The position numbers were made by a program, and so were the translations under genes. The notes under the pieces are model-generated. The model saw only the letters and a list, made by a program, of their open reading frames with translations, was not told the origin of the DNA and searched no databases. Shown here piece by piece: positions 1 to 64,000 of a DNA stretch of 64,000 nt (positions are counted from its first letter, which is position 1; each line of letters starts with the position of its first letter). This DNA comes from Blattabacterium clevelandi. GTDB taxonomy: Bacteria; Bacteroidota; Bacteroidia; Flavobacteriales; Blattabacteriaceae. Location of the stretch: positions 372,001-436,000 of the forward strand of contig NZ_CP029844.1 in NCBI RefSeq assembly GCF_003268615.1, given 5' to 3'.

Positions 1-267
1 AACTTTAGTTTCTTTATTTTTCATCAAAAAATCTGAAATTCCTTTTTTTAAAAAATTTCCTGAATGAAGTAATCTAAACATCAGGGAATCTCCTTCTTCC
101 CCATATTTTCCAATAAGAGTAGAAATATTTTCAAAAGAAGGAGTTTCTATAGGATAGAAACCAAAAAGTTCAAATTTATTTCGAATAATTTGAATTAAAT
201 AGTTTCTTCTATTCATCTCCATGGATGAAAAATCTCTTGTTCCTTTTGGAATACTAGGTTTTTCCAT
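1..267 (-). CDS. hisS: Histidyl-tRNA synthetase, N-terminal part (runs off left edge)
   Basis: Histidyl-tRNA synthetase charges tRNA-His. Only the first 89 codons lie in the window, so the catalytic motifs 2 and 3 cannot be checked. The protein opens with [11 protein letters not shown], the conserved start of the family, and continues with [12 protein letters not shown] at residues 35-46, the class II motif 1 region. The ATG at 267 is chosen because the conserved opening follows it directly. The gene lies 41 bases downstream of the ftsZ stop on the same strand and may be read from the same transcript. Identification is firm despite the truncation. Confidence 0.9.
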
Positions 268-308
268 CAAAAAAAAGGATATATATAGTTCATCTAAAAA
301 TTTTTTAT

Positions 309-1691
309 CTATTCATGTTTATTATTTTCTTTTTTTATTAAAATGTTATTAGTAAGTTTCATTTTATTATTTTTCAATATTTTATTTTTTTCTTCGTAGG
401 AAATAGGAAGATTAAAATTATCTTCTAGCATATATCTTTTATATTTTTTTTCTACCAAAGAACTGGAAGGATGATTAATCATATTTTTTTTTGGATTTAA
501 ATTTAAGGACAATTTTCCCTTATTATAATTTATCGATGAATCCCTTTTATTATAATTTTCTTTTTTTGAAGCAATAGATTCTATTCGTTTAGAATTATAA
601 TAAGAAGGAATTTCTTCTATTTTTGTTAATCTTTGTTTGTAAGGTTCTTCTAACCTATGAAATATTTTTTTTTCTTCGTGATTAATTACCCTTTGTACTT
701 CCGTTGGAAACCCAGTAGCTACTATAGTAACTGAAATACTTTCTTCTAAATTTTCGTCTTCTCCGATTCCCATAATAATATTAGCATTATTTCCGGCTTC
801 TGCCTGTATATAATCACTAATGATTCCTATTTCATCTATAGTAATTTCAATTTTTCCTGAAACAATAAGCAAAAGAACATTTTTTGCTCCAGTTATCTTA
901 TTGTCATTCAATAATGGAGAATCTAATGCTTGTACAACGGCTTCTTTTGCTCTATTTTCACCAACAGAAATAGATGATCCCATAACGGCCGTCCCACTTT
1001 CTTTAAGAACCGTTCTAGTATCTCTTAAATCTATGTTTTGTTTATAATGGTGGGTAATGACTTCTGCTATCCCCTTAGCTGCAGTAGTAAGAACTTCATC
1101 TGCTTTTGAAAATCCTGCTTTAAATCCAAGATTTCCATATAATTCTCTCAATTTATCATTATTAATAACAATTAGAGAATCAACATTTTTTCTTAATTTT
1201 TCTATTCCTTTTTGAGCTTGTTGTAATCTCATTTTTCCTTCAAAATGAAATGGAATTGTTACAATACCTACAGTAAGGATTCCTTTTTCTTTAGAAATAC
1301 CTGCAATAATTGGAGCTGCACCAGTGCCAGTCCCTCCTCCCATTCCGGCTGTAATAAAAGTCATTTTTGTATTAGAATCTAAAATACTTTTGATTTCTTC
1401 TAGACTTTCTAAGGCTGCTTTTTCTCCTACTTCTGGATCAGCTCCAGCTCCTAACCCTTCTGTAATAGAAGCCCCTAATTGAATTTTTAAGGGAACTGGA
1501 TTATTATTTAACGCTTGTGCATCCGTATTACACGCTATAAAATCTACACCAGTAATACCTTGTTCAAACATATAACTTAAAGCATTACTTCCCCCACCTC
1601 CTACACCAATAACTTTGATAGAAGCTGAACGATTTTTAGAAAATCCAAATGGTACGTTTTCTTTTTTTTGTATAAAATTTTCTTTTTTCAT
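309..1691 (-). CDS. ftsZ: Cell division protein FtsZ
   Basis: Tubulin-like GTPase that forms the cytoplasmic division ring. The nucleotide-binding loop is near residues 29-36 (VGGGGSNA), the tubulin signature [11 protein letters not shown] is at 116-126, and the catalytic T7 loop NIDLRD (N-x-D-x-x-D) is at 219-224, so GTP hydrolysis should be intact. The globular domain ends near residue 340. After it comes a Lys/Asn-rich linker of about 120 residues ending in KKENNKHE. I do not recognise a conserved C-terminal peptide there, although FtsA, its usual partner, is encoded just upstream with a 3-base gap. It is the last division gene of the cluster, as is usual. Confidence 0.97.
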
Positions 1692-1694
1692 TAT

Positions 1695-3053
1695 TTATTC
1701 TGTATCATTCAGTATTTGACGGAACTTATCAGCCCAAATTTCAAGAAAAGATTTAGATTTTTTCTTATTTTTTTTATCCTCTGGGTCCTTATTATTATTG
1801 AATCTACGGTTTTTATCATATAATTTTGAAGAAAAAAATTCTGAATTTTCATCATAATATCTAGACTCCATTTCTGTGCAAATATATTTTTTTTTATCTT
1901 CAATACCCTTTATCACTAAACCTATAGATGTAGCATATTCTGGATCACTTATCATTCCGTTCTCTCCTCCTGAAATATGTTCATTAGAATAACCGATACG
2001 TACATCCATTCCAGTAATATATTCTGTTAAGGGTCGAATATGTTTGAGTTGAGATCCTCCACCTGTCATCACTATTCCAGCTATAAGTCTTTTTTTATGT
2101 TCTTCATTTCCATAATTTTTTATTTCTATATTAACTTGCTCTAAAATTTCACAAACTCTTGTATGAATAATTTGAGAAAGAAGTTTTAATGTAATTTCCT
2201 TAGGATCACGACCTCTTAATCCAGGAATGCAAACAATTTCGGTTTCTTTATTTTCTCCAGGCCATGCGGATCCAAATTTTATTTTTAATAATTCTGCTTG
2301 TCGTTCAATAATTAAACAATCTGTTTTAATATTTTCAGTAATGACATTTCCTCCAAAAGGAATGACTGCAGTATGACGAATAATATTATCTTTAAATATT
2401 GCAACATCCGTAGTCCCTCCTCCTATATCTACTAGTGCTACCCCAGCTTCTCTTTCTTCTATATTTAAAACAGCTTCTGCAGAAGCTAATGGCTCTAAAG
2501 TCATACCAGATAAATTCAATCCTGCAGATTTTACACATCTTCCAATATTTCTAATTGAAGAAATTTGTCCTACAACTACATGAAAATTAGCCTCTAAACG
2601 ACTTCCATACATTCCTATAGGTTCTCCGATTTCTGATTGACTATCGACTTTATATTCTTGTGGAAGAACATGAATTATTTCTTCTCCTGGAAGCATAACT
2701 AGTTTATGGACTTGGTTAATTAATTTTTGGATATCTTTTTGATTGATAACATTTTCAAAATCTAATCTTGTAATATAATCATTATGTTGTAAACTTCTAA
2801 TATGCTGTCCTGCAATCCCAACAATAACTTCTTTTATTTTTAATCCAGAACTATGTTCTGCCTCATTTACAGCTTCACGAATAGATTCAATTGTCTGAGT
2901 TATATTGTTAACAACTCCTCTATGTACTCCTGTACTTTTAGATCTACCTATACCTAAAATTTCAATTTTATTATATTCATTTATCCTTCCTACCATAGCT
3001 ACAATCTTTGTGGTTCCCACATCAAGACCTATAGCTATATCTTGATATTCCAT
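1695..3053 (-). CDS. ftsA: Cell division protein FtsA
   Basis: Actin-fold ATPase that ties FtsZ filaments to the inner membrane. The phosphate-1 motif AIGLDVGTTKIVAMVG is near residues 7-22 and a phosphate-2 type motif VDIGGGTTDVAIF is near 208. A Lys-rich linker leads to a C-terminal amphipathic stretch, SFLEIWADKFRQIL, that matches the membrane-targeting helix of the family. At 452 residues it has ordinary length. It sits 4 bases after ftsQ and 3 bases before ftsZ, consistent with translational coupling in one operon. Confidence 0.96.
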   Translation of the reverse strand: MEYQDIAIGLDVGTTKIVAMVGRINEYNKIEILGIGRSKSTGVHRGVVNNITQTIESIREAVNEAEHSSGLKIKEVIVGIAGQHIRSLQHNDYITRLDFENVINQKDIQKLINQVHKLVMLPGEEIIHVLPQEYKVDSQSEIGEPIGMYGSRLEANFHVVVGQISSIRNIGRCVKSAGLNLSGMTLEPLASAEAVLNIEEREAGVALVDIGGGTTDVAIFKDNIIRHTAVIPFGGNVITENIKTDCLIIERQAELLKIKFGSAWPGENKETEIVCIPGLRGRDPKEITLKLLSQIIHTRVCEILEQVNIEIKNYGNEEHKKRLIAGIVMTGGGSQLKHIRPLTEYITGMDVRIGYSNEHISGGENGMISDPEYATSIGLVIKGIEDKKKYICTEMESRYYDENSEFFSSKLYDKNRRFNNNKDPEDKKNKKKSKSFLEIWADKFRQILNDTE

Positions 3054-3057
3054 AGAC

Positions 3058-3789
3058 TTATCTTTTTTTTGCTACTACTTGGTCCTTATATTGTAAATCA
3101 ATGCTTTTATATTGATTAATATCTATTTTATTTAAGTACTGCTTGTAAAAAGCTTTTAATTTATTCAATTTACTTTTAAAATCCTTTATAGTTCCTAATA
3201 TAATATGATGATTACCTATTTTTGGAATTAAAATAAATAAGTTAGAAACAGTTTTTTTTATACTAATAATTTGGTTTTTCAATAATTCATCAGAATTGAT
3301 GGTTTTCACTAAATCCGATAAGTCTTTTTTTTCTTCCTTCGAAAAGGATCCTTTTGCTAAAATAACTTTTGAAGAATAAAAAGAAGAAAGTCCTAAATTT
3401 TCCAATTCTTTAGTAAGATAATATTCTTTATTACCATTTTTTATTCTTAAAATGGGTTCTTTTTGCCAAATTTTAATATTTAAGGTTCCATCTGCACTAA
3501 GAAATACTTCAGATTTTTTTATAAAAGGATGATTATTTAATTTTTGTTCCATTTTTAATATACATAATTGACCAATTTTTTTTTCAATTTTTTCTGTTGT
3601 ATAAAATAAAAAATTTTTAATAATTTTTTCATTTACAAAATGATTTTTGGATAATGGATCCATGATAATATTGATTTTTTCTAAATTTCTATTTTTATGT
3701 ATTTTTTGAGAAAAGTAAAAACAAAATGTCATAAAAATCATATATAAAAACAATAAAGTAGGAATAAAATTTTTTTTATGTTTTCTCAT
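3058..3789 (-). CDS. ftsQ: Cell division protein FtsQ/DivIB family
   Basis: Bitopic divisome protein that links early and late division proteins. Visible features are a short basic cytoplasmic start, one membrane segment at about residues 11-28 (TLLFLYMIFMTFCFYF), then a periplasmic region with a POTRA-like stretch and the motif VFLSADGTLNIKIWQKEPILRI, characteristic of FtsQ. The C-terminal half has the expected beta-rich pattern ending in IDLQYKDQVVAKK. The call rests on this motif and on position between murC and ftsA; sequence conservation in the family is low. Confidence 0.85.
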   Translation of the reverse strand: MRKHKKNFIPTLLFLYMIFMTFCFYFSQKIHKNRNLEKINIIMDPLSKNHFVNEKIIKNFLFYTTEKIEKKIGQLCILKMEQKLNNHPFIKKSEVFLSADGTLNIKIWQKEPILRIKNGNKEYYLTKELENLGLSSFYSSKVILAKGSFSKEEKKDLSDLVKTINSDELLKNQIISIKKTVSNLFILIPKIGNHHIILGTIKDFKSKLNKLKAFYKQYLNKIDINQYKSIDLQYKDQVVAKKR

Positions 3790-3800
3790 TTATTATTTAT

Positions 3801-5177
3801 TTATCCATATTTTTTATACAACCATTTTTTGATTGGGAAAATCAAGGTATCTATATTACCAGCACCTATTGTAAGTAGAATATCAAAATTTTTTTTTCCA
3901 ATTTTTTCTAAAACTCTAGATAGGCTAGTAACTTCTTTATTTTTAGAGTTCATTTTTATTTTTTCTAATAAACTATTAGAACTAATCCCTTCAATGGGGT
4001 ATTCTCTTGCTGGATAAATATCCAACAAAATTAAAAAGTCAAGTCTTTCTAAACTTTTTGCAAAATTTTTTTCAAAAAATTTAGTTCTACTAAATAAATG
4101 GGGTTGAAAAATTCCTAATATTTTTTTACGAGGGAAACACTTTCTTATAGTACTAATCAATGCATTAATTTCTGTAGGATGATGTGCATAATCATCTATA
4201 TATATTTTTTTTCTAGATTGATAATGTATGGAATATCTTCTTTTAATTCCTTTGAATAAAAATAAGGATTTTCTAATATTTTCACTATCTATTTTCAAAT
4301 AGTCAGATATAGCTAATGCAGCAGTTACATTTTTTAAATTATGTAATCCTGGAATAGGTAATAAAAGGGATTTCCATGTTTCTTTTGGAGTATGAAAATC
4401 AAAATACCATTTATCCCCTTTGATAGAAATACAATTTGAATAATAATTTCCTATTTTCCCTACAGAATAATATATAGCGTTTTTATTATAATACGGAAAA
4501 TATTCTTCTTGACAAAGAAAGAGTTTTTTATATGGATTTTTTAATTTTTTGGAAAATTTTATATAAGCCTTTATCAAGGATTCTTTTTTAGGATAAGTAT
4601 CTATATGATCTTGATCTAAAGAAGTAATACATGCTATATTAGGAGATAGATATAAAAAAGAGTGATCAAATTCGTCCGCTTCTACCAAGAAGATCTCCGT
4701 GCCATTCAAAATGAGATTAGATTGATAATTTTCAGAAATACCTCCTAAAAAAGCCGTAACTTTTTTACCTGAACTATATAAAATATGTCCTAGTAAAGCA
4801 CTAGTAGTTGTTTTACCATGTGTTCCTCCTATAGCTATGCAAATTTTATTTTCTGTAATTAAAGCTAATACTTGAGAACGTTTTTTTATATTTTTTCCGT
4901 ATTTTTTTATAAAGATCCATTGTTTATGAGTAGATGGTATAGCCGGTGTATATACAATTAAACATCGTTGAGAATGAATCCATTCAGGGACCATTTTTAT
5001 GGTATCCTGATAATTGATCAATATCCCTTCTTTTTCTAATTTTTTGGTTAAAAAGGTCTTATATCTATCATAACCATAAACTTTTTTACCCATATAATGA
5101 AAATATCTTGCTAAGGAACTCATTCCTATTCCTCCAATTCCTAAAAAATAAAAAGCATCAATTTGATTTATATTCAT
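3801..5177 (-). CDS. murC: UDP-N-acetylmuramate--L-alanine ligase MurC
   Basis: Adds L-Ala to UDP-MurNAc, the first amino acid of the peptidoglycan stem peptide. The Rossmann-type motif FLGIGGIGMSS lies at residues 11-21, the ATP-binding GTHGKTTTSA at 118-127, and the DEFDHSFLYL segment follows. The open frame extends 13 codons further up to 5216, but that start would overlap murG. ATG at 5177 gives MNINQIDAFYF, places the first motif correctly, and leaves a 10-base gap after the murG stop. At 458 residues the length is normal. It is cytoplasmic and is followed by ftsQ after 11 bases. Confidence 0.95.
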   Translation of the reverse strand: MNINQIDAFYFLGIGGIGMSSLARYFHYMGKKVYGYDRYKTFLTKKLEKEGILINYQDTIKMVPEWIHSQRCLIVYTPAIPSTHKQWIFIKKYGKNIKKRSQVLALITENKICIAIGGTHGKTTTSALLGHILYSSGKKVTAFLGGISENYQSNLILNGTEIFLVEADEFDHSFLYLSPNIACITSLDQDHIDTYPKKESLIKAYIKFSKKLKNPYKKLFLCQEEYFPYYNKNAIYYSVGKIGNYYSNCISIKGDKWYFDFHTPKETWKSLLLPIPGLHNLKNVTAALAISDYLKIDSENIRKSLFLFKGIKRRYSIHYQSRKKIYIDDYAHHPTEINALISTIRKCFPRKKILGIFQPHLFSRTKFFEKNFAKSLERLDFLILLDIYPAREYPIEGISSNSLLEKIKMNSKNKEVTSLSRVLEKIGKKNFDILLTIGAGNIDTLIFPIKKWLYKKYG

Positions 5178-5187
5178 AAATTCATCA

Positions 5188-6300
5188 TCAAAGAATATGT
5201 AAAATTTCGTTAACAATATCGTTTGTTGCTTGAGGTTTTCCTAATTGTAAAATATTTTTCCTCATTTTTTTTTTTCTATCAGAATCGTTAAGTATTTGTA
5301 TTGTGGAATCCACTAATTTTTTCTCTATTTCTTCATTTTTAATTATTATAGCAGCCTCTTTTTCCTCCAATATTTGAGCATTTTTATTTTGATGATCATC
5401 TGAAGACCAAGGAAAAGGAATTAATATATAAGGTTTTCCTATTAAACATATTTCTGATATGGTTAAAGCTCCAGCTCTAGATACAATAATATCTGCTGCA
5501 GCATAACATATCGGAATATTTTCAATAAACTCCATTATAATAAAATTTTTATGATTAGAAAGAGTATTATTTTTTTTTATTCTATGAATATTAGATCTTC
5601 CTACTTGCCAAATAAGTTGTATATCAAAATGGATCAGTTTTTTTAATCCATTCATCCAAGCATTGTTGATACTATTAGCCCCTTGACTTCCTCCCATAGA
5701 TAAAATAATAGGTCTATTTTTTTTTAATCCTAAATAAAGACAAGCTTTATTTCTACTAGTAAATTTTTTCAATATTTCAGATCGTACTGGATTACCCGTT
5801 ATTATAGTTTTTCCCTTAGGAAAATATTTTCTTGATTCTTCAAAAGCAATACAAACTTTTTGAGCATAACGAGAAAATATTCTATTGGTAAATCCAGGGA
5901 ATGAATTCTGTTCTTGAATAACAATGGGAATTTTCTTTTTCTTTGCAGCATATAAAGTTGGAAAACTAACGTATCCACCTGTTCCAATAACTATATCTGG
6001 AGAAAATTTTTTTAAAATTTTATTTGCTAAAAAAAAACTATACACTAATTCTATTGATTGAATAAAAAATCCTGATATAGAAAAAAATTTATCTTTTCCA
6101 CCTGAAATACAAATACCTTCAATTTGATATCCAAATTTAGGTATTTCTTGCATTTCCATGTTATTCTTAGATCCAATAAATAAAATATTGACTTCTGGAA
6201 TCTGTTTTTTCAGCTCATCTGCTATAGCTATTCCTGGATAAATATGTCCACCTGTTCCTCCACTTCCAATAATTATTCTAGGTGGAAAAGTATTCTTCAT
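5188..6300 (-). CDS. murG: UDP-GlcNAc:lipid I N-acetylglucosaminyltransferase MurG
   Basis: Peripheral inner-membrane GT-B glycosyltransferase that converts lipid I to lipid II. The N-terminal glycine loop GSGGTGGHIYPGIA is at residues 13-26. The second-domain loop MGGSQGANSINNAW and the nucleotide-sugar site SRAGALTISEICLIGKPYIL with PFPWSSDDHQNKNA are all present. Length 370 is typical. Its ATG shares one base with the ftsW stop (TAATG), so translation of the two is probably coupled. Confidence 0.97.
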   Translation of the reverse strand: MKNTFPPRIIIGSGGTGGHIYPGIAIADELKKQIPEVNILFIGSKNNMEMQEIPKFGYQIEGICISGGKDKFFSISGFFIQSIELVYSFFLANKILKKFSPDIVIGTGGYVSFPTLYAAKKKKIPIVIQEQNSFPGFTNRIFSRYAQKVCIAFEESRKYFPKGKTIITGNPVRSEILKKFTSRNKACLYLGLKKNRPIILSMGGSQGANSINNAWMNGLKKLIHFDIQLIWQVGRSNIHRIKKNNTLSNHKNFIIMEFIENIPICYAAADIIVSRAGALTISEICLIGKPYILIPFPWSSDDHQNKNAQILEEKEAAIIIKNEEIEKKLVDSTIQILNDSDRKKKMRKNILQLGKPQATNDIVNEILHIL

Positions 6301-7466
6301 TATGATTTTTTTTCCTTATATATGATCCTGCTTACACTCAATATTATACCAAAACTAAAAAATGTTATCCACATCGAAGTCCCTCCAGCACTAATCAGTG
6401 GTAAAGTTTGTCCTGTAACAGGAAATAAACCTACAGATATACCCATATTAATGAGTGCTTGATTTATAATAGGAACCCCTACAGAAAGAACCAATAAAGT
6501 ACAAAAATAATTTTTTACTTTCGTAGCAATAACCATAATTCTAAGCAAAATAAGAATATAAATAAACAGAAGAATAATTCCTCCAAAAGATCCATATTCT
6601 TCTATAATAATAGCATAAATAAAATCTGAAGAAGATTGGGGGAGAAAAGCCTTCAAAACACTTTTTCCAGGACCACGACCAAATTTATTTCCTAAAATAA
6701 TGGCTGTTTTAGATTGTTTTATTTGATAATTTTCTTCAGATTCATTATTAAGAAAATTTTCTATACGATTTTTCCATGTATAAACTCTATTTATAGGTTT
6801 TGTTTCCCCCCATTTGATTACAGAAAAAATATATATTCCTGCTGATATTATACCCATAAATAAAATTCCTATAATTCCTGTAAAAGGATATCCTCCTATA
6901 AAAAGAATAATCAAAACTGAAATCAAAAAAATGACAGCAGTAGAACCATTAGCGGGAAATATCAACCCAAGAATAAAAAAAATAGGAAAAATTAAGGAAA
7001 AAAAAGAATTAATAAAATTAATTTTTTCTTTATTTTTTTTTGCTAAATATCTAGCACAGTAAATAAAAAGAACTAATCCAGCAATATTGGAAGTTTGAAA
7101 AGATATATTAATAATGGGTATATGCAACCAACGAGATGCATTGACACCATCTAATTCTTTTCCTTGGTTAATGGTAAAAACAAGTAAAATTAAAACTACA
7201 GGAATCGTAAGTATAGAAAAACGATAAAAATATTTATAGTCTATAAATTGAGTAAAAAAAAGAATCCCAAACCCCACTAACAAAAAAATGGTATGTCTTA
7301 ATAAATAACGGAATACGGTATTTGAACCTCCTCCATATGTAGTAACCAAATTGGTGCTTGCTGAGTAGACTGGTAAAAAGGAAAATAAAGCTAATAAGGT
7401 AATAAAAGCCCATAAATATCTATCTCCTTTTATATATCTATTAAAAAAAATATCTATTTTTTTCAT
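6300..7466 (-). CDS. ftsW: Lipid II polymerase / SEDS protein FtsW
   Basis: SEDS-family integral membrane protein that polymerises glycan strands at the septum with FtsI. About ten hydrophobic segments are visible. Family signatures include GVNASRWLHIPIINISFQ, the extracellular-loop region ending KFGRGPGKSV and LPQSSSDFIYAIIIEEYGS, and the C-terminal ISAGGTSMW with downstream SFGIILSVSR. FtsW rather than RodA is inferred from position between murD and murG. Its 5' end overlaps murD by 26 bases and its stop overlaps the murG start by one base. Confidence 0.93.
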   Translation of the reverse strand: MKKIDIFFNRYIKGDRYLWAFITLLALFSFLPVYSASTNLVTTYGGGSNTVFRYLLRHTIFLLVGFGILFFTQFIDYKYFYRFSILTIPVVLILLVFTINQGKELDGVNASRWLHIPIINISFQTSNIAGLVLFIYCARYLAKKNKEKINFINSFFSLIFPIFFILGLIFPANGSTAVIFLISVLIILFIGGYPFTGIIGILFMGIISAGIYIFSVIKWGETKPINRVYTWKNRIENFLNNESEENYQIKQSKTAIILGNKFGRGPGKSVLKAFLPQSSSDFIYAIIIEEYGSFGGIILLFIYILILLRIMVIATKVKNYFCTLLVLSVGVPIINQALINMGISVGLFPVTGQTLPLISAGGTSMWITFFSFGIILSVSRIIYKEKKS

Positions 7467-8814
7467 AGAAAATTTTTTTTACTTCTTGTTTAAATTGATG
7501 ACCTCTTTCTTTATAATTTTTAAAAATATCCAAACTAGAACATGCTGGAGATAATAATATATTATCTCCATGAATAGATAACATGTATGCTATTCTAACC
7601 GCATTTTTAAGGCATTCCGTAACTATAATAATATCAATCACATCTTGAAAAAAATTTATAAATTTTTTATTTTTTTTTCCTAAAAAAATTAGGGCTTTCA
7701 CTTTTTTTTTAACCAATGGTAATAATTCTCTATAATCATTTCCTTTATCTTTTCCTCCTGCAATCCATATTATAGGAGAATTCATACTTTTTAATGCATA
7801 AAAAACGGCATTTACATTAGTAGCTTTAGAATCATTAATAAATTGTACTCCATTAATATTTAATACTTTTTCCATACGATGTTCTATAGGATAAAAGTCC
7901 AATACAGAATGGATAATGGATTTTTTTTTAACATTCAATATTTTGGAAACAAGAACTGATGCTATTATATTGTATAAATTATGATCTCCCTTTAAAGATA
8001 TTTTTTCTATATTGAGAAGACATATTTCTTTTTTATTTTTTTTTTTACGAAAAACAATATTATTCCATTTGATATAAGCACCTACCTGTAACTCTTCTTT
8101 TATAGAAAAAGGGATACAATGAGATAAAATTGTATATTTTTTTAATTCCTTTTTTAGAATAGGATCATCATGATTATAAATAAAAATATCTTCCTTATTT
8201 TGATTAGTAAAAATTCTCAATTTAGAAGATATATATCCTTGAAAATCCTTATATCTATTCAAATGATCCCTTGTTATATTTAATAATACTGCAATATTTG
8301 AACGAAAATTTAAACAATCATCCAGTTGAAAACTACTCACTTCTAATACATAAAATTCTTTTTTTTTTATTACTTCTCGTGAAAAACTACGTCCAATATT
8401 TCCTGCAATTCCTACATGGAATCCATCTTTTTTAAGAATTTTGTACACAATAGAACTTGTTGTAGTTTTTCCATTACTTCCTGTAATGCTAATAATATAA
8501 GAAGAATTCAGATAACTTTTTCCAAATTCTAACTCGGAAATAATGGGAATTCCTAAAAAATTGATTTTTTTTATCAAGATATTTTCTCTAGAAATACCCG
8601 GACTTTTTATCACTTTGAACGCTTGAAGAATCATGTTTTCTGTATGTCCCTTTTCTTCAAAAGGAATTTGATTTTCTACTAAAATTTTTTTGTATCTATT
8701 TAGAATAATTCCAGAATCAGATAAAAATATTTTTAACCCATTTTTTTTAGCTAATAAAGCTGCCCCTACTCCACTCTCTCCTCCTCCTAATACAACAATG
8801 AATTTTTTTTTCAT
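7441..8814 (-). CDS. murD: UDP-N-acetylmuramoyl-L-alanine--D-glutamate ligase MurD
   Basis: Cytoplasmic ligase that adds D-Glu to UDP-MurNAc-L-Ala. The N-terminal motif VVLGGGESGVGAA is at residues 7-19 and ATP-binding TGSNGKTTTS at 111-120. The central-domain motif LNITRDHLNRY and C-terminal signatures FINDSKATNVNAV and WIAGGKDKGNDY are all present. The D-Glu substrate would come from MurI, encoded at 28342-29154. The 3' end overlaps ftsW by 26 bases in another frame, the longest overlap inside this cluster. Confidence 0.96.
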   Translation of the reverse strand: MKKKFIVVLGGGESGVGAALLAKKNGLKIFLSDSGIILNRYKKILVENQIPFEEKGHTENMILQAFKVIKSPGISRENILIKKINFLGIPIISELEFGKSYLNSSYIISITGSNGKTTTSSIVYKILKKDGFHVGIAGNIGRSFSREVIKKKEFYVLEVSSFQLDDCLNFRSNIAVLLNITRDHLNRYKDFQGYISSKLRIFTNQNKEDIFIYNHDDPILKKELKKYTILSHCIPFSIKEELQVGAYIKWNNIVFRKKKNKKEICLLNIEKISLKGDHNLYNIIASVLVSKILNVKKKSIIHSVLDFYPIEHRMEKVLNINGVQFINDSKATNVNAVFYALKSMNSPIIWIAGGKDKGNDYRELLPLVKKKVKALIFLGKKNKKFINFFQDVIDIIIVTECLKNAVRIAYMLSIHGDNILLSPACSSLDIFKNYKERGHQFKQEVKKIFYEKNRYFF

Positions 8815-8827
8815 TGTATTATTTTTT

Positions 8828-10030
8828 TTATGTGATTAATAAAATAACTACCACCATAGAAAGAATCATTTGTATGATTAAAAAACGATATACTATTTTA
8901 CTTTCATGATAACCTAGTTTTTGAAAATGATGATGTAAAGGAGCCATCATAAAAATTCTTTTTCCTATTCCATATTTTATTTTATAAAATTTAAAATACA
9001 ACACTTGTATTATTACAGAAAAATTTTCGATAAAAAAAATTCCACATAAAATAGGAAGTATTAATTCTTTTCTAATTAATATAGATATTGCTGCAATGAC
9101 ACCTCCTATAGTTAAACTTCCACTATCTCCCATAAAAATTTGTGCTGGATAGGCATTATACCAAAGAAATCCAATTAAAGATCCTAAAAAAGAAAAAGAG
9201 AATATAGTGATTTCTCCTATATTAGGAATATACAAAAAATGAAAAAAAGAGGAGTAAATTTTACTACTGGAAATTAAAGAAAATAAGGATAATGTTGAAA
9301 ATATGATAGAAGAGACCCCAGCCGTTAATCCATCAATTCCATCGGTTATATTTGCTCCATTAGATATAAATGTAATAATTATAATAACGATAGGTACGAA
9401 AATAATCCATGTATATTTTTTCCATTTTTTTTTAAAAATATAGGCGTAATCAAATTCATTTATATGGGAAAAACTAGGAATAGTTGTCTTAAAATTATGT
9501 TTTTCGGATACTAATAAAGATGGATATTTTTTAGAACAATAATCTATTTTTTGATTAAAAGTAGTGATATTTTTATTAAAAGACATAAAAATTCCGATAA
9601 AAATACCTAGGATTATTTGACCTAATATTTTTCCCATGAAACTAAGTCCATTTTTATGATATTTGATTTTTATATAATCATCTATAAATCCAAGGCATCC
9701 CATCCATAATGTAGTAATTATCAAAATTATGATATATAAATTATTTAATTTTGAAAAAACCATGGTAGGAATTAATGCAGAAATTATAATAATTAATCCT
9801 CCCATTGTAGGAGTTCCTTCTTTTTCTTTTTGTTCCTTTAGACCAAGATTTCGTACTCGTTCTCCTATACTTTTTTTTCTTTTATTCCATAAAATAATTT
9901 TTTTATTGGTAAAAAATGATATACAAATAGATAAAATAAATGCTATGACAGATCTATAAAAAACAGAATTTATGATTATAGAATTCGAAATTAAATACTT
10001 AAAAATAGGAAAAATTATCATACATATCAA
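8828..10030 (-). CDS. mraY: Phospho-N-acetylmuramoyl-pentapeptide transferase MraY
   Basis: Integral membrane enzyme that moves phospho-MurNAc-pentapeptide to undecaprenyl phosphate, giving lipid I. Family signatures seen are RNLGLKEQKEKEGTPTMGGL, the catalytic aspartate motif FIDDYIKIKYHKNGL, NITDGIDGLTAG, MGDSGSLTIGG, and MAPLHHHFQKLG near the end. There are around ten membrane segments. At 400 residues it has a middle insertion, as Bacteroidetes versions do. It is separated from murE by 3 bases; no murF lies between them, which is usual in this phylum. Confidence 0.97.
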   Translation of the reverse strand: MICMIIFPIFKYLISNSIIINSVFYRSVIAFILSICISFFTNKKIILWNKRKKSIGERVRNLGLKEQKEKEGTPTMGGLIIIISALIPTMVFSKLNNLYIIILIITTLWMGCLGFIDDYIKIKYHKNGLSFMGKILGQIILGIFIGIFMSFNKNITTFNQKIDYCSKKYPSLLVSEKHNFKTTIPSFSHINEFDYAYIFKKKWKKYTWIIFVPIVIIIITFISNGANITDGIDGLTAGVSSIIFSTLSLFSLISSSKIYSSFFHFLYIPNIGEITIFSFSFLGSLIGFLWYNAYPAQIFMGDSGSLTIGGVIAAISILIRKELILPILCGIFFIENFSVIIQVLYFKFYKIKYGIGKRIFMMAPLHHHFQKLGYHESKIVYRFLIIQMILSMVVVILLIT

Positions 10031-10033
10031 TCC

Positions 10034-11506
10034 TTATCTATTATCATTTTTTAATAACGTTTTAGCAATTTTCATATCGTTAAAAGGGTAACGTATTCCT
10101 TTAATTTCTTGATAATTTTCGTGTCCTTTTCCTGCTAGAACAATAATATCTTTTTTTTTTGCTAATTGAATAGCTTTTTTAATAGCTTCTTTTCGATTAA
10201 CAATTGTCAAAATATACTTTTTCTTCTTGAAATATGATCTAAACTTTTTCATATCGATTAATATTTTTTTTGGATCTTCTTCCCTAGGATTATCTGATGT
10301 AAAAATTGATCTATCACATAGATCATAGACAATTTTTCCCATTAATGAACGTTTTTTTTTATCTCTATTTCCTCCACAACCTATTACGCAAATTAACTTT
10401 TCCTCTTTTTTTTTTATTTTTTTAATGGTATTTAAAACCGTTTTTAATCCATTTGGATTATGAGCGTAATCAACAATGATACGAATTCCAGAATAGGATA
10501 GAAATTGTTCAAAACGACCTTTTATAGGTTTTATAGTCTTTATTTTTTTTAATATTTCATATTTTTTTTTCCCCAATAATATAGCTGTAGCGTAACTAGC
10601 CAATAAATTGTAAATATTAAATTTTCCAATTAAACCGATAAAAAACTTATTTTTATCAATTAATAATTCATTACCATTGATGTTTTCTTTTAAAATTTTA
10701 ATTTTAAAATCTGCTTTTTTTTTTACTCCGTAAAAATAGATTTTAGCCAAAACATTTTTTATGATTTTATGTGAATTTTTGTCATCAACATTAATTAATG
10801 CAAAAGTATTTTTATGCAAAAAATTTTCAAAAAAAAATCTTTTAGTTGATAGATAATTATCAAAAGATTTATGGTAATCTAAATGATCATGTGTAATATT
10901 AGTAAATATTCCTCCTGTAAATAATAATCCTGTAATTCTTTTTTGATGAATTCCATGTGAACTTACTTCCATAAATGCATATTTACATCCTTTTTGAATC
11001 GATATATTTAAATATTTATTTATTTCAATAATATTGGGAGTTGTATGTAAAGTAGGAATTTTTTTAGACATAATTTTAATACCCATAGTAGAAATAAGTA
11101 TATTTTTTTCTCCCATTTTATAAAATAAACAATGAAGTATTGTAGCCACGGAGGTTTTTCCATTTGTCCCCGTAATGCCTACCAATTTTATTTTTTTAGT
11201 AGGATTATCATAAAAATTAGAAGAAATAGTTCCTAAAGCTTCTATTGAATCTTTGACGAGTACATAGGTAATAGATTTATGTATGAAAAAAGGTTTTTTT
11301 TCGCAAACTATGATATTTGCTCCATTTTGGATAGCTTCTATAATAAACAAATGACCATCTGTACTTCTTCCTTTATGAGCTACAAAAATCCTATTTTTTT
11401 TTACCATTTTAGAATGTATAGAAATCCCTTCTATCCATTTTTTAGAATCTCCTATGATTTTTAATATATTCACTTTTATTAAAATATCCATTAGTAGTTT
11501 TTTCAT
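10034..11506 (-). CDS. murE: UDP-MurNAc-tripeptide synthetase MurE (meso-DAP type)
   Basis: Adds the third stem-peptide residue. ATP-binding TGTNGKTSVATIL starts at residue 112 and the central motif TNITHDHLDYH is near 202. The C-terminal specificity motif DNPR is at 405-408, which in this family marks meso-diaminopimelate rather than lysine as substrate; that agrees with dapF in the same window. Length 490 is normal. The ATG overlaps the ftsI stop by 4 bases (ATGA), so coupling is likely. Confidence 0.96.
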   Translation of the reverse strand: MKKLLMDILIKVNILKIIGDSKKWIEGISIHSKMVKKNRIFVAHKGRSTDGHLFIIEAIQNGANIIVCEKKPFFIHKSITYVLVKDSIEALGTISSNFYDNPTKKIKLVGITGTNGKTSVATILHCLFYKMGEKNILISTMGIKIMSKKIPTLHTTPNIIEINKYLNISIQKGCKYAFMEVSSHGIHQKRITGLLFTGGIFTNITHDHLDYHKSFDNYLSTKRFFFENFLHKNTFALINVDDKNSHKIIKNVLAKIYFYGVKKKADFKIKILKENINGNELLIDKNKFFIGLIGKFNIYNLLASYATAILLGKKKYEILKKIKTIKPIKGRFEQFLSYSGIRIIVDYAHNPNGLKTVLNTIKKIKKKEEKLICVIGCGGNRDKKKRSLMGKIVYDLCDRSIFTSDNPREEDPKKILIDMKKFRSYFKKKKYILTIVNRKEAIKKAIQLAKKKDIIVLAGKGHENYQEIKGIRYPFNDMKIAKTLLKNDNR

Positions 11507-13491
11507 TCTTCTAATTTCAGAAATATAACTTTATTTTTTTTCAATTTATTTCCTGGTTTTACAGACTGAAAAAAAACTTTTCCTATCCCTTTATATTGTA
11601 TCTTTATCCCTCTATTTTCTAATAGAGGGATAATTTCTTTTCCAGGAAAAGAAATTATATTAGGCATAATACCTTGATCAAGGTAATAGATTAACGAATA
11701 ATTTTTGGATTCTTTAATTTTTTTTATAAAATTAATATCTACTTTATTATTTTTGTTAAGATACTTTTTTCCAATTTTTGGATAAATTGATCTAGCTATT
11801 TTATCAAATACGGGGACAGCTACTTCTATTCCGTAATATCCTTTTTCTGGTTTTGAAATAACTACAATACAAGAATATTTTGGATTTTTTGCAGGAAAAT
11901 ATCCTACAAAAGAACTATTGTAAGATAAAGGTTTCCCTTTTATCCAATAATCTAATTGTGTGGTCCCAGTTTTTCCTGCATAAGGATATTCTGGATGATA
12001 ATATTTTTTAGCTGTTCCATTTTTTACCACTCCTTCTAGCATATTTTGAATTTTTTTTATAGATTCTTTTGATGCGATAGAAGGATTCATTACAATAGGG
12101 GTAGTATATTTTTTAATACTTTTTCCATAAAATTTAATATCTCTAATAAAAATAGGTTTAATCATAATCCCTTTATTAGCAATAGAATTATAAAAAGTTA
12201 GAATTTGCAAAGGGGTTAGTTTCAAGTTATATCCGAAAGTTAGCCATGGTAATGTAATACTACTCCAATTTTCTCCACCCGGTTTTGGAATGAAAGGGTG
12301 ACTTTCACCTGGAATATCTATTCCTATTTTTTTATCTAATTTCCATTTTCTAAAATGTTCTATGAATTGTTTCGGATTTTCTTTGTAATTTTCATAAATA
12401 ATTTTGGCGATTCCTATATTTGAAGAATATTCCAAAATTTGTTTTAGATTCATTTTTCTATATCCACTGTAATGACTATCTCGTATTTTTTTTCCTCTTA
12501 ATTTCATAACACCATCTTTAATATTAACAATCATATCCATTTCTATTTTTTTATCTTCTAAAGCAGCAAGAATAGACATAGTCTTGAAAGTAGATCCAGG
12601 TTCACTACATTCCCATACAGAAAAATTTCTTAAATCTTCATAAACATTTTTTTTTGTTTTTTCTAAATTAATCATAGCACTAATTTCACCACTTTTTACC
12701 TTCATAAGGATCACACATCCATGATCAGCATTAGAAATGGTTAGTTCATGAAGTAAAGCATTATAAGCAATATCTTGTAAAGATATATCTATAGTAGAAT
12801 AAACGTCTTTTCCGTCTTCTGGATCAATTTCATTCCCTGAATTTAATGGTTTCCAGATATTAGAACTAATACGTTGTTCTAATCGTTTTCCATTTTTTCC
12901 TTTAAGATACTTACTAAAAGCTCCTTCTAACCCTGCTTTACCCCTATGATCATCGTATCCTAAAGTTCTTTTTCCTATACTTTCTAATGTATGTACTCTG
13001 AAATTTTTCTTTTCTACAATAAAACCTCCTCGTATTTTTCCTTTGTTAAAAATTGGAAAATTTCGTAATATTTTGAAATGTGGATAATCTAAATTTTTTA
13101 CTAATAAAAAATATCTATTTCCCTTTTTTTTTTCGTATTGAAATTTTTTATAAAAAAAATTTCTTGGTTTTTTAAACAAAGATTCTAAAGAATTACACAA
13201 AAAGAAAATATTTTCTTTAAATAATTTTTCTGATATAGATCTAAAATCAATATGAATATCATATCTTATGATAGACATGGCTAAAATACTGCTATCTGAT
13301 GCATAAATATTTCCACGTTTTGCCTTAATTAAATTAGTTCTAATTGTTCTTTCTATAAAAGACTTTTTATATTGATCTGAACAATTCTGAATGTAGAATA
13401 AATTAAAAATAATCAGGGATGCAATAAAAAGAAATAAAAAACCAATTAAGTAAGATTTATACAATAAAATATACCTTTTTCGTTTCATCAT
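11503..13491 (-). CDS. ftsI: Septal peptidoglycan transpeptidase FtsI (PBP3)
   Basis: Class B penicillin-binding protein that crosslinks septal peptidoglycan. One membrane anchor is at residues 13-32, followed by the dimerisation domain with LKAKRGNIYASD-like sequence near 55-65. The transpeptidase domain has all three motifs: STFK at 300-303, SSN at 356-358 and KTGT at 507-510. A single C-terminal PASTA-like domain covers about 605-660 (MPNIISFPGKE, SVKPGNKLKKNKVI). Length 662 is usual for flavobacterial versions. It overlaps ftsL upstream by 4 bases (ATGA). Confidence 0.95.
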   Translation of the reverse strand: MMKRKRYILLYKSYLIGFLFLFIASLIIFNLFYIQNCSDQYKKSFIERTIRTNLIKAKRGNIYASDSSILAMSIIRYDIHIDFRSISEKLFKENIFFLCNSLESLFKKPRNFFYKKFQYEKKKGNRYFLLVKNLDYPHFKILRNFPIFNKGKIRGGFIVEKKNFRVHTLESIGKRTLGYDDHRGKAGLEGAFSKYLKGKNGKRLEQRISSNIWKPLNSGNEIDPEDGKDVYSTIDISLQDIAYNALLHELTISNADHGCVILMKVKSGEISAMINLEKTKKNVYEDLRNFSVWECSEPGSTFKTMSILAALEDKKIEMDMIVNIKDGVMKLRGKKIRDSHYSGYRKMNLKQILEYSSNIGIAKIIYENYKENPKQFIEHFRKWKLDKKIGIDIPGESHPFIPKPGGENWSSITLPWLTFGYNLKLTPLQILTFYNSIANKGIMIKPIFIRDIKFYGKSIKKYTTPIVMNPSIASKESIKKIQNMLEGVVKNGTAKKYYHPEYPYAGKTGTTQLDYWIKGKPLSYNSSFVGYFPAKNPKYSCIVVISKPEKGYYGIEVAVPVFDKIARSIYPKIGKKYLNKNNKVDINFIKKIKESKNYSLIYYLDQGIMPNIISFPGKEIIPLLENRGIKIQYKGIGKVFFQSVKPGNKLKKNKVIFLKLEE

Positions 13492-13826
13492 TTTCTTTTT
13501 GGATCCATCTCTTTTTTATCGATTAAAATTAATTCGTATGGTGGCTCCTCTAAATATTTTAAACCATTTATATTGACCATTTTATTTAAAACGGAAGATA
13601 GTTTCATTTTTAGAAATTTACTATGAATATCTGCATACTCAGATTGAAGTTCTTTTATTTCTTCACTTATATTCGTAATTTTTCTAATTTTACGATCCAT
13701 CATATGAGAACTAGTAATGCTTATTAAAGATAAAATAGTAATAAAAACAATAAAATTCCAACTACGATATGCATCTTCCTTCACTAAAAATTTTCCTTTC
13801 AGTATATCTTTGAAATTAGTCTTCAT
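13488..13826 (-). CDS. ftsL: FtsL-like cell division protein
   Basis: Small bitopic protein of the FtsL type, expected to form a complex with FtsQ and a DivIC/FtsB-like partner. At 112 residues it has a short cytoplasmic start, one hydrophobic segment at about 24-41 and then a predicted coiled coil with heptad spacing (RKITNISEEIKELQSEYADI). The C-terminal part, ending KKEMDPKRK, resembles flavobacterial FtsL proteins. The name rests mainly on topology and on position between rsmH and ftsI, because primary sequence is poorly conserved. Confidence 0.78.
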   Translation of the reverse strand: MKTNFKDILKGKFLVKEDAYRSWNFIVFITILSLISITSSHMMDRKIRKITNISEEIKELQSEYADIHSKFLKMKLSSVLNKMVNINGLKYLEEPPYELILIDKKEMDPKRK

Positions 13827-13840
13827 TAATTATTATTGAT

Positions 13841-14755
13841 TTATAGTTTTTCCGCAATTCTTAACCTAGCACTTCGAGATCTTGGATTATCCATAATTTC
13901 CTGAATACTAGGCCTAATTACTTTTTTATGAATCATTTTAAATGGAATTATATCGATCTGACTACTATTTTTTTGTTTAAAACATCCTTTTTTAAAGAAA
14001 TATTTTGTAATTCTATCTTCTATTGAATGATAAGAAATCACGGAAATTCTACCTCCTGGTAGGATAACTTCAGAAGATTCTAGTAAAAAATTTTTTAAAA
14101 TATTTATTTCATTATTAACTTCTATTCGTATAGATTGAAAAAGTCTAGAAAAAAATTTTTTTCTTTTATTAAAAGAAGATTTTTTAAGAAAAAAAATATT
14201 TTTTAAATCCAAGGTAGTTTTAATAGGTTTTTTTAAACGTCTTTCTAATATTTTTTCAGTAATTTTTACTGCATTTTTGAAATCTCCATATTTGTAAAAT
14301 ATATGAAATAATTCATTTTTTGAATATTTATTGATCACATGTACAGCAGAATAAGAATCTCCATTCTGATTCATTCTCATATCCAAAGTACAGTTTAATT
14401 GATGAGAAAATCCTCTTATAGGATTATCCATTTGAAAAGAAGATATTCCTAAATCAGCTAATAATCCTGATACTTTTTCGATATGAAGTTTTTTCAATAC
14501 ATTTTTTATATGTATAAAATTTTTTTGGAATAAATGAAAACGTTTATCCTTGATAAAATTATTTTTTATGGATTCTTCATCTTGATCCAAAGCAATTAAA
14601 ATAGCTTTTCGATCTAATTTTTTTAAAATTTCATAAGAATGTCCACCTCCACCAAATGTAACATCTATATAAATTCCATTTTTATCTGTAACCAAATTAT
14701 CTATACTTTCTTTGAGTAGTACTGGTTTATGGTAATAATAATGTTGAAATTTCAT
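13841..14755 (-). CDS. rsmH: 16S rRNA (cytosine-N4) methyltransferase RsmH (MraW)
   Basis: SAM-dependent methyltransferase acting on C1402 of 16S rRNA. The SAM-binding loop DVTFGGGGHSYEIL is at residues 31-44. Other signatures are ALDQDEESI, LLADLGISSFQMDNPIRGFS, LDMRMNQ, SYHSIEDRITKYFF and the C-terminal NPRSRSARLRIAE. Length 304 is normal. It is the first intact gene of the division cluster in this window. The mraZ gene that usually precedes it is not seen upstream. Confidence 0.96.
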   Translation of the reverse strand: MKFQHYYYHKPVLLKESIDNLVTDKNGIYIDVTFGGGGHSYEILKKLDRKAILIALDQDEESIKNNFIKDKRFHLFQKNFIHIKNVLKKLHIEKVSGLLADLGISSFQMDNPIRGFSHQLNCTLDMRMNQNGDSYSAVHVINKYSKNELFHIFYKYGDFKNAVKITEKILERRLKKPIKTTLDLKNIFFLKKSSFNKRKKFFSRLFQSIRIEVNNEINILKNFLLESSEVILPGGRISVISYHSIEDRITKYFFKKGCFKQKNSSQIDIIPFKMIHKKVIRPSIQEIMDNPRSRSARLRIAEKL

Positions 14756-15301
14756 TTTTTACTCTTTGAATAGGTTGTTATTTTCTATTGAAAACGAAAT
14801 TATGCTTTATCCTCATATTTTTCATATATAATTCGATAAAATTTTTATTTAATTTAATAAATATTATAAAAAAAGTCTCTATAATAATATAATAAATAAA
14901 GATCATGGAAAAATAGAAACTCCTATTTTTATTCCATTAACAGTAAATTTAAAATAAAGTGTGAAATCTATTCCAAAAAATGAACTATACAATGTTGGAT
15001 ATAAGATTTTTTTTGAAAAAATCCATCTTAGAAAGATAATGTAGGTTTTCAAATTTATTCTATTAACTAATAAGAAAATTAACTTAATATATAAATATTT
15101 GATTACGTAGTGTTGACAAAAAATACATCATAAAATGTTATTTACCTGGAAATGTATTGTAAATATAAAAAATGGGAATATGTAAGAAATCTTTTTTATT
15201 CAAAAAAAAAATTTTAAAAAAAAAGAAATAATCTTCTCAAAAATCCATTTTTTTTTATTGGAAATAATCTATAATTTATTCATGAAAAGAACATTCATAA
15301 A
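14756..15301. other. Gene-free divergent region between rsmH and the LptF/LptG-family gene
   Basis: This 546-base stretch separates two divergent transcription units and must hold both promoters. I do not see an intact gene, tRNA or strong hairpin. No reading frame resembles MraZ. A sequence fitting the -7 element TAnnTTTG on the minus strand lies at 15050-15057 but has no clear -33 element at the right distance. The minus strand holds a long stop-poor frame at 14903-15199, listed separately as a possible gene remnant. Confidence 0.6.
14903..15199 (-). pseudogene. Possible remnant of an unidentified gene
   Basis: Reading the minus strand from 15199 to the TGA at 14903-14905 gives 98 codons with one internal stop (TGA at 15128-15130). 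The last 74 codons are uninterrupted and end in GIKIGVSIFP. In DNA this AT-rich, stops should be several times more frequent, and codons such as GGA, GTT and ACT give a protein-like mix. There is no ATG in frame near the upstream end. I do not recognise the family. Chance is a real alternative, so confidence is low. Confidence 0.28.
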
Positions 15302-16393
15302 ATGAAAAAAATAGATCGTTATATTATTTATAATGTTCTTGTTACTTATATATTTATTACTTTTTTTTTACAGATACTATCTATAGTTATAGATATTTCT
15401 CAACGTATGCATAGGTTGGATAACAATCAAGGATCAATAAAACAGGCTTTAATTCATTATTACCCATTTTGGTCTATATGGTTAGCCAATACTTTTTCCC
15501 CTATTTCCGTTTTTTTATCTATTATTTTTTTTACATCTAGATTAACTAAAAATTTAGAAATGACCGCTATTCTAAGTAGCGGAATTAGTTTCAAAAGAAT
15601 TACTATTCCTTATTTAATTTCAGCATTTATGATAGGAGGATTTTCTTTAATCATGAATTATTCTTTTTTACCCATGGCTAATAAAATAAAAAATAAATTT
15701 CATTATCAATATTTATTGAGTTTAAGACAAAAAAGTCAATACGAAAATAGTAAAGCTATAAGTGCTCAAATTTCCAATAATGAATATCTATTTATTAGAA
15801 ATTTTTCAAAAAAAAAAAATATAGGACATGAATGTGTATATCAAAAACTTAATAGAAATAAATTAGTATATATTTTAAAAGCTAAAAATATTTTTTGGTC
15901 CAAAAAATATCGTATATATATTCTACATGATTATATAGAAACTTATATAAAAAAGAATAAAGATATATTATTCAAAGGATTTTATATAAAAAAAAATTTT
16001 GCTATGACTCCGGAAGAACTTTTACCGGAAGAGTATATAGCAGAAACTATGACCATTTCGGAACTTAAAAAATTTATTAATATAGAAAAAAAAAAAGGAA
16101 GCCATAACATAAATATGCATTTGAATGAGTATTATCAAAGAACAAGTTTACCTTTTTCTACTTTTATATTTACTATTTTAGGATTATCGATATCATCAAA
16201 AATGAAAAAAGGAGGAATAGGAGTAAATCTCATTATTGGATTAATATTAGCCTTTTTTTATATTTTTTTTATAGAAATATCTAAAGTATACTCTACAAAA
16301 GAGTATTTACCTTCTTATTTATCTGTTTGGCTTCCAAATATCATTATGGGAATAATCACATTATTCATTTATTGGAATAGAAATAAAAATTAA
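15302..16393 (+). CDS. LptF/LptG-family permease (YjgP/YjgQ)
   Basis: Inner-membrane component of the lipopolysaccharide export machine (LptB2FG type). It starts MKKIDRYIIYN, a recognisable family opening. Three membrane segments lie in the N-terminal part (about 11-32, 54-78, 98-122), then a periplasmic beta-rich domain, then three more (about 275-362). YYQRTSLPFSTFIFTILGLS marks the start of the second membrane block. I cannot tell LptF from LptG by eye. An 11-base A run lies at 16086-16096. The stop overlaps the convergent htrA gene by 4 bases. Confidence 0.88.
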   Translation: MKKIDRYIIYNVLVTYIFITFFLQILSIVIDISQRMHRLDNNQGSIKQALIHYYPFWSIWLANTFSPISVFLSIIFFTSRLTKNLEMTAILSSGISFKRITIPYLISAFMIGGFSLIMNYSFLPMANKIKNKFHYQYLLSLRQKSQYENSKAISAQISNNEYLFIRNFSKKKNIGHECVYQKLNRNKLVYILKAKNIFWSKKYRIYILHDYIETYIKKNKDILFKGFYIKKNFAMTPEELLPEEYIAETMTISELKKFINIEKKKGSHNINMHLNEYYQRTSLPFSTFIFTILGLSISSKMKKGGIGVNLIIGLILAFFYIFFIEISKVYSTKEYLPSYLSVWLPNIIMGIITLFIYWNRNKN

Positions 16394-17892
16394 TTCATTT
16401 CAAATCCTGCTATATATACTTGACCATTTTGTTTAATAGATTTTATAGTTACATCTCCTTTGTATCTTTTTAAAATACGATCTACATCATTAGGTTTTCT
16501 TATTTTTTCTCCATTAATAGATAAAATAATATCTCCTTCTTCCAGTCCTATAGAACTTAAACGACCTGTTCGGATTTCTGTAATTCTAATACCATAATTA
16601 ATTCCAAAATCTTTTTTGTAATCTTTACCCAGAGTTTCAAAGGTAGCACCTAGTAATTCCGATGGTGTTATTTCCTCTTTTTTTCTAATTTTTGTTCTTC
16701 CTTGTGAATCTTTTAAAGTAACGTTAAAAGTTTTTTTTTCTCTATTACGTACAATATTAACTTTTACCTGATCTCCTGGATGTTTGGTTCCAACCATAAA
16801 AGATAAATCTGCTACATTTTGAATCGGTTTTCCGTCTATACTTTTGATAATATCTCCTTTTTTAAGACCTGCTTCATAGGCTCCACTTTTGTCAAATACT
16901 TCTCCAATTAAGAATCCTTGTTGTGGTTTTATATTTTGATGAGTTTCATTGTTATAAGCTTTTAAATATTCAGCCTTAGAAAGATCCATTCCTCTAACTC
17001 CTAAATATGCACGTTGTACAGTTCCGTATTTCTTAATATCCTGTATCACTTTTCCAACTAAATTTGAAGGAGCGGAAAAACTATATCCTATAAAATTTCC
17101 TGAATTAGAAGAAATTGCCGTGTTAATTCCAATTAGTTCCCCATTTGTATTTACTAATGCTCCTCCACTATTACCAGGATTTACAGCTGCATCTGTTTGA
17201 AAGAAAGATTCTATAGCTGTTTGAGTTTCTCCTCTTAATATTCCTAAATTTCTATTTTTAGCACTTATGATACCTGCAGTAACAGTAGAATTCAAATCAA
17301 AAGGATTTCCTATTGCTAAAACCCATTCTCCTACTTGTACTTTATTAGAATCCGAAAAATAAATAAAAGGTAAATTTTTTTCATTTATTTTTAATAAAGC
17401 TATATCCGTACTTGTATCTGTACCAATCAATTTTGCTCTATAAGTTCTTTGATCACTAAGAGTAATTTCTATCTTATCTGCATCTTTTATGACATGATTA
17501 TTTGTAACAATATATCCATCAGGAGATATTATCACTCCAGATCCATGAAGACCAGGTATATCATTTCTTTGAGGCATTTTACCTCTTCCTCCAAAATCAT
17601 CAGGAAATCCAAAGAAAAAGTCAAATGGATCGAAATTCAATCGATTACTATATTTTTTAGAATAATTTTTTACATTTACTACCGCATGTATTGTTTTTTC
17701 TACTACTCTTGTAAAATCAGGTAATCCAGCAGAACTAATTAATGAAGATGAATTTGAGGGGGTCGTTTTTTCAAACGAAGATCCATATGGAAATAATGGA
17801 GGGTCTTCTTTAGTATATTTTTTGTATACTGCAATAGTCATTACTGAGCTCATGATACTACTAATAACAATATAAACAACTATTTTTTTCAT
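16390..17892 (-). CDS. htrA: Periplasmic serine protease, HtrA/DegP family
   Basis: Periplasmic protease and chaperone for misfolded envelope proteins. An N-terminal hydrophobic segment (residues 3-22) serves as signal or anchor. The trypsin-like domain carries the triad His133 (TNNHV), Asp163 (STDIALL) and Ser242 (NPGNSGG). Two PDZ domains follow, roughly 285-385 (GFLIGEVFDKSGAYEAGLKKG) and 405-500 (LSSIGLEEGDIILSINGE). Length 500 is typical. A TAnnTTTG-type element lies about 50 bases upstream. It converges with the LptF/LptG-family gene and overlaps it by 4 bases. Confidence 0.95.
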   Translation of the reverse strand: MKKIVVYIVISSIMSSVMTIAVYKKYTKEDPPLFPYGSSFEKTTPSNSSSLISSAGLPDFTRVVEKTIHAVVNVKNYSKKYSNRLNFDPFDFFFGFPDDFGGRGKMPQRNDIPGLHGSGVIISPDGYIVTNNHVIKDADKIEITLSDQRTYRAKLIGTDTSTDIALLKINEKNLPFIYFSDSNKVQVGEWVLAIGNPFDLNSTVTAGIISAKNRNLGILRGETQTAIESFFQTDAAVNPGNSGGALVNTNGELIGINTAISSNSGNFIGYSFSAPSNLVGKVIQDIKKYGTVQRAYLGVRGMDLSKAEYLKAYNNETHQNIKPQQGFLIGEVFDKSGAYEAGLKKGDIIKSIDGKPIQNVADLSFMVGTKHPGDQVKVNIVRNREKKTFNVTLKDSQGRTKIRKKEEITPSELLGATFETLGKDYKKDFGINYGIRITEIRTGRLSSIGLEEGDIILSINGEKIRKPNDVDRILKRYKGDVTIKSIKQNGQVYIAGFEMN

Positions 17893-17941
17893 GTTATGTT
17901 CTTAATAATAAGATAATATAATTATATTTATCCTGATTACA

Positions 17942-17949
17942 CAAATATA
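17942..17949 (-). promoter_or_regulatory. Candidate -7 promoter element for htrA
   Basis: On the minus strand this reads TATATTTG, a full match to the Bacteroidetes -7 consensus TAnnTTTG, and would place the transcript start about 43 bases before the htrA ATG. No TTG sits at the ideal 19-base distance upstream, so only half of the promoter is supported. The region is shared with the divergent dapF gene. Confidence 0.35.
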
Positions 17950-18015
17950 TAAATATGATACTTATAAAGTAAACTTTATTTAAAAAAAAATATTAACTTT
18001 TTCTTAATATTATTC

Positions 18016-18822
18016 ATGAAATTTAATTTTTTTAAATACCAAGGGACGGGGAATGATTTCATCATACTAGATATTAGAAAAAAAAAAATTCCGGTATGTA
18101 TCCCTGCTTTGTTTACAAAATTATGTAATAGGAATTTTGGAATTGGAGCTGATGGAATTATTTTAATTAAAAATGATTTTCAAAGCGATTTTTATATGAA
18201 GTATTATAATTCTGATGGAAAAGAAAGTACAATGTGTGGAAATGGAGGACGTTGTGCCATTTCATTTTCAAAAAAATTAGGAATAAAAAAAAAAAATAAA
18301 ATCTATTTTAGAGCTATAGATGGAATTCACTATGGTATAATAAAGGATAAAAATTTGATATGCATAAATCTAATTGATATAGAAATAAATATGATAAAAA
18401 TTTATCCAAAATATATTTTTTTAAATACTGGATCTCCACATCATGTTCTTTTTGTAGAAAATATTCAAAAAATAGATGTTAATAAACAAGGTAGAAAAAT
18501 TAGATTTCAGTCCCCTTATGAAGAAGATGGTGTCAATGTTAACTTTGTGGAAGTTATTGGAAATAATACGATAAAAGTACGGACTTACGAAAGAGGAGTG
18601 GAAAAAGAAACTTTATCCTGTGGTACAGGAGTTACAGCTTCTGCTATTGCAGCTTATGAAAAAGGGATTCTTGCATATTATAATCATGTTTATGGAAAGG
18701 TTTTAGCCTACACTTTAGGAGGAAAATTATGGATTTCATTTAAAAAAATACATGATAAATATAAAGAAATAAATTTAACAGGATCTGTTAAATTTATTTT
18801 TGAAGGGTATATTAATATTTAA
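18016..18822 (+). CDS. dapF: Diaminopimelate epimerase
   Basis: Converts LL- to meso-diaminopimelate, the substrate for MurE and for lysine synthesis. Both catalytic cysteines are seen: Cys74 in MCGNGGRC and Cys202 in SCGTGVTASA. The N-terminal KYQGTGNDFI and GIGADGIILI motifs and the GSPHHVLFV stretch are also family signatures. Length 268 is normal. It starts a plus-strand pair with the M42 peptidase 18 bases downstream and is divergent from htrA. Confidence 0.97.
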   Translation: MKFNFFKYQGTGNDFIILDIRKKKIPVCIPALFTKLCNRNFGIGADGIILIKNDFQSDFYMKYYNSDGKESTMCGNGGRCAISFSKKLGIKKKNKIYFRAIDGIHYGIIKDKNLICINLIDIEINMIKIYPKYIFLNTGSPHHVLFVENIQKIDVNKQGRKIRFQSPYEEDGVNVNFVEVIGNNTIKVRTYERGVEKETLSCGTGVTASAIAAYEKGILAYYNHVYGKVLAYTLGGKLWISFKKIHDKYKEINLTGSVKFIFEGYINI

Positions 18823-18840
18823 TGATAAAGATAAAAAAAT

Positions 18841-19932
18841 ATGGATAAAAACCGTTATTCAATAAGTGATCAATCTATAAGATTTCTTAATAAATATTTA
18901 AATAGTTTTTCCCCAACTGGATACGAAAGTGAAGGTCAAAAAATATGGAAAGATTATATTAGTTCTTATGTAGAAAAAATAGTAACTGATTTGTATGGAA
19001 CCGTAGTAGGAATTATTAATCCTAATAATTCTCCTTACAAATTAATAATTGAAGCTCATGCGGATGAAATATCTTGGTATGTGAATTATATTACAGAAGA
19101 TGGATTAATATATGTTTCCAGAAATGGAGGATCTGATCATCAAATAGCTCCATCGAAAAAAGTAGTTATACACACAGAAAAAGGGTTAGTAAATGGGGTA
19201 TTCGGTTGGCCAGCTATCCATACAAGAAAATCTTTAGAAGAAAAAAACCCTAGTTTAGATAATATTTTCATAGATATTGGTGCTTTTGATAAAAAAGAAG
19301 TAGAAAAAATAGGCGTTCATGTAGGATGTTTTATCACTTATCCTGATGAATTTTTTATTATGAATCATAATTATTTTGTTTGTAGGTCTTTGGATAATAA
19401 AATAGGAGGATTTATAATTGCAGAAGTAGCAAAAATGATAATAGAACATGAAATTGATTTACAATTTGGATTATATGTGGTGAATTCTGTTCAAGAAGAA
19501 GTAGGATTGAGAGGAGCTAAAATGATCTCTCATGCCATAAAACCTCATATAGCTATTGTTACTGATGTAACACATGATACTTCTACTCCGATGATTGATA
19601 AAAAAATACAGGGAGATATTAAATGTGGTTTAGGACCTGTAATCGGATATGCTCCTTCAATACATAAAAAAATTAGAGAATTTATTATTGATACGTCTAA
19701 AAATAAAAAAATTTCTTTTCAACGTTTAGTTTCATCTAGAACGGGTACCGATACGGATGCTTTTGCTTATTCTAATAAGGGGGTTCTCTCTTCTTTAATT
19801 TCCATACCTCTTAAATATATGCATACTACAGTAGAAATGGTACATAAAAAAGATGTGGAAAAAACGATACAATTAATTTTTGAAACCTTAAAAGGAATTA
19901 ACTATTCTCAAGAAAAATTTTTCATTGATTGA
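18841..19932 (+). CDS. M42 family metallo-aminopeptidase
   Basis: Cytoplasmic dinuclear-metal aminopeptidase of the M42 (glutamyl aminopeptidase/endoglucanase-like) family; the exact peptide substrate cannot be told. Metal and catalytic residues are visible as EAHADEISW (His73), CRSLDNKIGG, QEEVGLRGA, VTDVTHDTST and the C-terminal MHTTVEMVHKKD. Length 363 is normal. It follows dapF by 18 bases on the same strand and its 3' end overlaps the convergent ychF by 11 bases. Confidence 0.93.
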   Translation: MDKNRYSISDQSIRFLNKYLNSFSPTGYESEGQKIWKDYISSYVEKIVTDLYGTVVGIINPNNSPYKLIIEAHADEISWYVNYITEDGLIYVSRNGGSDHQIAPSKKVVIHTEKGLVNGVFGWPAIHTRKSLEEKNPSLDNIFIDIGAFDKKEVEKIGVHVGCFITYPDEFFIMNHNYFVCRSLDNKIGGFIIAEVAKMIIEHEIDLQFGLYVVNSVQEEVGLRGAKMISHAIKPHIAIVTDVTHDTSTPMIDKKIQGDIKCGLGPVIGYAPSIHKKIREFIIDTSKNKKISFQRLVSSRTGTDTDAFAYSNKGVLSSLISIPLKYMHTTVEMVHKKDVEKTIQLIFETLKGINYSQEKFFID

Positions 19933-20941
19933 ATCGAAAATGGATAATATCTCCATCTTTAATAAGATAATTTTTGCCTACTAAAAATGTTTTTCCTGCT
20001 TTTTTCGCTTTTTCTTTTGAACCATATTTGATAAAATCTTTATAATGAATAATTTCTGCACAAATGAATCCTTTTTTTAAATCTGTATGTATAACTGAAG
20101 AAGCTTGGTAAGCAGTATAATGGTTTGGAATAGACCAAGCACGTACTTCTTCTTTTCCTATTGTAAAAAAACTTTGTAAGTTTAATAACTTATATGATTC
20201 CTTAATAATCTTATCAATTCCTGAAATGTAATTTTTTTTCTGATCATATAATTTTCTTTTCAACGATAAAACAACTAAAGTTGATTTTTCCTTTTTTACC
20301 ATTTCTTTGATTTTTTTTAGATTAGGATCATTTTTCTCATCTATATTACATACATAAAGTACGGGTTTAATAGTTAGTAAATGTAAATCATCTATGTACT
20401 TTTTTTCATTATTTTTAAATGGAAATATTCTAATATTTTTTCCTTCTTTTAGAAAAGAAAAAACTTTTTGTAGTAGTATATTACTTACAGATTTTTTATT
20501 TTTAGAAGTTTTTTCTAGTCTTTTTTCTATCGTTTCTAGATCTTTGAACTGTAATTCTATATCAATAATTTCTTTATCCCTAATTGGGTTTATTTCCCCT
20601 TCGATATGAAGTACACTTATATCGTTGAAACAACGAATCATATGGATTATTACATTTGTTTCACGAATATGGGATAGAAATTTATTTCCTAATCCTTCTC
20701 CTTTATGTGAACCTTTAATTAATCCAGCAATATCTACTATTTTTATTTTGGATGGAACTATTTTATTGGGATTAATCAAGGTTTTTAATTCATATAATCT
20801 TTTATCTGGAATTTTTGTTATTCCATAATTAGGTTCTATGGTACAAAAAGGAAAATTTTTTGATAATGCTTTAGAATTAGAAATAAGATTAAATAATGTT
20901 GATTTTCCTATATTTGGTAACCCAATAATTCCACATTTCAT
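19922..20941 (-). CDS. ychF: Ribosome-associated ATPase/GTPase YchF (OLA1 family)
   Basis: Obg-family P-loop NTPase that binds the ribosome. The Walker A motif GLPNIGKST is at residues 7-15, switch sequences DIAGLIKGSHKGEGLGN follow near 70, and the C-terminal TGS domain (FTIGKEEVRAW through IIHFRFNQ) is complete. At 339 residues it is somewhat shorter than the usual 360 or so, the loss lying in the helical middle region. The stop overlaps the M42 peptidase gene by 11 bases. Confidence 0.96.
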   Translation of the reverse strand: MKCGIIGLPNIGKSTLFNLISNSKALSKNFPFCTIEPNYGITKIPDKRLYELKTLINPNKIVPSKIKIVDIAGLIKGSHKGEGLGNKFLSHIRETNVIIHMIRCFNDISVLHIEGEINPIRDKEIIDIELQFKDLETIEKRLEKTSKNKKSVSNILLQKVFSFLKEGKNIRIFPFKNNEKKYIDDLHLLTIKPVLYVCNIDEKNDPNLKKIKEMVKKEKSTLVVLSLKRKLYDQKKNYISGIDKIIKESYKLLNLQSFFTIGKEEVRAWSIPNHYTAYQASSVIHTDLKKGFICAEIIHYKDFIKYGSKEKAKKAGKTFLVGKNYLIKDGDIIHFRFNQ

Positions 20942-21049
20942 TGATGATAAAAATATTTTATTTATACTGATAAATTTAACTAATCAAATAGCCATTTTTT
21001 GACTCCAAAACTCAAAAAAAAATTTTAACTAACAATATTTTTCTGTGAA

Positions 21050-21069
21050 ATTTACAATTTATTGTAAAT
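21050..21069. repeat. Perfect 9-bp inverted repeat between ychF and tatC
   Basis: ATTTACAAT, two bases, then ATTGTAAAT form a perfect palindrome midway between the divergent starts of ychF (20941) and tatC (21104). It could be a protein-binding dyad or simply chance in AT-rich DNA. There is no T-run after it that would suit a terminator. Confidence 0.3.
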
Positions 21070-21103
21070 AAAAAATAAGTATTTTATCGTATTTCTATTT
21101 ATT

Positions 21104-21907
21104 ATGAAAAATGAAAAAAAAGAAATGCCTTTTTGGGAACATATTGAAGATCTAAGAAAACATCTGATTCATAGTTTATGTGCAATTATAATTTCAACTA
21201 TTATTTTGATGAATAATAAATATTTTATATTTGATTATATTCTTTTTGGTCCAGCAAAAAAGGATTTTATTACTTACCGTATATTTTCTAAATTAGAATT
21301 TCTTTTTTTTGGAATAGATCATGATCCTATTTTTTTTTTTACAAAAAATTTGGAAATACAAAATAGAAAAATATTTGGCCAATTTAATATGTATATATGG
21401 ACTTGTTGTATCGGTGGATTTATTTTATCTTTTCCTTATATATTTTATGAATTTTGGAAATTTATCAAACCTGCTCTTACTGATGAAGAAAGAAAATATT
21501 CTCGTGGTATCATTATAACAGTTACATTTTTATTTATATTTGGAATTCTTTTTGGATATTTTTTATTATGTCCATTTTTAATTCATTTTGGTTATACTTT
21601 TAGAATTAGTTCTATTCCAAAAAATATATTTGATTTATCGGATTATATATCTTTGATGATGAATTCTATGCTTTCTATGGGGATGACTTTTTTATTCCCA
21701 ATTTTTATCTATTTTCTTACTAAAATAGAATTAATAACTTATACATTTTTGAAAAAATATAGAAAACATGCTTTTTTGATGATCTTAATTATTGCTTCTG
21801 CAATTACTCCTGGCGATATTTTAAGTACGATAATCGTTTTAATTCCTCTATTGATTCTTTATCAATTAAGTCTCTATATTTCTTTTTCTTTTTCTAAAAA
21901 GAAATAA
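21104..21907 (+). CDS. tatC: Sec-independent protein translocase TatC
   Basis: Polytopic inner-membrane receptor of the twin-arginine export pathway. The N-terminal FWEHIEDLRKHLIHS is the family signature that binds the twin-arginine signal. Six membrane segments are visible, with FGYFLLCPFLIHFG and ASAITPGDILSTIIVLIPLLILY in the C-terminal half. Length 267 is normal. No tatA is visible in the window. The gene ends 38 bases before the convergent OmpA-like gene, with a hairpin terminator between. Confidence 0.96.
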   Translation: MKNEKKEMPFWEHIEDLRKHLIHSLCAIIISTIILMNNKYFIFDYILFGPAKKDFITYRIFSKLEFLFFGIDHDPIFFFTKNLEIQNRKIFGQFNMYIWTCCIGGFILSFPYIFYEFWKFIKPALTDEERKYSRGIIITVTFLFIFGILFGYFLLCPFLIHFGYTFRISSIPKNIFDLSDYISLMMNSMLSMGMTFLFPIFIYFLTKIELITYTFLKKYRKHAFLMILIIASAITPGDILSTIIVLIPLLILYQLSLYISFSFSKKK

Positions 21908-21941
21908 AAAACCCCTTAAAAATTAAATTAAGAGGTTTTTT
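21906..21941. terminator. Bidirectional intrinsic terminator between tatC and the OmpA-like gene
   Basis: AAAAAACCCCTTAA, an 8-base loop, then TTAAGAGGTTTTTT form a 14-bp stem with one mismatch. It is flanked by A- and T-runs, so it can work in both directions, and it lies exactly between two convergent genes. It overlaps the last bases of tatC. Confidence 0.8.
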
Positions 21942-21945
21942 ATGA

Positions 21946-23190
21946 TTATTTTTTAATTGTTATTTCAACATATCTTCCTTTACTCTTCTTTTTTGCATAT
22001 TTTATTAATCCTCTAACTTCCATCCTAGAAGGATCTACACCTTTGGAAACCAAAGCTTCAAATACAGAATTTGCTCTTTTTAAGGATAATATTTTATTAT
22101 AAGAATATTTTCCATAAGAATCTGTATATCCATTGATATAAAATTTAGAATTAGGAAGTTTTTTGATCATAATTTCAGAAATCTTATTAATAATTACTAA
22201 GGAACTAGAAGATAATTGGTATTTTCCAAGATCAAATAAAATAGTATTGAAAATTATTTTATTGGGACATCCTTTATTTTCTTTTATTCCATATTTATTG
22301 GGACAAATATCTTCAATATCTGGAATATTATCAGAATCTGTATCTGGACATCCTTTAAATTTTTTTAATCCAAATTGATCAGGACATAAATCCTCTTTAT
22401 CTAAAATACCATCGTTATCTAAGTCATCTTTTTTACAACAAATTTTATTTTCATATTCCGAATTTTCTATAATATTTTTATCCTCTTTTTTTTCTATTAT
22501 AGAAGGTAAATAAGAATTTTCTTGATTGATTTCTATTATTTTTTTTTGTGTTTGATTATCATAATCATCAGAATAATTTTCATGTTCTCCTCCGAAACGG
22601 AATACTAATCCCAGGGAATGTTTACAAAAATTTAAATAATCTCTTGAATGATTTGCAAATACATGATTATAGGTACTTTGAATGTTAATCCCAAAATTAG
22701 AGACAATCCAAAAATTGATACCTAATCCTCCATCTAATAGAAAAAAATTTTTCTTATTCAATTTATAAGATTTTGATCCTGATAGTTTTAATATTCTATT
22801 TTGATAATTAAATTGATGATAACCACCTCCTAATCTAAAATAAGGATCAAACCAATATTTCGGTAAAAAATAGAAATTAATTCCAGGACCAAATTTTAAG
22901 AAAAATCCATCTATTATTCTCCATCTATTATTGTCAACCATTCCTAATGCACCCTCTAAATATACCCCCAGATTTTTATTTATATGATGTACCAATTCTA
23001 CATTAGAAAAAATAGGATTGATGCTATTATTTTTTTTGTGTAAAAAAAATTTAATAGGATTACTCCTTGGATAATAGTTAATATCATTTGCTCCTATTCG
23101 AATAGACCATTTTTTCTGAGAATATTGAGAGAATACAGATGAAAATAAAACAAAAAAAGTAATAATAAAAAAATTTAATTTTTTTTTCAT
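21946..23190 (-). CDS. OmpA-family outer-membrane protein with TSP3 repeats
   Basis: Outer-membrane protein expected to tether the membrane to peptidoglycan. ATG at 23190 is preferred over 23235 because it gives a signal peptide, MKKKLNFFIITFFVLF...SVFSQ. A beta-barrel of about 190 residues follows (QKKWSIRIGANDINYYP; LGVYLEGALG). Then come two calcium-type TSP3 repeats (DLDNDGILDKEDLCP, DTDSDNIPDIEDICP) and a C-terminal OmpA domain with INGYTDSYG and SLKRANSVFEALVSKGVD. It lies downstream of smpB, with a candidate promoter overlapping the smpB end. Confidence 0.92.
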   Translation of the reverse strand: MKKKLNFFIITFFVLFSSVFSQYSQKKWSIRIGANDINYYPRSNPIKFFLHKKNNSINPIFSNVELVHHINKNLGVYLEGALGMVDNNRWRIIDGFFLKFGPGINFYFLPKYWFDPYFRLGGGYHQFNYQNRILKLSGSKSYKLNKKNFFLLDGGLGINFWIVSNFGINIQSTYNHVFANHSRDYLNFCKHSLGLVFRFGGEHENYSDDYDNQTQKKIIEINQENSYLPSIIEKKEDKNIIENSEYENKICCKKDDLDNDGILDKEDLCPDQFGLKKFKGCPDTDSDNIPDIEDICPNKYGIKENKGCPNKIIFNTILFDLGKYQLSSSSLVIINKISEIMIKKLPNSKFYINGYTDSYGKYSYNKILSLKRANSVFEALVSKGVDPSRMEVRGLIKYAKKKSKGRYVEITIKK

Positions 23191-23200
23191 AGAACTATAA

Positions 23201-23226
23201 TTTCTTTGAATTTCTTTGAATTTGAA
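23201..23226 (-). repeat. Tandem 10-base repeat in the leader of the OmpA-like gene
   Basis: On the plus strand the sequence TTTCTTTGAA occurs twice in tandem at 23201-23220, followed by a partial third copy, TTTGAA. This makes up most of the predicted 5' untranslated leader of the OmpA-like gene. Function unknown; it could be simple replication slippage. Confidence 0.5.
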
Positions 23227-23232
23227 CCTCAA

Positions 23233-23262
23233 CAAATATAAATCATATATATGATTTTAAAA
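23233..23262 (-). promoter_or_regulatory. Candidate promoter of the OmpA-like gene
   Basis: The minus strand has a full -7 match, TATATTTG (23233-23240). At 19 bases upstream it has TTT instead of the TTG of the Bacteroidetes -33 element. A transcript would start near 23226, giving a leader of about 36 bases. It lies at the smpB stop, which fits independent expression of an abundant outer-membrane protein. Confidence 0.5.
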
Positions 23263-23263
23263 A

Positions 23264-23701
23264 TTATCTTTTAAAAGATTCTTTTCTTTCACGAAGAAGA
23301 TCTCTATTTTTGATAGATTCACGCTTATCATATATTTTTTTACCCTTAGCCAAAAAAATTTGGATTTTCACATATCCTTTTTCACTAAAAAATAATTTAT
23401 TAGGAATAATAGTTAATCCAGGTTCTTTTAACTTTTTTTCTATTTTTATTAATTCTTTTTTAGTTAATAATAATTTTCTTTCTCTTCTACTTGAATGATT
23501 CCAAGTAGTTCCAAATTTATATTCAGAAATATACATGTTAATAGAATACAATTCTCCATTTTTTATCTGACAAAAACTTTCCGTTATATTAGCTTTATTT
23601 TGTCTTATAGATTTGACTTCAGAACCAAATAATTGAATACCAGCTATATATTCTTCTATAAACTTATATTGAAATCTTGCTTTTCTGTTTAGAATACTCA
23701 T
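23264..23701 (-). CDS. smpB: SsrA (tmRNA)-binding protein SmpB
   Basis: Binds tmRNA and brings it to stalled ribosomes for trans-translation. Signatures are LNRKARFQY at residues 4-12, YIAGIQLFGSEVKSIR and the stretch KGYVKIQIFLAKGKKIYDKRESIKNRD, with the basic C-terminal tail. Length 145 is normal. The tmRNA gene itself was not found here. It is divergent from the transketolase gene with a 53-base spacer. Confidence 0.96.
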   Translation of the reverse strand: MSILNRKARFQYKFIEEYIAGIQLFGSEVKSIRQNKANITESFCQIKNGELYSINMYISEYKFGTTWNHSSRRERKLLLTKKELIKIEKKLKEPGLTIIPNKLFFSEKGYVKIQIFLAKGKKIYDKRESIKNRDLLRERKESFKR

Positions 23702-23754
23702 AATTAATTGTTATTTTTGTGAAAAAATAAAATTCTATAAATTTTTTTAAAATT

Positions 23755-24624
23755 ATGAATGTAAATGTACGTGTATGTTATTTAAAAAATTTATGTACTC
23801 AAGTGAGAAGAGATATATTACGTATGGTAAATAACGCAAATTCTGGACATCCTGGTGGATCTTTAGGATGTACTGAATATTTTGTTTCTTTATATCAAGA
23901 AATAATGCATTACGATCCCAAAAGATTTTCTATGGAGGGAAAAAAGGAAGACCTTTTTTTTTTATCAAATGGACATATATCTCCTGTTTATTATAGTGTA
24001 TTAGCTCGTTCTGGTTTTTTTTCTATAAAAGAATTATCTTCTTTTAGAAAATTAAATTCTCGTTTACAAGGACATCCTTCTGTACATGGAAATCTTCCAG
24101 GAATACGAATTTCTTCAGGATCATTAGGACAAGGGATGTCGGTATCAATTGGTGCAGCTATATCTAAAAAACTTAGTAAAGATAATAATAGTCTTATTTA
24201 TAGTTTACATGGAGATGGTGAATTGAATGAAGGACAGATATGGGAATCTATTTTATATGCAGGATCTAAAGGTATAGATAATTATATAGCTACTGTAGAT
24301 TACAATAGACAACAAATAGATGGAAATACCGATGAAGTTCTTCCTCTTGGAAATCTGAAAAAAAAATTCCAATCTTTTGATTGGAAAGTTTTAGAAGAAT
24401 TAAAAGGAAATAATATTGAAAAGGTTATTAATATTTTAAAAAAAGCAAAAAATGAGACTGGTAAAGGTAGACCAGTCTTAATTATTCTATACACCGAAAT
24501 GGGATACGGTGTAGATTTTATGGTAGGAAATAATGTATGGCATGGAAAATCTCCTAACGAAGAGGAATTAAAAAAAGCACTATTCCAACTTCCTGAAACT
24601 TTGGGGGATTTTCCAAAAATATAA
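23755..24624 (+). CDS. Transketolase, N-terminal (thiamine diphosphate-binding) subunit
   Basis: First half of a two-gene transketolase of the non-oxidative pentose phosphate pathway. NANSGHPGGSLGCTEYFVSL near residue 27, RLQGHPSVHGNLPG, the ThDP/Mg motif GDGELNEGQIWES and DYNRQQIDG all match the N-terminal transketolase domain. At 289 residues it ends where that domain normally ends. The partner subunit starts 6 bases downstream on the same strand, so this is a genuine split gene rather than a frameshift, and the domain boundary is clean. Confidence 0.94.
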   Translation: MNVNVRVCYLKNLCTQVRRDILRMVNNANSGHPGGSLGCTEYFVSLYQEIMHYDPKRFSMEGKKEDLFFLSNGHISPVYYSVLARSGFFSIKELSSFRKLNSRLQGHPSVHGNLPGIRISSGSLGQGMSVSIGAAISKKLSKDNNSLIYSLHGDGELNEGQIWESILYAGSKGIDNYIATVDYNRQQIDGNTDEVLPLGNLKKKFQSFDWKVLEELKGNNIEKVINILKKAKNETGKGRPVLIILYTEMGYGVDFMVGNNVWHGKSPNEEELKKALFQLPETLGDFPKI

Positions 24625-24630
24625 AAAATT

Positions 24631-25602
24631 ATGATCAAAATATATGAAAATAAAGGATTCAAAGAAACCAGAAAAGGGTTTGGAAATGCTTTGACTTTAT
24701 TAGGTCGAACAAACAATCAAGTAGTTGCATTATGTGCAGATCTTACCAGTTCTTTATTTATGAATCGTTTTTCTAAAGAATTTCCTGAACGATTTTTTCA
24801 AATTGGAATTGCAGAGGCTAATATGATTGGAATAGCTGCTGGACTAAGTATTGGAAAATATATTCCTTTTGCTGGGACATTTGCAAATTTTGCAACATCT
24901 CGTGTATATGATCAGATACGTCAATCCATTGCTTATTCTTATAAAAATGTTAAAATATGTGCTTCTCATTCCGGATTAACACTTGGTGAAGATGGAGCTA
25001 CACATCAAAGTTTAGAAGATATTGGAATGATGAAAATGCTTCCTGGAATGACCGTCATTAATACTTGCGATTATAACCAAACTTATGCAGCTACTTTATC
25101 TATAGCTAACTATTTTGGGCCAGTATACTTACGATTTGGTAGGCCAGCTGTAGCTAATTTTACGGATAAAAATCAAATATTTGAAATTGGTAAAGCCATT
25201 CTTTTAACCGAAGGGAAAGATATTACTATTGTGAGTACTGGTCATTTAGTATGGGAATCTTTAGAAGCATCTAGAATATTGTCCGAAAAAGAGGGAATAA
25301 CTTGTGAAGTTATTAATGTTCATACAATAAAACCATTAGATGAAAAACTAATTTTAAATTCCATTGATAAAACAAAATGTATTGTAACTGCAGAAGAACA
25401 TAATTATTTTGGAGGATTAGGAGAGAGTATAGCTAGAGTAATTACTACTAAAAGACTTTCCGTACATCAAAGTTTAGTAGCTGTTAATGATACTTTTGGT
25501 GAAAGTGGTCAACCAATGGAGTTATTAAAAAAATATAAAATTGATCGTGATTCTATTATGAATCATGTAAAAATTTTATTAGAAAAAAAAAAGAATCAAT
25601 AA
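24631..25602 (+). CDS. Transketolase, C-terminal (pyrimidine-binding) subunit
   Basis: Second half of the split transketolase. It holds the pyrimidine-binding domain with FPERFFQIGIAEANMIGIAAGLS (glutamate in the IAEANM motif contacts ThDP), ASHSGLTLGEDGATHQSLED, and the transketolase C-terminal domain from about residue 185 (GKDITIVSTGHLVWESLEAS). Length 323 is as expected. It follows the N-terminal subunit by 6 bases and is followed by the MazG-like gene after 8 bases, so all are likely co-transcribed with aroA. Confidence 0.94.
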   Translation: MIKIYENKGFKETRKGFGNALTLLGRTNNQVVALCADLTSSLFMNRFSKEFPERFFQIGIAEANMIGIAAGLSIGKYIPFAGTFANFATSRVYDQIRQSIAYSYKNVKICASHSGLTLGEDGATHQSLEDIGMMKMLPGMTVINTCDYNQTYAATLSIANYFGPVYLRFGRPAVANFTDKNQIFEIGKAILLTEGKDITIVSTGHLVWESLEASRILSEKEGITCEVINVHTIKPLDEKLILNSIDKTKCIVTAEEHNYFGGLGESIARVITTKRLSVHQSLVAVNDTFGESGQPMELLKKYKIDRDSIMNHVKILLEKKKNQ

Positions 25603-25610
25603 AAAAAAAT

Positions 25611-25940
25611 TTGAAAATCAAAAATATACAAAAACTAGTTCATAATTGGATTGTCAATTATGGAATACGTTATTTTAATATATTAACTAATACCATACTT
25701 TTATCTGAAGAAGTAGGTGAAGTTTCTAGAATTATTGCTAGAAATTATGGAGAACAATCTTTAAAAAAAAATTGTAAAGAAAAAGAAGATCTTGGAGAAG
25801 AATTATCCGATGTTTTGTTTGTATTAATTTGTTTAGCTAATCAAACTGGAATTGATTTGGAAAAATCTTTTCATCAAAAATTAAAAAAAAAAAAAATAAG
25901 AGATGATGAAAGACATCATAAAAATGAAAAATTAAAATAA
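25611..25940 (+). CDS. MazG-like nucleotide pyrophosphohydrolase
   Basis: Small all-alpha NTP pyrophosphohydrolase of the MazG superfamily, probably a house-cleaning enzyme. The metal-binding pattern LLSEEVGEVSR near residue 31 and EDLGEELSDVLFVLICLANQTGIDLE near 60 are diagnostic. The start must be TTG at 25611: no in-frame ATG lies before the conserved region, and the preceding stop is 8 bases upstream. A run of 14 A (25883-25896) encodes LKKKK close to the C-terminus and is prone to slippage. Confidence 0.85.
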   Translation: MKIKNIQKLVHNWIVNYGIRYFNILTNTILLSEEVGEVSRIIARNYGEQSLKKNCKEKEDLGEELSDVLFVLICLANQTGIDLEKSFHQKLKKKKIRDDERHHKNEKLK

Positions 25941-25945
25941 AAAAT

Positions 25946-27199
25946 ATGCCTTCTTATATCAAAATTCACAAAAAGAGGAAAAACTTATCCGGTTCTATAT
26001 CTATAACGGGATCTAAAAGTATATCTAATCGTCTTTTAATTTTAAAAGCTATTTATAAAGATGATATTCATATTGAAAATATTTCTAACTGTGAGGATAC
26101 AAAAGTTTTAGAAAAAAGTTTATATAGCACTTCTAACATATTAAACATTCATCATGCAGGAACTGCTATGCGTTTTTTAACTTCTTATTTATCTATACAA
26201 GAAGGAAAAGAATTCGTATTGACAGGTTCCAATAGAATGAAAGAAAGACCTATATCTATTCTTGTAGATGCTTTAAAAAAATTAGGATCAGAAATTATTT
26301 ATTTAGAAAAAATTGGATACCCACCCATAAAAATTATTGGTAAGAACATTATAGGAGGAAAAATAGATATCAATGCTAGAATTAGTAGCCAGTATATTAG
26401 TTCTTTAATGTTAATAGCTAGCAAATTTAAGATTGGATTACAAATATCTTTAAAAGAAGATATTACATCAATTCCATATATAAAAATGACTTTTGATTTA
26501 TTAACTATAGCAGGAATAAAAATATCCTGGAAAAAAAAAATTATTCATATTTATCCAGGTAAAAAAATAGGAAAAAAATATTTTTCTATAGAATCAGATT
26601 GGAGTTCAGCTTCTTATTATTATTCAATGGCTAGTATTGTAAAAACGAGTAATCTAACTTTAAGTGACTATAAAAATAAAAGTTTACAAGGAGATAGAGA
26701 AATTACTTCCATCTATGAAAAATATTTTGGAATATCCACAATTTTTGAAAAAAATAAAATAATATTAAATAAAAAATTAAATTTTACTCTACCTAGAGTC
26801 ATTCATTTAGATTTAAATAAAACTCCAGATCTTGCACAAACTATTGTTGTAACTTGTTCTTTTCTTGGTATAAAGTGTTATTTAAAAGGTTTAGAAACCT
26901 TAAAAATTAAAGAAACAGATCGTTTGAAAGCTTTAAAAAATGAATTATTAAAATTGGGTGTAATAATAAAAATTACAAGTTCTTGTTTAGAAATAATAGA
27001 TTTTTTTCCAAAAAAAATGGATTCTTCTACTATAAAAATAAAAACTTATCAAGATCACAGAATGGCTATGGCTTTTTCTTCTTTTGGATTATTTTATTCT
27101 TTGAAAATAGAGGAACCAAAAGTTGTAGAGAAATCATATCCAAATTTTTGGATGGACTTGAAATATTTAGGTTTTTCAATTGATTATTATGAAGAATAA
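25946..27199 (+). CDS. aroA: 3-phosphoshikimate 1-carboxyvinyltransferase (EPSP synthase)
   Basis: Sixth step of the shikimate pathway, combining shikimate-3-phosphate and PEP. Family motifs are SGSISITGSKSISNR at about residues 15-29, HHAGTAMRFLTSYLS near 69, NRMKERPIS near 101, the catalytic aspartate in TPDLAQT, LKIKETDRLKAL, and DHRMAMAFSSFG close to the end. Length 417 is normal. It is the last gene of the transketolase unit, and its stop overlaps the convergent NlpC/P60 gene by 13 bases. Confidence 0.96.
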   Translation: MPSYIKIHKKRKNLSGSISITGSKSISNRLLILKAIYKDDIHIENISNCEDTKVLEKSLYSTSNILNIHHAGTAMRFLTSYLSIQEGKEFVLTGSNRMKERPISILVDALKKLGSEIIYLEKIGYPPIKIIGKNIIGGKIDINARISSQYISSLMLIASKFKIGLQISLKEDITSIPYIKMTFDLLTIAGIKISWKKKIIHIYPGKKIGKKYFSIESDWSSASYYYSMASIVKTSNLTLSDYKNKSLQGDREITSIYEKYFGISTIFEKNKIILNKKLNFTLPRVIHLDLNKTPDLAQTIVVTCSFLGIKCYLKGLETLKIKETDRLKALKNELLKLGVIIKITSSCLEIIDFFPKKMDSSTIKIKTYQDHRMAMAFSSFGLFYSLKIEEPKVVEKSYPNFWMDLKYLGFSIDYYEE

Positions 27200-27795
27200 A
27201 GTATTCTCCTTGCCGTAATAAATTTATTTTTCCAATATTTTTGATACAATCTAGAAATAAGTACCCCTGACGTAGATGCGTGAATAAAGAAGATATTATT
27301 ATGATCTACATGGATCACCATTCCTACATGATTAATTTTTTTTTTAGATTGTCCTGTAGCAAAAAATAATAGATCTCCTTTATCTATATATTTTTTAGGA
27401 ACTAAAAGTCCTTTTTTAGCTTGATTGGAAGATATACGTGGTAATGAAATCTTATAAGATGCAAAAATATTTTTTATAAAAGCTGAACAATCTATTCCAT
27501 CTTTAGTATTTCCACCATATCTATATGGAGTTGACATATAATTTTTAGCTTCTTCAATAAGAAAATCCATTTTCTTTTTTAAAAAAATTTTATTTTTAAT
27601 AATTTGAAAATAGTTTTTTTTATCGTAGTATGGATTCTGTTTATTTTTTCTGAAAAAAATTGTTTCAGACTTTTTTTTATATACCATATTTCCATATAAT
27701 AACGGAATATAAAAAAAATGAGAATAGAATACAAAAAATAAAAGAATTTTAGAATTTAAAATAGGAATAATTTTTATTTTTTTTCCATTATTCAA
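27187..27795 (-). CDS. NlpC/P60 family peptidoglycan endopeptidase
   Basis: Secreted or lipid-side cysteine peptidase expected to cleave D-Glu-DAP bonds in peptidoglycan. A hydrophobic N-terminal segment at about residues 15-36 acts as signal or anchor. The catalytic domain has Cys103 (KDGIDCSAF), His156 (KINHVGMVIH) and His172 (FIHASTSG) in the usual order, with YRYGGNTKDG before the cysteine. Length 202. It stands alone on the minus strand and its 3' end overlaps aroA by 13 bases. Confidence 0.93.
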   Translation of the reverse strand: MNNGKKIKIIPILNSKILLFFVFYSHFFYIPLLYGNMVYKKKSETIFFRKNKQNPYYDKKNYFQIIKNKIFLKKKMDFLIEEAKNYMSTPYRYGGNTKDGIDCSAFIKNIFASYKISLPRISSNQAKKGLLVPKKYIDKGDLLFFATGQSKKKINHVGMVIHVDHNNIFFIHASTSGVLISRLYQKYWKNKFITARRILYSS

Positions 27796-27840
27796 AAGAA
27801 ATTCTAATAAATAAATTATTAATTATTATTAATAGAGGCT

Positions 27841-27848
27841 CAAATGTA
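27841..27848 (-). promoter_or_regulatory. Candidate -7 element for the NlpC/P60 gene
   Basis: The minus strand reads TACATTTG, matching TAnnTTTG, about 46 bases before the ATG at 27795. I find no TTG at the ideal upstream distance. It lies just upstream of the tRNA-Glu promoter on the other strand, so the two promoters are nearly back to back. Confidence 0.35.
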
Positions 27849-27858
27849 AGTAAAATAC

Positions 27859-27888
27859 TTGTATTAAATTTAAAAAAAATTAAATTTG
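27859..27888 (+). promoter_or_regulatory. Promoter of tRNA-Glu (and probably rpsT), Bacteroidetes type
   Basis: TTG at 27859-27861, exactly 19 bases, then TAAATTTG at 27881-27888: a full match to the Bacteroidetes consensus TTG-N19-TAnnTTTG. The expected transcript start coincides with, or falls a base or two before, the first base of tRNA-Glu at 27895. The 5' leader of the tRNA precursor would then be almost absent. Confidence 0.7.
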
Positions 27889-27894
27889 TATTCT

Positions 27895-27966
27895 GGCCCA
27901 TTCGTCTATTGGTTAGGACGTCAGGTTTTCATCCTGGAAAGAGGGGTTCAATTCCCCTATGGGCTA
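27895..27966 (+). tRNA. tRNA-Glu (anticodon TTC)
   Basis: A 72-base cloverleaf: acceptor stem GGCCCAT with ATGGGCT (first pair G-T), D arm GTCT/GGAC, and anticodon stem CAGG/CCTG with loop TTTTCAT giving anticodon TTC. The T arm is AGGGG-TTCAATT-CCCCT and the discriminator base is A. CCA is not encoded. It lies 21 bases before rpsT on the same strand. Confidence 0.96.
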
Positions 27967-27987
27967 TCAAAATACTAGATCATTCTT

Positions 27988-28236
27988 ATGGCAAATCACT
28001 TATCGGCATTAAAGAGAATTAGACAAAATAATACTAGACGTTTGCGTAATAAATATGTATTTAAAAGTACCAGAACTACTATTAAACAATTAATAAAAGG
28101 GAAAAAAAAAAAGGAAGAATATTCTAAGGTTTTTTCTATGATAGATAAATTATCTAAAAAAAATATCATACATATGAATAAAGCAGCAAGGTTAAAAAAT
28201 AAATTAAGAAAAAAGTTATTGATCAATAAAAAATGA
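27988..28236 (+). CDS. rpsT: 30S ribosomal protein S20
   Basis: Small basic protein of the 30S subunit that binds 16S rRNA. It begins MANHLSALKRIRQNN, the family opening, and ends with HMNKAARLKNKLRKKL, the conserved C-terminal helix; 82 residues is normal. It follows tRNA-Glu by 21 bases and is probably read from the same promoter. Confidence 0.97.
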   Translation: MANHLSALKRIRQNNTRRLRNKYVFKSTRTTIKQLIKGKKKKEEYSKVFSMIDKLSKKNIIHMNKAARLKNKLRKKLLINKK

Positions 28237-28341
28237 TCCTAAGTAAATAACGAATAATGATGGTCATTTGTTTTTATAGGTTTTTATAACTATTATTTTT
28301 TTTTGGAAAAAGTATAATTTTTTTTCTTCAAAATCAATAAA

Positions 28342-29154
28342 ATGAGAATAAGTCCTTATTCTCCGATAGGAATATTTGATTCTGGTATCGGAGGAATTCT
28401 TATAGCTAAAGAAATTAAAACCTATATGCCTAATGAATGTATTATTTATTTTGGAGATACTAAAAATATGCCTTATGGAAATAAGTCAAAAGATTTTATT
28501 AGAAATAATTCTATAAAAATTGTTTCTTTCCTTTATAAAAAGAAATGTAAAGCCATAGTCATAGCTTGTAATTCTATAACTTCTAATGCTTTAGATTTAA
28601 TTAAAAAAAATTTTTATAAAAAAATATTAATATTCAATGTTATAGATCCCATAGTAAAAAATAAAATATTTCTTTCTTCTAAAAGAATAGGAATAATGGC
28701 AACTCCTGCTACCATACATTCCAATTTTTATCATAAAAAAATTAAAAAATGTTTTCCTCATTTAGATATTACCCAAATATCTACGCCTTTATTAGCTACA
28801 ATAATTGAAAATGGATTTGAAAAAATCAAGATTAATTCCATCATAAAATATTATTTGAATCATCTAAAATCAATAGATACGCTATTATTAGCTTGTACTC
28901 ATTACTTATTTTTAAAAAAAAAAATAGATAATTTTTATCATGGTAAAGTTCGTTTAATAGATATACAAAAAATTGTAGTTCAGGAAATAAAAAATAAATT
29001 ATTTGAAAATAATTTATTATGCATTCATCCCAAAAAATGGAATAATACAATTTTTTATACATCTAGTTCTATTTCTCCATTTTTTAAAGAACAAGTTCGA
29101 ATTCATTTTGGAGAAAAAATTTTATTTAAAAAACATATTCTTAATTTTTTCTAA
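28342..29154 (+). CDS. murI: Glutamate racemase
   Basis: Makes D-glutamate for MurD. The two catalytic cysteines are Cys76 (IACNSIT) and Cys185 (LLACTHYLF). FDSGIGG near residue 12 and YFGDTKNMPYGNKS near 36 are the substrate-binding signatures. Length 270 is normal. The last 14 bases overlap the 3' end of maeB on the other strand. Confidence 0.96.
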   Translation: MRISPYSPIGIFDSGIGGILIAKEIKTYMPNECIIYFGDTKNMPYGNKSKDFIRNNSIKIVSFLYKKKCKAIVIACNSITSNALDLIKKNFYKKILIFNVIDPIVKNKIFLSSKRIGIMATPATIHSNFYHKKIKKCFPHLDITQISTPLLATIIENGFEKIKINSIIKYYLNHLKSIDTLLLACTHYLFLKKKIDNFYHGKVRLIDIQKIVVQEIKNKLFENNLLCIHPKKWNNTIFYTSSSISPFFKEQVRIHFGEKILFKKHILNFF

Positions 29155-31420
29155 ATTGTGCATCTATTACGCATAAAGTTGCAAGATTTACAATTTCTTC
29201 TATACTTGATTGCATTTGCATGATATGTGCTGTTTTACGCATGCCTAATATTAAAGGTCCAATAATTGGCATATTTCCTAATCCTCTAATAAACTTATAA
29301 GTCATATTTCCGGATTCAAGATTTGGAAATATAAAAATATTTGCTTTTTTTTTCATAAGTTTGGAAAAAGGAAATTTACTAGCCAATAAAAATTCATTTA
29401 ATGCAAAATCAGGTTGTAATTCTCCATCTACTATTAAATCAGGATATTTTTTATGTAAAAAGGCTACTGCTTGAGATACTTTAGAAGAAGTTTTTGAATT
29501 TGATGAAAAATTTTGAAAGGATAACATTGCTATATGAGGTTCAATATCAAAACCTTTAACTACATAAGATGCCATAAGAGCAATTCTTACTAACTCTTCA
29601 CTAGTTGGATTTGAAATTACGGAAGTATCTGCTAGAAATAAAGGACCACGTTTAGTTAACAAAATAATCATTCCTGCTGTTTTATGAATAGAATCTGATC
29701 TTCCGATAACCTCTAATAAAGTTCGTAAACTTAATGAAAAATTTCTAGTATATCCTGTTATAACGGCATCCGCTTCTCCTTGGTCTACCATCATTGCTCC
29801 AAAATGATCATTTGTACGCATTAGTATTTTTGCTTCATATAAAGTTAATCCTTTTCTATTCCTTCTTTTCCAAAGTATTTGAGCATAATGTTCTACTTTT
29901 TTTATATTATCTTCTTTTTCAGGATCTATAATTTGTAATTTTACATTTAAATTATTTGTATCTATTAAACGTTTTATACGATTTTCATTTCCTAAAACAA
30001 TGGGAATAGAAATAATTCCATCTTCATTAAGAATTTGAACCGATTTAAGAATTTCATATTCTTCTCCATTACAAAAAACAACTTTTTTAGGATTTGTACG
30101 TGCTCTATTTTGAATCATTCTGATAATTTTGTTTTCATATCCCATTCTATCTAGCAGTTTTTCTTGATATTTTTTCCAATCTAAAATAGGATTTTTCGCT
30201 ACTCCAGAATCCATCGCTGCTTTAGCTACAGCAGGTGCTACACGAGTAATTAACCGATTATCAAAAGGTTTTGGAATAATGTATTCTTTTCCAAAAGAAA
30301 TATTTTTTTTATTATAAACAATATTAACTTGTTCTGGAACAGGTTCTTTTGCTAAAGAAGCAATAGCATGAATAGCTGCTAATTTCATTTCATCATTGAT
30401 AATACTTGCATGAACATCTAATGCCCCTCTAAAAATATAAGGAAATCCTAATACATTATTTACCTGATTAGGATAATCACTTCTACCTGTAGCTATAATA
30501 ACATCTGGTCTAACTTTTATGGCTAAGTTATAATCAATTTCAGGATCTGGATTTGCCATAGCAAATACAATTGGATCCTTCGCCATATTTTTTAACATAT
30601 CTGGAGTTAATATTCCACCTATGGATAAACCTATAAAAACATCCGAATTTTTAATTGCTTCTTCTAAATTTTTAGTAAATGAAGTATTTACTGCAAATTC
30701 TTTTTTTTCTTTATTTAAGTCTTTTCGGGAAATATGTAATAATCCTTTACTATCGAACATAAGGATATTTTTAGATTTTACCCCAAGATTTTTATAAATT
30801 CTTGCACAAGAAATAGCAGCAGCTCCTGCTCCATTAATTACCATTTTTATATTATGTATTTTTTTTCCAACATAAGTGATAGAATTAAGTAAAGCAGCTC
30901 CTGAAATAATAGCCGTTCCATGTTGATCATCATGCATTACTGGTATATTTAATTCAGATTTAAGTCTTCGTTCTATTTCAAATGCTTCTGGTGCTTTTAT
31001 ATCTTCTAAATTTATTCCTCCAAAAGTTGGAGAAATAGCTTTTACAACCTTTATAAATTTTTCTGGATCAGATTCATTAATTTCTATATCAAATACATCA
31101 ATACCAGAAAATATTTTAAATAAAATTGCTTTTCCTTCCATTACAGGTTTAGAAGCCAATGCACCAATATTTCCAAGACCTAAAACAGCAGTTCCATTAG
31201 TAATAACAGCGACTAGATTACCTTTAGATGTATATTTATATACTTCCTTAGAAAATCGTGCTATTTCTTTACAAGGCTCTGCTACTCCTGGAGAATATGC
31301 TAGAGATAAATATTTTGGACTATTGTATTTTTTTGTTGGAGATATTTGTATCTTTCCAGAAGGAAATTTACTATGATAATTTAAAGATTCTTCACGAAGA
31401 TTATTTATGTCTTTTCTCAT
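29141..31420 (-). CDS. maeB: NADP-dependent malic enzyme with C-terminal phosphotransacetylase-like domain
   Basis: Oxidative decarboxylation of malate to pyruvate. Residues 1 to about 425 form the malic enzyme part (SLAYSPGVAEPCKEIA, MVINGAGAAAISCARIYKNLG, VFAMANPDPEI, ATGRSDYPNQVNNVLGFP). The remainder resembles phosphate acetyltransferase (NGEEYEILKSVQILNE, NDHFGAMMVDQGEADAVITG); in MaeB proteins this domain is regulatory. Length 759 is typical of the fused form. It could feed pyruvate to the dehydrogenase whose E1 beta gene is at 57322-58302. Confidence 0.96.
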   Translation of the reverse strand: MRKDINNLREESLNYHSKFPSGKIQISPTKKYNSPKYLSLAYSPGVAEPCKEIARFSKEVYKYTSKGNLVAVITNGTAVLGLGNIGALASKPVMEGKAILFKIFSGIDVFDIEINESDPEKFIKVVKAISPTFGGINLEDIKAPEAFEIERRLKSELNIPVMHDDQHGTAIISGAALLNSITYVGKKIHNIKMVINGAGAAAISCARIYKNLGVKSKNILMFDSKGLLHISRKDLNKEKKEFAVNTSFTKNLEEAIKNSDVFIGLSIGGILTPDMLKNMAKDPIVFAMANPDPEIDYNLAIKVRPDVIIATGRSDYPNQVNNVLGFPYIFRGALDVHASIINDEMKLAAIHAIASLAKEPVPEQVNIVYNKKNISFGKEYIIPKPFDNRLITRVAPAVAKAAMDSGVAKNPILDWKKYQEKLLDRMGYENKIIRMIQNRARTNPKKVVFCNGEEYEILKSVQILNEDGIISIPIVLGNENRIKRLIDTNNLNVKLQIIDPEKEDNIKKVEHYAQILWKRRNRKGLTLYEAKILMRTNDHFGAMMVDQGEADAVITGYTRNFSLSLRTLLEVIGRSDSIHKTAGMIILLTKRGPLFLADTSVISNPTSEELVRIALMASYVVKGFDIEPHIAMLSFQNFSSNSKTSSKVSQAVAFLHKKYPDLIVDGELQPDFALNEFLLASKFPFSKLMKKKANIFIFPNLESGNMTYKFIRGLGNMPIIGPLILGMRKTAHIMQMQSSIEEIVNLATLCVIDAQFRKN

Positions 31421-31486
31421 TATACTAAATATTGATATGGTTTTGAAAACAGATAAAAAAATAAATTTTATAAAAAAATATTAGGA

Positions 31487-31933
31487 TCACCAAAATAAAT
31501 TTTTTTCAAAAAAATATTTTTTTTGATCAGATTTCCATCTAATTATAAGTTTATAACATCCTTTTTTCAAATTTTTTTTAGGAATAAATAATATTTTACT
31601 TGAAGATCTCAAAATTTTAAAAGACCGATTCACATCTAAATATTTAGATGAAAATCTTAATAAAGTAAAAAAACCATAAATATTATCTAAAACTTCTGGA
31701 AAGATAATTCTAATTCCAGAAGATAAGATGAATATTTTAATTTTATTAGGAAGTTTTAATACATTTTTTTTTTCATTGAGAATTTCTTGATATTTTATTT
31801 CTTCTTCATAATACCTATCGGATACAAGCTGACTACCTACATGAGGAAAGAAAAACGCAATATAAATGATAAAAATGATAAAAAAAGAAAAAGATAATAT
31901 AATACTTGTTTCCCAGCTAAATTTAATTCTCAT
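31487..31933 (-). CDS. ccoH: FixH/CcoH family cbb3 oxidase assembly protein
   Basis: Small membrane protein needed to assemble cbb3 oxidase. ATG at 31933 (MRIKFSWETSIIL) is preferred to the longer frame from 31981 because it puts one membrane segment at about residues 9-30 near the start, as in the family. The motif LVSDRYYEEEIKYQEIL after the membrane segment is typical of flavobacterial FixH, and the C-terminus is beta-rich. It is the last gene of the cco cluster, 48 bases after ccoP; the ccoG usually found between them is absent. Confidence 0.83.
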   Translation of the reverse strand: MRIKFSWETSIILSFSFFIIFIIYIAFFFPHVGSQLVSDRYYEEEIKYQEILNEKKNVLKLPNKIKIFILSSGIRIIFPEVLDNIYGFFTLLRFSSKYLDVNRSFKILRSSSKILFIPKKNLKKGCYKLIIRWKSDQKKYFFEKNLFW

Positions 31934-31981
31934 AATTAATGTATATGTGTACTCAAAAAATAAAAATAAAAATTGAATCAA

Positions 31982-32863
31982 TTAAATTTTATTCCAATCC
32001 ATATTTTTTTTTCCTTGAGGTGCTTTGTATTTTATAGGTTTTTTTGATTGTATGTTTATAAAATAAACATAACTAGATATTTTATGAATATCATTTCCTT
32101 TAATTTCCCCTGATTGACCAAAAGCACGCATAGTAGGATTATTTTTACTTCCATACCAAATAATAGAAAATATATTCTTAAATAAATCTTTTTCTATTAT
32201 ATTTATCCAGTAATCATCTGTTAAATTAGGGCCTATATTTCCACTACCATCAGATTGGTGACAAGTAGAACAATTTTCTTCAAAAAGAGCTTTTCCACTA
32301 TCAATAAATTTTGGATTAAAAAAAGCATTTTCTATAGTTACTTGTGGCTTTTTTTTCTCAAAAATATCTATTTCTCTTAACTGATTTTTATAAGCTATTT
32401 CATATTCTTTATAAGGATTAGAAAAATCCATGAATAAATAAGAAAAAAAATAAATTGCGGAAAAAAAAATTGTAGTATAAAAAAGATGAACCCACCACAT
32501 TGGTAATTTATTATCTAATTCTAGAATTCCATCAAATCCATGATCTATTTTTTTTACCCCTTGATTCATTTTTTTGGAATCATGAAATAAAAATTTATAG
32601 AATCTATAAAAATAATTTCCTTCATCTTCTTCAAAAATTTTACGTCTTTCTTCTTCTGTAAGAAATTTTAATTTTCTTCGATAAATTAAATTATTAATAG
32701 AATCTAAAATAAACAATAATATTGTTATAATAATAAAAAAGAATATAGTTATTGGATTAACTATGTACGAACGATGATCTATTCCGAAAAAAATATAGAG
32801 AATGAATATTATAACGGATAAAAAAAAAGGAATAATAATAAAAGAAGGAATTTTTGATCTCAT
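31982..32863 (-). CDS. ccoP: cbb3-type cytochrome oxidase subunit III (CcoP), single haem c
   Basis: Membrane-bound cytochrome c subunit that carries electrons to CcoNO. It has two N-terminal hydrophobic segments (about 7-27 and 37-57), a third at 123-143 preceded by HGFDGILELDNKLPMWW, then a periplasmic cytochrome domain. Only one CxxCH is present (Cys198-His202, CSTCH), where proteobacterial CcoP has two. IGPNLTDDYW follows, and NPTMRAFG supplies the probable methionine ligand. It lies 8 bases after ccoQ. Confidence 0.93.
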   Translation of the reverse strand: MRSKIPSFIIIPFFLSVIIFILYIFFGIDHRSYIVNPITIFFFIIITILLFILDSINNLIYRRKLKFLTEEERRKIFEEDEGNYFYRFYKFLFHDSKKMNQGVKKIDHGFDGILELDNKLPMWWVHLFYTTIFFSAIYFFSYLFMDFSNPYKEYEIAYKNQLREIDIFEKKKPQVTIENAFFNPKFIDSGKALFEENCSTCHQSDGSGNIGPNLTDDYWINIIEKDLFKNIFSIIWYGSKNNPTMRAFGQSGEIKGNDIHKISSYVYFINIQSKKPIKYKAPQGKKNMDWNKI

Positions 32864-32871
32864 AAATATTT

Positions 32872-33045
32872 TTATTTTTTTCCTTCTAAAGGAATTATAC
32901 TTACCTCTTTATAATATTTTGAAGATTTTACAAAAACCAAAAATAAAATAAATAAAAAAGCGATAAAAAATAAAATTAACATAATAGATTGAAATATTCC
33001 TATATATTTTTCTGTTATAAAATTTTGTTTAAAAAAATTTATCAT
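32872..33045 (-). CDS. ccoQ: cbb3 oxidase small subunit CcoQ/FixQ-like
   Basis: A 57-residue open frame between ccoNO and ccoP. It starts MINFFKQNFITEKYIG, has one membrane segment at about residues 17-39, and ends YYKEVSIIPLEGKK. The final YxEVSxIPL pattern resembles flavobacterial CcoQ proteins, which stabilise the oxidase. Spacing supports a real gene: 11 bases after the ccoNO stop and 8 bases before the ccoP start. Function is inferred from size, topology and position. Confidence 0.8.
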   Translation of the reverse strand: MINFFKQNFITEKYIGIFQSIMLILFFIAFLFILFLVFVKSSKYYKEVSIIPLEGKK

Positions 33046-33056
33046 CAATTTTTTTT

Positions 33057-35252
33057 TTAAGATTTAATATCCGTACCTAAACGTTGTAAATAAGAAATTA
33101 GAGCTATGATTTCTCTTTTTTCCAAAGGAATAAATTTTTCTTTTTCTATTTTCCTCTGTTGATCTATTTCTTTTTTTAAACTTGGATATTCCTGATAAAT
33201 ATCAGATACAATTTTTCTTGCTTGAGTATCCATATCCTGATATATATATTTCATATATTCCAAAGTATATGGAACCCCTAATTTGACCATAGCTTTTATT
33301 TTCTTTTCTGTATTAGATCTATCCAATTCATTATAAATAAGCCAAGGATATCTTGGCATAATAGATTTAGGAGAAGTAGAACGAGGATTATGCATATGAT
33401 TAAAATGCCATGAACTAGGATTTTTTCCACCTTCTCTAGCTAAATCAGGACCTGTCCTTTTAGACCCCCAAAGAAATGGATGATCATATATGAATTCTCC
33501 TGCTTTAGAATATTCTCCATAACGAACTACCTCATCTCTAAAAGGCCGAACTTGAGCACTATGACAGGAATTACATCCTTCTCTGACAAATAAATCCCTA
33601 CCTTCTAATTCAAGTGCCTTATAAGGTTTTACATTATCAATAGTGGGAATATTAGACTTTATCACTAAAGTAGGAATTATTTCTATTATCCCCCCAATAG
33701 CTACAGCTATAAAAGAAAGAATAGCAAATTGTATAGGCTTTTGTTCTAACCAATTATGAAATTTTTCCTTTTTTTCTATTTTATTTTCATTTTCATGCAA
33801 TGAAATTAATTGAAATTCTTCATTATTAATAAAATACCCTTTTTGTATGGTTTTAAAAATATTATAAATCATCATAATAAAACCTAAAAAATAAATGATT
33901 CCACCAATAAATCTTATTTTATAAAAAGGAATAATAGATATAACGGTATCCAAAAAATTTTTGTATACTAGAGTCCCATCAGGATTAAATTTTTTCCACA
34001 TTTCAGATTGTAATAAAGATCCGAAATAAAGTGGAAAAATATAAAATATTATCCCAAATATTCCAAACCAAAAGTGAATATTTGCTAATAATGTAGAATA
34101 TAATTTAGTATTCCATAATTTTTTTGTTAACCAATAGATTATTCCAAAAGCCATGAATCCATTCCAACCTAAAGTTCCTAAATGAACATGAGCAATTACC
34201 CAATCTGTAAAATGAGCAATTGAATTTAGTTTTTTAGTTGCTAACATAGGCCCTTCAAAAGTAGCCATTCCATAACAAACAATTCCTACTGTAAAAAATT
34301 TTAAAATAGGATCCTTTTTTACTTTATTCCAATCTCCTCTTAAGGTCAATAATCCATTTAACATACCACCCCAAGAAGGAGCAATTAGCATAATAGAAAA
34401 AATAGTACCTAAAATTTGAGCCCAATTAGGAAGAGATGTATACATAAGATGATGTGGACCAGCCCATATATAGATAAATATTAAAGACCAAAAATGAATA
34501 ATGGAAAGTTTATAGGAAAAAATGGGTTGATTAGATGCTTTTGGAACAAAATAATACATTAATCCAAGTATAGGAGTAGTTAAAATAAATGCTACAGCAT
34601 TATGTCCATACCACCATTGCATTAAAGCATCTTGAACTCCAGCATATATAGAATAACTTTTAAAAGTTAGAATATCAATAGGTAATTCAAGATTATTAAA
34701 AATGTGTAACATAGCTACGGCAACCCATGTTCCTAAAAAAAACCAAATACTGACATATAAATGTTTAATTTTTCTTTTTAAAATACTTCCTATCATATTG
34801 ATTCCATAAATCATCCAAATAAAAAAAATTCCTATATCTATAGGCCATTCATGTTCCGAATATTCCTTACTAGTATTTATTCCCAATAAAAAAGTTATCC
34901 AAGTAGAAAGAATAAAAATTTGCCATCCCCAAAAGTGAATCCAACTAAGATTATCACTAAATATTCTAGTTTTTAATAATCGTTGTAAAGAATAGTAAGA
35001 TCCTGTGAAAATAATATTTCCAACAAAAGCAAATACTACTGTACTAGTATGTAACATTCTCCAACGCCCAAATCCAAATATTCCTTGGGAATTTTTCAGT
35101 TTACTTCCTAATATAAAATCAGGTAATTCAGGATAAAATAATAAGAGAGAAATAACTAATCCGGCAAAAAATCCAATAATAGCCCAAAATATGGTAGCAT
35201 ATAGAAATGCTTTTACAATACGATTATTGTAGTAGTATGTTTCTATTTTCAT
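33057..35252 (-). CDS. ccoNO: cbb3-type cytochrome oxidase fused subunits I and II (CcoN-CcoO)
   Basis: Catalytic core of the high-affinity terminal oxidase in the inner membrane. Residues 1 to about 470 are CcoN, with some twelve membrane segments and haem/copper histidines in WWYGHNAVAFILTTP, GPHHLMYTSLPNW and HVHLGTLGWNGF. Residues from about 505 are CcoO, with one membrane anchor and the haem c site CNSCH at 560-564, followed by RTGPDLAREGGK. The fusion is the Bacteroidetes arrangement. Its ATG overlaps the ccoS stop (ATGA). Confidence 0.96.
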   Translation of the reverse strand: MKIETYYYNNRIVKAFLYATIFWAIIGFFAGLVISLLLFYPELPDFILGSKLKNSQGIFGFGRWRMLHTSTVVFAFVGNIIFTGSYYSLQRLLKTRIFSDNLSWIHFWGWQIFILSTWITFLLGINTSKEYSEHEWPIDIGIFFIWMIYGINMIGSILKRKIKHLYVSIWFFLGTWVAVAMLHIFNNLELPIDILTFKSYSIYAGVQDALMQWWYGHNAVAFILTTPILGLMYYFVPKASNQPIFSYKLSIIHFWSLIFIYIWAGPHHLMYTSLPNWAQILGTIFSIMLIAPSWGGMLNGLLTLRGDWNKVKKDPILKFFTVGIVCYGMATFEGPMLATKKLNSIAHFTDWVIAHVHLGTLGWNGFMAFGIIYWLTKKLWNTKLYSTLLANIHFWFGIFGIIFYIFPLYFGSLLQSEMWKKFNPDGTLVYKNFLDTVISIIPFYKIRFIGGIIYFLGFIMMIYNIFKTIQKGYFINNEEFQLISLHENENKIEKKEKFHNWLEQKPIQFAILSFIAVAIGGIIEIIPTLVIKSNIPTIDNVKPYKALELEGRDLFVREGCNSCHSAQVRPFRDEVVRYGEYSKAGEFIYDHPFLWGSKRTGPDLAREGGKNPSSWHFNHMHNPRSTSPKSIMPRYPWLIYNELDRSNTEKKIKAMVKLGVPYTLEYMKYIYQDMDTQARKIVSDIYQEYPSLKKEIDQQRKIEKEKFIPLEKREIIALISYLQRLGTDIKS

Positions 35253-35419
35253 AATAATATAGAATTATTATTTTTTTTTTTATGATCATCTATTAAAATT
35301 CTAATTTTATGAGATTCATAATTATCAAATTGACCATAATAAAGACTGATTAAAAAAATTATAAGAAAAATAGCTCCTAAAGAAATACTAGATAATATCA
35401 TTATAATTAATATATCCAT
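35249..35419 (-). CDS. ccoS: cbb3 oxidase maturation protein CcoS
   Basis: A 56-residue open frame between ccoI and ccoNO. It has one N-terminal membrane segment (residues 2-28) and then YYGQFDNYESHKIRILIDD, matching the CcoS pattern SGQFDD...RILFDD. CcoS is needed for cofactor insertion into cbb3 oxidase. It starts 22 bases after the ccoI stop and its TGA overlaps the ccoNO ATG, which argues for coupled translation. The C-terminal Lys/Asn tail is not conserved. Confidence 0.85.
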   Translation of the reverse strand: MDILIIMILSSISLGAIFLIIFLISLYYGQFDNYESHKIRILIDDHKKKNNNSILL

Positions 35420-35441
35420 AAAAAAATAATTTTTTATTTAT

Positions 35442-37667
35442 CTAAGATAAAAATCTTCGTGAAACCATCCAAGTAGATAATAAAGAAAAAATAATTACGG
35501 ATAAAGAACTTAAAGGCATTAAAATAGCTGCGATAAAAGGAGTTAAATAACCGGTTATTGCAAATATAATTCCTATACCATTGTAAAATAAACTAATCAT
35601 AAAATTTACAATAATCAATTTGATTGATATCCTGGATATTTTTAAAAATAAAAAAATTTTATTCAAATAATTGGATTGAATAAAAGCATCACAATTAGGG
35701 AAAAAACTACTTGGAGTTTCTGATATAGAAACGCCAACTTCACTTTGATTTAATGCAGAAGAATCATTAATTCCATCTCCAATCATCATTACTTTTTCTC
35801 CATTTTTTTGTATTTTTCTTACATAATTTAATTTTTTTTCTGGACTTTGATTAAAAATAATTTTACTAGATTTTGGTAAAATCGATTCTAAATATTTTTT
35901 TTCTAATTCATTATTATCACCGGAAAGAATAATGATTTTATATTTTTTTTTTAGATTTTGGAATATTTTTTTTATTCCTTTTCTGTAATAATTTCTAAAT
36001 AAAAAATAACCTATGAATTTTTTATTTATAGAAATAGCTACTGAAGTACCTTGAGAATTATTTATTGTCACACCTATATATTTGGAAGATCCAATTTTGA
36101 CTGGAACCTTATTTATAATTCCTTCCATACCATAACCTATTATTTCCCGAAATTTTTTTATAGGATAGAATTGATGTATAGACAATTCTGAAAAAATTTT
36201 TTTACTTAAGGGATGAATTGAATTTCTTAATAAAGAGGAAATAATTTTTTTTTCTTTAAATTTAAGATATGGACCAATAAAAAAAATTTTGTCTTTATTT
36301 TGATCTGTAATAGTTCCTGTTTTATCAAAAATTAAAGTACTTATATTAGCAATTCGTTCCATAGTCGAAATATCTTTTATATAAAATCCTTTTTTAGAAA
36401 ATATTCGTATGAAATTTCCAAGTATAAATGGAGTTGAAAGAACTACTGCACAAGGACAAGTAATAATTAATACGGAAAAAACAGTTTGAAAAATTTTTGA
36501 TACATTAATAAAATACCAATATATTCCAGTTATTATAGAAATGATTAAAACAATAGGAGTAAAATATTGACTAAATTTATTGGTTATTGAATTTAAATGA
36601 AAAAATTTTTTGTTTTTACGGAATTTTTTATTATTCCATAATAAACTTAGATAGCTTTGATCTACATCTTTGATTACTTTTAAATAGATAGCTTCCCCCT
36701 TTTGTTTGGATCCAGCATAAATTCGTTCTCCTATTTTTTTACTTATTAAATAAGATTCTCCTGTAATAAAACTATTATCTAATAATGCGGATCCTTTTAT
36801 TAATATAGAATCTACAGGAATAATTTCTTCATTTCTAATTATAATATGATCTCCTTTTTTTAAGGAAAAAAGTAAAATATTTTCTTCTTTATTATTTTTT
36901 TTAATTTTTGATATTGAAATAGGATAAAAGAATTTATAACTTTTTTCAAAAGAAAATATTTTATTATGAGTATGAATTTGAAATATTTTACTGATAAGTA
37001 AAAAAAATGAAAATCCAGATAGACTATCAAAATATCCAGATCCTAAATCAAAAAATACTTCATAACAACTCCATGAAAAAAGAACTAATATTCCAATAGA
37101 AATAGGAATATCCATATTAAAAATATGTTTTTTTAATCCTAAAATAGCATATTTTATATGATCTGTGAAAGAAAATAATACAATAGGTAATGAAAGAATT
37201 AACATTAAATAACGGAAAAAATTACGATTTTCTAAAAACCATATATCTTCATGAGATCCTACGTATTCTGGAATAGCTAAAAGCATAATATTTCCAAAAC
37301 AAAAAAAAGAAATAGCTAATTTTCCTATCAATTTTCTATCAAATATTTTTTTCTTATTTTTGTTTTCTAGAAATTCGAAATTAATAGAAGGTTTATAACC
37401 TATTTTTTCAAGAATAATTGCTAAATAACTTAATTTTAATACCGAATGATTGAATATTATTCTCACTATTTTACTTGGAAAATCAACGGTAGATTCAATT
37501 ATATTTTTATGAATATTAGATAAATTTTCTAAAATCATAATACATGAACTGCAATGAATAGATGGAATAAAAAAACGAACAGAAGTGATATTTTTATCTT
37601 TAAAATCAATTATTTTTTCTGCAATTTTTTCATCATCAAGAAATTTAAAATTTTCATTTCGTTTCAT
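35442..37667 (-). CDS. ccoI: Copper-transporting P-type ATPase for cbb3 oxidase (CcoI/FixI)
   Basis: Inner-membrane pump that supplies copper for the oxidase. The heavy-metal domain has Cys39-x-x-Cys42 (IHCSSC), then eight predicted membrane segments. TGES is at 302-305, the membrane metal site CPC at 404-406, the phosphorylation motif DKTGT at 448-452, and GDGINDSSAL near 645. All catalytic motifs are present. It begins directly before the CSSC domain. The cysteine-rich N-terminal extension that I recall in free-living flavobacterial versions is missing, and gcvH ends only 39 bases upstream. Confidence 0.93.
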   Translation of the reverse strand: MKRNENFKFLDDEKIAEKIIDFKDKNITSVRFFIPSIHCSSCIMILENLSNIHKNIIESTVDFPSKIVRIIFNHSVLKLSYLAIILEKIGYKPSINFEFLENKNKKKIFDRKLIGKLAISFFCFGNIMLLAIPEYVGSHEDIWFLENRNFFRYLMLILSLPIVLFSFTDHIKYAILGLKKHIFNMDIPISIGILVLFSWSCYEVFFDLGSGYFDSLSGFSFFLLISKIFQIHTHNKIFSFEKSYKFFYPISISKIKKNNKEENILLFSLKKGDHIIIRNEEIIPVDSILIKGSALLDNSFITGESYLISKKIGERIYAGSKQKGEAIYLKVIKDVDQSYLSLLWNNKKFRKNKKFFHLNSITNKFSQYFTPIVLIISIITGIYWYFINVSKIFQTVFSVLIITCPCAVVLSTPFILGNFIRIFSKKGFYIKDISTMERIANISTLIFDKTGTITDQNKDKIFFIGPYLKFKEKKIISSLLRNSIHPLSKKIFSELSIHQFYPIKKFREIIGYGMEGIINKVPVKIGSSKYIGVTINNSQGTSVAISINKKFIGYFLFRNYYRKGIKKIFQNLKKKYKIIILSGDNNELEKKYLESILPKSSKIIFNQSPEKKLNYVRKIQKNGEKVMMIGDGINDSSALNQSEVGVSISETPSSFFPNCDAFIQSNYLNKIFLFLKISRISIKLIIVNFMISLFYNGIGIIFAITGYLTPFIAAILMPLSSLSVIIFSLLSTWMVSRRFLS

Positions 37668-37706
37668 TTTTATTATTATCTATTTTAATTTCAGAATTTT
37701 ACTTTT

Positions 37707-38114
37707 TTATTTTTCTCCTATATATTTTTTATATTCTTTAAATGACATTAGGTTATCATATTCTTTTTTATTCAATATTTTTATTTTAAGTATCCAACCT
37801 TTATTATAAGAATCTTTATTTAAATATTCTGGATTAGATAGTAAAATTTTATTAAATTCTAGTATTTCTCCTGAAACTGGCATAAATAAATCGGAAACAG
37901 TTTTAACTGCTTCTATTGTTCCAAAGATATTTCCTTCTTTTATTTTTGTTCCTATAATAGTTTCCTCTATATCTAAATAAACAATATCTCCTAACTCCTT
38001 TTGAGCAAAATGAGTAATTCCTACTGCATATATATTTTCATTATTATTATCATTAAAAACATATGATCCTATCCATTCATGATTTTTACTATATTTTAAA
38101 TTATTAAGGTTCAT
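37707..38114 (-). CDS. gcvH: Glycine cleavage system H protein
   Basis: Lipoyl carrier of the glycine cleavage system. ATG at 38114 gives MNLNNLKYSKNHEW, the usual flavobacterial opening, and is preferred to 38147. The lipoylation site is Lys71 in FGTIEAVKTVSDL, followed by MPVSGEILEFN. The downstream SYNKGWILKIKI is also conserved. Length 135 is normal. It lies 39 bases before ccoI on the same strand, so read-through is possible. Confidence 0.95.
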   Translation of the reverse strand: MNLNNLKYSKNHEWIGSYVFNDNNNENIYAVGITHFAQKELGDIVYLDIEETIIGTKIKEGNIFGTIEAVKTVSDLFMPVSGEILEFNKILLSNPEYLNKDSYNKGWILKIKILNKKEYDNLMSFKEYKKYIGEK

Positions 38115-38417
38115 TATATTAGATATTAAATATTTTTTTTTGTACAAAAATTTAATTTTTTATTTTAATTAAATACTTATCTATTTTTTTTTATGAATTG
38201 ATCAATTATTCAATTTTCATTATAGTCCAAAAATTTACTTTTTTAAAGAATATTGAATGATCATTAAAAAAATCTAGAAATGTCTAAAAATTCTTCATTT
38301 TTTTAACGAAAAATAAAGCATATTTTTTTTTAGTAGTATATGTCATGATATCTTCTATTTTTTTATTATTTTCTTAAAATTACAGATTAAAAAAAAGATT
38401 AATTAATCGAATTAAGT
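38115..38417. other. Gene-free stretch between the putative porin gene and gcvH
   Basis: About 300 bases of very AT-rich sequence with no intact gene, tRNA or strong hairpin. It should contain the gcvH promoter, but no full TTG-N19-TAnnTTTG match was found. On the minus strand a short frame at 38206-38346 begins MTYTTKKKYALFF and is interrupted by one TAG; it may be a gene remnant or chance. Confidence 0.5.
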
Positions 38418-40295
38418 TTAAGTAAAAAGGTTCCATAATATTCCTATTTTAAAAAAGTAATTTTTATTTTTATGATTATAAATATTTTTTTTATTATGAT
38501 AAAATCCTATATTTTGTATGCTACTATAAAAAATAGTTCTAAATATTTTAAAATTTAAAAAATAATCTAACCAAGGTGATCCTCCTATTTTTGTAGGGCA
38601 ACATTCATTTTCTAAATAAAAAGAAAATAAATCAAAGGGATATGAAAAATATTGATGAAAATATTTATTAAAATAATGAATAGAAAATCCAGTTTGCACT
38701 AATAATGCTTTATTAAAATAACTATCTTCGTAAGATATTGTATTTTTTGAAAGAAAATTTGGAATGGAAAAATTTAATTGATCAGATTCTTGATTTTGGA
38801 ATAAAATCAAATTATTAAAATGAAATTTCCATATATCATGAATTATTTTAATTTTTAAATTCCAGGAACGTATATACTTCCAATATAATAGATTTGGATT
38901 ATTATTTTGATCAGGACGATTTATATCATATATATTAAAAAAAACGTTCAACTTTTTTTTTGATAAAAAAGAAAGATTAATGGATTTTATATATAATATT
39001 TCATTATTGTATTGTTGATTATTGTAACAATTTCCATTTTTTTGAAACATATAAAAATTGATAAAATCAGAAAAAATATTATTATTGATATTAAATTTGA
39101 TTAAAAACTGAAATTTTGACCATAAATTTGTATCCAATTGAGTAGATATTTGTAAATTATTTTTATATATCAACCATTTTGCATAGGAATTAATTTTAAA
39201 TATATTGTTAATGAAATAATGAATTTTTGTTTCTAAATATATTTTATTGAAATTCAAATTTTTCTTTTCATTTTCATAAATTGGATCAAATAAATAATTT
39301 GAAAATAATTGATAATGTATTTGATCATAAATAGCACCTATTTCTAGATTTAATTTTTTTTTAATTTCAAAAATTAAAGAAGATTCATTTTTAAAATATA
39401 ATAAATTGATCCTATTATTTTGAAATTTTTCTTTAGAATAAAAAAAAGATTTCAAATATTTGGAATATTCCATGTTGACTTTTAAAAAAATAGTACTTTC
39501 TCTATTTTTTGATTGAATCCATGAATGGGGTATATTTTGAAAAAAACTTATGTATAATCTTTGATGAAAAAGATTTTTTTTATCAAAAAAAAAATTCGAA
39601 TTATCCGTTGTTTTCCAAAAAGGAATTTTATTTTTTTTTTTTTTATAAAAATTTTGATATAAAAAATGCCCCCATATTAATTTATCATGATCAGAATCAG
39701 AATATTTATAATTAAATGTACTTAAAAATAAATTATGATATTTTTTTAAATTTATATTTGATTCTTCTTCAAAAAAAATATTTCTATATTCTATAGAATA
39801 ATTGATTTTTTGATTTGGACTTTGACTAAATAAACCACTTAGTATTTTTTCTTGAAAAGAATTTTTTATATAAAAAATTTCTGATATTGGAGTTTTTACG
39901 TCAAAGTATCTAATTTTTTCACGAGAGAAAAAAATATCATTTAAAAAATACATTTTAGGTAGATGATTTTTATTAAGAAATATTGTATTACAATACGATA
40001 AAAAATTTTTTTTTGTATCAGAATTAGGAATGATTAAATCTTTTTCTTTAAGTTTAAAAAAACCAAAATTATCCTTTATAAAAAAATTATTAGAATATTC
40101 GTTTTCTATAGAAAACGAATTTGTATCCAAATTTCTTTTTTTTTTATTATCTTCTGTCCAATATTGATAATCTTTAGAAATTGGATGATAAATATCTAAA
40201 ATTTTTTTTTCCATTATATTTTCTTTTTCCATAGATTTCACAGAAAAAGAAATAGAAAAAATCAAAAATAAAAAAGGAAAAATAAATATTTTCAT
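38418..40295 (-). CDS. Putative outer-membrane porin (Porin_10-like)
   Basis: Large predicted beta-barrel protein. ATG at 40295 gives a signal peptide, MKIFIFPFLFLIFSISFSVKS, so it is preferred to 40343. The region KIRYFDVKTPISEIFY through FSQSPNQKINYSIEYR resembles the opening strands of the flavobacterial putative-porin family (Porin_10). The rest alternates aromatic-rich strands and turns and ends FFKIGILWNLFT, a plausible barrel C-terminus. The substrate is unknown. A run of 14 A in the coding strand (39631-39644) encodes KKKKN. Confidence 0.75.
   Translation of the reverse strand: MKIFIFPFLFLIFSISFSVKSMEKENIMEKKILDIYHPISKDYQYWTEDNKKKRNLDTNSFSIENEYSNNFFIKDNFGFFKLKEKDLIIPNSDTKKNFLSYCNTIFLNKNHLPKMYFLNDIFFSREKIRYFDVKTPISEIFYIKNSFQEKILSGLFSQSPNQKINYSIEYRNIFFEEESNINLKKYHNLFLSTFNYKYSDSDHDKLIWGHFLYQNFYKKKKNKIPFWKTTDNSNFFFDKKNLFHQRLYISFFQNIPHSWIQSKNRESTIFLKVNMEYSKYLKSFFYSKEKFQNNRINLLYFKNESSLIFEIKKKLNLEIGAIYDQIHYQLFSNYLFDPIYENEKKNLNFNKIYLETKIHYFINNIFKINSYAKWLIYKNNLQISTQLDTNLWSKFQFLIKFNINNNIFSDFINFYMFQKNGNCYNNQQYNNEILYIKSINLSFLSKKKLNVFFNIYDINRPDQNNNPNLLYWKYIRSWNLKIKIIHDIWKFHFNNLILFQNQESDQLNFSIPNFLSKNTISYEDSYFNKALLVQTGFSIHYFNKYFHQYFSYPFDLFSFYLENECCPTKIGGSPWLDYFLNFKIFRTIFYSSIQNIGFYHNKKNIYNHKNKNYFFKIGILWNLFT
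39631..39644. repeat. 14-base homopolymer inside the putative porin gene
   Basis: An uninterrupted run of 14 T on the plus strand (A in the coding strand) inside an otherwise open frame. It is one of the two longest homopolymers I see inside genes here, the other being the 14 A at 25883-25896. Polymerase slippage at such tracts can mix reading frames. Confidence 0.9.
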
Positions 40296-40343
40296 AATAA
40301 TAAAATTGATTTTATTATCCATACATAAATAATAATATAACAT

Positions 40344-41013
40344 AAACTTAAATATGAAAAATTTATTTATTCTTGTGAACTTGTGACTTGTTAAAATATA
40401 TTATATATATAGTTTTACTTTAAAATTCATATAATTACTATTTTTATAGTATAAGATTTTTCTATTCCAATTATTTTATATATACAATATTATTTATGAG
40501 TTTTTTTTTATTTTTAAGTATTTTTTTTTAAATTTATTTTTAGAACTATTCAGAAAAAATTTGAGATGATAGAACTACTCCAATAGAATTATATTTTAAT
40601 TTAAAATTAAGTTTTTTTTTTTCCAAAAACTTTATTATTAAAAATTGATAATCCTTATTTTAAAAAATAATGAATTTTATTCTTTGTATAAATCCAATTT
40701 TATAACTTTTTTTATATTTATATAAAAATGTAGTGAATATTTTATATTCAAATTTTTTTCATAATATAAAAAAATTATAATCAATGATAGATGGAATATT
40801 CCAATTTTAATCAATGATTTTTTTTCAAAACTTTAAAAGTTAAAATTACTCTATTCCTTATTATTATTTTTATGGATATCGTATATTACGATAATATTCA
40901 ATATTTTTTTTTGGAATTATGTAAATATGAAAATAAATGAATAATTGAAATTATCTTTATTGAATCATTAAAAAAATAAAGATTAGAAAAAAATCTCGAA
41001 TAGATTTTATTAA
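40344..41013. other. Longest gene-free stretch, between the putative porin gene and yggS
   Basis: About 670 bases of extremely AT-rich DNA with no intact gene, tRNA or clear terminator. It should hold the promoter of the putative porin gene, but no full consensus match was found. The minus strand keeps stop-poor, protein-like segments in shifting frames downstream of yggS, best at 40546-40800, which suggests a decayed gene. Confidence 0.55.
40546..40800 (-). pseudogene. Possible decayed gene of unknown family
   Basis: One minus-strand frame of 84 codons before a final TAG contains only two internal stops (TGA at 40759-40761, TAA at 40660-40662). It includes protein-like pieces such as KSYKIGFIQR and LKYNSIGVVLSSQIFSE. 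Further protein-like pieces in other frames lie upstream, up to yggS (IIPKKNIEYYRNIRYP near 40920; NRVILTFKVLKKNH near 40840). This pattern fits an eroded gene once downstream of yggS. I cannot name the family, and chance open stretches cannot be excluded. Confidence 0.32.
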
Positions 41014-41679
41014 TTATTGAATCTTTTTTTTTCTTTTTCCAAAACAATACGTTCCTAACCGAATAAGTGTACTCCCACATTCTATAGCTATAGGATAATC
41101 TCTACTCATTCCCATAGAAAGGACAGAATATTTATATTTATTTTTATATTCATTATATATTTTATTTAAATAATCAAATTCATGACGTATTTTTTGAATA
41201 GATCCATGAAAAGTAGCCATACCCATTAGTCCAATAATTTTTACATTTTTCATATTTTTATAATGATCATTTTCCAAAATTTCATGAACTTTTTTATTAG
41301 TAATTCCGGATTTATTTTTTTCATTGCAAATTTTTATTTGCAATAAACAGTTTATCAACCGATTATATTTAAGCGCTTCTTTATTTATTATTTTAAGATG
41401 TTCAATTTTTTGAATACTATGAATTAAATAAATAAAAGGAACTATATATTTTAATTTATTACTTTGAATTCTACCAATCATATGCCAACGAATATCCTTT
41501 GGTAATTTTTTATATTTTAGGATCATTTCTTGAATATAATTCTCTCCAAAATCTCTATGTCCTGTTTGATAAACTTTTTCTATAGAAGAAATATTTTGAT
41601 TTTTAGATACTGCTAAAATTTTTATATTTTTTGGTATTGATTTTTTTATGGAACAAATACGATGTTCGATTTTTTTCAT
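41014..41679 (-). CDS. yggS: PLP homeostasis protein, YggS/PROSC family
   Basis: Pyridoxal-phosphate-binding protein with an alanine-racemase-like barrel, involved in vitamin B6 balance. The PLP lysine is Lys26 in ILAVSKNQ. Other signatures are DFGENYIQEM, WHMIGRIQSNKLKYI, LMGMATF and LSMGMSRDYPIAIECGSTLIRLGT. Length 221 is normal. It follows serC, itself a PLP enzyme, after 2 bases, so the two are surely co-transcribed. Confidence 0.95.
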   Translation of the reverse strand: MKKIEHRICSIKKSIPKNIKILAVSKNQNISSIEKVYQTGHRDFGENYIQEMILKYKKLPKDIRWHMIGRIQSNKLKYIVPFIYLIHSIQKIEHLKIINKEALKYNRLINCLLQIKICNEKNKSGITNKKVHEILENDHYKNMKNVKIIGLMGMATFHGSIQKIRHEFDYLNKIYNEYKNKYKYSVLSMGMSRDYPIAIECGSTLIRLGTYCFGKRKKKIQ

Positions 41680-41681
41680 TT

Positions 41682-42746
41682 TTATGAAAATATTCTTTCA
41701 AATTCTTTCATTATATCAATTAAAACCTGTACACTTTCTAATGGAATTGCATTATATATACTAGCACGATATCCACCTAAAACTCTATGTCCTTCTAATC
41801 CAATAATATTTTCTTTTTTCCACATATCATCAAATTTTTTTTTTAGATTTTTTTTTTTTAAAAAAAAGGTAACATTCATATTAGAACGATCTTCCTTATA
41901 AATTTTATTTTCAAATAGATTATTTCTATCTATTTCATCATATAATAATTGAGACTTTTCTTGATTTTCTTTTTCTAAAATAGAAATTCCTCCTTTATTT
42001 TCTATCCATTTTAAAGTTAACATAGAAGTATAAATAGAAAATACATTTGGTGTATTGAAAATACTTTTATTTTTAATATGAATTTTATAGTCTAGATAAG
42101 AAGGTATATTTCTTTGAGTTTTTATTAAAATATCTTTTTTTACTATAACAATTGTCATTCCTGCAGAACTTACATTTTTTTGTGCAGAAGCATAGATTAA
42201 TCCAAATTTACAAAAATTCAATTTTCTACTAAAAATATCAGAAGACATATCACAAATTATGGGTATAGAAGTATTAGGAAATATTTTCATTTGTGTTCCA
42301 ACAATAGTATTATTTGAAGTACAATGAAAATAATCTACTTCATCTGGAATTTTATAATTTTTAGATATATAAACATATTTTGTTTTTTTTCCAGAAAAAA
42401 GTATTTTTACTTTTCCAATTTTTTTCGCTTCTTCAATAGCATTATTAGCCCATATTCCTGTATCTAAATAAGCTGCTTCTTTTTTCATTAAATTATATGG
42501 AACCATTGTAAATTGTAATGTAGCACCTCCTTGAAGAAATAAAACTGCATAATCTTCATTTAAATTCATCAAACTTTTTACCAAATTAGTAGTTTTTTCC
42601 ATTATTTCTTCAAAATCTTTACTCCTATGAGATATTTCAAGCAAAGATAATCCGTATTGATTATAATTAATTACAGATTGAGCTGATTTTCTAATAACTT
42701 CTTTTGGTAAAATAGAAGGACCAGCATTAAAATTATGTATTTTCAT
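41682..42746 (-). CDS. serC: Phosphoserine aminotransferase
   Basis: PLP transaminase of serine synthesis, also usable for vitamin B6 synthesis. It opens HNFNAGPSILPKEV. GGATLQFTMVPYNL and TSNNTIVGTQ contribute to the active site, and Lys190 in YASAQKNVSSAGM binds PLP. The C-terminal GHRVLGGYRASIYNAIP is highly conserved. Length 354 is normal. It is followed 2 bases later by yggS. Confidence 0.97.
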   Translation of the reverse strand: MKIHNFNAGPSILPKEVIRKSAQSVINYNQYGLSLLEISHRSKDFEEIMEKTTNLVKSLMNLNEDYAVLFLQGGATLQFTMVPYNLMKKEAAYLDTGIWANNAIEEAKKIGKVKILFSGKKTKYVYISKNYKIPDEVDYFHCTSNNTIVGTQMKIFPNTSIPIICDMSSDIFSRKLNFCKFGLIYASAQKNVSSAGMTIVIVKKDILIKTQRNIPSYLDYKIHIKNKSIFNTPNVFSIYTSMLTLKWIENKGGISILEKENQEKSQLLYDEIDRNNLFENKIYKEDRSNMNVTFFLKKKNLKKKFDDMWKKENIIGLEGHRVLGGYRASIYNAIPLESVQVLIDIMKEFERIFS

Positions 42747-42812
42747 ATCATGAATAACTAGAATAACTAATTCTTTTCCAAAATTAAAAAAAATACTAAT
42801 GTAATAACAAAA

Positions 42813-44171
42813 TTATATCTTTATTCCTAATATTTTTTTTGTTTTTTTTGTAACTTTGAATCTATCATCTAATCGATTCCCTATAACCAAAATAATATAT
42901 CCATTACCATTAATTAATAACCATATTTGTTTTTTTTCCAAAAGAGAAAATTTTTTTTCTTTATAATATTTACTTAATTTTTTTTTACCTTTCATGTTTA
43001 AAGGAAAAAAGTAATCTCCTTTTTTCCATGTTCTTAATTCTAAAGGAAATTTAATTTTATCAAAATCTATGAATGACATATTTTTCGTATTTTCTTCTTT
43101 TTTTATTGTATTTGTAGTTGTAGGAGGGTTTATAATAAATTTTATATCAATAGGTAAATATTTTAAATTTCCAAATTTTATATCCTGTATCAAGTACCCC
43201 TTATTGTTTTTATCAAAAAAATGATTTTCTATTAAAATCCAATAATTTCGGTTTTTAATAATACGATATTTTTTTGAGATAAGTTGTTTCCCAGATTGTG
43301 CATGAATAAGATGTTTTAAATTTTCTATATTAGAAAATCCATATGGAAAAAATAACTTAAATAAATAAAATGATAATGGTTGTAAATTTTTTATTTTTTT
43401 GCATTCTATCTTCCATAAAAATGGATTATTTTTTTTTTCTACTGTAATCTCTTTATTGATTTTTTCTACCTCTATCTCTATAAAAAGATTTTCCTTATAA
43501 AGATATTCCATACTTTTTTTTACACCCTTATAAAAAGAATTGGAAAAAGTAGATGTTATTAAGCGAATTTTATTTCTTAAATATTTATACTCTTTATTAC
43601 TGCTATCTAATCTCCATTTTATATTTTTTATTTTAGCATAATATAAAATTTCTTTTTTAGTAAAATCAGAAAGAGGACGAATAAATTTTTTATTTTTTAT
43701 AGGTATTCCTAATAATCCTTTAATTCCTGTTCCTCTCATCATATTAATAAAAAATGTTTCGATAGAATCGTTAAAATGATGCCCTAAAGCTATATATTCA
43801 TATGAATATATTTCTAATAATTCTTCAAACCAATTATACCTAAGTTTTCTAGCAGCCATTTGTATGGATAATTTTTTTTTTTTAGAAAAATCAAAAGTAT
43901 TAAATCGTTTAATATGATATGAAATATTTTTTTTAACACAAAAATTCCTTACAAAATCTTCATCTTCATTAGATTCTTTATTTCTTAGTAAAAAATTACA
44001 ATGAGCTACACTTAATGTGATATTAAAATTAAAAGAAATATAAAGTAATAAATTGAGAAGGACCATACTATCTAATCCTCCGCTTACAGCAACACAAACA
44101 TTTTTATTTTCAATTGAAAATTCTTTTATTAATTTTTTTAAAAATAAAGGATCAGATAATTTATATTCCAT
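42813..44171 (-). CDS. tilS: tRNA(Ile)-lysidine synthetase TilS
   Basis: Modifies the wobble C of the minor tRNA-Ile (CAU) to lysidine so that it reads AUA, a codon common in this AT-rich genome. The PP-loop motif SGGLDS is at residues 30-35, with HCNFLLRN, ALGHHFNDSIETFFINMMRGTGIKGLLGI and a C-terminal TilS domain from about 355. Length 452 is normal. It lies 6 bases after aroK on the same strand. Confidence 0.95.
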   Translation of the reverse strand: MEYKLSDPLFLKKLIKEFSIENKNVCVAVSGGLDSMVLLNLLLYISFNFNITLSVAHCNFLLRNKESNEDEDFVRNFCVKKNISYHIKRFNTFDFSKKKKLSIQMAARKLRYNWFEELLEIYSYEYIALGHHFNDSIETFFINMMRGTGIKGLLGIPIKNKKFIRPLSDFTKKEILYYAKIKNIKWRLDSSNKEYKYLRNKIRLITSTFSNSFYKGVKKSMEYLYKENLFIEIEVEKINKEITVEKKNNPFLWKIECKKIKNLQPLSFYLFKLFFPYGFSNIENLKHLIHAQSGKQLISKKYRIIKNRNYWILIENHFFDKNNKGYLIQDIKFGNLKYLPIDIKFIINPPTTTNTIKKEENTKNMSFIDFDKIKFPLELRTWKKGDYFFPLNMKGKKKLSKYYKEKKFSLLEKKQIWLLINGNGYIILVIGNRLDDRFKVTKKTKKILGIKI

Positions 44172-44177
44172 AATGAT

Positions 44178-44690
44178 TCAATCAATATGATTTATAATTT
44201 CCTTAATTATTTTGTTTTTAGATTTTCCAGTAATGTCAATTACTTTAGAAGATTTTTCATAAAAAAAAATTCTCTTTGAAAAATGCTTCATAATAAATAT
44301 AAATAATTCATTTTTAGATAAATGAGATATAAGAGGTCTATTTTTTTTTTCTATATACAGCCTTTTATATAATGTATAAATATTTGTTTTTAGATAAAAT
44401 GTTTTCGAATATTTATTTAATAAATCAATATTGTTATAATAACACGGAGTCCCTCCACCAACAGATAAAATATATTTTTTATGTTTTTTTAAAAATTTTT
44501 TAAGCATTAAATGTTCTATTTTTCTAAAAAAAGTTTCTCCATTTTTTTTGAAAATATTATATATAGAATCCTTTTTTTTTTTAACTAGCATAGAATCTAA
44601 ATCATAAAAAACAAATTTCAATTTTTTGGATAAAATTTTTCCTATATAAGTTTTCCCACTTCCCATATATCCAATCAAAGTTACTTTCAT
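44178..44690 (-). CDS. aroK: Shikimate kinase
   Basis: Phosphorylates shikimate, the step before AroA (25946-27199). Walker A GYMGSGKTYIG is at residues 7-17, DLDSMLVKKKKDSI near 31, the substrate arginine in FRKIEHLML, and GGGTPCYYNNIDLL near 79 are family signatures. Length 170 is normal. It forms a short unit with tilS, 6 bases downstream. Confidence 0.95.
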   Translation of the reverse strand: MKVTLIGYMGSGKTYIGKILSKKLKFVFYDLDSMLVKKKKDSIYNIFKKNGETFFRKIEHLMLKKFLKKHKKYILSVGGGTPCYYNNIDLLNKYSKTFYLKTNIYTLYKRLYIEKKNRPLISHLSKNELFIFIMKHFSKRIFFYEKSSKVIDITGKSKNKIIKEIINHID

Positions 44691-44800
44691 GAAAATATAA
44701 AATTTATAATAGTATATTTGTTTATTAAATTAAATTAATTAATAATTAATATATATAATCCATAGATAGCATAGATAGAATTCAAATATATTAGAATTCA

Positions 44801-44873
44801 GACCTGATAGCTCAGCTGGCAGAGCATTACACTTTTAATGTAAGGGTCCTGGGTTCGAATCCCAGTCAGGTCA
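44801..44873 (+). tRNA. tRNA-Lys (anticodon TTT)
   Basis: A 73-base cloverleaf: acceptor GACCTGA with TCAGGTC, and D arm GCTC/GAGC. The anticodon stem is TTACA/TGTAA with loop CTTTTAA, giving anticodon TTT. The T arm is CTGGG-TTCGAAT-CCCAG and the discriminator is A. CCA is not encoded. It is on the plus strand between aroK and xthA, both on the minus strand. Confidence 0.97.
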
Positions 44874-44886
44874 TTTCATTCATCAT

Positions 44887-45654
44887 TTATATTTCAATTT
44901 CTAATACAGTTGGACAATGATCCGAATATTTTATTTCAGGTAATAAATATGCATTTATCATTTTTTTTTTTAAAAAAGTGCTAACCATTATATAATCAAT
45001 TCTCCAACCTTTATTATTTTTTTTTGAATTATAACGATAACTCCACCAACTATAATGTTTAGATTCTTTAACATATCTTCTAAAACTATCTATAAATCCT
45101 AAATTTAAAAAATCACTCATCCATTTTCTTTCTTTTGGCAAAAATCCGGAATTTTCATGGTTTTTTATAGGATCATAAATATCTATTTTTTTATGACAAA
45201 TATTGTAATCTCCACAAATAATAAGATTTGTGAATTTTTTTTTCATTTTTTCTATATAATAAATGAAATTATCCATAAAATAAAATTTAAAATTTAATCT
45301 ATTTTTCATATCTATTCCTGAGGGAAGATAAAGATTAATCACGGATATTTTTTTTAAATCTATTCGTAATATTCTTCCTTCTTGATCGATAGTATCGATT
45401 CCAATTCCATATTCTATATGATTTGGTTTTTTTTTACATAAAATACCTACTCCACTATATCCTTTTCTTTTTATTGAAGGATACCAATAATGGTAATATC
45501 CCAAATTATCAAATATACTGGTATCTATTTGTTCCGGAAAAGCTTTTATTTCTTGAAAACATAAAATATCTGGTTGATTTATTTTAATCCAATTGGATAA
45601 CCCTTTATTGATTCCAGATCTAATTCCATTAATATTATAACTAATAATTTTCAT
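44887..45654 (-). CDS. xthA: Exodeoxyribonuclease III / AP endonuclease
   Basis: Base-excision repair nuclease of the endonuclease/exonuclease/phosphatase fold. ATG at 45654 gives MKIISYNINGIRSGINKG, the exact family opening; the longer frame from 45690 adds 12 unlikely residues. Catalytic motifs are ILCFQEIKAFPEQID, LIICGDYNICHKKIDIYDP, WRIDYIMVS and the final KYSDHCPTVLEIEI. Length 255 is normal. It is divergent from the his operon. Its retention is notable because reduced genomes often lose repair genes. Confidence 0.95.
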   Translation of the reverse strand: MKIISYNINGIRSGINKGLSNWIKINQPDILCFQEIKAFPEQIDTSIFDNLGYYHYWYPSIKRKGYSGVGILCKKKPNHIEYGIGIDTIDQEGRILRIDLKKISVINLYLPSGIDMKNRLNFKFYFMDNFIYYIEKMKKKFTNLIICGDYNICHKKIDIYDPIKNHENSGFLPKERKWMSDFLNLGFIDSFRRYVKESKHYSWWSYRYNSKKNNKGWRIDYIMVSTFLKKKMINAYLLPEIKYSDHCPTVLEIEI

Positions 45655-45768
45655 ATTCCATAAAAAAAATTTTTTATTAAAAATAATCATTCAATTTATA
45701 ATAATTATTAAATAATGAATAAAAAAAATAGTGGTCGAAAAGGTTAAAGAATATTCAAAATAGTTTTT

Positions 45769-45776
45769 TATATTTG
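45769..45776 (+). promoter_or_regulatory. Candidate -7 element of the his operon promoter
   Basis: TATATTTG matches the Bacteroidetes -7 consensus TAnnTTTG. No exact TTG lies 19 bases upstream (TTA occurs at 45744-45746, with 22-base spacing). If used, the transcript would start near 45783 and the hisG leader would be about 86 bases, containing the hairpin at 45811-45840. Confidence 0.4.
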
Positions 45777-45810
45777 CTCATTAAATCTAGAGATAAAGAT
45801 AAAAATTACT

Positions 45811-45840
45811 GTAAAAGCTTACTATATTGTAAGCTTTTAC
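45811..45840 (+). promoter_or_regulatory. Perfect 12-bp hairpin in the hisG leader
   Basis: GTAAAAGCTTAC, a 6-base loop (TATATT), then GTAAGCTTTTAC: a perfect inverted repeat ending 28 bases before the hisG ATG. No gene ends upstream on this strand (xthA is divergent), so it is not an ordinary gene terminator. It could be a leader RNA structure controlling the his operon or a DNA operator. No run of T follows closely and no His-rich leader peptide is seen, so classical attenuation is not supported. Confidence 0.6.
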
Positions 45841-45868
45841 TATTAAATATATTATTCCTTCCTATATA

Positions 45869-46726
45869 ATGGATAAACTTAAAATAGCTATTCAAAAATC
45901 AGGGCGTCTTTATGACGACTCCATCAAGTTACTTAAAGATTGTAGTATAGAGGTTAATATTGGAATAGATAAATTAAAAACAACAGCTCTTAATTTTCCA
46001 CTAGAAATACTTTTTCTACGTGATGATGATATTCCTCAATATTTAGAAGATGGAGTAGCTGATATAGGAATTGTTGGAAAAAATGTTCTTTTGGAAAAAA
46101 GAAAAAAAATAAAAATAAAAGAAACTTTAGGATTTGGAAAATGCCGTCTTGCTATTGCAATTCCTAAATCTTTGGTTTATAAAAAAATAAATGATTTAAA
46201 TGGGAAAAGAATCGCTACAAGTTATCCATTTTTGGTTAGAGAATTTTTCGAAAAAAAATATATAAAAGCAGAAATTCACGAAATTTCTGGAGCTGTAGAA
46301 ATTGCACCTGGAATAGGATTAGCAGATTGTATTTGTGATTTGGTAAGTAGTGGATCTACACTTTTTATGAATGGATTAAAAGAAGTAGAAACAATTCTTC
46401 AATCTGAAGCTGTTTTAGCATCTAATCTGCATTTAGGAGAACCACAAAATATCATAATGGAAAAATTGTTATTTCGGATTCGATCTGTAAAAAAAGCTAA
46501 AAATCATAAATATATTCTTTTAAATGTCTCTAATGAACACTTAGAAAAAATAATATCTCATCTTCCAGGAATTAAAAGTCCAGTTATTCTTCCATTAGCA
46601 AATTCAAAATGCAGTTCTGTACATTCTGTAGTCAATGAAAATGATTTTTGGGGGATTATAGAAAATTTAAAAGAACTTGGTGCACAAGATATATTAGTTC
46701 TTCCAATAGAAAAAATTATACTTTAA
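45869..46726 (+). CDS. hisG: ATP phosphoribosyltransferase, long form
   Basis: First and committed step of histidine synthesis, normally feedback-inhibited by histidine. KLKIAIQKSGRLYDDS opens the protein. DGVADIGIVGKNVL near residue 70 and GIGLADCICDLVSSGSTL near 150 bind the substrates. From about residue 205 there is a C-terminal ACT-like regulatory domain (SVVNENDFWGIIENLKELGAQDILVLPIEK), which marks the long, self-sufficient form. Length 285. It is the first gene of the operon, 6 bases before hisD. Confidence 0.97.
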   Translation: MDKLKIAIQKSGRLYDDSIKLLKDCSIEVNIGIDKLKTTALNFPLEILFLRDDDIPQYLEDGVADIGIVGKNVLLEKRKKIKIKETLGFGKCRLAIAIPKSLVYKKINDLNGKRIATSYPFLVREFFEKKYIKAEIHEISGAVEIAPGIGLADCICDLVSSGSTLFMNGLKEVETILQSEAVLASNLHLGEPQNIIMEKLLFRIRSVKKAKNHKYILLNVSNEHLEKIISHLPGIKSPVILPLANSKCSSVHSVVNENDFWGIIENLKELGAQDILVLPIEKIIL

Positions 46727-46732
46727 TATAAT

Positions 46733-48025
46733 ATGAATATTCAAGTTTATATGCATCCTTCATTCAATACGTGGAAATATCTTATAAAAAGACCTATTAA
46801 AGATATTTCCATATTAATTGATTCAGTGACTCCTATTATAAATAATGTAAAAAAATATGGAGATTTAGCCTTAAAAACCTATACAAAAAAATATGATAAT
46901 TTTAATCTAAAATATATTCAAGTAACGGAAGAAGATATTAATAAAGCAAATATAAAAATTTCAAATTGTTTGAAAAAATCTATTGAAATAGCATATAAAA
47001 ACATAAAATTTTTTCATCAAAAACAAATCCATGAAGAATCTAAAATTGAGGTATTACCAGGAATTCTTTGTTGGAGAAAATCTGTTCCTATAGAAAAAGT
47101 AGGTTTTTATATACCTGGAGGATCCGCTCCTTTATTATCTACTGTATTAATGTTAGGAATTCCAGGTAAATTAGCAGGATGCAAAAATATAATTTTATGT
47201 TCACCTCCAAATAAAAATGGAGAAATACATCCATCTATTTTATACACAGCTAAATATATAGGGATTACACAAATATATAAAATAGGAGGAGCTCAAGCAA
47301 TAGCTGCCATGGCATATGGGACAGAAAGTATCCCATCAGTTTATAAAATATTTGGACCAGGTAATTCTTATGTAACAATAGCTAAACAAATTGTATCCCA
47401 AAAGGGAATTGTGTCTATTGACATACCTGCAGGTCCTTCAGAAATTGTTATATTAGCAGATAATACAGCTAATCCAGAATATGTAGCTTCCGATTTACTT
47501 TCTCAATCAGAACATGATATGGAAAGTTATATTATTTTAGTTACTATAAATGAATCTTGGTGGATAGAAAAAGTAAAAAGTGAATTAAAAAAACAATTAA
47601 TTAATCTATCCTATAGACAAAATATTATGAAAAAGGCTTTGGAAAAAAGCAAAATTATTGTTTTTGATTCTTTGGAAGAAGGGATAAACTTAATTAATGA
47701 AATTGCTCCAGAACATCTTATTATTAATTGTAATAATGCTTCTTATTGGAGTAACAAAATAAAAAATGCTGGGTCTATTTTTATAGGAAATTATTCTCCA
47801 ATAAGTATTGGGGATTATGCTTCTGGTCCCAATCATGTACTTCCTACATATGGTTATGCTAAATCTTATAGTGGAGTATCTGTAGATAGTTTTATTAAAA
47901 AAATCACTTTTCAAAAAATTTCCAAAAAAGGATTACGAAATTTATCAAAATGTGTTGATTTATTGTCTTCTGAAGAAGGATTAATAGCACATAAAAAATC
48001 GATTAATATTAGATTAAAAAAATGA
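46733..48025 (+). CDS. hisD: Histidinol dehydrogenase
   Basis: Last two oxidations of histidine synthesis. GFYIPGGSAPLLSTVLML near residue 123 and PSVYKIFGPGNSYVTIAKQ are conserved. Zinc ligands and catalytic residues lie in SQSEHDMESYI, IAPEHLI and ASGPNHVLPTYGYAKSYSG. Length 430 is normal. Its stop overlaps the hisC start by 4 bases. Confidence 0.97.
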   Translation: MNIQVYMHPSFNTWKYLIKRPIKDISILIDSVTPIINNVKKYGDLALKTYTKKYDNFNLKYIQVTEEDINKANIKISNCLKKSIEIAYKNIKFFHQKQIHEESKIEVLPGILCWRKSVPIEKVGFYIPGGSAPLLSTVLMLGIPGKLAGCKNIILCSPPNKNGEIHPSILYTAKYIGITQIYKIGGAQAIAAMAYGTESIPSVYKIFGPGNSYVTIAKQIVSQKGIVSIDIPAGPSEIVILADNTANPEYVASDLLSQSEHDMESYIILVTINESWWIEKVKSELKKQLINLSYRQNIMKKALEKSKIIVFDSLEEGINLINEIAPEHLIINCNNASYWSNKIKNAGSIFIGNYSPISIGDYASGPNHVLPTYGYAKSYSGVSVDSFIKKITFQKISKKGLRNLSKCVDLLSSEEGLIAHKKSINIRLKK

Positions 48026-49152
48026 ATATTGAATGTGAATGCATGAATAGAGATGATTTTTCAAATTTTGATTTGAATTCCTTAATCAGAGATAATATTT
48101 TAAAAATAGATCCTTATTTATCTGCTAGAGAAGAATATTCTTATCAAGAAAAAAATTCTATATTTCTAGATGCCAATGAAAATTCTTTTGGGGCTCCTTT
48201 ATCTTTTTCTAATTCCTACAATAGATATCCGGATCCATTACAAAAAGAATTAAAAAGAAAAATATCAGAAATAAAAAAAATTTCTTCATCCAAAATTTTT
48301 TTAGGAAATGGAAGTGATGAAATTATTGATTTAATTTATCGTATTTTTTCTCGTCCAAATACAGATAATGTAATTATTTTTCCACCTACATATGGCATGT
48401 ATGAAGTTAGTGGAAAAATTCATGGAGTAGATATTGTAAAAGTTTTTCTAACGGAAGAAGAATATCAATTAAATTTGAAAAAAATCAAAAATTCAATTAA
48501 TCCATATAGTCGTATAATTTTTATTTGTTCTCCAAATAATCCTACTGGAAATGATATAAAAAAAGAAGATATTGAAAATATCATAAAACAATTTACCGGT
48601 ATTGTTGTTTTAGATGAAGCTTATATTGATTTTTCAGAAAAAGAATCTTTTTCTCTAGAAATAGAGAAATATCCCAATTTAATTATTTTACAAACACTTT
48701 CTAAATCTTGGGGACTGGCTGGATTAAGAATAGGAATTGCTATTTCTTCTGAAAAAATTATTCAATGGATGAATAAAGTGAAATTTCCCTATAACGTAAG
48801 TCAAATATCTCAAAAAATAGCTATTCAAGCTCTTAATAATAAGGATTTATTTTTTTATCATTTAAAAAATATCCTTTCAGAAAGAAAATATATGGAAGAC
48901 TCTTTAAAAAAAATTCCAATTATAGATAAAGTATATCCTAGTTCTTCAAATTTTATACTAGTTAAAATTTCCTTTTCATCAAAAAATCTTTATCAACATT
49001 TAGTTAATAAAAATATTATTGTTAGAGATCGATCTAAAATCATTTTGTGTAATGAATGTTTAAGAATAACAGTAGGTACTCATGAAGAAAATGAGTATTT
49101 GATAGATCAAATCAAAAAATATTCCGAAAAATGTTCTAAGTATAAGGAATAA
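48022..49152 (+). CDS. hisC: Histidinol-phosphate aminotransferase
   Basis: PLP transaminase making histidinol phosphate. LDANENSFGAP near residue 49, LGNGSDEIIDLI, CSPNNPTGNDI, VVLDEAYIDF, and the PLP lysine Lys228 in TLSKSWGLAGLRIG are present. Length 376 is slightly long because of an N-terminal extension of about 20 residues. ATG at 48022 overlaps the hisD stop, which supports this start. Confidence 0.96.
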   Translation: MNIECECMNRDDFSNFDLNSLIRDNILKIDPYLSAREEYSYQEKNSIFLDANENSFGAPLSFSNSYNRYPDPLQKELKRKISEIKKISSSKIFLGNGSDEIIDLIYRIFSRPNTDNVIIFPPTYGMYEVSGKIHGVDIVKVFLTEEEYQLNLKKIKNSINPYSRIIFICSPNNPTGNDIKKEDIENIIKQFTGIVVLDEAYIDFSEKESFSLEIEKYPNLIILQTLSKSWGLAGLRIGIAISSEKIIQWMNKVKFPYNVSQISQKIAIQALNNKDLFFYHLKNILSERKYMEDSLKKIPIIDKVYPSSSNFILVKISFSSKNLYQHLVNKNIIVRDRSKIILCNECLRITVGTHEENEYLIDQIKKYSEKCSKYKE

Positions 49153-49166
49153 AATAAAAAAATACC

Positions 49167-50312
49167 ATGAAAAAAATATTATTTATTGATAGAGATGGAA
49201 CAATAATCCAAGAAACCCCTCCTACTTATCAAATTGATACTATTGAAAAGGTGAATTTTTATCCAAAAGTTATATTTTTTTTAACTAAAATAGTTAATGA
49301 ATTAGATTATGATTTAGTTATGGTAACTAACCAAGATGGATTAGGTACTGAAAAATTTCCTGAAAAAAAATTTTGGCCTATACATAATCATATATTAAAG
49401 ATATTAAAAACAGAAGGAATTCATTTTTCTTCTATTCATATAGATAGAACTATTCCAGAAGAATATTCTTCTACCAGAAAACCAGGAATCGGAATGCTCA
49501 CTTCTTATTTTCATTCGGATTATGATCTTTCCAATTCTTTTGTTATTGGAGATAGAATTACGGATGTTTTATTAGCTAATAACTTAGGATGTAAGTCCAT
49601 ATGGATCAATAAAAATCATCATAATGTATCCGAAAAAGAATTTTCCATAGAAATAAAAAATTTCAAAAAAAAAATAGTTTTGAAAACTGATAATTGGAAA
49701 AATATTTACGAATATTTGAAATATGCATCTAATAAAAAATTGGTTAAACATAGAAGAAAAACATTAGAAACAGACGTAAGAATCACTATTCAACTTTATG
49801 GAGAAGGGAAATCAGATATAAAAACAGGATTAGGTTTTTTTGATCATCTTCTAGAACAAATAGCTTTTCATAGTATGATAGATATGAATATTCACACAAA
49901 CGGAGACTTAAATATAGATGAACATCACACTATAGAAGATACTGCAATTGCTTTAGGAGAAGTTTTTCATCAATCTATTATAGATAAAAGAGGAATAGAA
50001 CGTTATGGTTTTTTTTTCATTCCTATGGATGATTCTTTAGCTACAGTAATATTGGATCTTGGAGGGAGAAGTGAATTATCTTGGAAAACAAATTTTTTAA
50101 GTGAAAAGATTGGTCAAGTCCCTACAGAAATGTTTATTCATTTTTTTAAGTCTTTTTCTTCTTCTGCAAAATGCAATATTCATATTCATGCTACAGGAAA
50201 AAATGATCATCATAAAATAGAATCTATTTTTAAAGCTTTCGCTAGAGCTATTAAAATGGCTATACAAAAAAATAATATTAAAAAATTGCCTAGTTCTAAA
50301 GGCCTATTATAA
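49167..50312 (+). CDS. hisB: Bifunctional histidinol-phosphatase / imidazoleglycerol-phosphate dehydratase
   Basis: Two steps on one chain. Residues 1 to about 165 are a HAD-type phosphatase with the nucleophile motif FIDRDGTIIQE and the later SFVIGDRITDVLLANNLG. Residues from about 193 form the dehydratase, with repeated metal-binding histidine motifs FFDHLLEQIAFHSM, DEHHTIEDTAIALGE and HHKIESIFKAFARA. Length 381 is typical of the fused enzyme. It follows hisC by 14 bases. Confidence 0.97.
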   Translation: MKKILFIDRDGTIIQETPPTYQIDTIEKVNFYPKVIFFLTKIVNELDYDLVMVTNQDGLGTEKFPEKKFWPIHNHILKILKTEGIHFSSIHIDRTIPEEYSSTRKPGIGMLTSYFHSDYDLSNSFVIGDRITDVLLANNLGCKSIWINKNHHNVSEKEFSIEIKNFKKKIVLKTDNWKNIYEYLKYASNKKLVKHRRKTLETDVRITIQLYGEGKSDIKTGLGFFDHLLEQIAFHSMIDMNIHTNGDLNIDEHHTIEDTAIALGEVFHQSIIDKRGIERYGFFFIPMDDSLATVILDLGGRSELSWKTNFLSEKIGQVPTEMFIHFFKSFSSSAKCNIHIHATGKNDHHKIESIFKAFARAIKMAIQKNNIKKLPSSKGLL

Positions 50313-50333
50313 AAATTTTTCAATAAAAAAATT

Positions 50334-50924
50334 ATGAAAACAATTATTATAAAATATCCTGCTGGAAATGTACAATCTGTCCTTTTTTCTTTAGAAAGAA
50401 TAGGAATAGATGCTTTCGTAACGGACTCTCGAGAGTCTATTAAAAATGCAGAAAAAGTCATTTTACCTGGTGTAGGAGAAGCCAATTTTGCTATGAAATA
50501 TTTGAAAGAAAAAAAATTGGATATTCTTTTATCTAAATTGGAACAACCTGTATTGGGAATATGTTTAGGAATGCAATTATTATGTAAATATTCTGAAGAA
50601 AGTAGTACTACTTGTATAGGCATTTTTGATTTATTAGTAAAAAAATTTCAATCAGAAAATAAAAATCATAAAATTCCTCAAATTGGTTGGAATACTATTG
50701 ATACACTAAAAGGACCATTATTTGAAGATATTCCAAATAGAAGTTATCAATATTTTGTACATAGTTATTATGCTCCTTTAGGAAAATATACTATAGCTAA
50801 AACAGACTATATAGTTTCTTATAGTTCAGCACTACAAAAAAAAAATTTTTATGCTGTACAATTTCATCCAGAAAAATCTTCTTATGTGGGAAATAAAATA
50901 TTAGAAAACTTTATAAGATTATAA
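50334..50924 (+). CDS. hisH: Imidazole glycerol phosphate synthase, glutaminase subunit
   Basis: Supplies ammonia from glutamine to HisF. The class I glutaminase triad is visible: Cys in VLGICLGMQLLCK and His/Glu in VQFHPEKSSYVG. ILPGVGEANFAMKYL is near residue 43, and the HSYYAPLG stretch is also conserved. Length 196 is normal. It is separated from hisF by hisA, the common order. Confidence 0.96.
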   Translation: MKTIIIKYPAGNVQSVLFSLERIGIDAFVTDSRESIKNAEKVILPGVGEANFAMKYLKEKKLDILLSKLEQPVLGICLGMQLLCKYSEESSTTCIGIFDLLVKKFQSENKNHKIPQIGWNTIDTLKGPLFEDIPNRSYQYFVHSYYAPLGKYTIAKTDYIVSYSSALQKKNFYAVQFHPEKSSYVGNKILENFIRL

Positions 50925-50941
50925 AAAAATAAATTTTTATA

Positions 50942-51673
50942 ATGAATATTATTGCAGCTATAGATCTTATTGATGGAAAATGTGTTCGTTTAACACAAGG
51001 AGACTATAAAAGAAAAAAAATTTATCATAAAAATCCATTAGATATGGCATTTTTATTAGAAGATCATGGAATATCTAGATTACATTTAGTAGATTTAGAT
51101 GGAGCAAAAAAAGGGAAAGTAATTCATTGGAATATTTTGGAAAAAATTGCAAAGTATACACATTTAATCATTGATTTTGGAGGGGGGATTCAGACAGAAG
51201 AGGATGTTAGGATTGTATTTGAAAATGGAGGAGATATGGTTACTATTGGAAGTATAGCTGTAAAAAATCCATTTCTTCTAAAAAAATGGATTCAAATTTA
51301 TGGAAGAGATAAAATCCTTCTTGGAGTGGACGTTAAGGATCATAAAATTGCTACTAATGGATGGACAAAATTTCATCAGATTCCTTTCTGGGATTTTTTA
51401 AAAGAAAAAAATATTCATGGAATAAAAAAATTTTTTTGTACGGATATATCTAAAGATGGAGATCTTTCTGGTCCATCTTTATCCTTATATAAGGATATTA
51501 TTCATAGGTTCCCAAATATTGAACTTATTGCAAGTGGAGGAATAAGAAATATGTCAGATATCAAAATATTATATGATTTAGGTTGTCATGGAGTGATTAT
51601 TGGAAAAGCTATATATGAAAATAAAATATCGTTATCGGAACTTAAAAATTGGGAATATGGTGAAAAAAAATGA
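50942..51673 (+). CDS. hisA: ProFAR isomerase
   Basis: TIM-barrel isomerase acting before HisF. The first catalytic aspartate is Asp8 in AIDLIDGKCVRLTQGD and the second is in LLGVDVKDHKIATNGW. Phosphate-binding loops are DFGGGIQTEEDV and LIASGGIRNMSDI. Length 243 is normal. The pair with HisF below shows the usual internal half-barrel similarity. Confidence 0.97.
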   Translation: MNIIAAIDLIDGKCVRLTQGDYKRKKIYHKNPLDMAFLLEDHGISRLHLVDLDGAKKGKVIHWNILEKIAKYTHLIIDFGGGIQTEEDVRIVFENGGDMVTIGSIAVKNPFLLKKWIQIYGRDKILLGVDVKDHKIATNGWTKFHQIPFWDFLKEKNIHGIKKFFCTDISKDGDLSGPSLSLYKDIIHRFPNIELIASGGIRNMSDIKILYDLGCHGVIIGKAIYENKISLSELKNWEYGEKK

Positions 51674-51691
51674 AAATAAACTATATTAACT

Positions 51692-52453
51692 ATGTTAGTT
51701 AAGCGGATTATACCTTGTTTAGATATCCAAAATGGAAGGATTGTCAAAGGAGTTAATTTTCAGAATTTAAAAGATGCTGGAGATCCAATTATAATGAGTC
51801 ATTGGTATACAAAACAAGGTGCAGATGAATTAATATTTTTGGATATCACAGCTACAAATGAAAAAAGAAAAACATTATTTTCTTTAGTGAAAAAAATTTC
51901 TCGTTATATTAATATTCCTTTTACTGTTGGAGGTGGGATCATGGAAGAAAAAGACGTAGAATTATTATTAAATGCAGGAGCAGATAAAATATCTATTAAT
52001 ACAGCTGCTTTTAAAAATCCAAAAATTTTAGAAATTCTTTCTAGAAGATTTGGTAGTCAATGTATTGTTTTATCTATTGATACAAAATACGAAAAAAATG
52101 AATGGTGGGTATATTTAAATGGAGGAAGAATTCCAACCAGAAAAAAAACTTTAGATTGGGCTAAGGAAGGAGTAAATAGAGGGGCAGGAGAAATATTATT
52201 AACTTCAATGAATCATGATGGAATGAAAAATGGATTTGCTTTAGATATAACTAAAAGAATTTCGGATCTACTTTCTACACCTATTATTGCTTCAGGTGGA
52301 GCTGGAAAATTAGAAGATTTTTATCAAGTTTTTAAAAATGGGAAAGCAGATGCAGCATTAGCTGCTAGTATTTTTCATTATAGAGAAATAGAAATTCCTA
52401 AATTAAAATATTATTTAAATTATCATAATATACCTGTGAGAACTAATAAATAA
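51692..52453 (+). CDS. hisF: Imidazole glycerol phosphate synthase, cyclase subunit
   Basis: TIM-barrel synthase partner of HisH. It has the catalytic aspartates in IIPCLDIQNGRIVKGVNF and LSIDTKYEKNEWWVY. The phosphate loops are FTVGGGIMEEKDV and IIASGGAGKLEDF, and the ammonia-channel and active-site motif LLTSMNHDGMKNGF is present. Length 253 is normal. It follows hisA by 18 bases and precedes hisIE by 10. Confidence 0.97.
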   Translation: MLVKRIIPCLDIQNGRIVKGVNFQNLKDAGDPIIMSHWYTKQGADELIFLDITATNEKRKTLFSLVKKISRYINIPFTVGGGIMEEKDVELLLNAGADKISINTAAFKNPKILEILSRRFGSQCIVLSIDTKYEKNEWWVYLNGGRIPTRKKTLDWAKEGVNRGAGEILLTSMNHDGMKNGFALDITKRISDLLSTPIIASGGAGKLEDFYQVFKNGKADAALAASIFHYREIEIPKLKYYLNYHNIPVRTNK

Positions 52454-52463
52454 ATTAAAAAAA

Positions 52464-53093
52464 ATGAAGTTTATTCAAAAAAAAGAAATAAATTTTCAAA
52501 AAGGATTAATTCCCGTTATTGTTCAAGATTCAAAAACTAGTAAAGTTTTAATGCTTGGTTATATGAATGATGAGTCCTATAGAAAAAGTATTGAAGAAAA
52601 AAAAGTTATTTTTTATAGCAGATCTAAAAAAAGATTGTGGAAAAAAGGAGAAATTAGTCATAATTATCTTTTAATTAAAGATATATTAATTGATTGTGAT
52701 CAAGATACTTTGTTGATTAAAGCTACCCCTACAGGACCTATTTGCCATAAAGGATCGGATACTTGTTGGAAAGAAATAAATAAAATAAATTTTTTATTTC
52801 ATTTAGAAAATATTATCTCTAATAGAATAAATAAAAAATATAAAAATTCTTACATTTTTCAACTATTCCAAAAAGGAATTAATAAAATATCTCAAAAATT
52901 AGGAGAAGAATCCGTAGAAATGATCATTGAATCTAAAGATAATGATCCACATTTTTTTTTAAATGAATCTGCAGATTTGTTATTTCATTATCTTATTCTT
53001 TTACATAAAAAAGGATTTTCTATACAGGAAGTTATAAATATTTTAGAAGAAAGACATTTAAAAAATAAAAAAAAAGAATTAATGGATATTTAA
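52464..53093 (+). CDS. hisIE: Bifunctional phosphoribosyl-AMP cyclohydrolase / phosphoribosyl-ATP pyrophosphatase
   Basis: Second and third steps of histidine synthesis on one chain. The HisI part (residues 1 to about 112) has MLGYMNDESYRKSI, FYSRSKKRLWKKGE, the metal residues DCDQDTLLI and the cysteines in GPICHKGSDTCW. The HisE part has QKLGEESVEMIIESKDND and ESADLLFHYLILLHKKG. Length 209 is normal. It closes the operon, so every enzyme from PRPP to histidine is encoded in this one unit. Confidence 0.97.
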   Translation: MKFIQKKEINFQKGLIPVIVQDSKTSKVLMLGYMNDESYRKSIEEKKVIFYSRSKKRLWKKGEISHNYLLIKDILIDCDQDTLLIKATPTGPICHKGSDTCWKEINKINFLFHLENIISNRINKKYKNSYIFQLFQKGINKISQKLGEESVEMIIESKDNDPHFFLNESADLLFHYLILLHKKGFSIQEVINILEERHLKNKKKELMDI

Positions 53094-53313
53094 TATTTTT
53101 TGTATTTTAAAAAAAAATTTTACACTTTATTTATATAAATTTATTAATATAAAATAATATAAAAAATTATTTTTGGAAATATTTTTATAGTATCCCACCA
53201 ATTACATTTTATATTTTCTTTTCTAAAAAATATACTGATATTCTATAATAATATCACTTGTAAAAAAATGATAAGATTTCTATTATATCTATATAGATAT
53301 TGGATCAAATAGA

Positions 53314-54195
53314 TTATTTTTTTTCATTGTTGAATGAAAAAGCTATTAAAATATTTTTTATAAGCATAATACGGGTCATAGGACCAACTCCGCCTGGAAC
53401 AGGTGTAAGATAAGAGGCTTTTCCATAAACGCTATTAAAATCAACGTCTCCTTTTAAAATAAATTTTTTTTTATTTTTTACTTTATTAATGCCTACATCT
53501 ATAATTATAGCTCCTTTTTTAATCATTTTTCCTGTTAAAAAACCTGGAATACCAACAGAAATTATAATGATATCTGCTTTTTTCGTATAATGTTCTATAT
53601 TTTGAGTATGACTATGAGTAAGTGTTACAGTGCTATTTCCAAGATAATTTTTTCTGCTCATCAAGATACTAATAGGTATTCCTACAATACGACTTCTTCC
53701 AATTACTACAGTATTTTTTCCAGAAATTTTTATTTTATATCTTTCTAAAAGAGTTAATATTCCTAATGCAGTAGCAGGTAAAAAAGAATTCATATTCAAA
53801 GACATTTTTCCAAAATTTTCTGGATGAAATCCATCTACATCTTTTTTTGGATTAATCGATAAAATAATATTATCCGTATTGATATGTTTTGGAAGAGGTA
53901 ATTGTATAATAAAACCATCTATCAAAGAATTTTCATTCATTTTTTGAATTTCTTTTAATAATTTTAATTCGGAACTTTCTACAGTTAAATGTACTAAAGT
54001 TGATCGTATTCCAATATTTTTGCATTCTTTTATTTTGCTATTGACATATGTTATACTGGAACTATTATTTCCTAATAAAATAATTCCAAGATGAGGAATC
54101 CTTTTTTTTTTATTTCGTATATTTTGATCAATTTCTTTAGAAATTTCTTTTCTTATTTCGATTGCTAATAGATTTCCATTTAATAATTGGGTCAT
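53314..54195 (-). CDS. folD: Methylenetetrahydrofolate dehydrogenase / cyclohydrolase
   Basis: Interconverts methylene-, methenyl- and formyl-THF. The active-site lysine lies in YVNSKIKECKNIGI. Other motifs are IIQLPLPKHI, KDVDGFHPENFGKM, the NAD(P) loop VVIGRSRIVGIPISI, and LTPVPGGVGPMTRIML at the end. Length 293 is normal. Its ATG overlaps the rsmA stop by 4 bases. The roughly 220 bases between it and the end of the his operon show no clear terminator hairpin. Confidence 0.96.
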   Translation of the reverse strand: MTQLLNGNLLAIEIRKEISKEIDQNIRNKKKRIPHLGIILLGNNSSSITYVNSKIKECKNIGIRSTLVHLTVESSELKLLKEIQKMNENSLIDGFIIQLPLPKHINTDNIILSINPKKDVDGFHPENFGKMSLNMNSFLPATALGILTLLERYKIKISGKNTVVIGRSRIVGIPISILMSRKNYLGNSTVTLTHSHTQNIEHYTKKADIIIISVGIPGFLTGKMIKKGAIIIDVGINKVKNKKKFILKGDVDFNSVYGKASYLTPVPGGVGPMTRIMLIKNILIAFSFNNEKK

Positions 54196-54965
54196 TTTCG
54201 AATTTCTATTTCTTTTGTTAATTGAAGGAATTCTTTTATAGATAATTGTTCTGCTCTTTTATTCAAAAATGGAATATCATAAAAATTTGGTATTTTTTTA
54301 AAATATTGGAGTGAATTTTTCAATATTTTTCTTCTTTGATTAAAAGCCATTTTTACACATTTAAATAAAATATCCTTATTAAAAAGGATTTCTAATTTTT
54401 TTCTTTTTAAGGATATTACGGCCGATTTTACATTTGGAATAGGATAAAATACATTTTTTTTGACAGAAAAAAGATATTCTACATCATAGAATGATTGTAC
54501 TAAAACAGATAAAATTCCATACTTACCAATCCCTTTATGAGAAAAAAATATCCGTTCTACAAATTCTTTTTGAAACATTCCAATACATTCTGGTATATAT
54601 TGATTATATTTTAATATATGAAATAATATTTTAGAAGAAATACCATAGGGAAAATTTCCAATTAATGCAAAATTTTTAAGGTTTATTTCTTCTGGATTCC
54701 ATTTTAAAAAATCTTGATGTATAATTTGATTTTTAGGAATAAAAAAATTTTTTTTTAAAAAAAAGATGAGATTTTCATCAATTTCTATTAAAAATACTTT
54801 TTTACATAATAATAATAAATAACGAGTTAATATTCCTACCCCTGGACCTATTTCTACTACTGTATTATAATCTTGAAAAGATAGATTTTTTACAATTTTT
54901 TTAGCTATATTTTTATCTTTTAAAAAATATTGATCGAATTTTTTTTTAAAAAAATATTCTTTCAT
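54192..54965 (-). CDS. rsmA: 16S rRNA dimethyladenosine transferase RsmA (KsgA)
   Basis: Dimethylates A1518 and A1519 of 16S rRNA. ATG at 54965 (MKEYFFKKKFDQYFLKDKN) is preferred to 55079, which would add 38 hydrophobic residues and overlap the divergent serS. The SAM loop VVEIGPGVGILTRYLL and the catalytic NFPYGISSKILF (NxPY motif) are clear, as are MFQKEFVERIF and VKSAVISLKRK. Length 257 is normal. Confidence 0.95.
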   Translation of the reverse strand: MKEYFFKKKFDQYFLKDKNIAKKIVKNLSFQDYNTVVEIGPGVGILTRYLLLLCKKVFLIEIDENLIFFLKKNFFIPKNQIIHQDFLKWNPEEINLKNFALIGNFPYGISSKILFHILKYNQYIPECIGMFQKEFVERIFFSHKGIGKYGILSVLVQSFYDVEYLFSVKKNVFYPIPNVKSAVISLKRKKLEILFNKDILFKCVKMAFNQRRKILKNSLQYFKKIPNFYDIPFLNKRAEQLSIKEFLQLTKEIEIRK

Positions 54966-55070
54966 TATGCAAATATAGAAAAGAAATATATTAATATTAT
55001 TTGTATATTTATTTTTTATTGTATTTGTATTATTTATTATTAAGATTGGAAATACAATTTTAATTTTTCT

Positions 55071-56342
55071 ATGCTTCAACCCTCTTTTATACGTAATAAT
55101 AGAAAAAAAGTTTTATTAGGATTAAAAAAAAGAAAATTTAAGAAAATTTTTTTGATAGATGAAATATTGACTTTAGATAAAAAGAAAAAGGAATTAAAAA
55201 CTTTTTTGAATAAAATTTCAGAAGAAAAAAATACAATATCCAAAAATATCAGTCATCTTATTCTGAAGATTGATAAAGGTATAAAAATAAATTCTTTAAA
55301 AGAAAAATCCCTTTTTCTAAAAAATAAAAAAAAAGATCTTAATATTCAATTAAAAAATATTATTCAATGTTTAGAAGAAAAACTAAATCAAATACCTAAT
55401 ATACCCAATGAAAAAGTAAAAAAAAATGCAGATAAGAATGATATTCTTTTTCAAGAAGGGGTTATTGATTCAATAATAATGGAAGGAGCACTTACACATT
55501 GGGAATTAGCTAAAAAATTTCATTTATTCGACTTATTATTAGGTACGAAAATATGTGGATCTGGTTTTTCAGTTTATATCGGAAAAGGGGCTAAATTACA
55601 AAGAAGTTTGATTCAATATTTTTTAGATCAGAACATACGTGCTTCATATACAGAATATAGTTTTCCTTATCTTATAAATGAAAAGTCAGGATATTCAACA
55701 GGACAAATTCCGGATAAAGAAGGTCAAATGTATCTAATAGAAAAAGATAATTTTTATCTGATTCCAACTGGAGAAATTCCTCTTATGAATTGTTATAGAA
55801 ATAATAGACTTACATATAAGGACTTACCTATAAAAGCGACCACTTATACTTCTTGTTTTAGAAGGGAAGCTGGATCTTATGGTTCTCAAATTAGAGGGTT
55901 AAATAGATTACATCAATTTGAAAAAGTAGAAATCATTCAAATTACTACCCATGAAACTTCTTATGATTATTTAGAGGAAATGATTTTACATGTTAAAAAT
56001 ATTCTAAAATCTTTAGAATTACCGTTTCGAATACTTCGTTTGATTGGGAAAGATCTAGGTTTTTCTTCTTCTATAACTTATGATTTTGAAGTGTATTCTA
56101 TGGTACAAAAAAAATGGTTAGAAGTAAGTTCTATTTCAAATTGCACTAATTTTCAATCTAATAGATTAAATCTTCGATATAAAACTATTACAGGAAAAAT
56201 GGAGTTTTGTCATACACTTAATGGAAGCTCTCTAGCTTTACCACGAATTATTGCCGCTTTATTAGAAAATAATCAAACTGTTAATCAAATTAATATTCCT
56301 AAAGTTTTAATTCCTTATACAGGATTTGATAATATTAAATAA
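55071..56342 (+). CDS. serS: Seryl-tRNA synthetase
   Basis: Charges tRNA-Ser. The N-terminal third is a long antiparallel coiled coil rich in Lys (residues about 25-110), the tRNA-binding arm. The class II catalytic core has TSCFRREAGSYG (motif 2), VSSISNCTNFQSNRLNLRYK and LNGSSLALPRIIAALLENNQ (motif 3). Length 423 is normal. It is followed by metF after 14 bases and is divergent from rsmA. Confidence 0.97.
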   Translation: MLQPSFIRNNRKKVLLGLKKRKFKKIFLIDEILTLDKKKKELKTFLNKISEEKNTISKNISHLILKIDKGIKINSLKEKSLFLKNKKKDLNIQLKNIIQCLEEKLNQIPNIPNEKVKKNADKNDILFQEGVIDSIIMEGALTHWELAKKFHLFDLLLGTKICGSGFSVYIGKGAKLQRSLIQYFLDQNIRASYTEYSFPYLINEKSGYSTGQIPDKEGQMYLIEKDNFYLIPTGEIPLMNCYRNNRLTYKDLPIKATTYTSCFRREAGSYGSQIRGLNRLHQFEKVEIIQITTHETSYDYLEEMILHVKNILKSLELPFRILRLIGKDLGFSSSITYDFEVYSMVQKKWLEVSSISNCTNFQSNRLNLRYKTITGKMEFCHTLNGSSLALPRIIAALLENNQTVNQINIPKVLIPYTGFDNIK

Positions 56343-56356
56343 AAAATATTTTTTTT

Positions 56357-57316
56357 ATGAAAGTGACTGATCATATAGATAAAGCGAAAAAAAGTTTATT
56401 TTCTTTTGAAATATTACCTCCTTTAAGAGGACATGATATCAAAAATATTTTTTCTACTTTAGATCCATTAATGGAATTTAATCCTCCTTTTATTGATGTT
56501 ACATATCATCGTGAAGAATTTTTTTATGTAGAAAAAGAAAATGGTCTTTTACAAAGAAAATCTGTATCCAGGCGTCCTGGTACTATAGGTATTTGTGCTG
56601 AAATTATGAATAAATATGGAATAGATGCAGTCCCACATCTTATTTGTGGTGGTTTTAATAAAAAAATGACTGAAAATGCTTTAATAGATCTAAATTTTTT
56701 AGGAATAGATAATGTTTTAGTACTTAGAGGGGATCCTATTAAATCAGAAAATAAGTTTTTTTCTAAAAAAGATGGACATAAATATGCAGTAGAATTGGTA
56801 GAACAAGTTCAAAACTTGAACAAAGGAAAGTATCTTAATAAAACTTTTGAAAAAAAAAATTCTCCATTATTTGATTTTTGTATTGGTATAGCTGGATATC
56901 CAGAAAAACATTTAGAAGCTCCAAATATGGAAAGTGATTTATTTTTCTTGAAAAAAAAAGTTGAAGCTGGAGCTAATTATATTGTTACTCAAATGTTTTT
57001 TGATAATAAAAAATACTTTACTTTTGTAAAAAAATGTAGATCTGAAGGGATAATTATCCCTATAATACCTGGAATTAAACCTATTTCTTCTAAAATTCAA
57101 TTAAATAGTCTTCCTTCTCGTTTTTATTTAAATATACCTAATGAATTAGTAAAAGAAATTGAAAAAGCGAAAGATAAAAAATTGATTTTTAATATTGGAA
57201 TTGAATGGGCTATACAACAGTCTAAGGAACTAAAAAATTCTGGAGTCAAAGTTATTCATTATTACACAATGGATAAACCAGAAAATATTTATAAGATAGT
57301 TCAAGCTATTTATTAA
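56357..57316 (+). CDS. metF: 5,10-methylenetetrahydrofolate reductase
   Basis: Flavin-dependent reductase producing methyl-THF. SFEILPPLRGHDI near residue 16, PHLICGGFNKKMTENALIDL, NVLVLRGDPIKSENK, IGIAGYPEKHLEAPN and ANYIVTQMFFDNKKYF are family signatures. Length 319 is normal. It ends 5 bases before the convergent pdhB stop, leaving no space for a terminator. Confidence 0.96.
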   Translation: MKVTDHIDKAKKSLFSFEILPPLRGHDIKNIFSTLDPLMEFNPPFIDVTYHREEFFYVEKENGLLQRKSVSRRPGTIGICAEIMNKYGIDAVPHLICGGFNKKMTENALIDLNFLGIDNVLVLRGDPIKSENKFFSKKDGHKYAVELVEQVQNLNKGKYLNKTFEKKNSPLFDFCIGIAGYPEKHLEAPNMESDLFFLKKKVEAGANYIVTQMFFDNKKYFTFVKKCRSEGIIIPIIPGIKPISSKIQLNSLPSRFYLNIPNELVKEIEKAKDKKLIFNIGIEWAIQQSKELKNSGVKVIHYYTMDKPENIYKIVQAIY

Positions 57317-57321
57317 AAAAA

Positions 57322-58302
57322 TTAAACAAGATAAAGAGTCTCTTTTATGGAGTGGATTACTTTTTCTTCATTAGGGAACCAATTCCTTATCAAATTGGAA
57401 GAATAAGGTGCTGGTGTATCTAGTAAAGTGATTCTATTAATAGGAGCATCAAGGTAATCAAATCCATATTTTTGTATAATATATGAAACTTCAGAAGCTA
57501 TTGAAGCAAAAGGCCATGATTCTTCTAAAATCACTAAACGATTGGTTTTTTTTACAGAAAAAAGTATAGATTCATAATCTAATGGACGAATACTTTGAAT
57601 ATCTATTACTTCTACACTAATATTTTCTTTTTCTAATTTTTCTGCTATATTTAAAGCCATTTTCATAATTTTTCCAAAAGAAACTAAACTTATATCAGTT
57701 CCTACTTTTTTTATATCTGCCTTTCCAATAGGAAGTAGATATTCTTCTTCTGGAATCATCATTGTATCACCATACATTTGTTCAGATTCCATAAAAATTA
57801 CGGGGTTATTATCTCGAATAGAAGATTTTAAAAGACCTTTAGCATCATATGGATTACATGGAATGACTACTTTTAATCCAGGACAACTTGCGTACCAACT
57901 TTCAAAAGATTGAGAATGGGTAGCTCCTAATTGCCCAGCAGATCCAGTAGGCCCTCTAAAAACAATAGGAATATTCCATTGCCCTCCACTCATATAACGT
58001 ATTTTAGCAGCATTATTGATAATCTGATCCATTGCTACCAAAGAAAAATTAAATGTCATAAATTCAATAATAGGGCGACACCCATTCATTGCAGATCCTA
58101 CTCCTATACCAGAAAATCCTAATTCTGAGATTGGAGTGTCAATGACTCTTTTTGGTCCAAATTCTTCTAACATACCTTTAGAAGCTTTGTAAGCTCCATT
58201 ATATTTAGCAACTTCTTCACCCATTAGATATACGGAGTGATCTCTTCTCATTTCTTCACTCATAGCTTCCGCTATGACTTCACGAAAAGTCATTTTTTTC
58301 AT
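57322..58302 (-). CDS. pdhB: Pyruvate dehydrogenase E1 component, beta subunit
   Basis: Beta chain of the ThDP-dependent E1 of a 2-oxoacid dehydrogenase. ATG at 58302 gives MKKMTFREVIAEAMSEEMRR; the longer frame to 58326 adds eight unlikely residues. MGEEVAKYNGAYKASKGM, ELGFSGIGVGSAMNG, TGSAGQLGATHSQSFE and VIDIQSIRPLDYESI are typical of PdhB. A branched-chain substrate is less likely but not excluded. The alpha-subunit gene is not adjacent. A hairpin upstream separates it from the lipoprotein gene. Confidence 0.93.
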   Translation of the reverse strand: MKKMTFREVIAEAMSEEMRRDHSVYLMGEEVAKYNGAYKASKGMLEEFGPKRVIDTPISELGFSGIGVGSAMNGCRPIIEFMTFNFSLVAMDQIINNAAKIRYMSGGQWNIPIVFRGPTGSAGQLGATHSQSFESWYASCPGLKVVIPCNPYDAKGLLKSSIRDNNPVIFMESEQMYGDTMMIPEEEYLLPIGKADIKKVGTDISLVSFGKIMKMALNIAEKLEKENISVEVIDIQSIRPLDYESILFSVKKTNRLVILEESWPFASIASEVSYIIQKYGFDYLDAPINRITLLDTPAPYSSNLIRNWFPNEEKVIHSIKETLYLV

Positions 58303-58364
58303 AATATTTTTTTTTAATGGATCCAACTTTTAGTAAAAAGTCAAAATTCCATATAAAAAAGAAC

Positions 58365-58399
58365 AACGGAAAAGGAATCAAATAGATTCCTTTTCCGTT
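58365..58399 (-). terminator. Perfect 15-bp hairpin terminator after the lipoprotein gene
   Basis: AACGGAAAAGGAATC, a 5-base loop, then GATTCCTTTTCCGTT form a perfect stem nine bases after the stop of the lipoprotein gene. On the minus strand it is followed by GTTCTTTTTT, so it fits an intrinsic terminator that insulates pdhB downstream. It is the strongest hairpin in the window. Confidence 0.8.
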
Positions 58400-58407
58400 T
58401 TGAATAA

Positions 58408-59025
58408 TTAATTATTAGTTGTTTGATTTTTTTTTTGTAAATCTTCCTGCATTTTTTGAAGAGCTATTTGTTCATTTTTAGAATCTGTTAGAGATTTATT
58501 TATGTCATTCAAAAATAAACTTTTCTCTTTAAGAATTTTTAATTTTCCTTTTCCATATTCTTTATATTCTTCAAAATCTTTTTTAGCTTGTAATTGCTCT
58601 TCTGAACCGTAAGGTTTAGATCTCATTACCGATCTTCTTCTCTTTGTTTCATTTAAAATTTGTTTCTGATTATTTATCATATCATAATATTGATTTTGAT
58701 GAAAATTACTTTCTTTTTCTAATTTTTTTATTTTTACTTCTAGATCTTTTATTCTTTTAGATAATTCTTCAGGTTTTATATCAGAAGGTATGTGAAAATT
58801 AGGAATTTCCTCCATAAAAAAAGGATAATTTGGAGGAATAATATTTGCTTCAGGAATAGAATTTACAAAAGTTGGATTTTGTGGGATATTATGGGATGGT
58901 TGAGGATTTGTATTATTATTGACAGGATCATTGGAATAAGTCATTTCATCATCATTACAGGATACAATAAAAACTCCTAACGATAGAAAAATTGTTGGAA
59001 TTAAAAATTTCATAGAAGTATTCAT
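58408..59025 (-). CDS. Predicted coiled-coil lipoprotein of unknown function
   Basis: I do not recognise the family. The N-terminus is a lipoprotein signal, with hydrophobic FLIPTIFLSLGVFIVSC and the lipidated cysteine at residue 23. An in-frame ATG at residue 5 (59013) is an equally plausible start. Residues 27-85 are Asn/Pro-rich and probably disordered (NNNTNPQPSHNIPQNP). From about 85 to the end the sequence is charged with heptad spacing (ELSKRIKDLEVKIKKLEKE), so a long coiled coil is likely. It is monocistronic, with its own hairpin terminator. No conserved catalytic motif is seen. Confidence 0.7.
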   Translation of the reverse strand: MNTSMKFLIPTIFLSLGVFIVSCNDDEMTYSNDPVNNNTNPQPSHNIPQNPTFVNSIPEANIIPPNYPFFMEEIPNFHIPSDIKPEELSKRIKDLEVKIKKLEKESNFHQNQYYDMINNQKQILNETKRRRSVMRSKPYGSEEQLQAKKDFEEYKEYGKGKLKILKEKSLFLNDINKSLTDSKNEQIALQKMQEDLQKKNQTTNN

Positions 59026-59121
59026 AATAAAAATTTTTAGTTATAGTTTTTAAATATATAAAAAAAATTATTACAGATGAATACTCTTCTTTTTTTACAA
59101 AAAATTCTATATGTTTTCTCC

Positions 59122-59151
59122 TTATCAAAAGACATAAATTTAGTATATTTG
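59122..59151 (+). promoter_or_regulatory. Candidate promoter of the bifunctional-nuclease-family gene
   Basis: TTA at 59122-59124, exactly 19 bases, then TATATTTG at 59144-59151. The -7 element is a full match to TAnnTTTG and the -33 differs from TTG by one base. The transcript would start about 25 bases before the ATG at 59184. Confidence 0.5.
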
Positions 59152-59183
59152 ATGAGAATAGAAAGATTTATATATTTTTTCCT

Positions 59184-59798
59184 ATGGAACAACTAATCAG
59201 ATTAGCTATACGTGGTATATCCTTAAGTCAAATACAATCTGGGATATATGTTTTATTATTGGAAGAAGAATCTGGAAAAATAAAACTACCTATTGTTATA
59301 GAAAGTTTACAAGCTCAATCTATCGCTTCTGCTATAGGTAAAAGAGATATATCCAAATCTTTTACACATGATTTATTTTTAACTTTTGCAAAAGTATTTC
59401 ATATTAGATTAAAATCAGTGGTTATATATAAATTAGTCAATGGAATATTTTTTTCTTATATTTTATTTGAAAGAGAAAATAAAGAATATAAAATAGATTC
59501 AAAAACATCGGATGGAGTTGCTTTAGCCGTAAGATTTCAATCTCCTATTTATACTACAAAAGAAATTTTTGATAAAGCTGGAATTTATTTTGAAAATGGA
59601 TTTCCTGAAAATGATAATTTTGAAGGAGAATTAGAAAAAAAAACTTCTTCCTCTTTTTCTGATCAAGAAAAAAGTAAAAAAGAATTAGAAAAAATGACAG
59701 AAAGAGATCTTAATGCTTTATTGAATCATGCGGTAGTAAATGAATGTTATGAACTTGCAGCAAAAATCAAAAAAGAACTAGATAATAGAAGAGAATAA
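59184..59798 (+). CDS. Bifunctional nuclease family protein (DUF151) with UVR-like tail
   Basis: Member of the BFN/DUF151 family, some of which show DNase and RNase activity in vitro; the cellular role is not settled. Residues 1 to about 135 form the domain (GISLSQIQSGIYVLLLEEE, KLPIVIESLQAQSIASAI, SKTSDGVALAVRFQSPIY). A charged linker leads to a C-terminal UVR-like helical hairpin (MTERDLNALLNHAVVNECYE). Length 204 is normal for Bacteroidetes. It ends 4 bases before the convergent folA stop. Confidence 0.9.
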   Translation: MEQLIRLAIRGISLSQIQSGIYVLLLEEESGKIKLPIVIESLQAQSIASAIGKRDISKSFTHDLFLTFAKVFHIRLKSVVIYKLVNGIFFSYILFERENKEYKIDSKTSDGVALAVRFQSPIYTTKEIFDKAGIYFENGFPENDNFEGELEKKTSSSFSDQEKSKKELEKMTERDLNALLNHAVVNECYELAAKIKKELDNRRE

Positions 59799-59802
59799 TC
59801 AA

Positions 59803-60300
59803 TTACAATTTTTTTTCGTATCGAACAAAACTATAATCGTATAAATGATTTTGATCTTTTTCATAAAAAAATTCATATTTTTTTTCCCATTTTTTAAAAT
59901 TAATTTTGGGAAATTTTGCATCACCGTAAAATTTTTGATGAATGATTGTTAATTCTAAAATTTTTGCTTTATTTATAGTAGAAGTATATATTTTTTCTCC
60001 TCCTATAACAAATATTTTTTTATAATTTAAATCATATACTTCTTTTAAAGAAGAAAAAATTTTAAAAATTCCGTTATAAGAATATGATAATTTTATTTTA
60101 TTTTTTTTTGTTAATATGATATTTTTTCTACCTGGAAGTGGTTTACCAATTGATTCAAAAGTTTTTCTACCCATAAGAACAATTTCTCCAATAGTCATAT
60201 TTTTAAATCGTTTTAAATCATTAGGAAGATGCCACATTAATTTATTATTTTTTCCTATAAATCCATTTTTAGAAATCGCAGAGACAAGTACAATTTTCAT
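59803..60300 (-). CDS. folA: Dihydrofolate reductase
   Basis: Reduces dihydrofolate to THF, serving FolD, MetF and the glycine cleavage route. Trp and Asp of the active site are in NKLMWHLPNDLKRFKNMT near residues 20-37. MGRKTFESIGKPLPGRKNI near 43 and FVIGGEKIYTS near 96 bind NADPH. Length 165 is normal. thyA is not next to it. It is divergent from valS with only 25 bases between the two starts. Confidence 0.96.
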   Translation of the reverse strand: MKIVLVSAISKNGFIGKNNKLMWHLPNDLKRFKNMTIGEIVLMGRKTFESIGKPLPGRKNIILTKKNKIKLSYSYNGIFKIFSSLKEVYDLNYKKIFVIGGEKIYTSTINKAKILELTIIHQKFYGDAKFPKINFKKWEKKYEFFYEKDQNHLYDYSFVRYEKKL

Positions 60301-60325
60301 TAAAAATTAATTTTTTTTATATTTT

Positions 60326-62971
60326 ATGGATATTCCAATTAAATATGATCCAAAATCTGTAGAAGAAAAAATATATCATCATTGGATAAATAATGATTAC
60401 TTTTTTTCCTATCCAGATAATCGAAAATCTTATACTATTATTATGCCACCTCCAAATATTACTGGAATTCTTCACATAGGACATATTTTGAATAATACTA
60501 TACAAGATATATTAATTAGATATGCTAGAATGAAAGGGAATAATCCATGTTGGATTCCAGGAACAGATCATGCTTCTATTGCCACAGAAGCAAAGATTGT
60601 TTATCAATTAAAAAAGAAAGGGTTATCCAAATTTATTATAGGAAGAGATAAATTTTTATCCTATGTTGTGGAATGGTCTAAAAAACACAAAAAGATTATT
60701 TTTAATCAATTAAAAAAATTGGGATGTTCTTGTGATTGGACTCGTGTTCAATTTACAATGAGTAAAAAATTATCTAAATCTATCACAAAAATTTTTATAG
60801 ATTTATATGAAAAAGGATATATATACAGAGGATATCATGTAGTTAATTGGGATCCAAAAGCTAGAACTACTATTTCTGACGAAGAAGTTGTATATAAAGA
60901 AAGGATAGGAACTCTTTATTATATAAAATACAAAATCAAAGGAAAAGAAGATTTTATTATTATTGCAACAAGTCGTCCGGAAACGATATTTGGAGATACA
61001 GCGGTTTGTTTTCATCCAGATGATGTACGTTATTATCATTTAAAGGGAAAGTATGTAATTATCCCAATAATAAATAGAGTGATTCCCATTATTCAAGATT
61101 CATACGTAGATCCAAATTTTGGTACAGGATTTTTAAAAATAACTCCAGCTCATGATATTAATGATAAAAATATTGCGGATAAATACCATTTAGATATAAT
61201 TGATATTTTTAATGAGGATGCAACTCTCAATGAAAATGGACTTCACTATCAAGGAATGGATCGTTTTGAAGTAAAAAAAAAGATAATTCAAGAGTTAGAT
61301 AAATTAGGATTTATAGTAAATAGAGAAAAATTTAATCAAAAAATAGGAATTTCAGAAAGAACTAAATCTGTGGTAGAACAAAAATTATCTCTTCAATGGT
61401 TTTTAAAAATGAAACAAATATCGAATCCGGCTATAGAAGCAGTTAAAAATGGGGAAATTAAATTTTATCCAAGTAGATTTAAAAAAATTTATTTTCAATG
61501 GATGGATAAAATTCATGATTGGAATATATCGAGACAATTATGGTGGGGGCACCGTATTCCTGTTTATTATTATGGTCATTCTCCAAATGATTTTGTTGTT
61601 GCAGAAAATTTGGAATCAGCTTTAAAAAAAGCGAAAATTAAGAGTCATAATTACGATTTAAACTATGATAATCTTTGGCAAGATTCAGATGTTTTAGACA
61701 CTTGGTTTTCTTCTTGGATATTACCTATATCTGTATTTGATGGAATTTCTAATCCTAATAATCATGAAATATCTTATTATTATCCTACTGAAAATTTGAT
61801 TACAGGTTCGGATATATTATTTTTTTGGGTTGCTCGTATGATTATAGCAGGATTTTTTTTTCAAAAAAAGAAACCATTTAAAAATGTTTATTTTACAGGT
61901 ATTTTAAGAGATTCTAAAAATAAAAAAATATCTAAATCATTAAATAATTCTCCAAATCCTATAGATTTAATTGAAAAATATGGAGCAGATTCTGTTCGGA
62001 TGGGTATTATGCTTAGAGCTAGTGCAGGAAAAGACTTTCATTTTGAGGAAAATTTTTGTTTACAAGGAAGAAATTTTTCTAATAAAATATGGAATGCTTT
62101 TCGTTTGATACAAAGTTGGGAAATAAAAGAAAATCATAATCTATATTATGATGATATTCCTAAAGTATCTAATATGGCACTTATATGGTTTGAAAATCGT
62201 TTTTATTATGTATTAGAACTTTTTGAGATTTATTTCAATAAATATAAATTTGATGAATCGTTAATGATTTTATATAAATTCATTTGGAATGATTTTTGTT
62301 CATTATTTCTTGAAATTATTAAACCGATTTCTGGAAAGTTTATATCAAAAACTGTGTATTTAAAGACTGTTAAATGGTTTGAAAATATTTTAAAATTATT
62401 ACATCCATATATGCCTTTTATTTCAGAAGAAATTTGGAGTCTTCTTAAAAAGAGAACGGAAAAAGAAGCTTTAATTATTTCTTCTTGGCCTAAAAAAAAA
62501 TCATATAATTGGAATTTATTAGTTTCTTTTGAAAGAGCTATTCAAATTGTATCTAAAATACGTAATATCAGAAATCAAATACATCTTCCTCATAAGACAA
62601 GTTTAGTTTTATTTTCTGTAAAAAATAAAGAAGAATATCATCCAGTGATATTAAAATTAGCAAATTTATCTCAAATTATTGAAATCTTAAAAAGACCTAA
62701 AAAAGGACGATTTTTTTCTTTTTTTATTGGAACGGATAGATACTTTTTATCTTTAGATAGAAAGTATCATTTAGATAAAAATGATTCATTTAATATTGAA
62801 AAAAAAATTCAGTATTTTCATAATTTTTTATCTATCATTCGTAAAAATTTATCAAACGATAAATATGTAAAATCGGTTCCAAAACACCTCCTTTTAAAGG
62901 AAAAAAAAAAAGAAAGTGATACTTTGAAAAAAATAGTTTATCTTAAAGAGATTTTAAAAAAAATGAATTAA
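60326..62971 (+). CDS. valS: Valyl-tRNA synthetase
   Basis: Class I synthetase with editing domain. The HIGH motif is at residues 50-53 (ITGILHIGHILNN). The CP1 editing region includes TSRPETIFGDTAVCFHP, then WWGHRIPVYYY, and KISKSLNN is the KMSKS-type motif. The anticodon-binding domain and a short C-terminal coiled coil follow. Length 881 is normal. An 11-base A run at 62901-62911 is near the 3' end. The stop is 1 base from the convergent TPM-domain gene. Confidence 0.97.
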   Translation: MDIPIKYDPKSVEEKIYHHWINNDYFFSYPDNRKSYTIIMPPPNITGILHIGHILNNTIQDILIRYARMKGNNPCWIPGTDHASIATEAKIVYQLKKKGLSKFIIGRDKFLSYVVEWSKKHKKIIFNQLKKLGCSCDWTRVQFTMSKKLSKSITKIFIDLYEKGYIYRGYHVVNWDPKARTTISDEEVVYKERIGTLYYIKYKIKGKEDFIIIATSRPETIFGDTAVCFHPDDVRYYHLKGKYVIIPIINRVIPIIQDSYVDPNFGTGFLKITPAHDINDKNIADKYHLDIIDIFNEDATLNENGLHYQGMDRFEVKKKIIQELDKLGFIVNREKFNQKIGISERTKSVVEQKLSLQWFLKMKQISNPAIEAVKNGEIKFYPSRFKKIYFQWMDKIHDWNISRQLWWGHRIPVYYYGHSPNDFVVAENLESALKKAKIKSHNYDLNYDNLWQDSDVLDTWFSSWILPISVFDGISNPNNHEISYYYPTENLITGSDILFFWVARMIIAGFFFQKKKPFKNVYFTGILRDSKNKKISKSLNNSPNPIDLIEKYGADSVRMGIMLRASAGKDFHFEENFCLQGRNFSNKIWNAFRLIQSWEIKENHNLYYDDIPKVSNMALIWFENRFYYVLELFEIYFNKYKFDESLMILYKFIWNDFCSLFLEIIKPISGKFISKTVYLKTVKWFENILKLLHPYMPFISEEIWSLLKKRTEKEALIISSWPKKKSYNWNLLVSFERAIQIVSKIRNIRNQIHLPHKTSLVLFSVKNKEEYHPVILKLANLSQIIEILKRPKKGRFFSFFIGTDRYFLSLDRKYHLDKNDSFNIEKKIQYFHNFLSIIRKNLSNDKYVKSVPKHLLLKEKKKESDTLKKIVYLKEILKKMN

Positions 62972-62972
62972 A

Positions 62973-63728
62973 TTACCAGTTTCCACTAGATCCTCCACCT
63001 CCAAAGGTTCCTCCTTCTCCAAATCCGTCAAAATTATCTTCATGGTTATGATCGTTTGGATTTTTTATAGATCTATTTTTGAATAGAATACTTGTTAAAA
63101 ATAATGTATTTAATAATGAAGGGTCAATCCTTTTTTTTTGAAATAAAAAAAACATAATAAAAAAGATACTAATAGGAATAAAAAATTTCCATATATAAAA
63201 AGGGTTTTTATTATATTTTTTTTTGTATTCATATTTATTTTTTAAAATTTTAAATATTTCTTGAATACCGATATCTATAGCCTTATAATAAAGATTATTT
63301 TTTAAAAAAGGTTTTATTTTTTTGATTATATTTTGAGTTGAAAAATCTGTCAGATATGGCTCAATTCCGTATCCATTTTGGATAGATATTTTTTTATCTT
63401 TTATAGATAATAAAATAATAATTCCATTATTTTTATCTTTTTTTCCAATATTCCATTTTTCTCCCCATTTGGAAGCTAAAAAATTAGAATCTTCTCCATG
63501 TATATCTTGAACGATAGGAATTAAAATTTCTGTTGAGGTAATTTTCGAATATTGAATAAGTTTTTTATTTAATTTTTCTATTTGAATATGAGATAGTACT
63601 CCTGCATAATCATTAACAGGATATATTTTTTTTGGAGGGTCAGGTATATTGAATTGTCCTTGTACGATATTTGTAAAAAATAGTAAAATAAATAATGAGT
63701 TAAAAACTTTTTTTATGAAATTTTTCAT
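62973..63728 (-). CDS. TPM-domain membrane protein (YgcG family)
   Basis: Extracytoplasmic TPM domain protein of poorly known role; some relatives are linked to membrane protein or photosystem repair. ATG at 63728 gives a signal peptide, MKNFIKKVFNSLFILLFF...QGQ, so it is preferred to 63767. The TPM domain covers about residues 25-160 (VNDYAGVLSHIQIEKLNKKL, KKDKNNGIIILLSIKDKKI, GYGIEPYLTD). One membrane segment lies near 178-197 and the tail is Gly-rich (GEGGTFGGGGSSG). lemA lies 25 bases upstream on the same strand, a common pairing. Confidence 0.88.
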   Translation of the reverse strand: MKNFIKKVFNSLFILLFFTNIVQGQFNIPDPPKKIYPVNDYAGVLSHIQIEKLNKKLIQYSKITSTEILIPIVQDIHGEDSNFLASKWGEKWNIGKKDKNNGIIILLSIKDKKISIQNGYGIEPYLTDFSTQNIIKKIKPFLKNNLYYKAIDIGIQEIFKILKNKYEYKKKYNKNPFYIWKFFIPISIFFIMFFLFQKKRIDPSLLNTLFLTSILFKNRSIKNPNDHNHEDNFDGFGEGGTFGGGGSSGNW

Positions 63729-63753
63729 TCCTAATTTTTTCAATTTAACCCTA

Positions 63754-64000
63754 TCATGAATTATCAAAATCTACAATAGGTGCTTTTTCCGATCCTATTT
63801 GAGATTTAAAATATCCTTTTTCTCTAAATTGAGAAAAAAAATTTGAGATGATAATTTTTGGAAATTTATTTCTATAAGTATTAAAATTATTGACTTTATC
63901 ATTAAATCTATTTCTTTCCACATTAATACGATTTTCTGTCCCTTCCAATTGATTTTGTAATTCGGAAAAATTTTGTGTAGATTTTAAATTAGGATAATTT
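63754..64000 (-). CDS. lemA: LemA family protein, C-terminal part (runs off right edge)
   Basis: The 5' part lies outside the window. The visible 81 codons read from NYPNLKS and include FSELQNQLEGTENRI, ERNRFNDKVNNFNTYRNKFP, the helical signature of LemA, and end with the typical APIVDFDNS. An internal TTG at 63948 is not the true start because the frame and the homology continue upstream. LemA is a membrane-anchored helical protein of uncertain role that often accompanies TPM-domain genes, as here. Confidence 0.9.
   Translation of the reverse strand, partial: NYPNLKSTQNFSELQNQLEGTENRINVERNRFNDKVNNFNTYRNKFPKIIISNFFSQFREKGYFKSQIGSEKAPIVDFDNS

Follow-up and report, generated by a model that had tools for sequence, protein, structure and literature searches.

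The histidine operon leader of gammaproteobacteria is represented by hisL of E. coli and Salmonella, and attenuation in proteobacteria was reportedly the subject of work by Vitreschak and colleagues in 2004. The complete form of leader that precedes hisG in other Bacteroidia appears to share the logic of hisL. For Flavobacterium psychrophilum, the available portion of the text places the promoter box at -12 to -5 and describes clues to attenuation before amino-acid operons, together with a conserved element 5' of hisG that matches no Rfam family (PMC9723704). In Buchnera, the available sections of two papers describe the loss of leader sequences or leader-peptide regions and of attenuation (PMC3091783, PMC3229713). 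A Bacteroidota his attenuator is not mentioned in the available sections of PMC4833913, PMC2864571, PMC8305728 and PMC7366714, and the hisG element appears in no title or abstract opening found for Blattabacterium transcription, regulation or attenuation. Beyond the papers cited here, nothing was found on his attenuators in Bacteroidetes or Flavobacteria, as judged partly from listings in which subscription papers are under-covered. Rfam searches returned no histidine-leader match in positions 44700-46800 of the DNA studied here (E up to 1) or at 13 loci (E up to 0.1), and nothing above the gathering score in the former interval except tRNA; a Phe_leader match (22.6 bits, gathering 55, E 0.85) was taken as chance.

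The hairpin considered here lies upstream of hisG in the window, a stretch of 64,000 nucleotides from the cockroach symbiont Blattabacterium clevelandi. An earlier note on this DNA had described a perfect 12-bp inverted repeat with a 6-base loop between a TAnnTTTG-type box and the hisG start, and both the coordinates and the placement were correct, the two arms being exact reverse complements (Table 1). The 64-kb window contains six perfect inverted repeats with arms of 12 bp or more and loops of 3-10, above the 0-1 (mean 0.5) found in 10 dinucleotide shuffles and thus above chance. Elsewhere in the window, two overlapping perfect 13-bp inverted repeats lie within 55 bases (11604-11658), inside a protein-coding ORF at 11503-13491 on the minus strand. 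The hisG leader folds at -19.8 kcal/mol (z -2.9; equally good folds in 3 of 200 shuffles), with the 12-bp hairpin as its main element. Upstream of the hairpin, the nearest plus-strand gene found is tRNA-Lys (44801-44873), and xthA lies on the strand opposite to hisG. The note had seen neither a T-tract nor a histidine-rich leader peptide before hisG, and both absences were borne out: at 45841-45863, just after the stem, no plus-strand run exceeds two T, and the interval from box to hisG contains no ATG and only one TTG start, followed by an immediate stop. A plus-strand terminator scan (T-rich tail with at least 5 T in 8, close to the stem) did not list the hairpin.

Table 1. Features of the hisG leader in the window (positions within the 64,000-nucleotide stretch).
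Feature	Position	Strand	Basis
-7 promoter box TATATTTG, Bacteroidota TAnnTTTG type	45769-45776	+	Sequence and genus comparison
Expected transcript start	near 45781	+	Inferred from box position
CATTAA, probable remnant of a Met-His-stop leader ORF, start codon missing	45779-45784	+	Alignment by eye
5' arm GTAAAAGCTTAC of the probable relic terminator hairpin, with the inherited core GCTTAC (45817-45822)	45811-45822	+	Sequence, genus comparison
Hairpin loop TATATT; 4-15 nt in relatives	45823-45828	+	Sequence, genus comparison
3' arm GTAAGCTTTTAC of the probable relic terminator hairpin, with the inherited core GTAAGC (45829-45834)	45829-45840	+	Sequence, genus comparison
Site at which relatives have the T-tract (often TTATTTTTTCC); interrupted in the window, TATTAAATATATTATTCCTTCCT	45841-45863	+	Sequence
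hisG (ATG at 45869), then further his genes	45869-46726	+	Search

The hisG leaders of 49 Blattabacterium genomes were compared, every genome searched carrying hisG. A stem matching that of the window lies between the box and hisG in 48 of them and is absent only from leader L014 (genome G043). The exact core pattern, AAGCTTAC-N(2-20)-GTAAGCTT, is found in 45/49 genomes as a single site, located in the hisG leader; those without it are G008, G029 and G038, whose stems are altered, and G043. Each of the inner ten stem positions is paired in 45 to 48 of the 48 genomes, while the lower positions vary by lineage. Parsimony on a hisG DNA tree assigns seven and two changes to the arms (ten columns each), compared with a median of 27 (5th percentile 9, minimum 2) for 10-column windows of hisG. 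The box reads TATATTTG in 46 genomes and TATCTTTG in three, with three changes in total over its eight columns; it lies 22 to 132 nt from the hairpin, and a second TAnnTTTG between hairpin and hisG was found in none of the 48 genomes. The proposal of a leader structure preserved before the his operon therefore stands at the level of the genus, and the promoter box upstream of it is conserved as well.

In most of the genus the hairpin resembles an intrinsic terminator, since a T-rich tract (at least 6 T in any 8-nt stretch within 16 nt 3' of the 10-bp core stem) follows it in 45/48 genomes; a run of at least four T is present in 40/48. Only the window strain (L001) and its two closest relatives (L002 and L003) have fewer than six T in every such stretch. 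The conservation of the arms indicates constraint and is no proof of regulation, because an unrelated terminator of the genus is also conserved in sequence. This ordinary terminator lies on the minus strand of the window (58365-58399), where a T-tract accompanies its 15-bp hairpin. Its arms, AACGGAAAAG and CTTTTCCGTT, are both preserved exactly at 20 of 30 genus loci, and their inner seven bases at 24 of 30.

The hisG leaders of other Bacteroidia, meaning all those outside Blattabacterium irrespective of lifestyle, were examined in three sets: leaders from 50 of the 58 other Flavobacteriales genomes with a HisG match, 74 named loci, mostly from Chitinophaga and relatives, and a class sample of 29 leaders. 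Family genomes near G069 had a HisG match in only 7 of 60 cases, and so added little to the sample. A short leader ORF rich in histidine (at least 3 His in 7 codons) is present in all 50 Flavobacteriales leaders, in 72/74 named leaders as against 1/68 background stretches, and in 26/29 class leaders. A hairpin with a T-tract precedes hisG in 47/50, 72/74 and 25/29 leaders, respectively, the background having been counted for the ORF only. By their anatomy, from which the mechanism is deduced, these leaders appear to be His-leader-peptide attenuators. The Chitinophaga-type terminator reads like GGGGCTTACC-N4-GGTAAGCCCC-TTTTTT, and a GGTARGC segment complementary to its 5' arm lies upstream of that arm in 69 of 72 Chitinophaga-group leaders; the shorter GTARGC was found there in only 6 of the 15 class leaders having the GCTTAC core. 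Where a box is present, the leader ATG follows it at a distance of 4-12 nt in 46/59 named and 14/20 class leaders; in Blattabacterium the distance is 5 nt. Most named leaders thus have an ATG at this spacing, consistent with a shared origin with the Blattabacterium leader; among other Flavobacteriales, an ATG within 8 nt of the box was found in only 4/39 leaders.

The core GCTTAC...GTRRGC, counted in these sets, none of which was picked for it, occurs in 68/74 named and 11/29 class leaders and in only 1/50 leaders of other Flavobacteriales, most of which carry a CCCGTTTGA- or CCGTCTGA-like terminator instead. These counts make the Blattabacterium core one of a Chitinophaga-like type that differs from the commonest type of its own order. 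Given its single occurrence among the other Flavobacteriales, descent of the exact core requires that either an older type was retained or the operon was transferred. The window's HisG shares up to 70% identity with members of the class, Chitinophaga among them, but at most 61% with the other Flavobacteriales found, a pattern for which transfer of the whole operon from relatives of Chitinophaga was considered. Long branches meet in the HisG tree, which does not separate inheritance from transfer.

Changes that preserve pairing were sought in an alignment of 39 hairpins. Its rows from outside Blattabacterium had been picked for the core, so that invariance of the core is no evidence here and the lower-stem columns alone are informative. 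Lower pairs that are A-U in Blattabacterium are G-C in many other Bacteroidia: at column pair 7-29, 20 distinct rows have A-U and 18 have G-C, and at pair 6-30 there are 26 rows with A-U and 10 with G-C. Changes on both sides occur at 5 of 10 pairs and in 34 cells, compared with 10.7 cells in shuffles and 13 when the structure is slid by +1, although much of this double change amounts to one A-U versus G-C difference between Blattabacterium and the rest. The covariation score of 0.271 is, however, close to the 0.241 obtained at slide +1, and the further pair types are matched by 47/500 shuffles. The comparison of related genomes proposed in the earlier note thus showed arms conserved throughout the genus, and a lower stem changed on both sides once other Bacteroidia were included; the outcome for the arms that the note had named as refuting its reading did not occur. 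With the position between box and hisG (48/49 genomes), the shared core and these two-sided changes, descent of the hairpin from the terminator of a Bacteroidia his attenuator is well supported, as a matter of homology and not of function.

The hairpin is very probably the terminator stem of an ancestral transcription attenuator that preceded hisG and sensed histidine through a leader peptide, and whose sensor has decayed. In the complete ancestral form, as reconstructed from sequence alone, a ribosome would stall on the His codons of the short leader ORF, the upstream GGTARGC segment would then pair with the GCTTACC arm, no terminator would form and the operon would be read. With ample His-tRNA, the GCTTACC/GGTAAGCC hairpin followed by the U-tract would form and transcription would stop. 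In Blattabacterium, the leader ORF would have shrunk to Met-His-stop or vanished and the antiterminator segment would have been lost, while the terminator stem was kept under strong constraint as its lower G-C pairs presumably changed to A-U. In most of the genus, the hairpin and U-rich tract would then act as an unregulated or barely regulated partial terminator setting his expression; we infer both this termination efficiency and the present lack of regulation. In the window's clade, where the U-tract is broken up as well, a passive stem would be left. The earlier note had taken the missing His peptide and T-tract as arguments against classical attenuation; this fits the present genome, but the relatives indicate descent from an attenuator.

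Similarity to the his attenuators of other Bacteroidia extends to the position between promoter and hisG, the terminator-like hairpin with, in many lineages, the GCTTAC...GTAAGC core, the ATG close to the box, and the His codon that many strains keep in what is left of the ORF. Blattabacterium differs in having neither a His run nor an antiterminator motif, and in the window strain the start codon and T-tract are missing too, so that of the classical parts it retains the hairpin and has no His-run ORF, T-tract or antiterminator segment. None of the 49 Blattabacterium leaders contains an ORF with a run of His codons, the highest number in any 7 codons being two in 3 leaders, one in 26 and zero in 20, and the window leader has no ATG ORF at all. 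GTARGC was found upstream of the hairpin in 0/48 Blattabacterium leaders and the shorter GTARG in 2/48. Base-pair-probability counts of antiterminators above 0.4 (27/47; Blattabacterium 6/48; 41/72) were discarded, as shuffled leaders scored equally or higher; in the pairing-probability test, the fractions above 0.4 were 0.12, 0.43 and 0.53 in observed leaders versus 0.23, 0.74 and 0.59 in shuffled ones. Counting instead the leaders that exceed their own 95th percentile (20 shuffles) gave 3/48 in Blattabacterium and 12/47 and 24/70 in the others, a rough measure that goes in the expected direction. Blattabacterium thus appears to have lost the sensing part of the ancestral his attenuator, the antiterminator segment and the His run being gone throughout the genus.

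Remains of the leader ORF can still be recognised next to the box. An ATG lies within 8 nt of it in 27/49 genomes and is followed by CAT in 21 of these 27, compared with 36 of 2,094 ATGs in the window (1.7%); the exact Met-His-stop ORF, ATGCATTAA, occurs within 8 nt of the box in 18/49 genomes. When aligned by eye, the window reads CT------CATTAA where the Blattabacterium leader L004 reads CTGTAATGCATTAA. These observations could also be explained by a minimal working attenuator, in which a near-leaderless two-codon ORF, ATG-CAT-TAA, whose first base would lie only one or two positions from the inferred transcript start, senses His-tRNA, and the position of the ribosome decides whether the nearby terminator forms. 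The T-rich tract that follows most stems and the two His codons within seven in the ORFs of three genomes agree with such a device, which would be smaller than any attenuator known to us. However, the first 14 nt after the box show 8.3 changes per column, against 6.4 at hisG third positions (an ungapped comparison that may inflate the count); being conserved no better than third codon positions, these bases are read as remains and not as a working sensor. Moreover, the exact ORF is missing from 31/49 genomes, the window included, none of the 48 leaders has the antiterminator motif, the distance from box to hairpin varies severalfold, and the 21 ATG-CAT cases come from related strains and are not independent events. 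A minimal working attenuator is hence considered unlikely, and it is somewhat more doubtful still that many Blattabacterium strains, being symbionts with few regulators, sense histidine today through a near-leaderless Met-His-stop ORF and a sequence-constrained terminator with no classical antiterminator.

Decay of the ancestral terminator appears to have gone furthest around the window strain. Leaders L001, L002, L003 and L014 form one clade (support 100/98 in the hisG DNA tree), all four members of which have lost the ATG next to the box, leaving CTCATTAA or CTCATCAA. The T-tract is broken in L001, L002 and L003, and the hairpin itself has gone from L014. The three surviving stems have identical 10-nt core arms, yet against third codon positions this invariance is not significant (p = 0.079), and selection on the arms within the clade was not accepted. 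The suggestion of a preserved control point in the window strain is consequently weakly supported, given a clade without the ATG or T-tract, the sister genome G043 without a hairpin and the non-significant invariance of the arms among the three closest genomes. The hairpin of the window strain is probably a decaying terminator rather than an active control point and, with its U-tract broken up, it probably no longer terminates; it would persist as a passive stem of the 5'-UTR.

That the window stem persists without a T-tract, and would sit near the 5' end of the transcript, would also be expected of a 5'-UTR hairpin that protects the mRNA or affects translation and has no terminator ancestry. 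This reading is very unlikely, as it leaves unexplained both the T-rich tract of 45/48 genomes and the core and position shared with attenuator-like terminators, but a protective or translation-related role may be a present-day function of the stem in the window's clade. A minus-strand terminator that would keep antisense transcription from the his operon out of xthA was likewise considered, because the scan listed the window hairpin as terminator-like on that strand, where AGTAATTTTT comes after it; most relatives, however, keep a plus-strand T-rich tract and the comparable hairpins of other Bacteroidia point towards hisG, which makes this reading highly improbable, while action of the hairpin in both directions is conceivable. 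An operator for a DNA-binding regulator with palindromic AAGCTTAC half-sites, an option raised in the earlier note, would suit the strong sequence conservation of both arms but was rejected as scarcely credible, given a spacer that varies from 4 to 15 nt between strains, at odds with an operator of fixed spacing, one exact site per genome (45/49) and only at hisG, and a T-tract and relatives' leaders that fit a terminator.

The hisG hairpin is thus probably a relic of a known kind of leader-peptide attenuation, with no demonstrated control point in the window strain. If this is right, Blattabacterium holds a stepwise record of the decay of leader-peptide attenuation in a nutritional symbiont, the His run and antiterminator having been lost genus-wide, then the start codon and T-tract in one clade, and then the stem in one member of that clade. 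The amino-acid operons of Buchnera, likewise a reduced nutritional symbiont, are also without leader-peptide regulation, but there leader sequences or leader-peptide regions are reported to be lost, whereas Blattabacterium has kept the terminator half. On the same premise, the terminator would still be under selection in most strains, half of the device surviving in 48/49 genomes, in contrast to the reported absence of attenuation in Buchnera. It thereby becomes testable whether frozen terminators serve symbionts as fixed throttles on the supply of amino acids.

Hairpins were also observed before other amino-acid genes of the genus. Eight of 11 trpE leaders from Blattabacterium strains other than that of the window (L274, L275, L276, L277, L278, L280, L281 and L283) contain a terminator-like hairpin of the form GGCTTGTC...GACRGCC followed by at least five T; the short ATG ORFs in these eight leaders encode no Trp, and the arrangement is possibly a relic trp attenuator. 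At five of 10 ilvD loci (L261, L265, L266, L267 and L268), the leader contains a CCCTAYT...RGTAGGG-type hairpin with T after it, and no ATG ORF closes within these five leaders. In a search of 13 genus genomes, ilvD-family matches were found in all except the window genome (G000) and G041. The chorismate-binding family matched once in each of these two and twice in each of the other 11, which suggests that some members of the window's clade have lost amino-acid pathways while retaining his.
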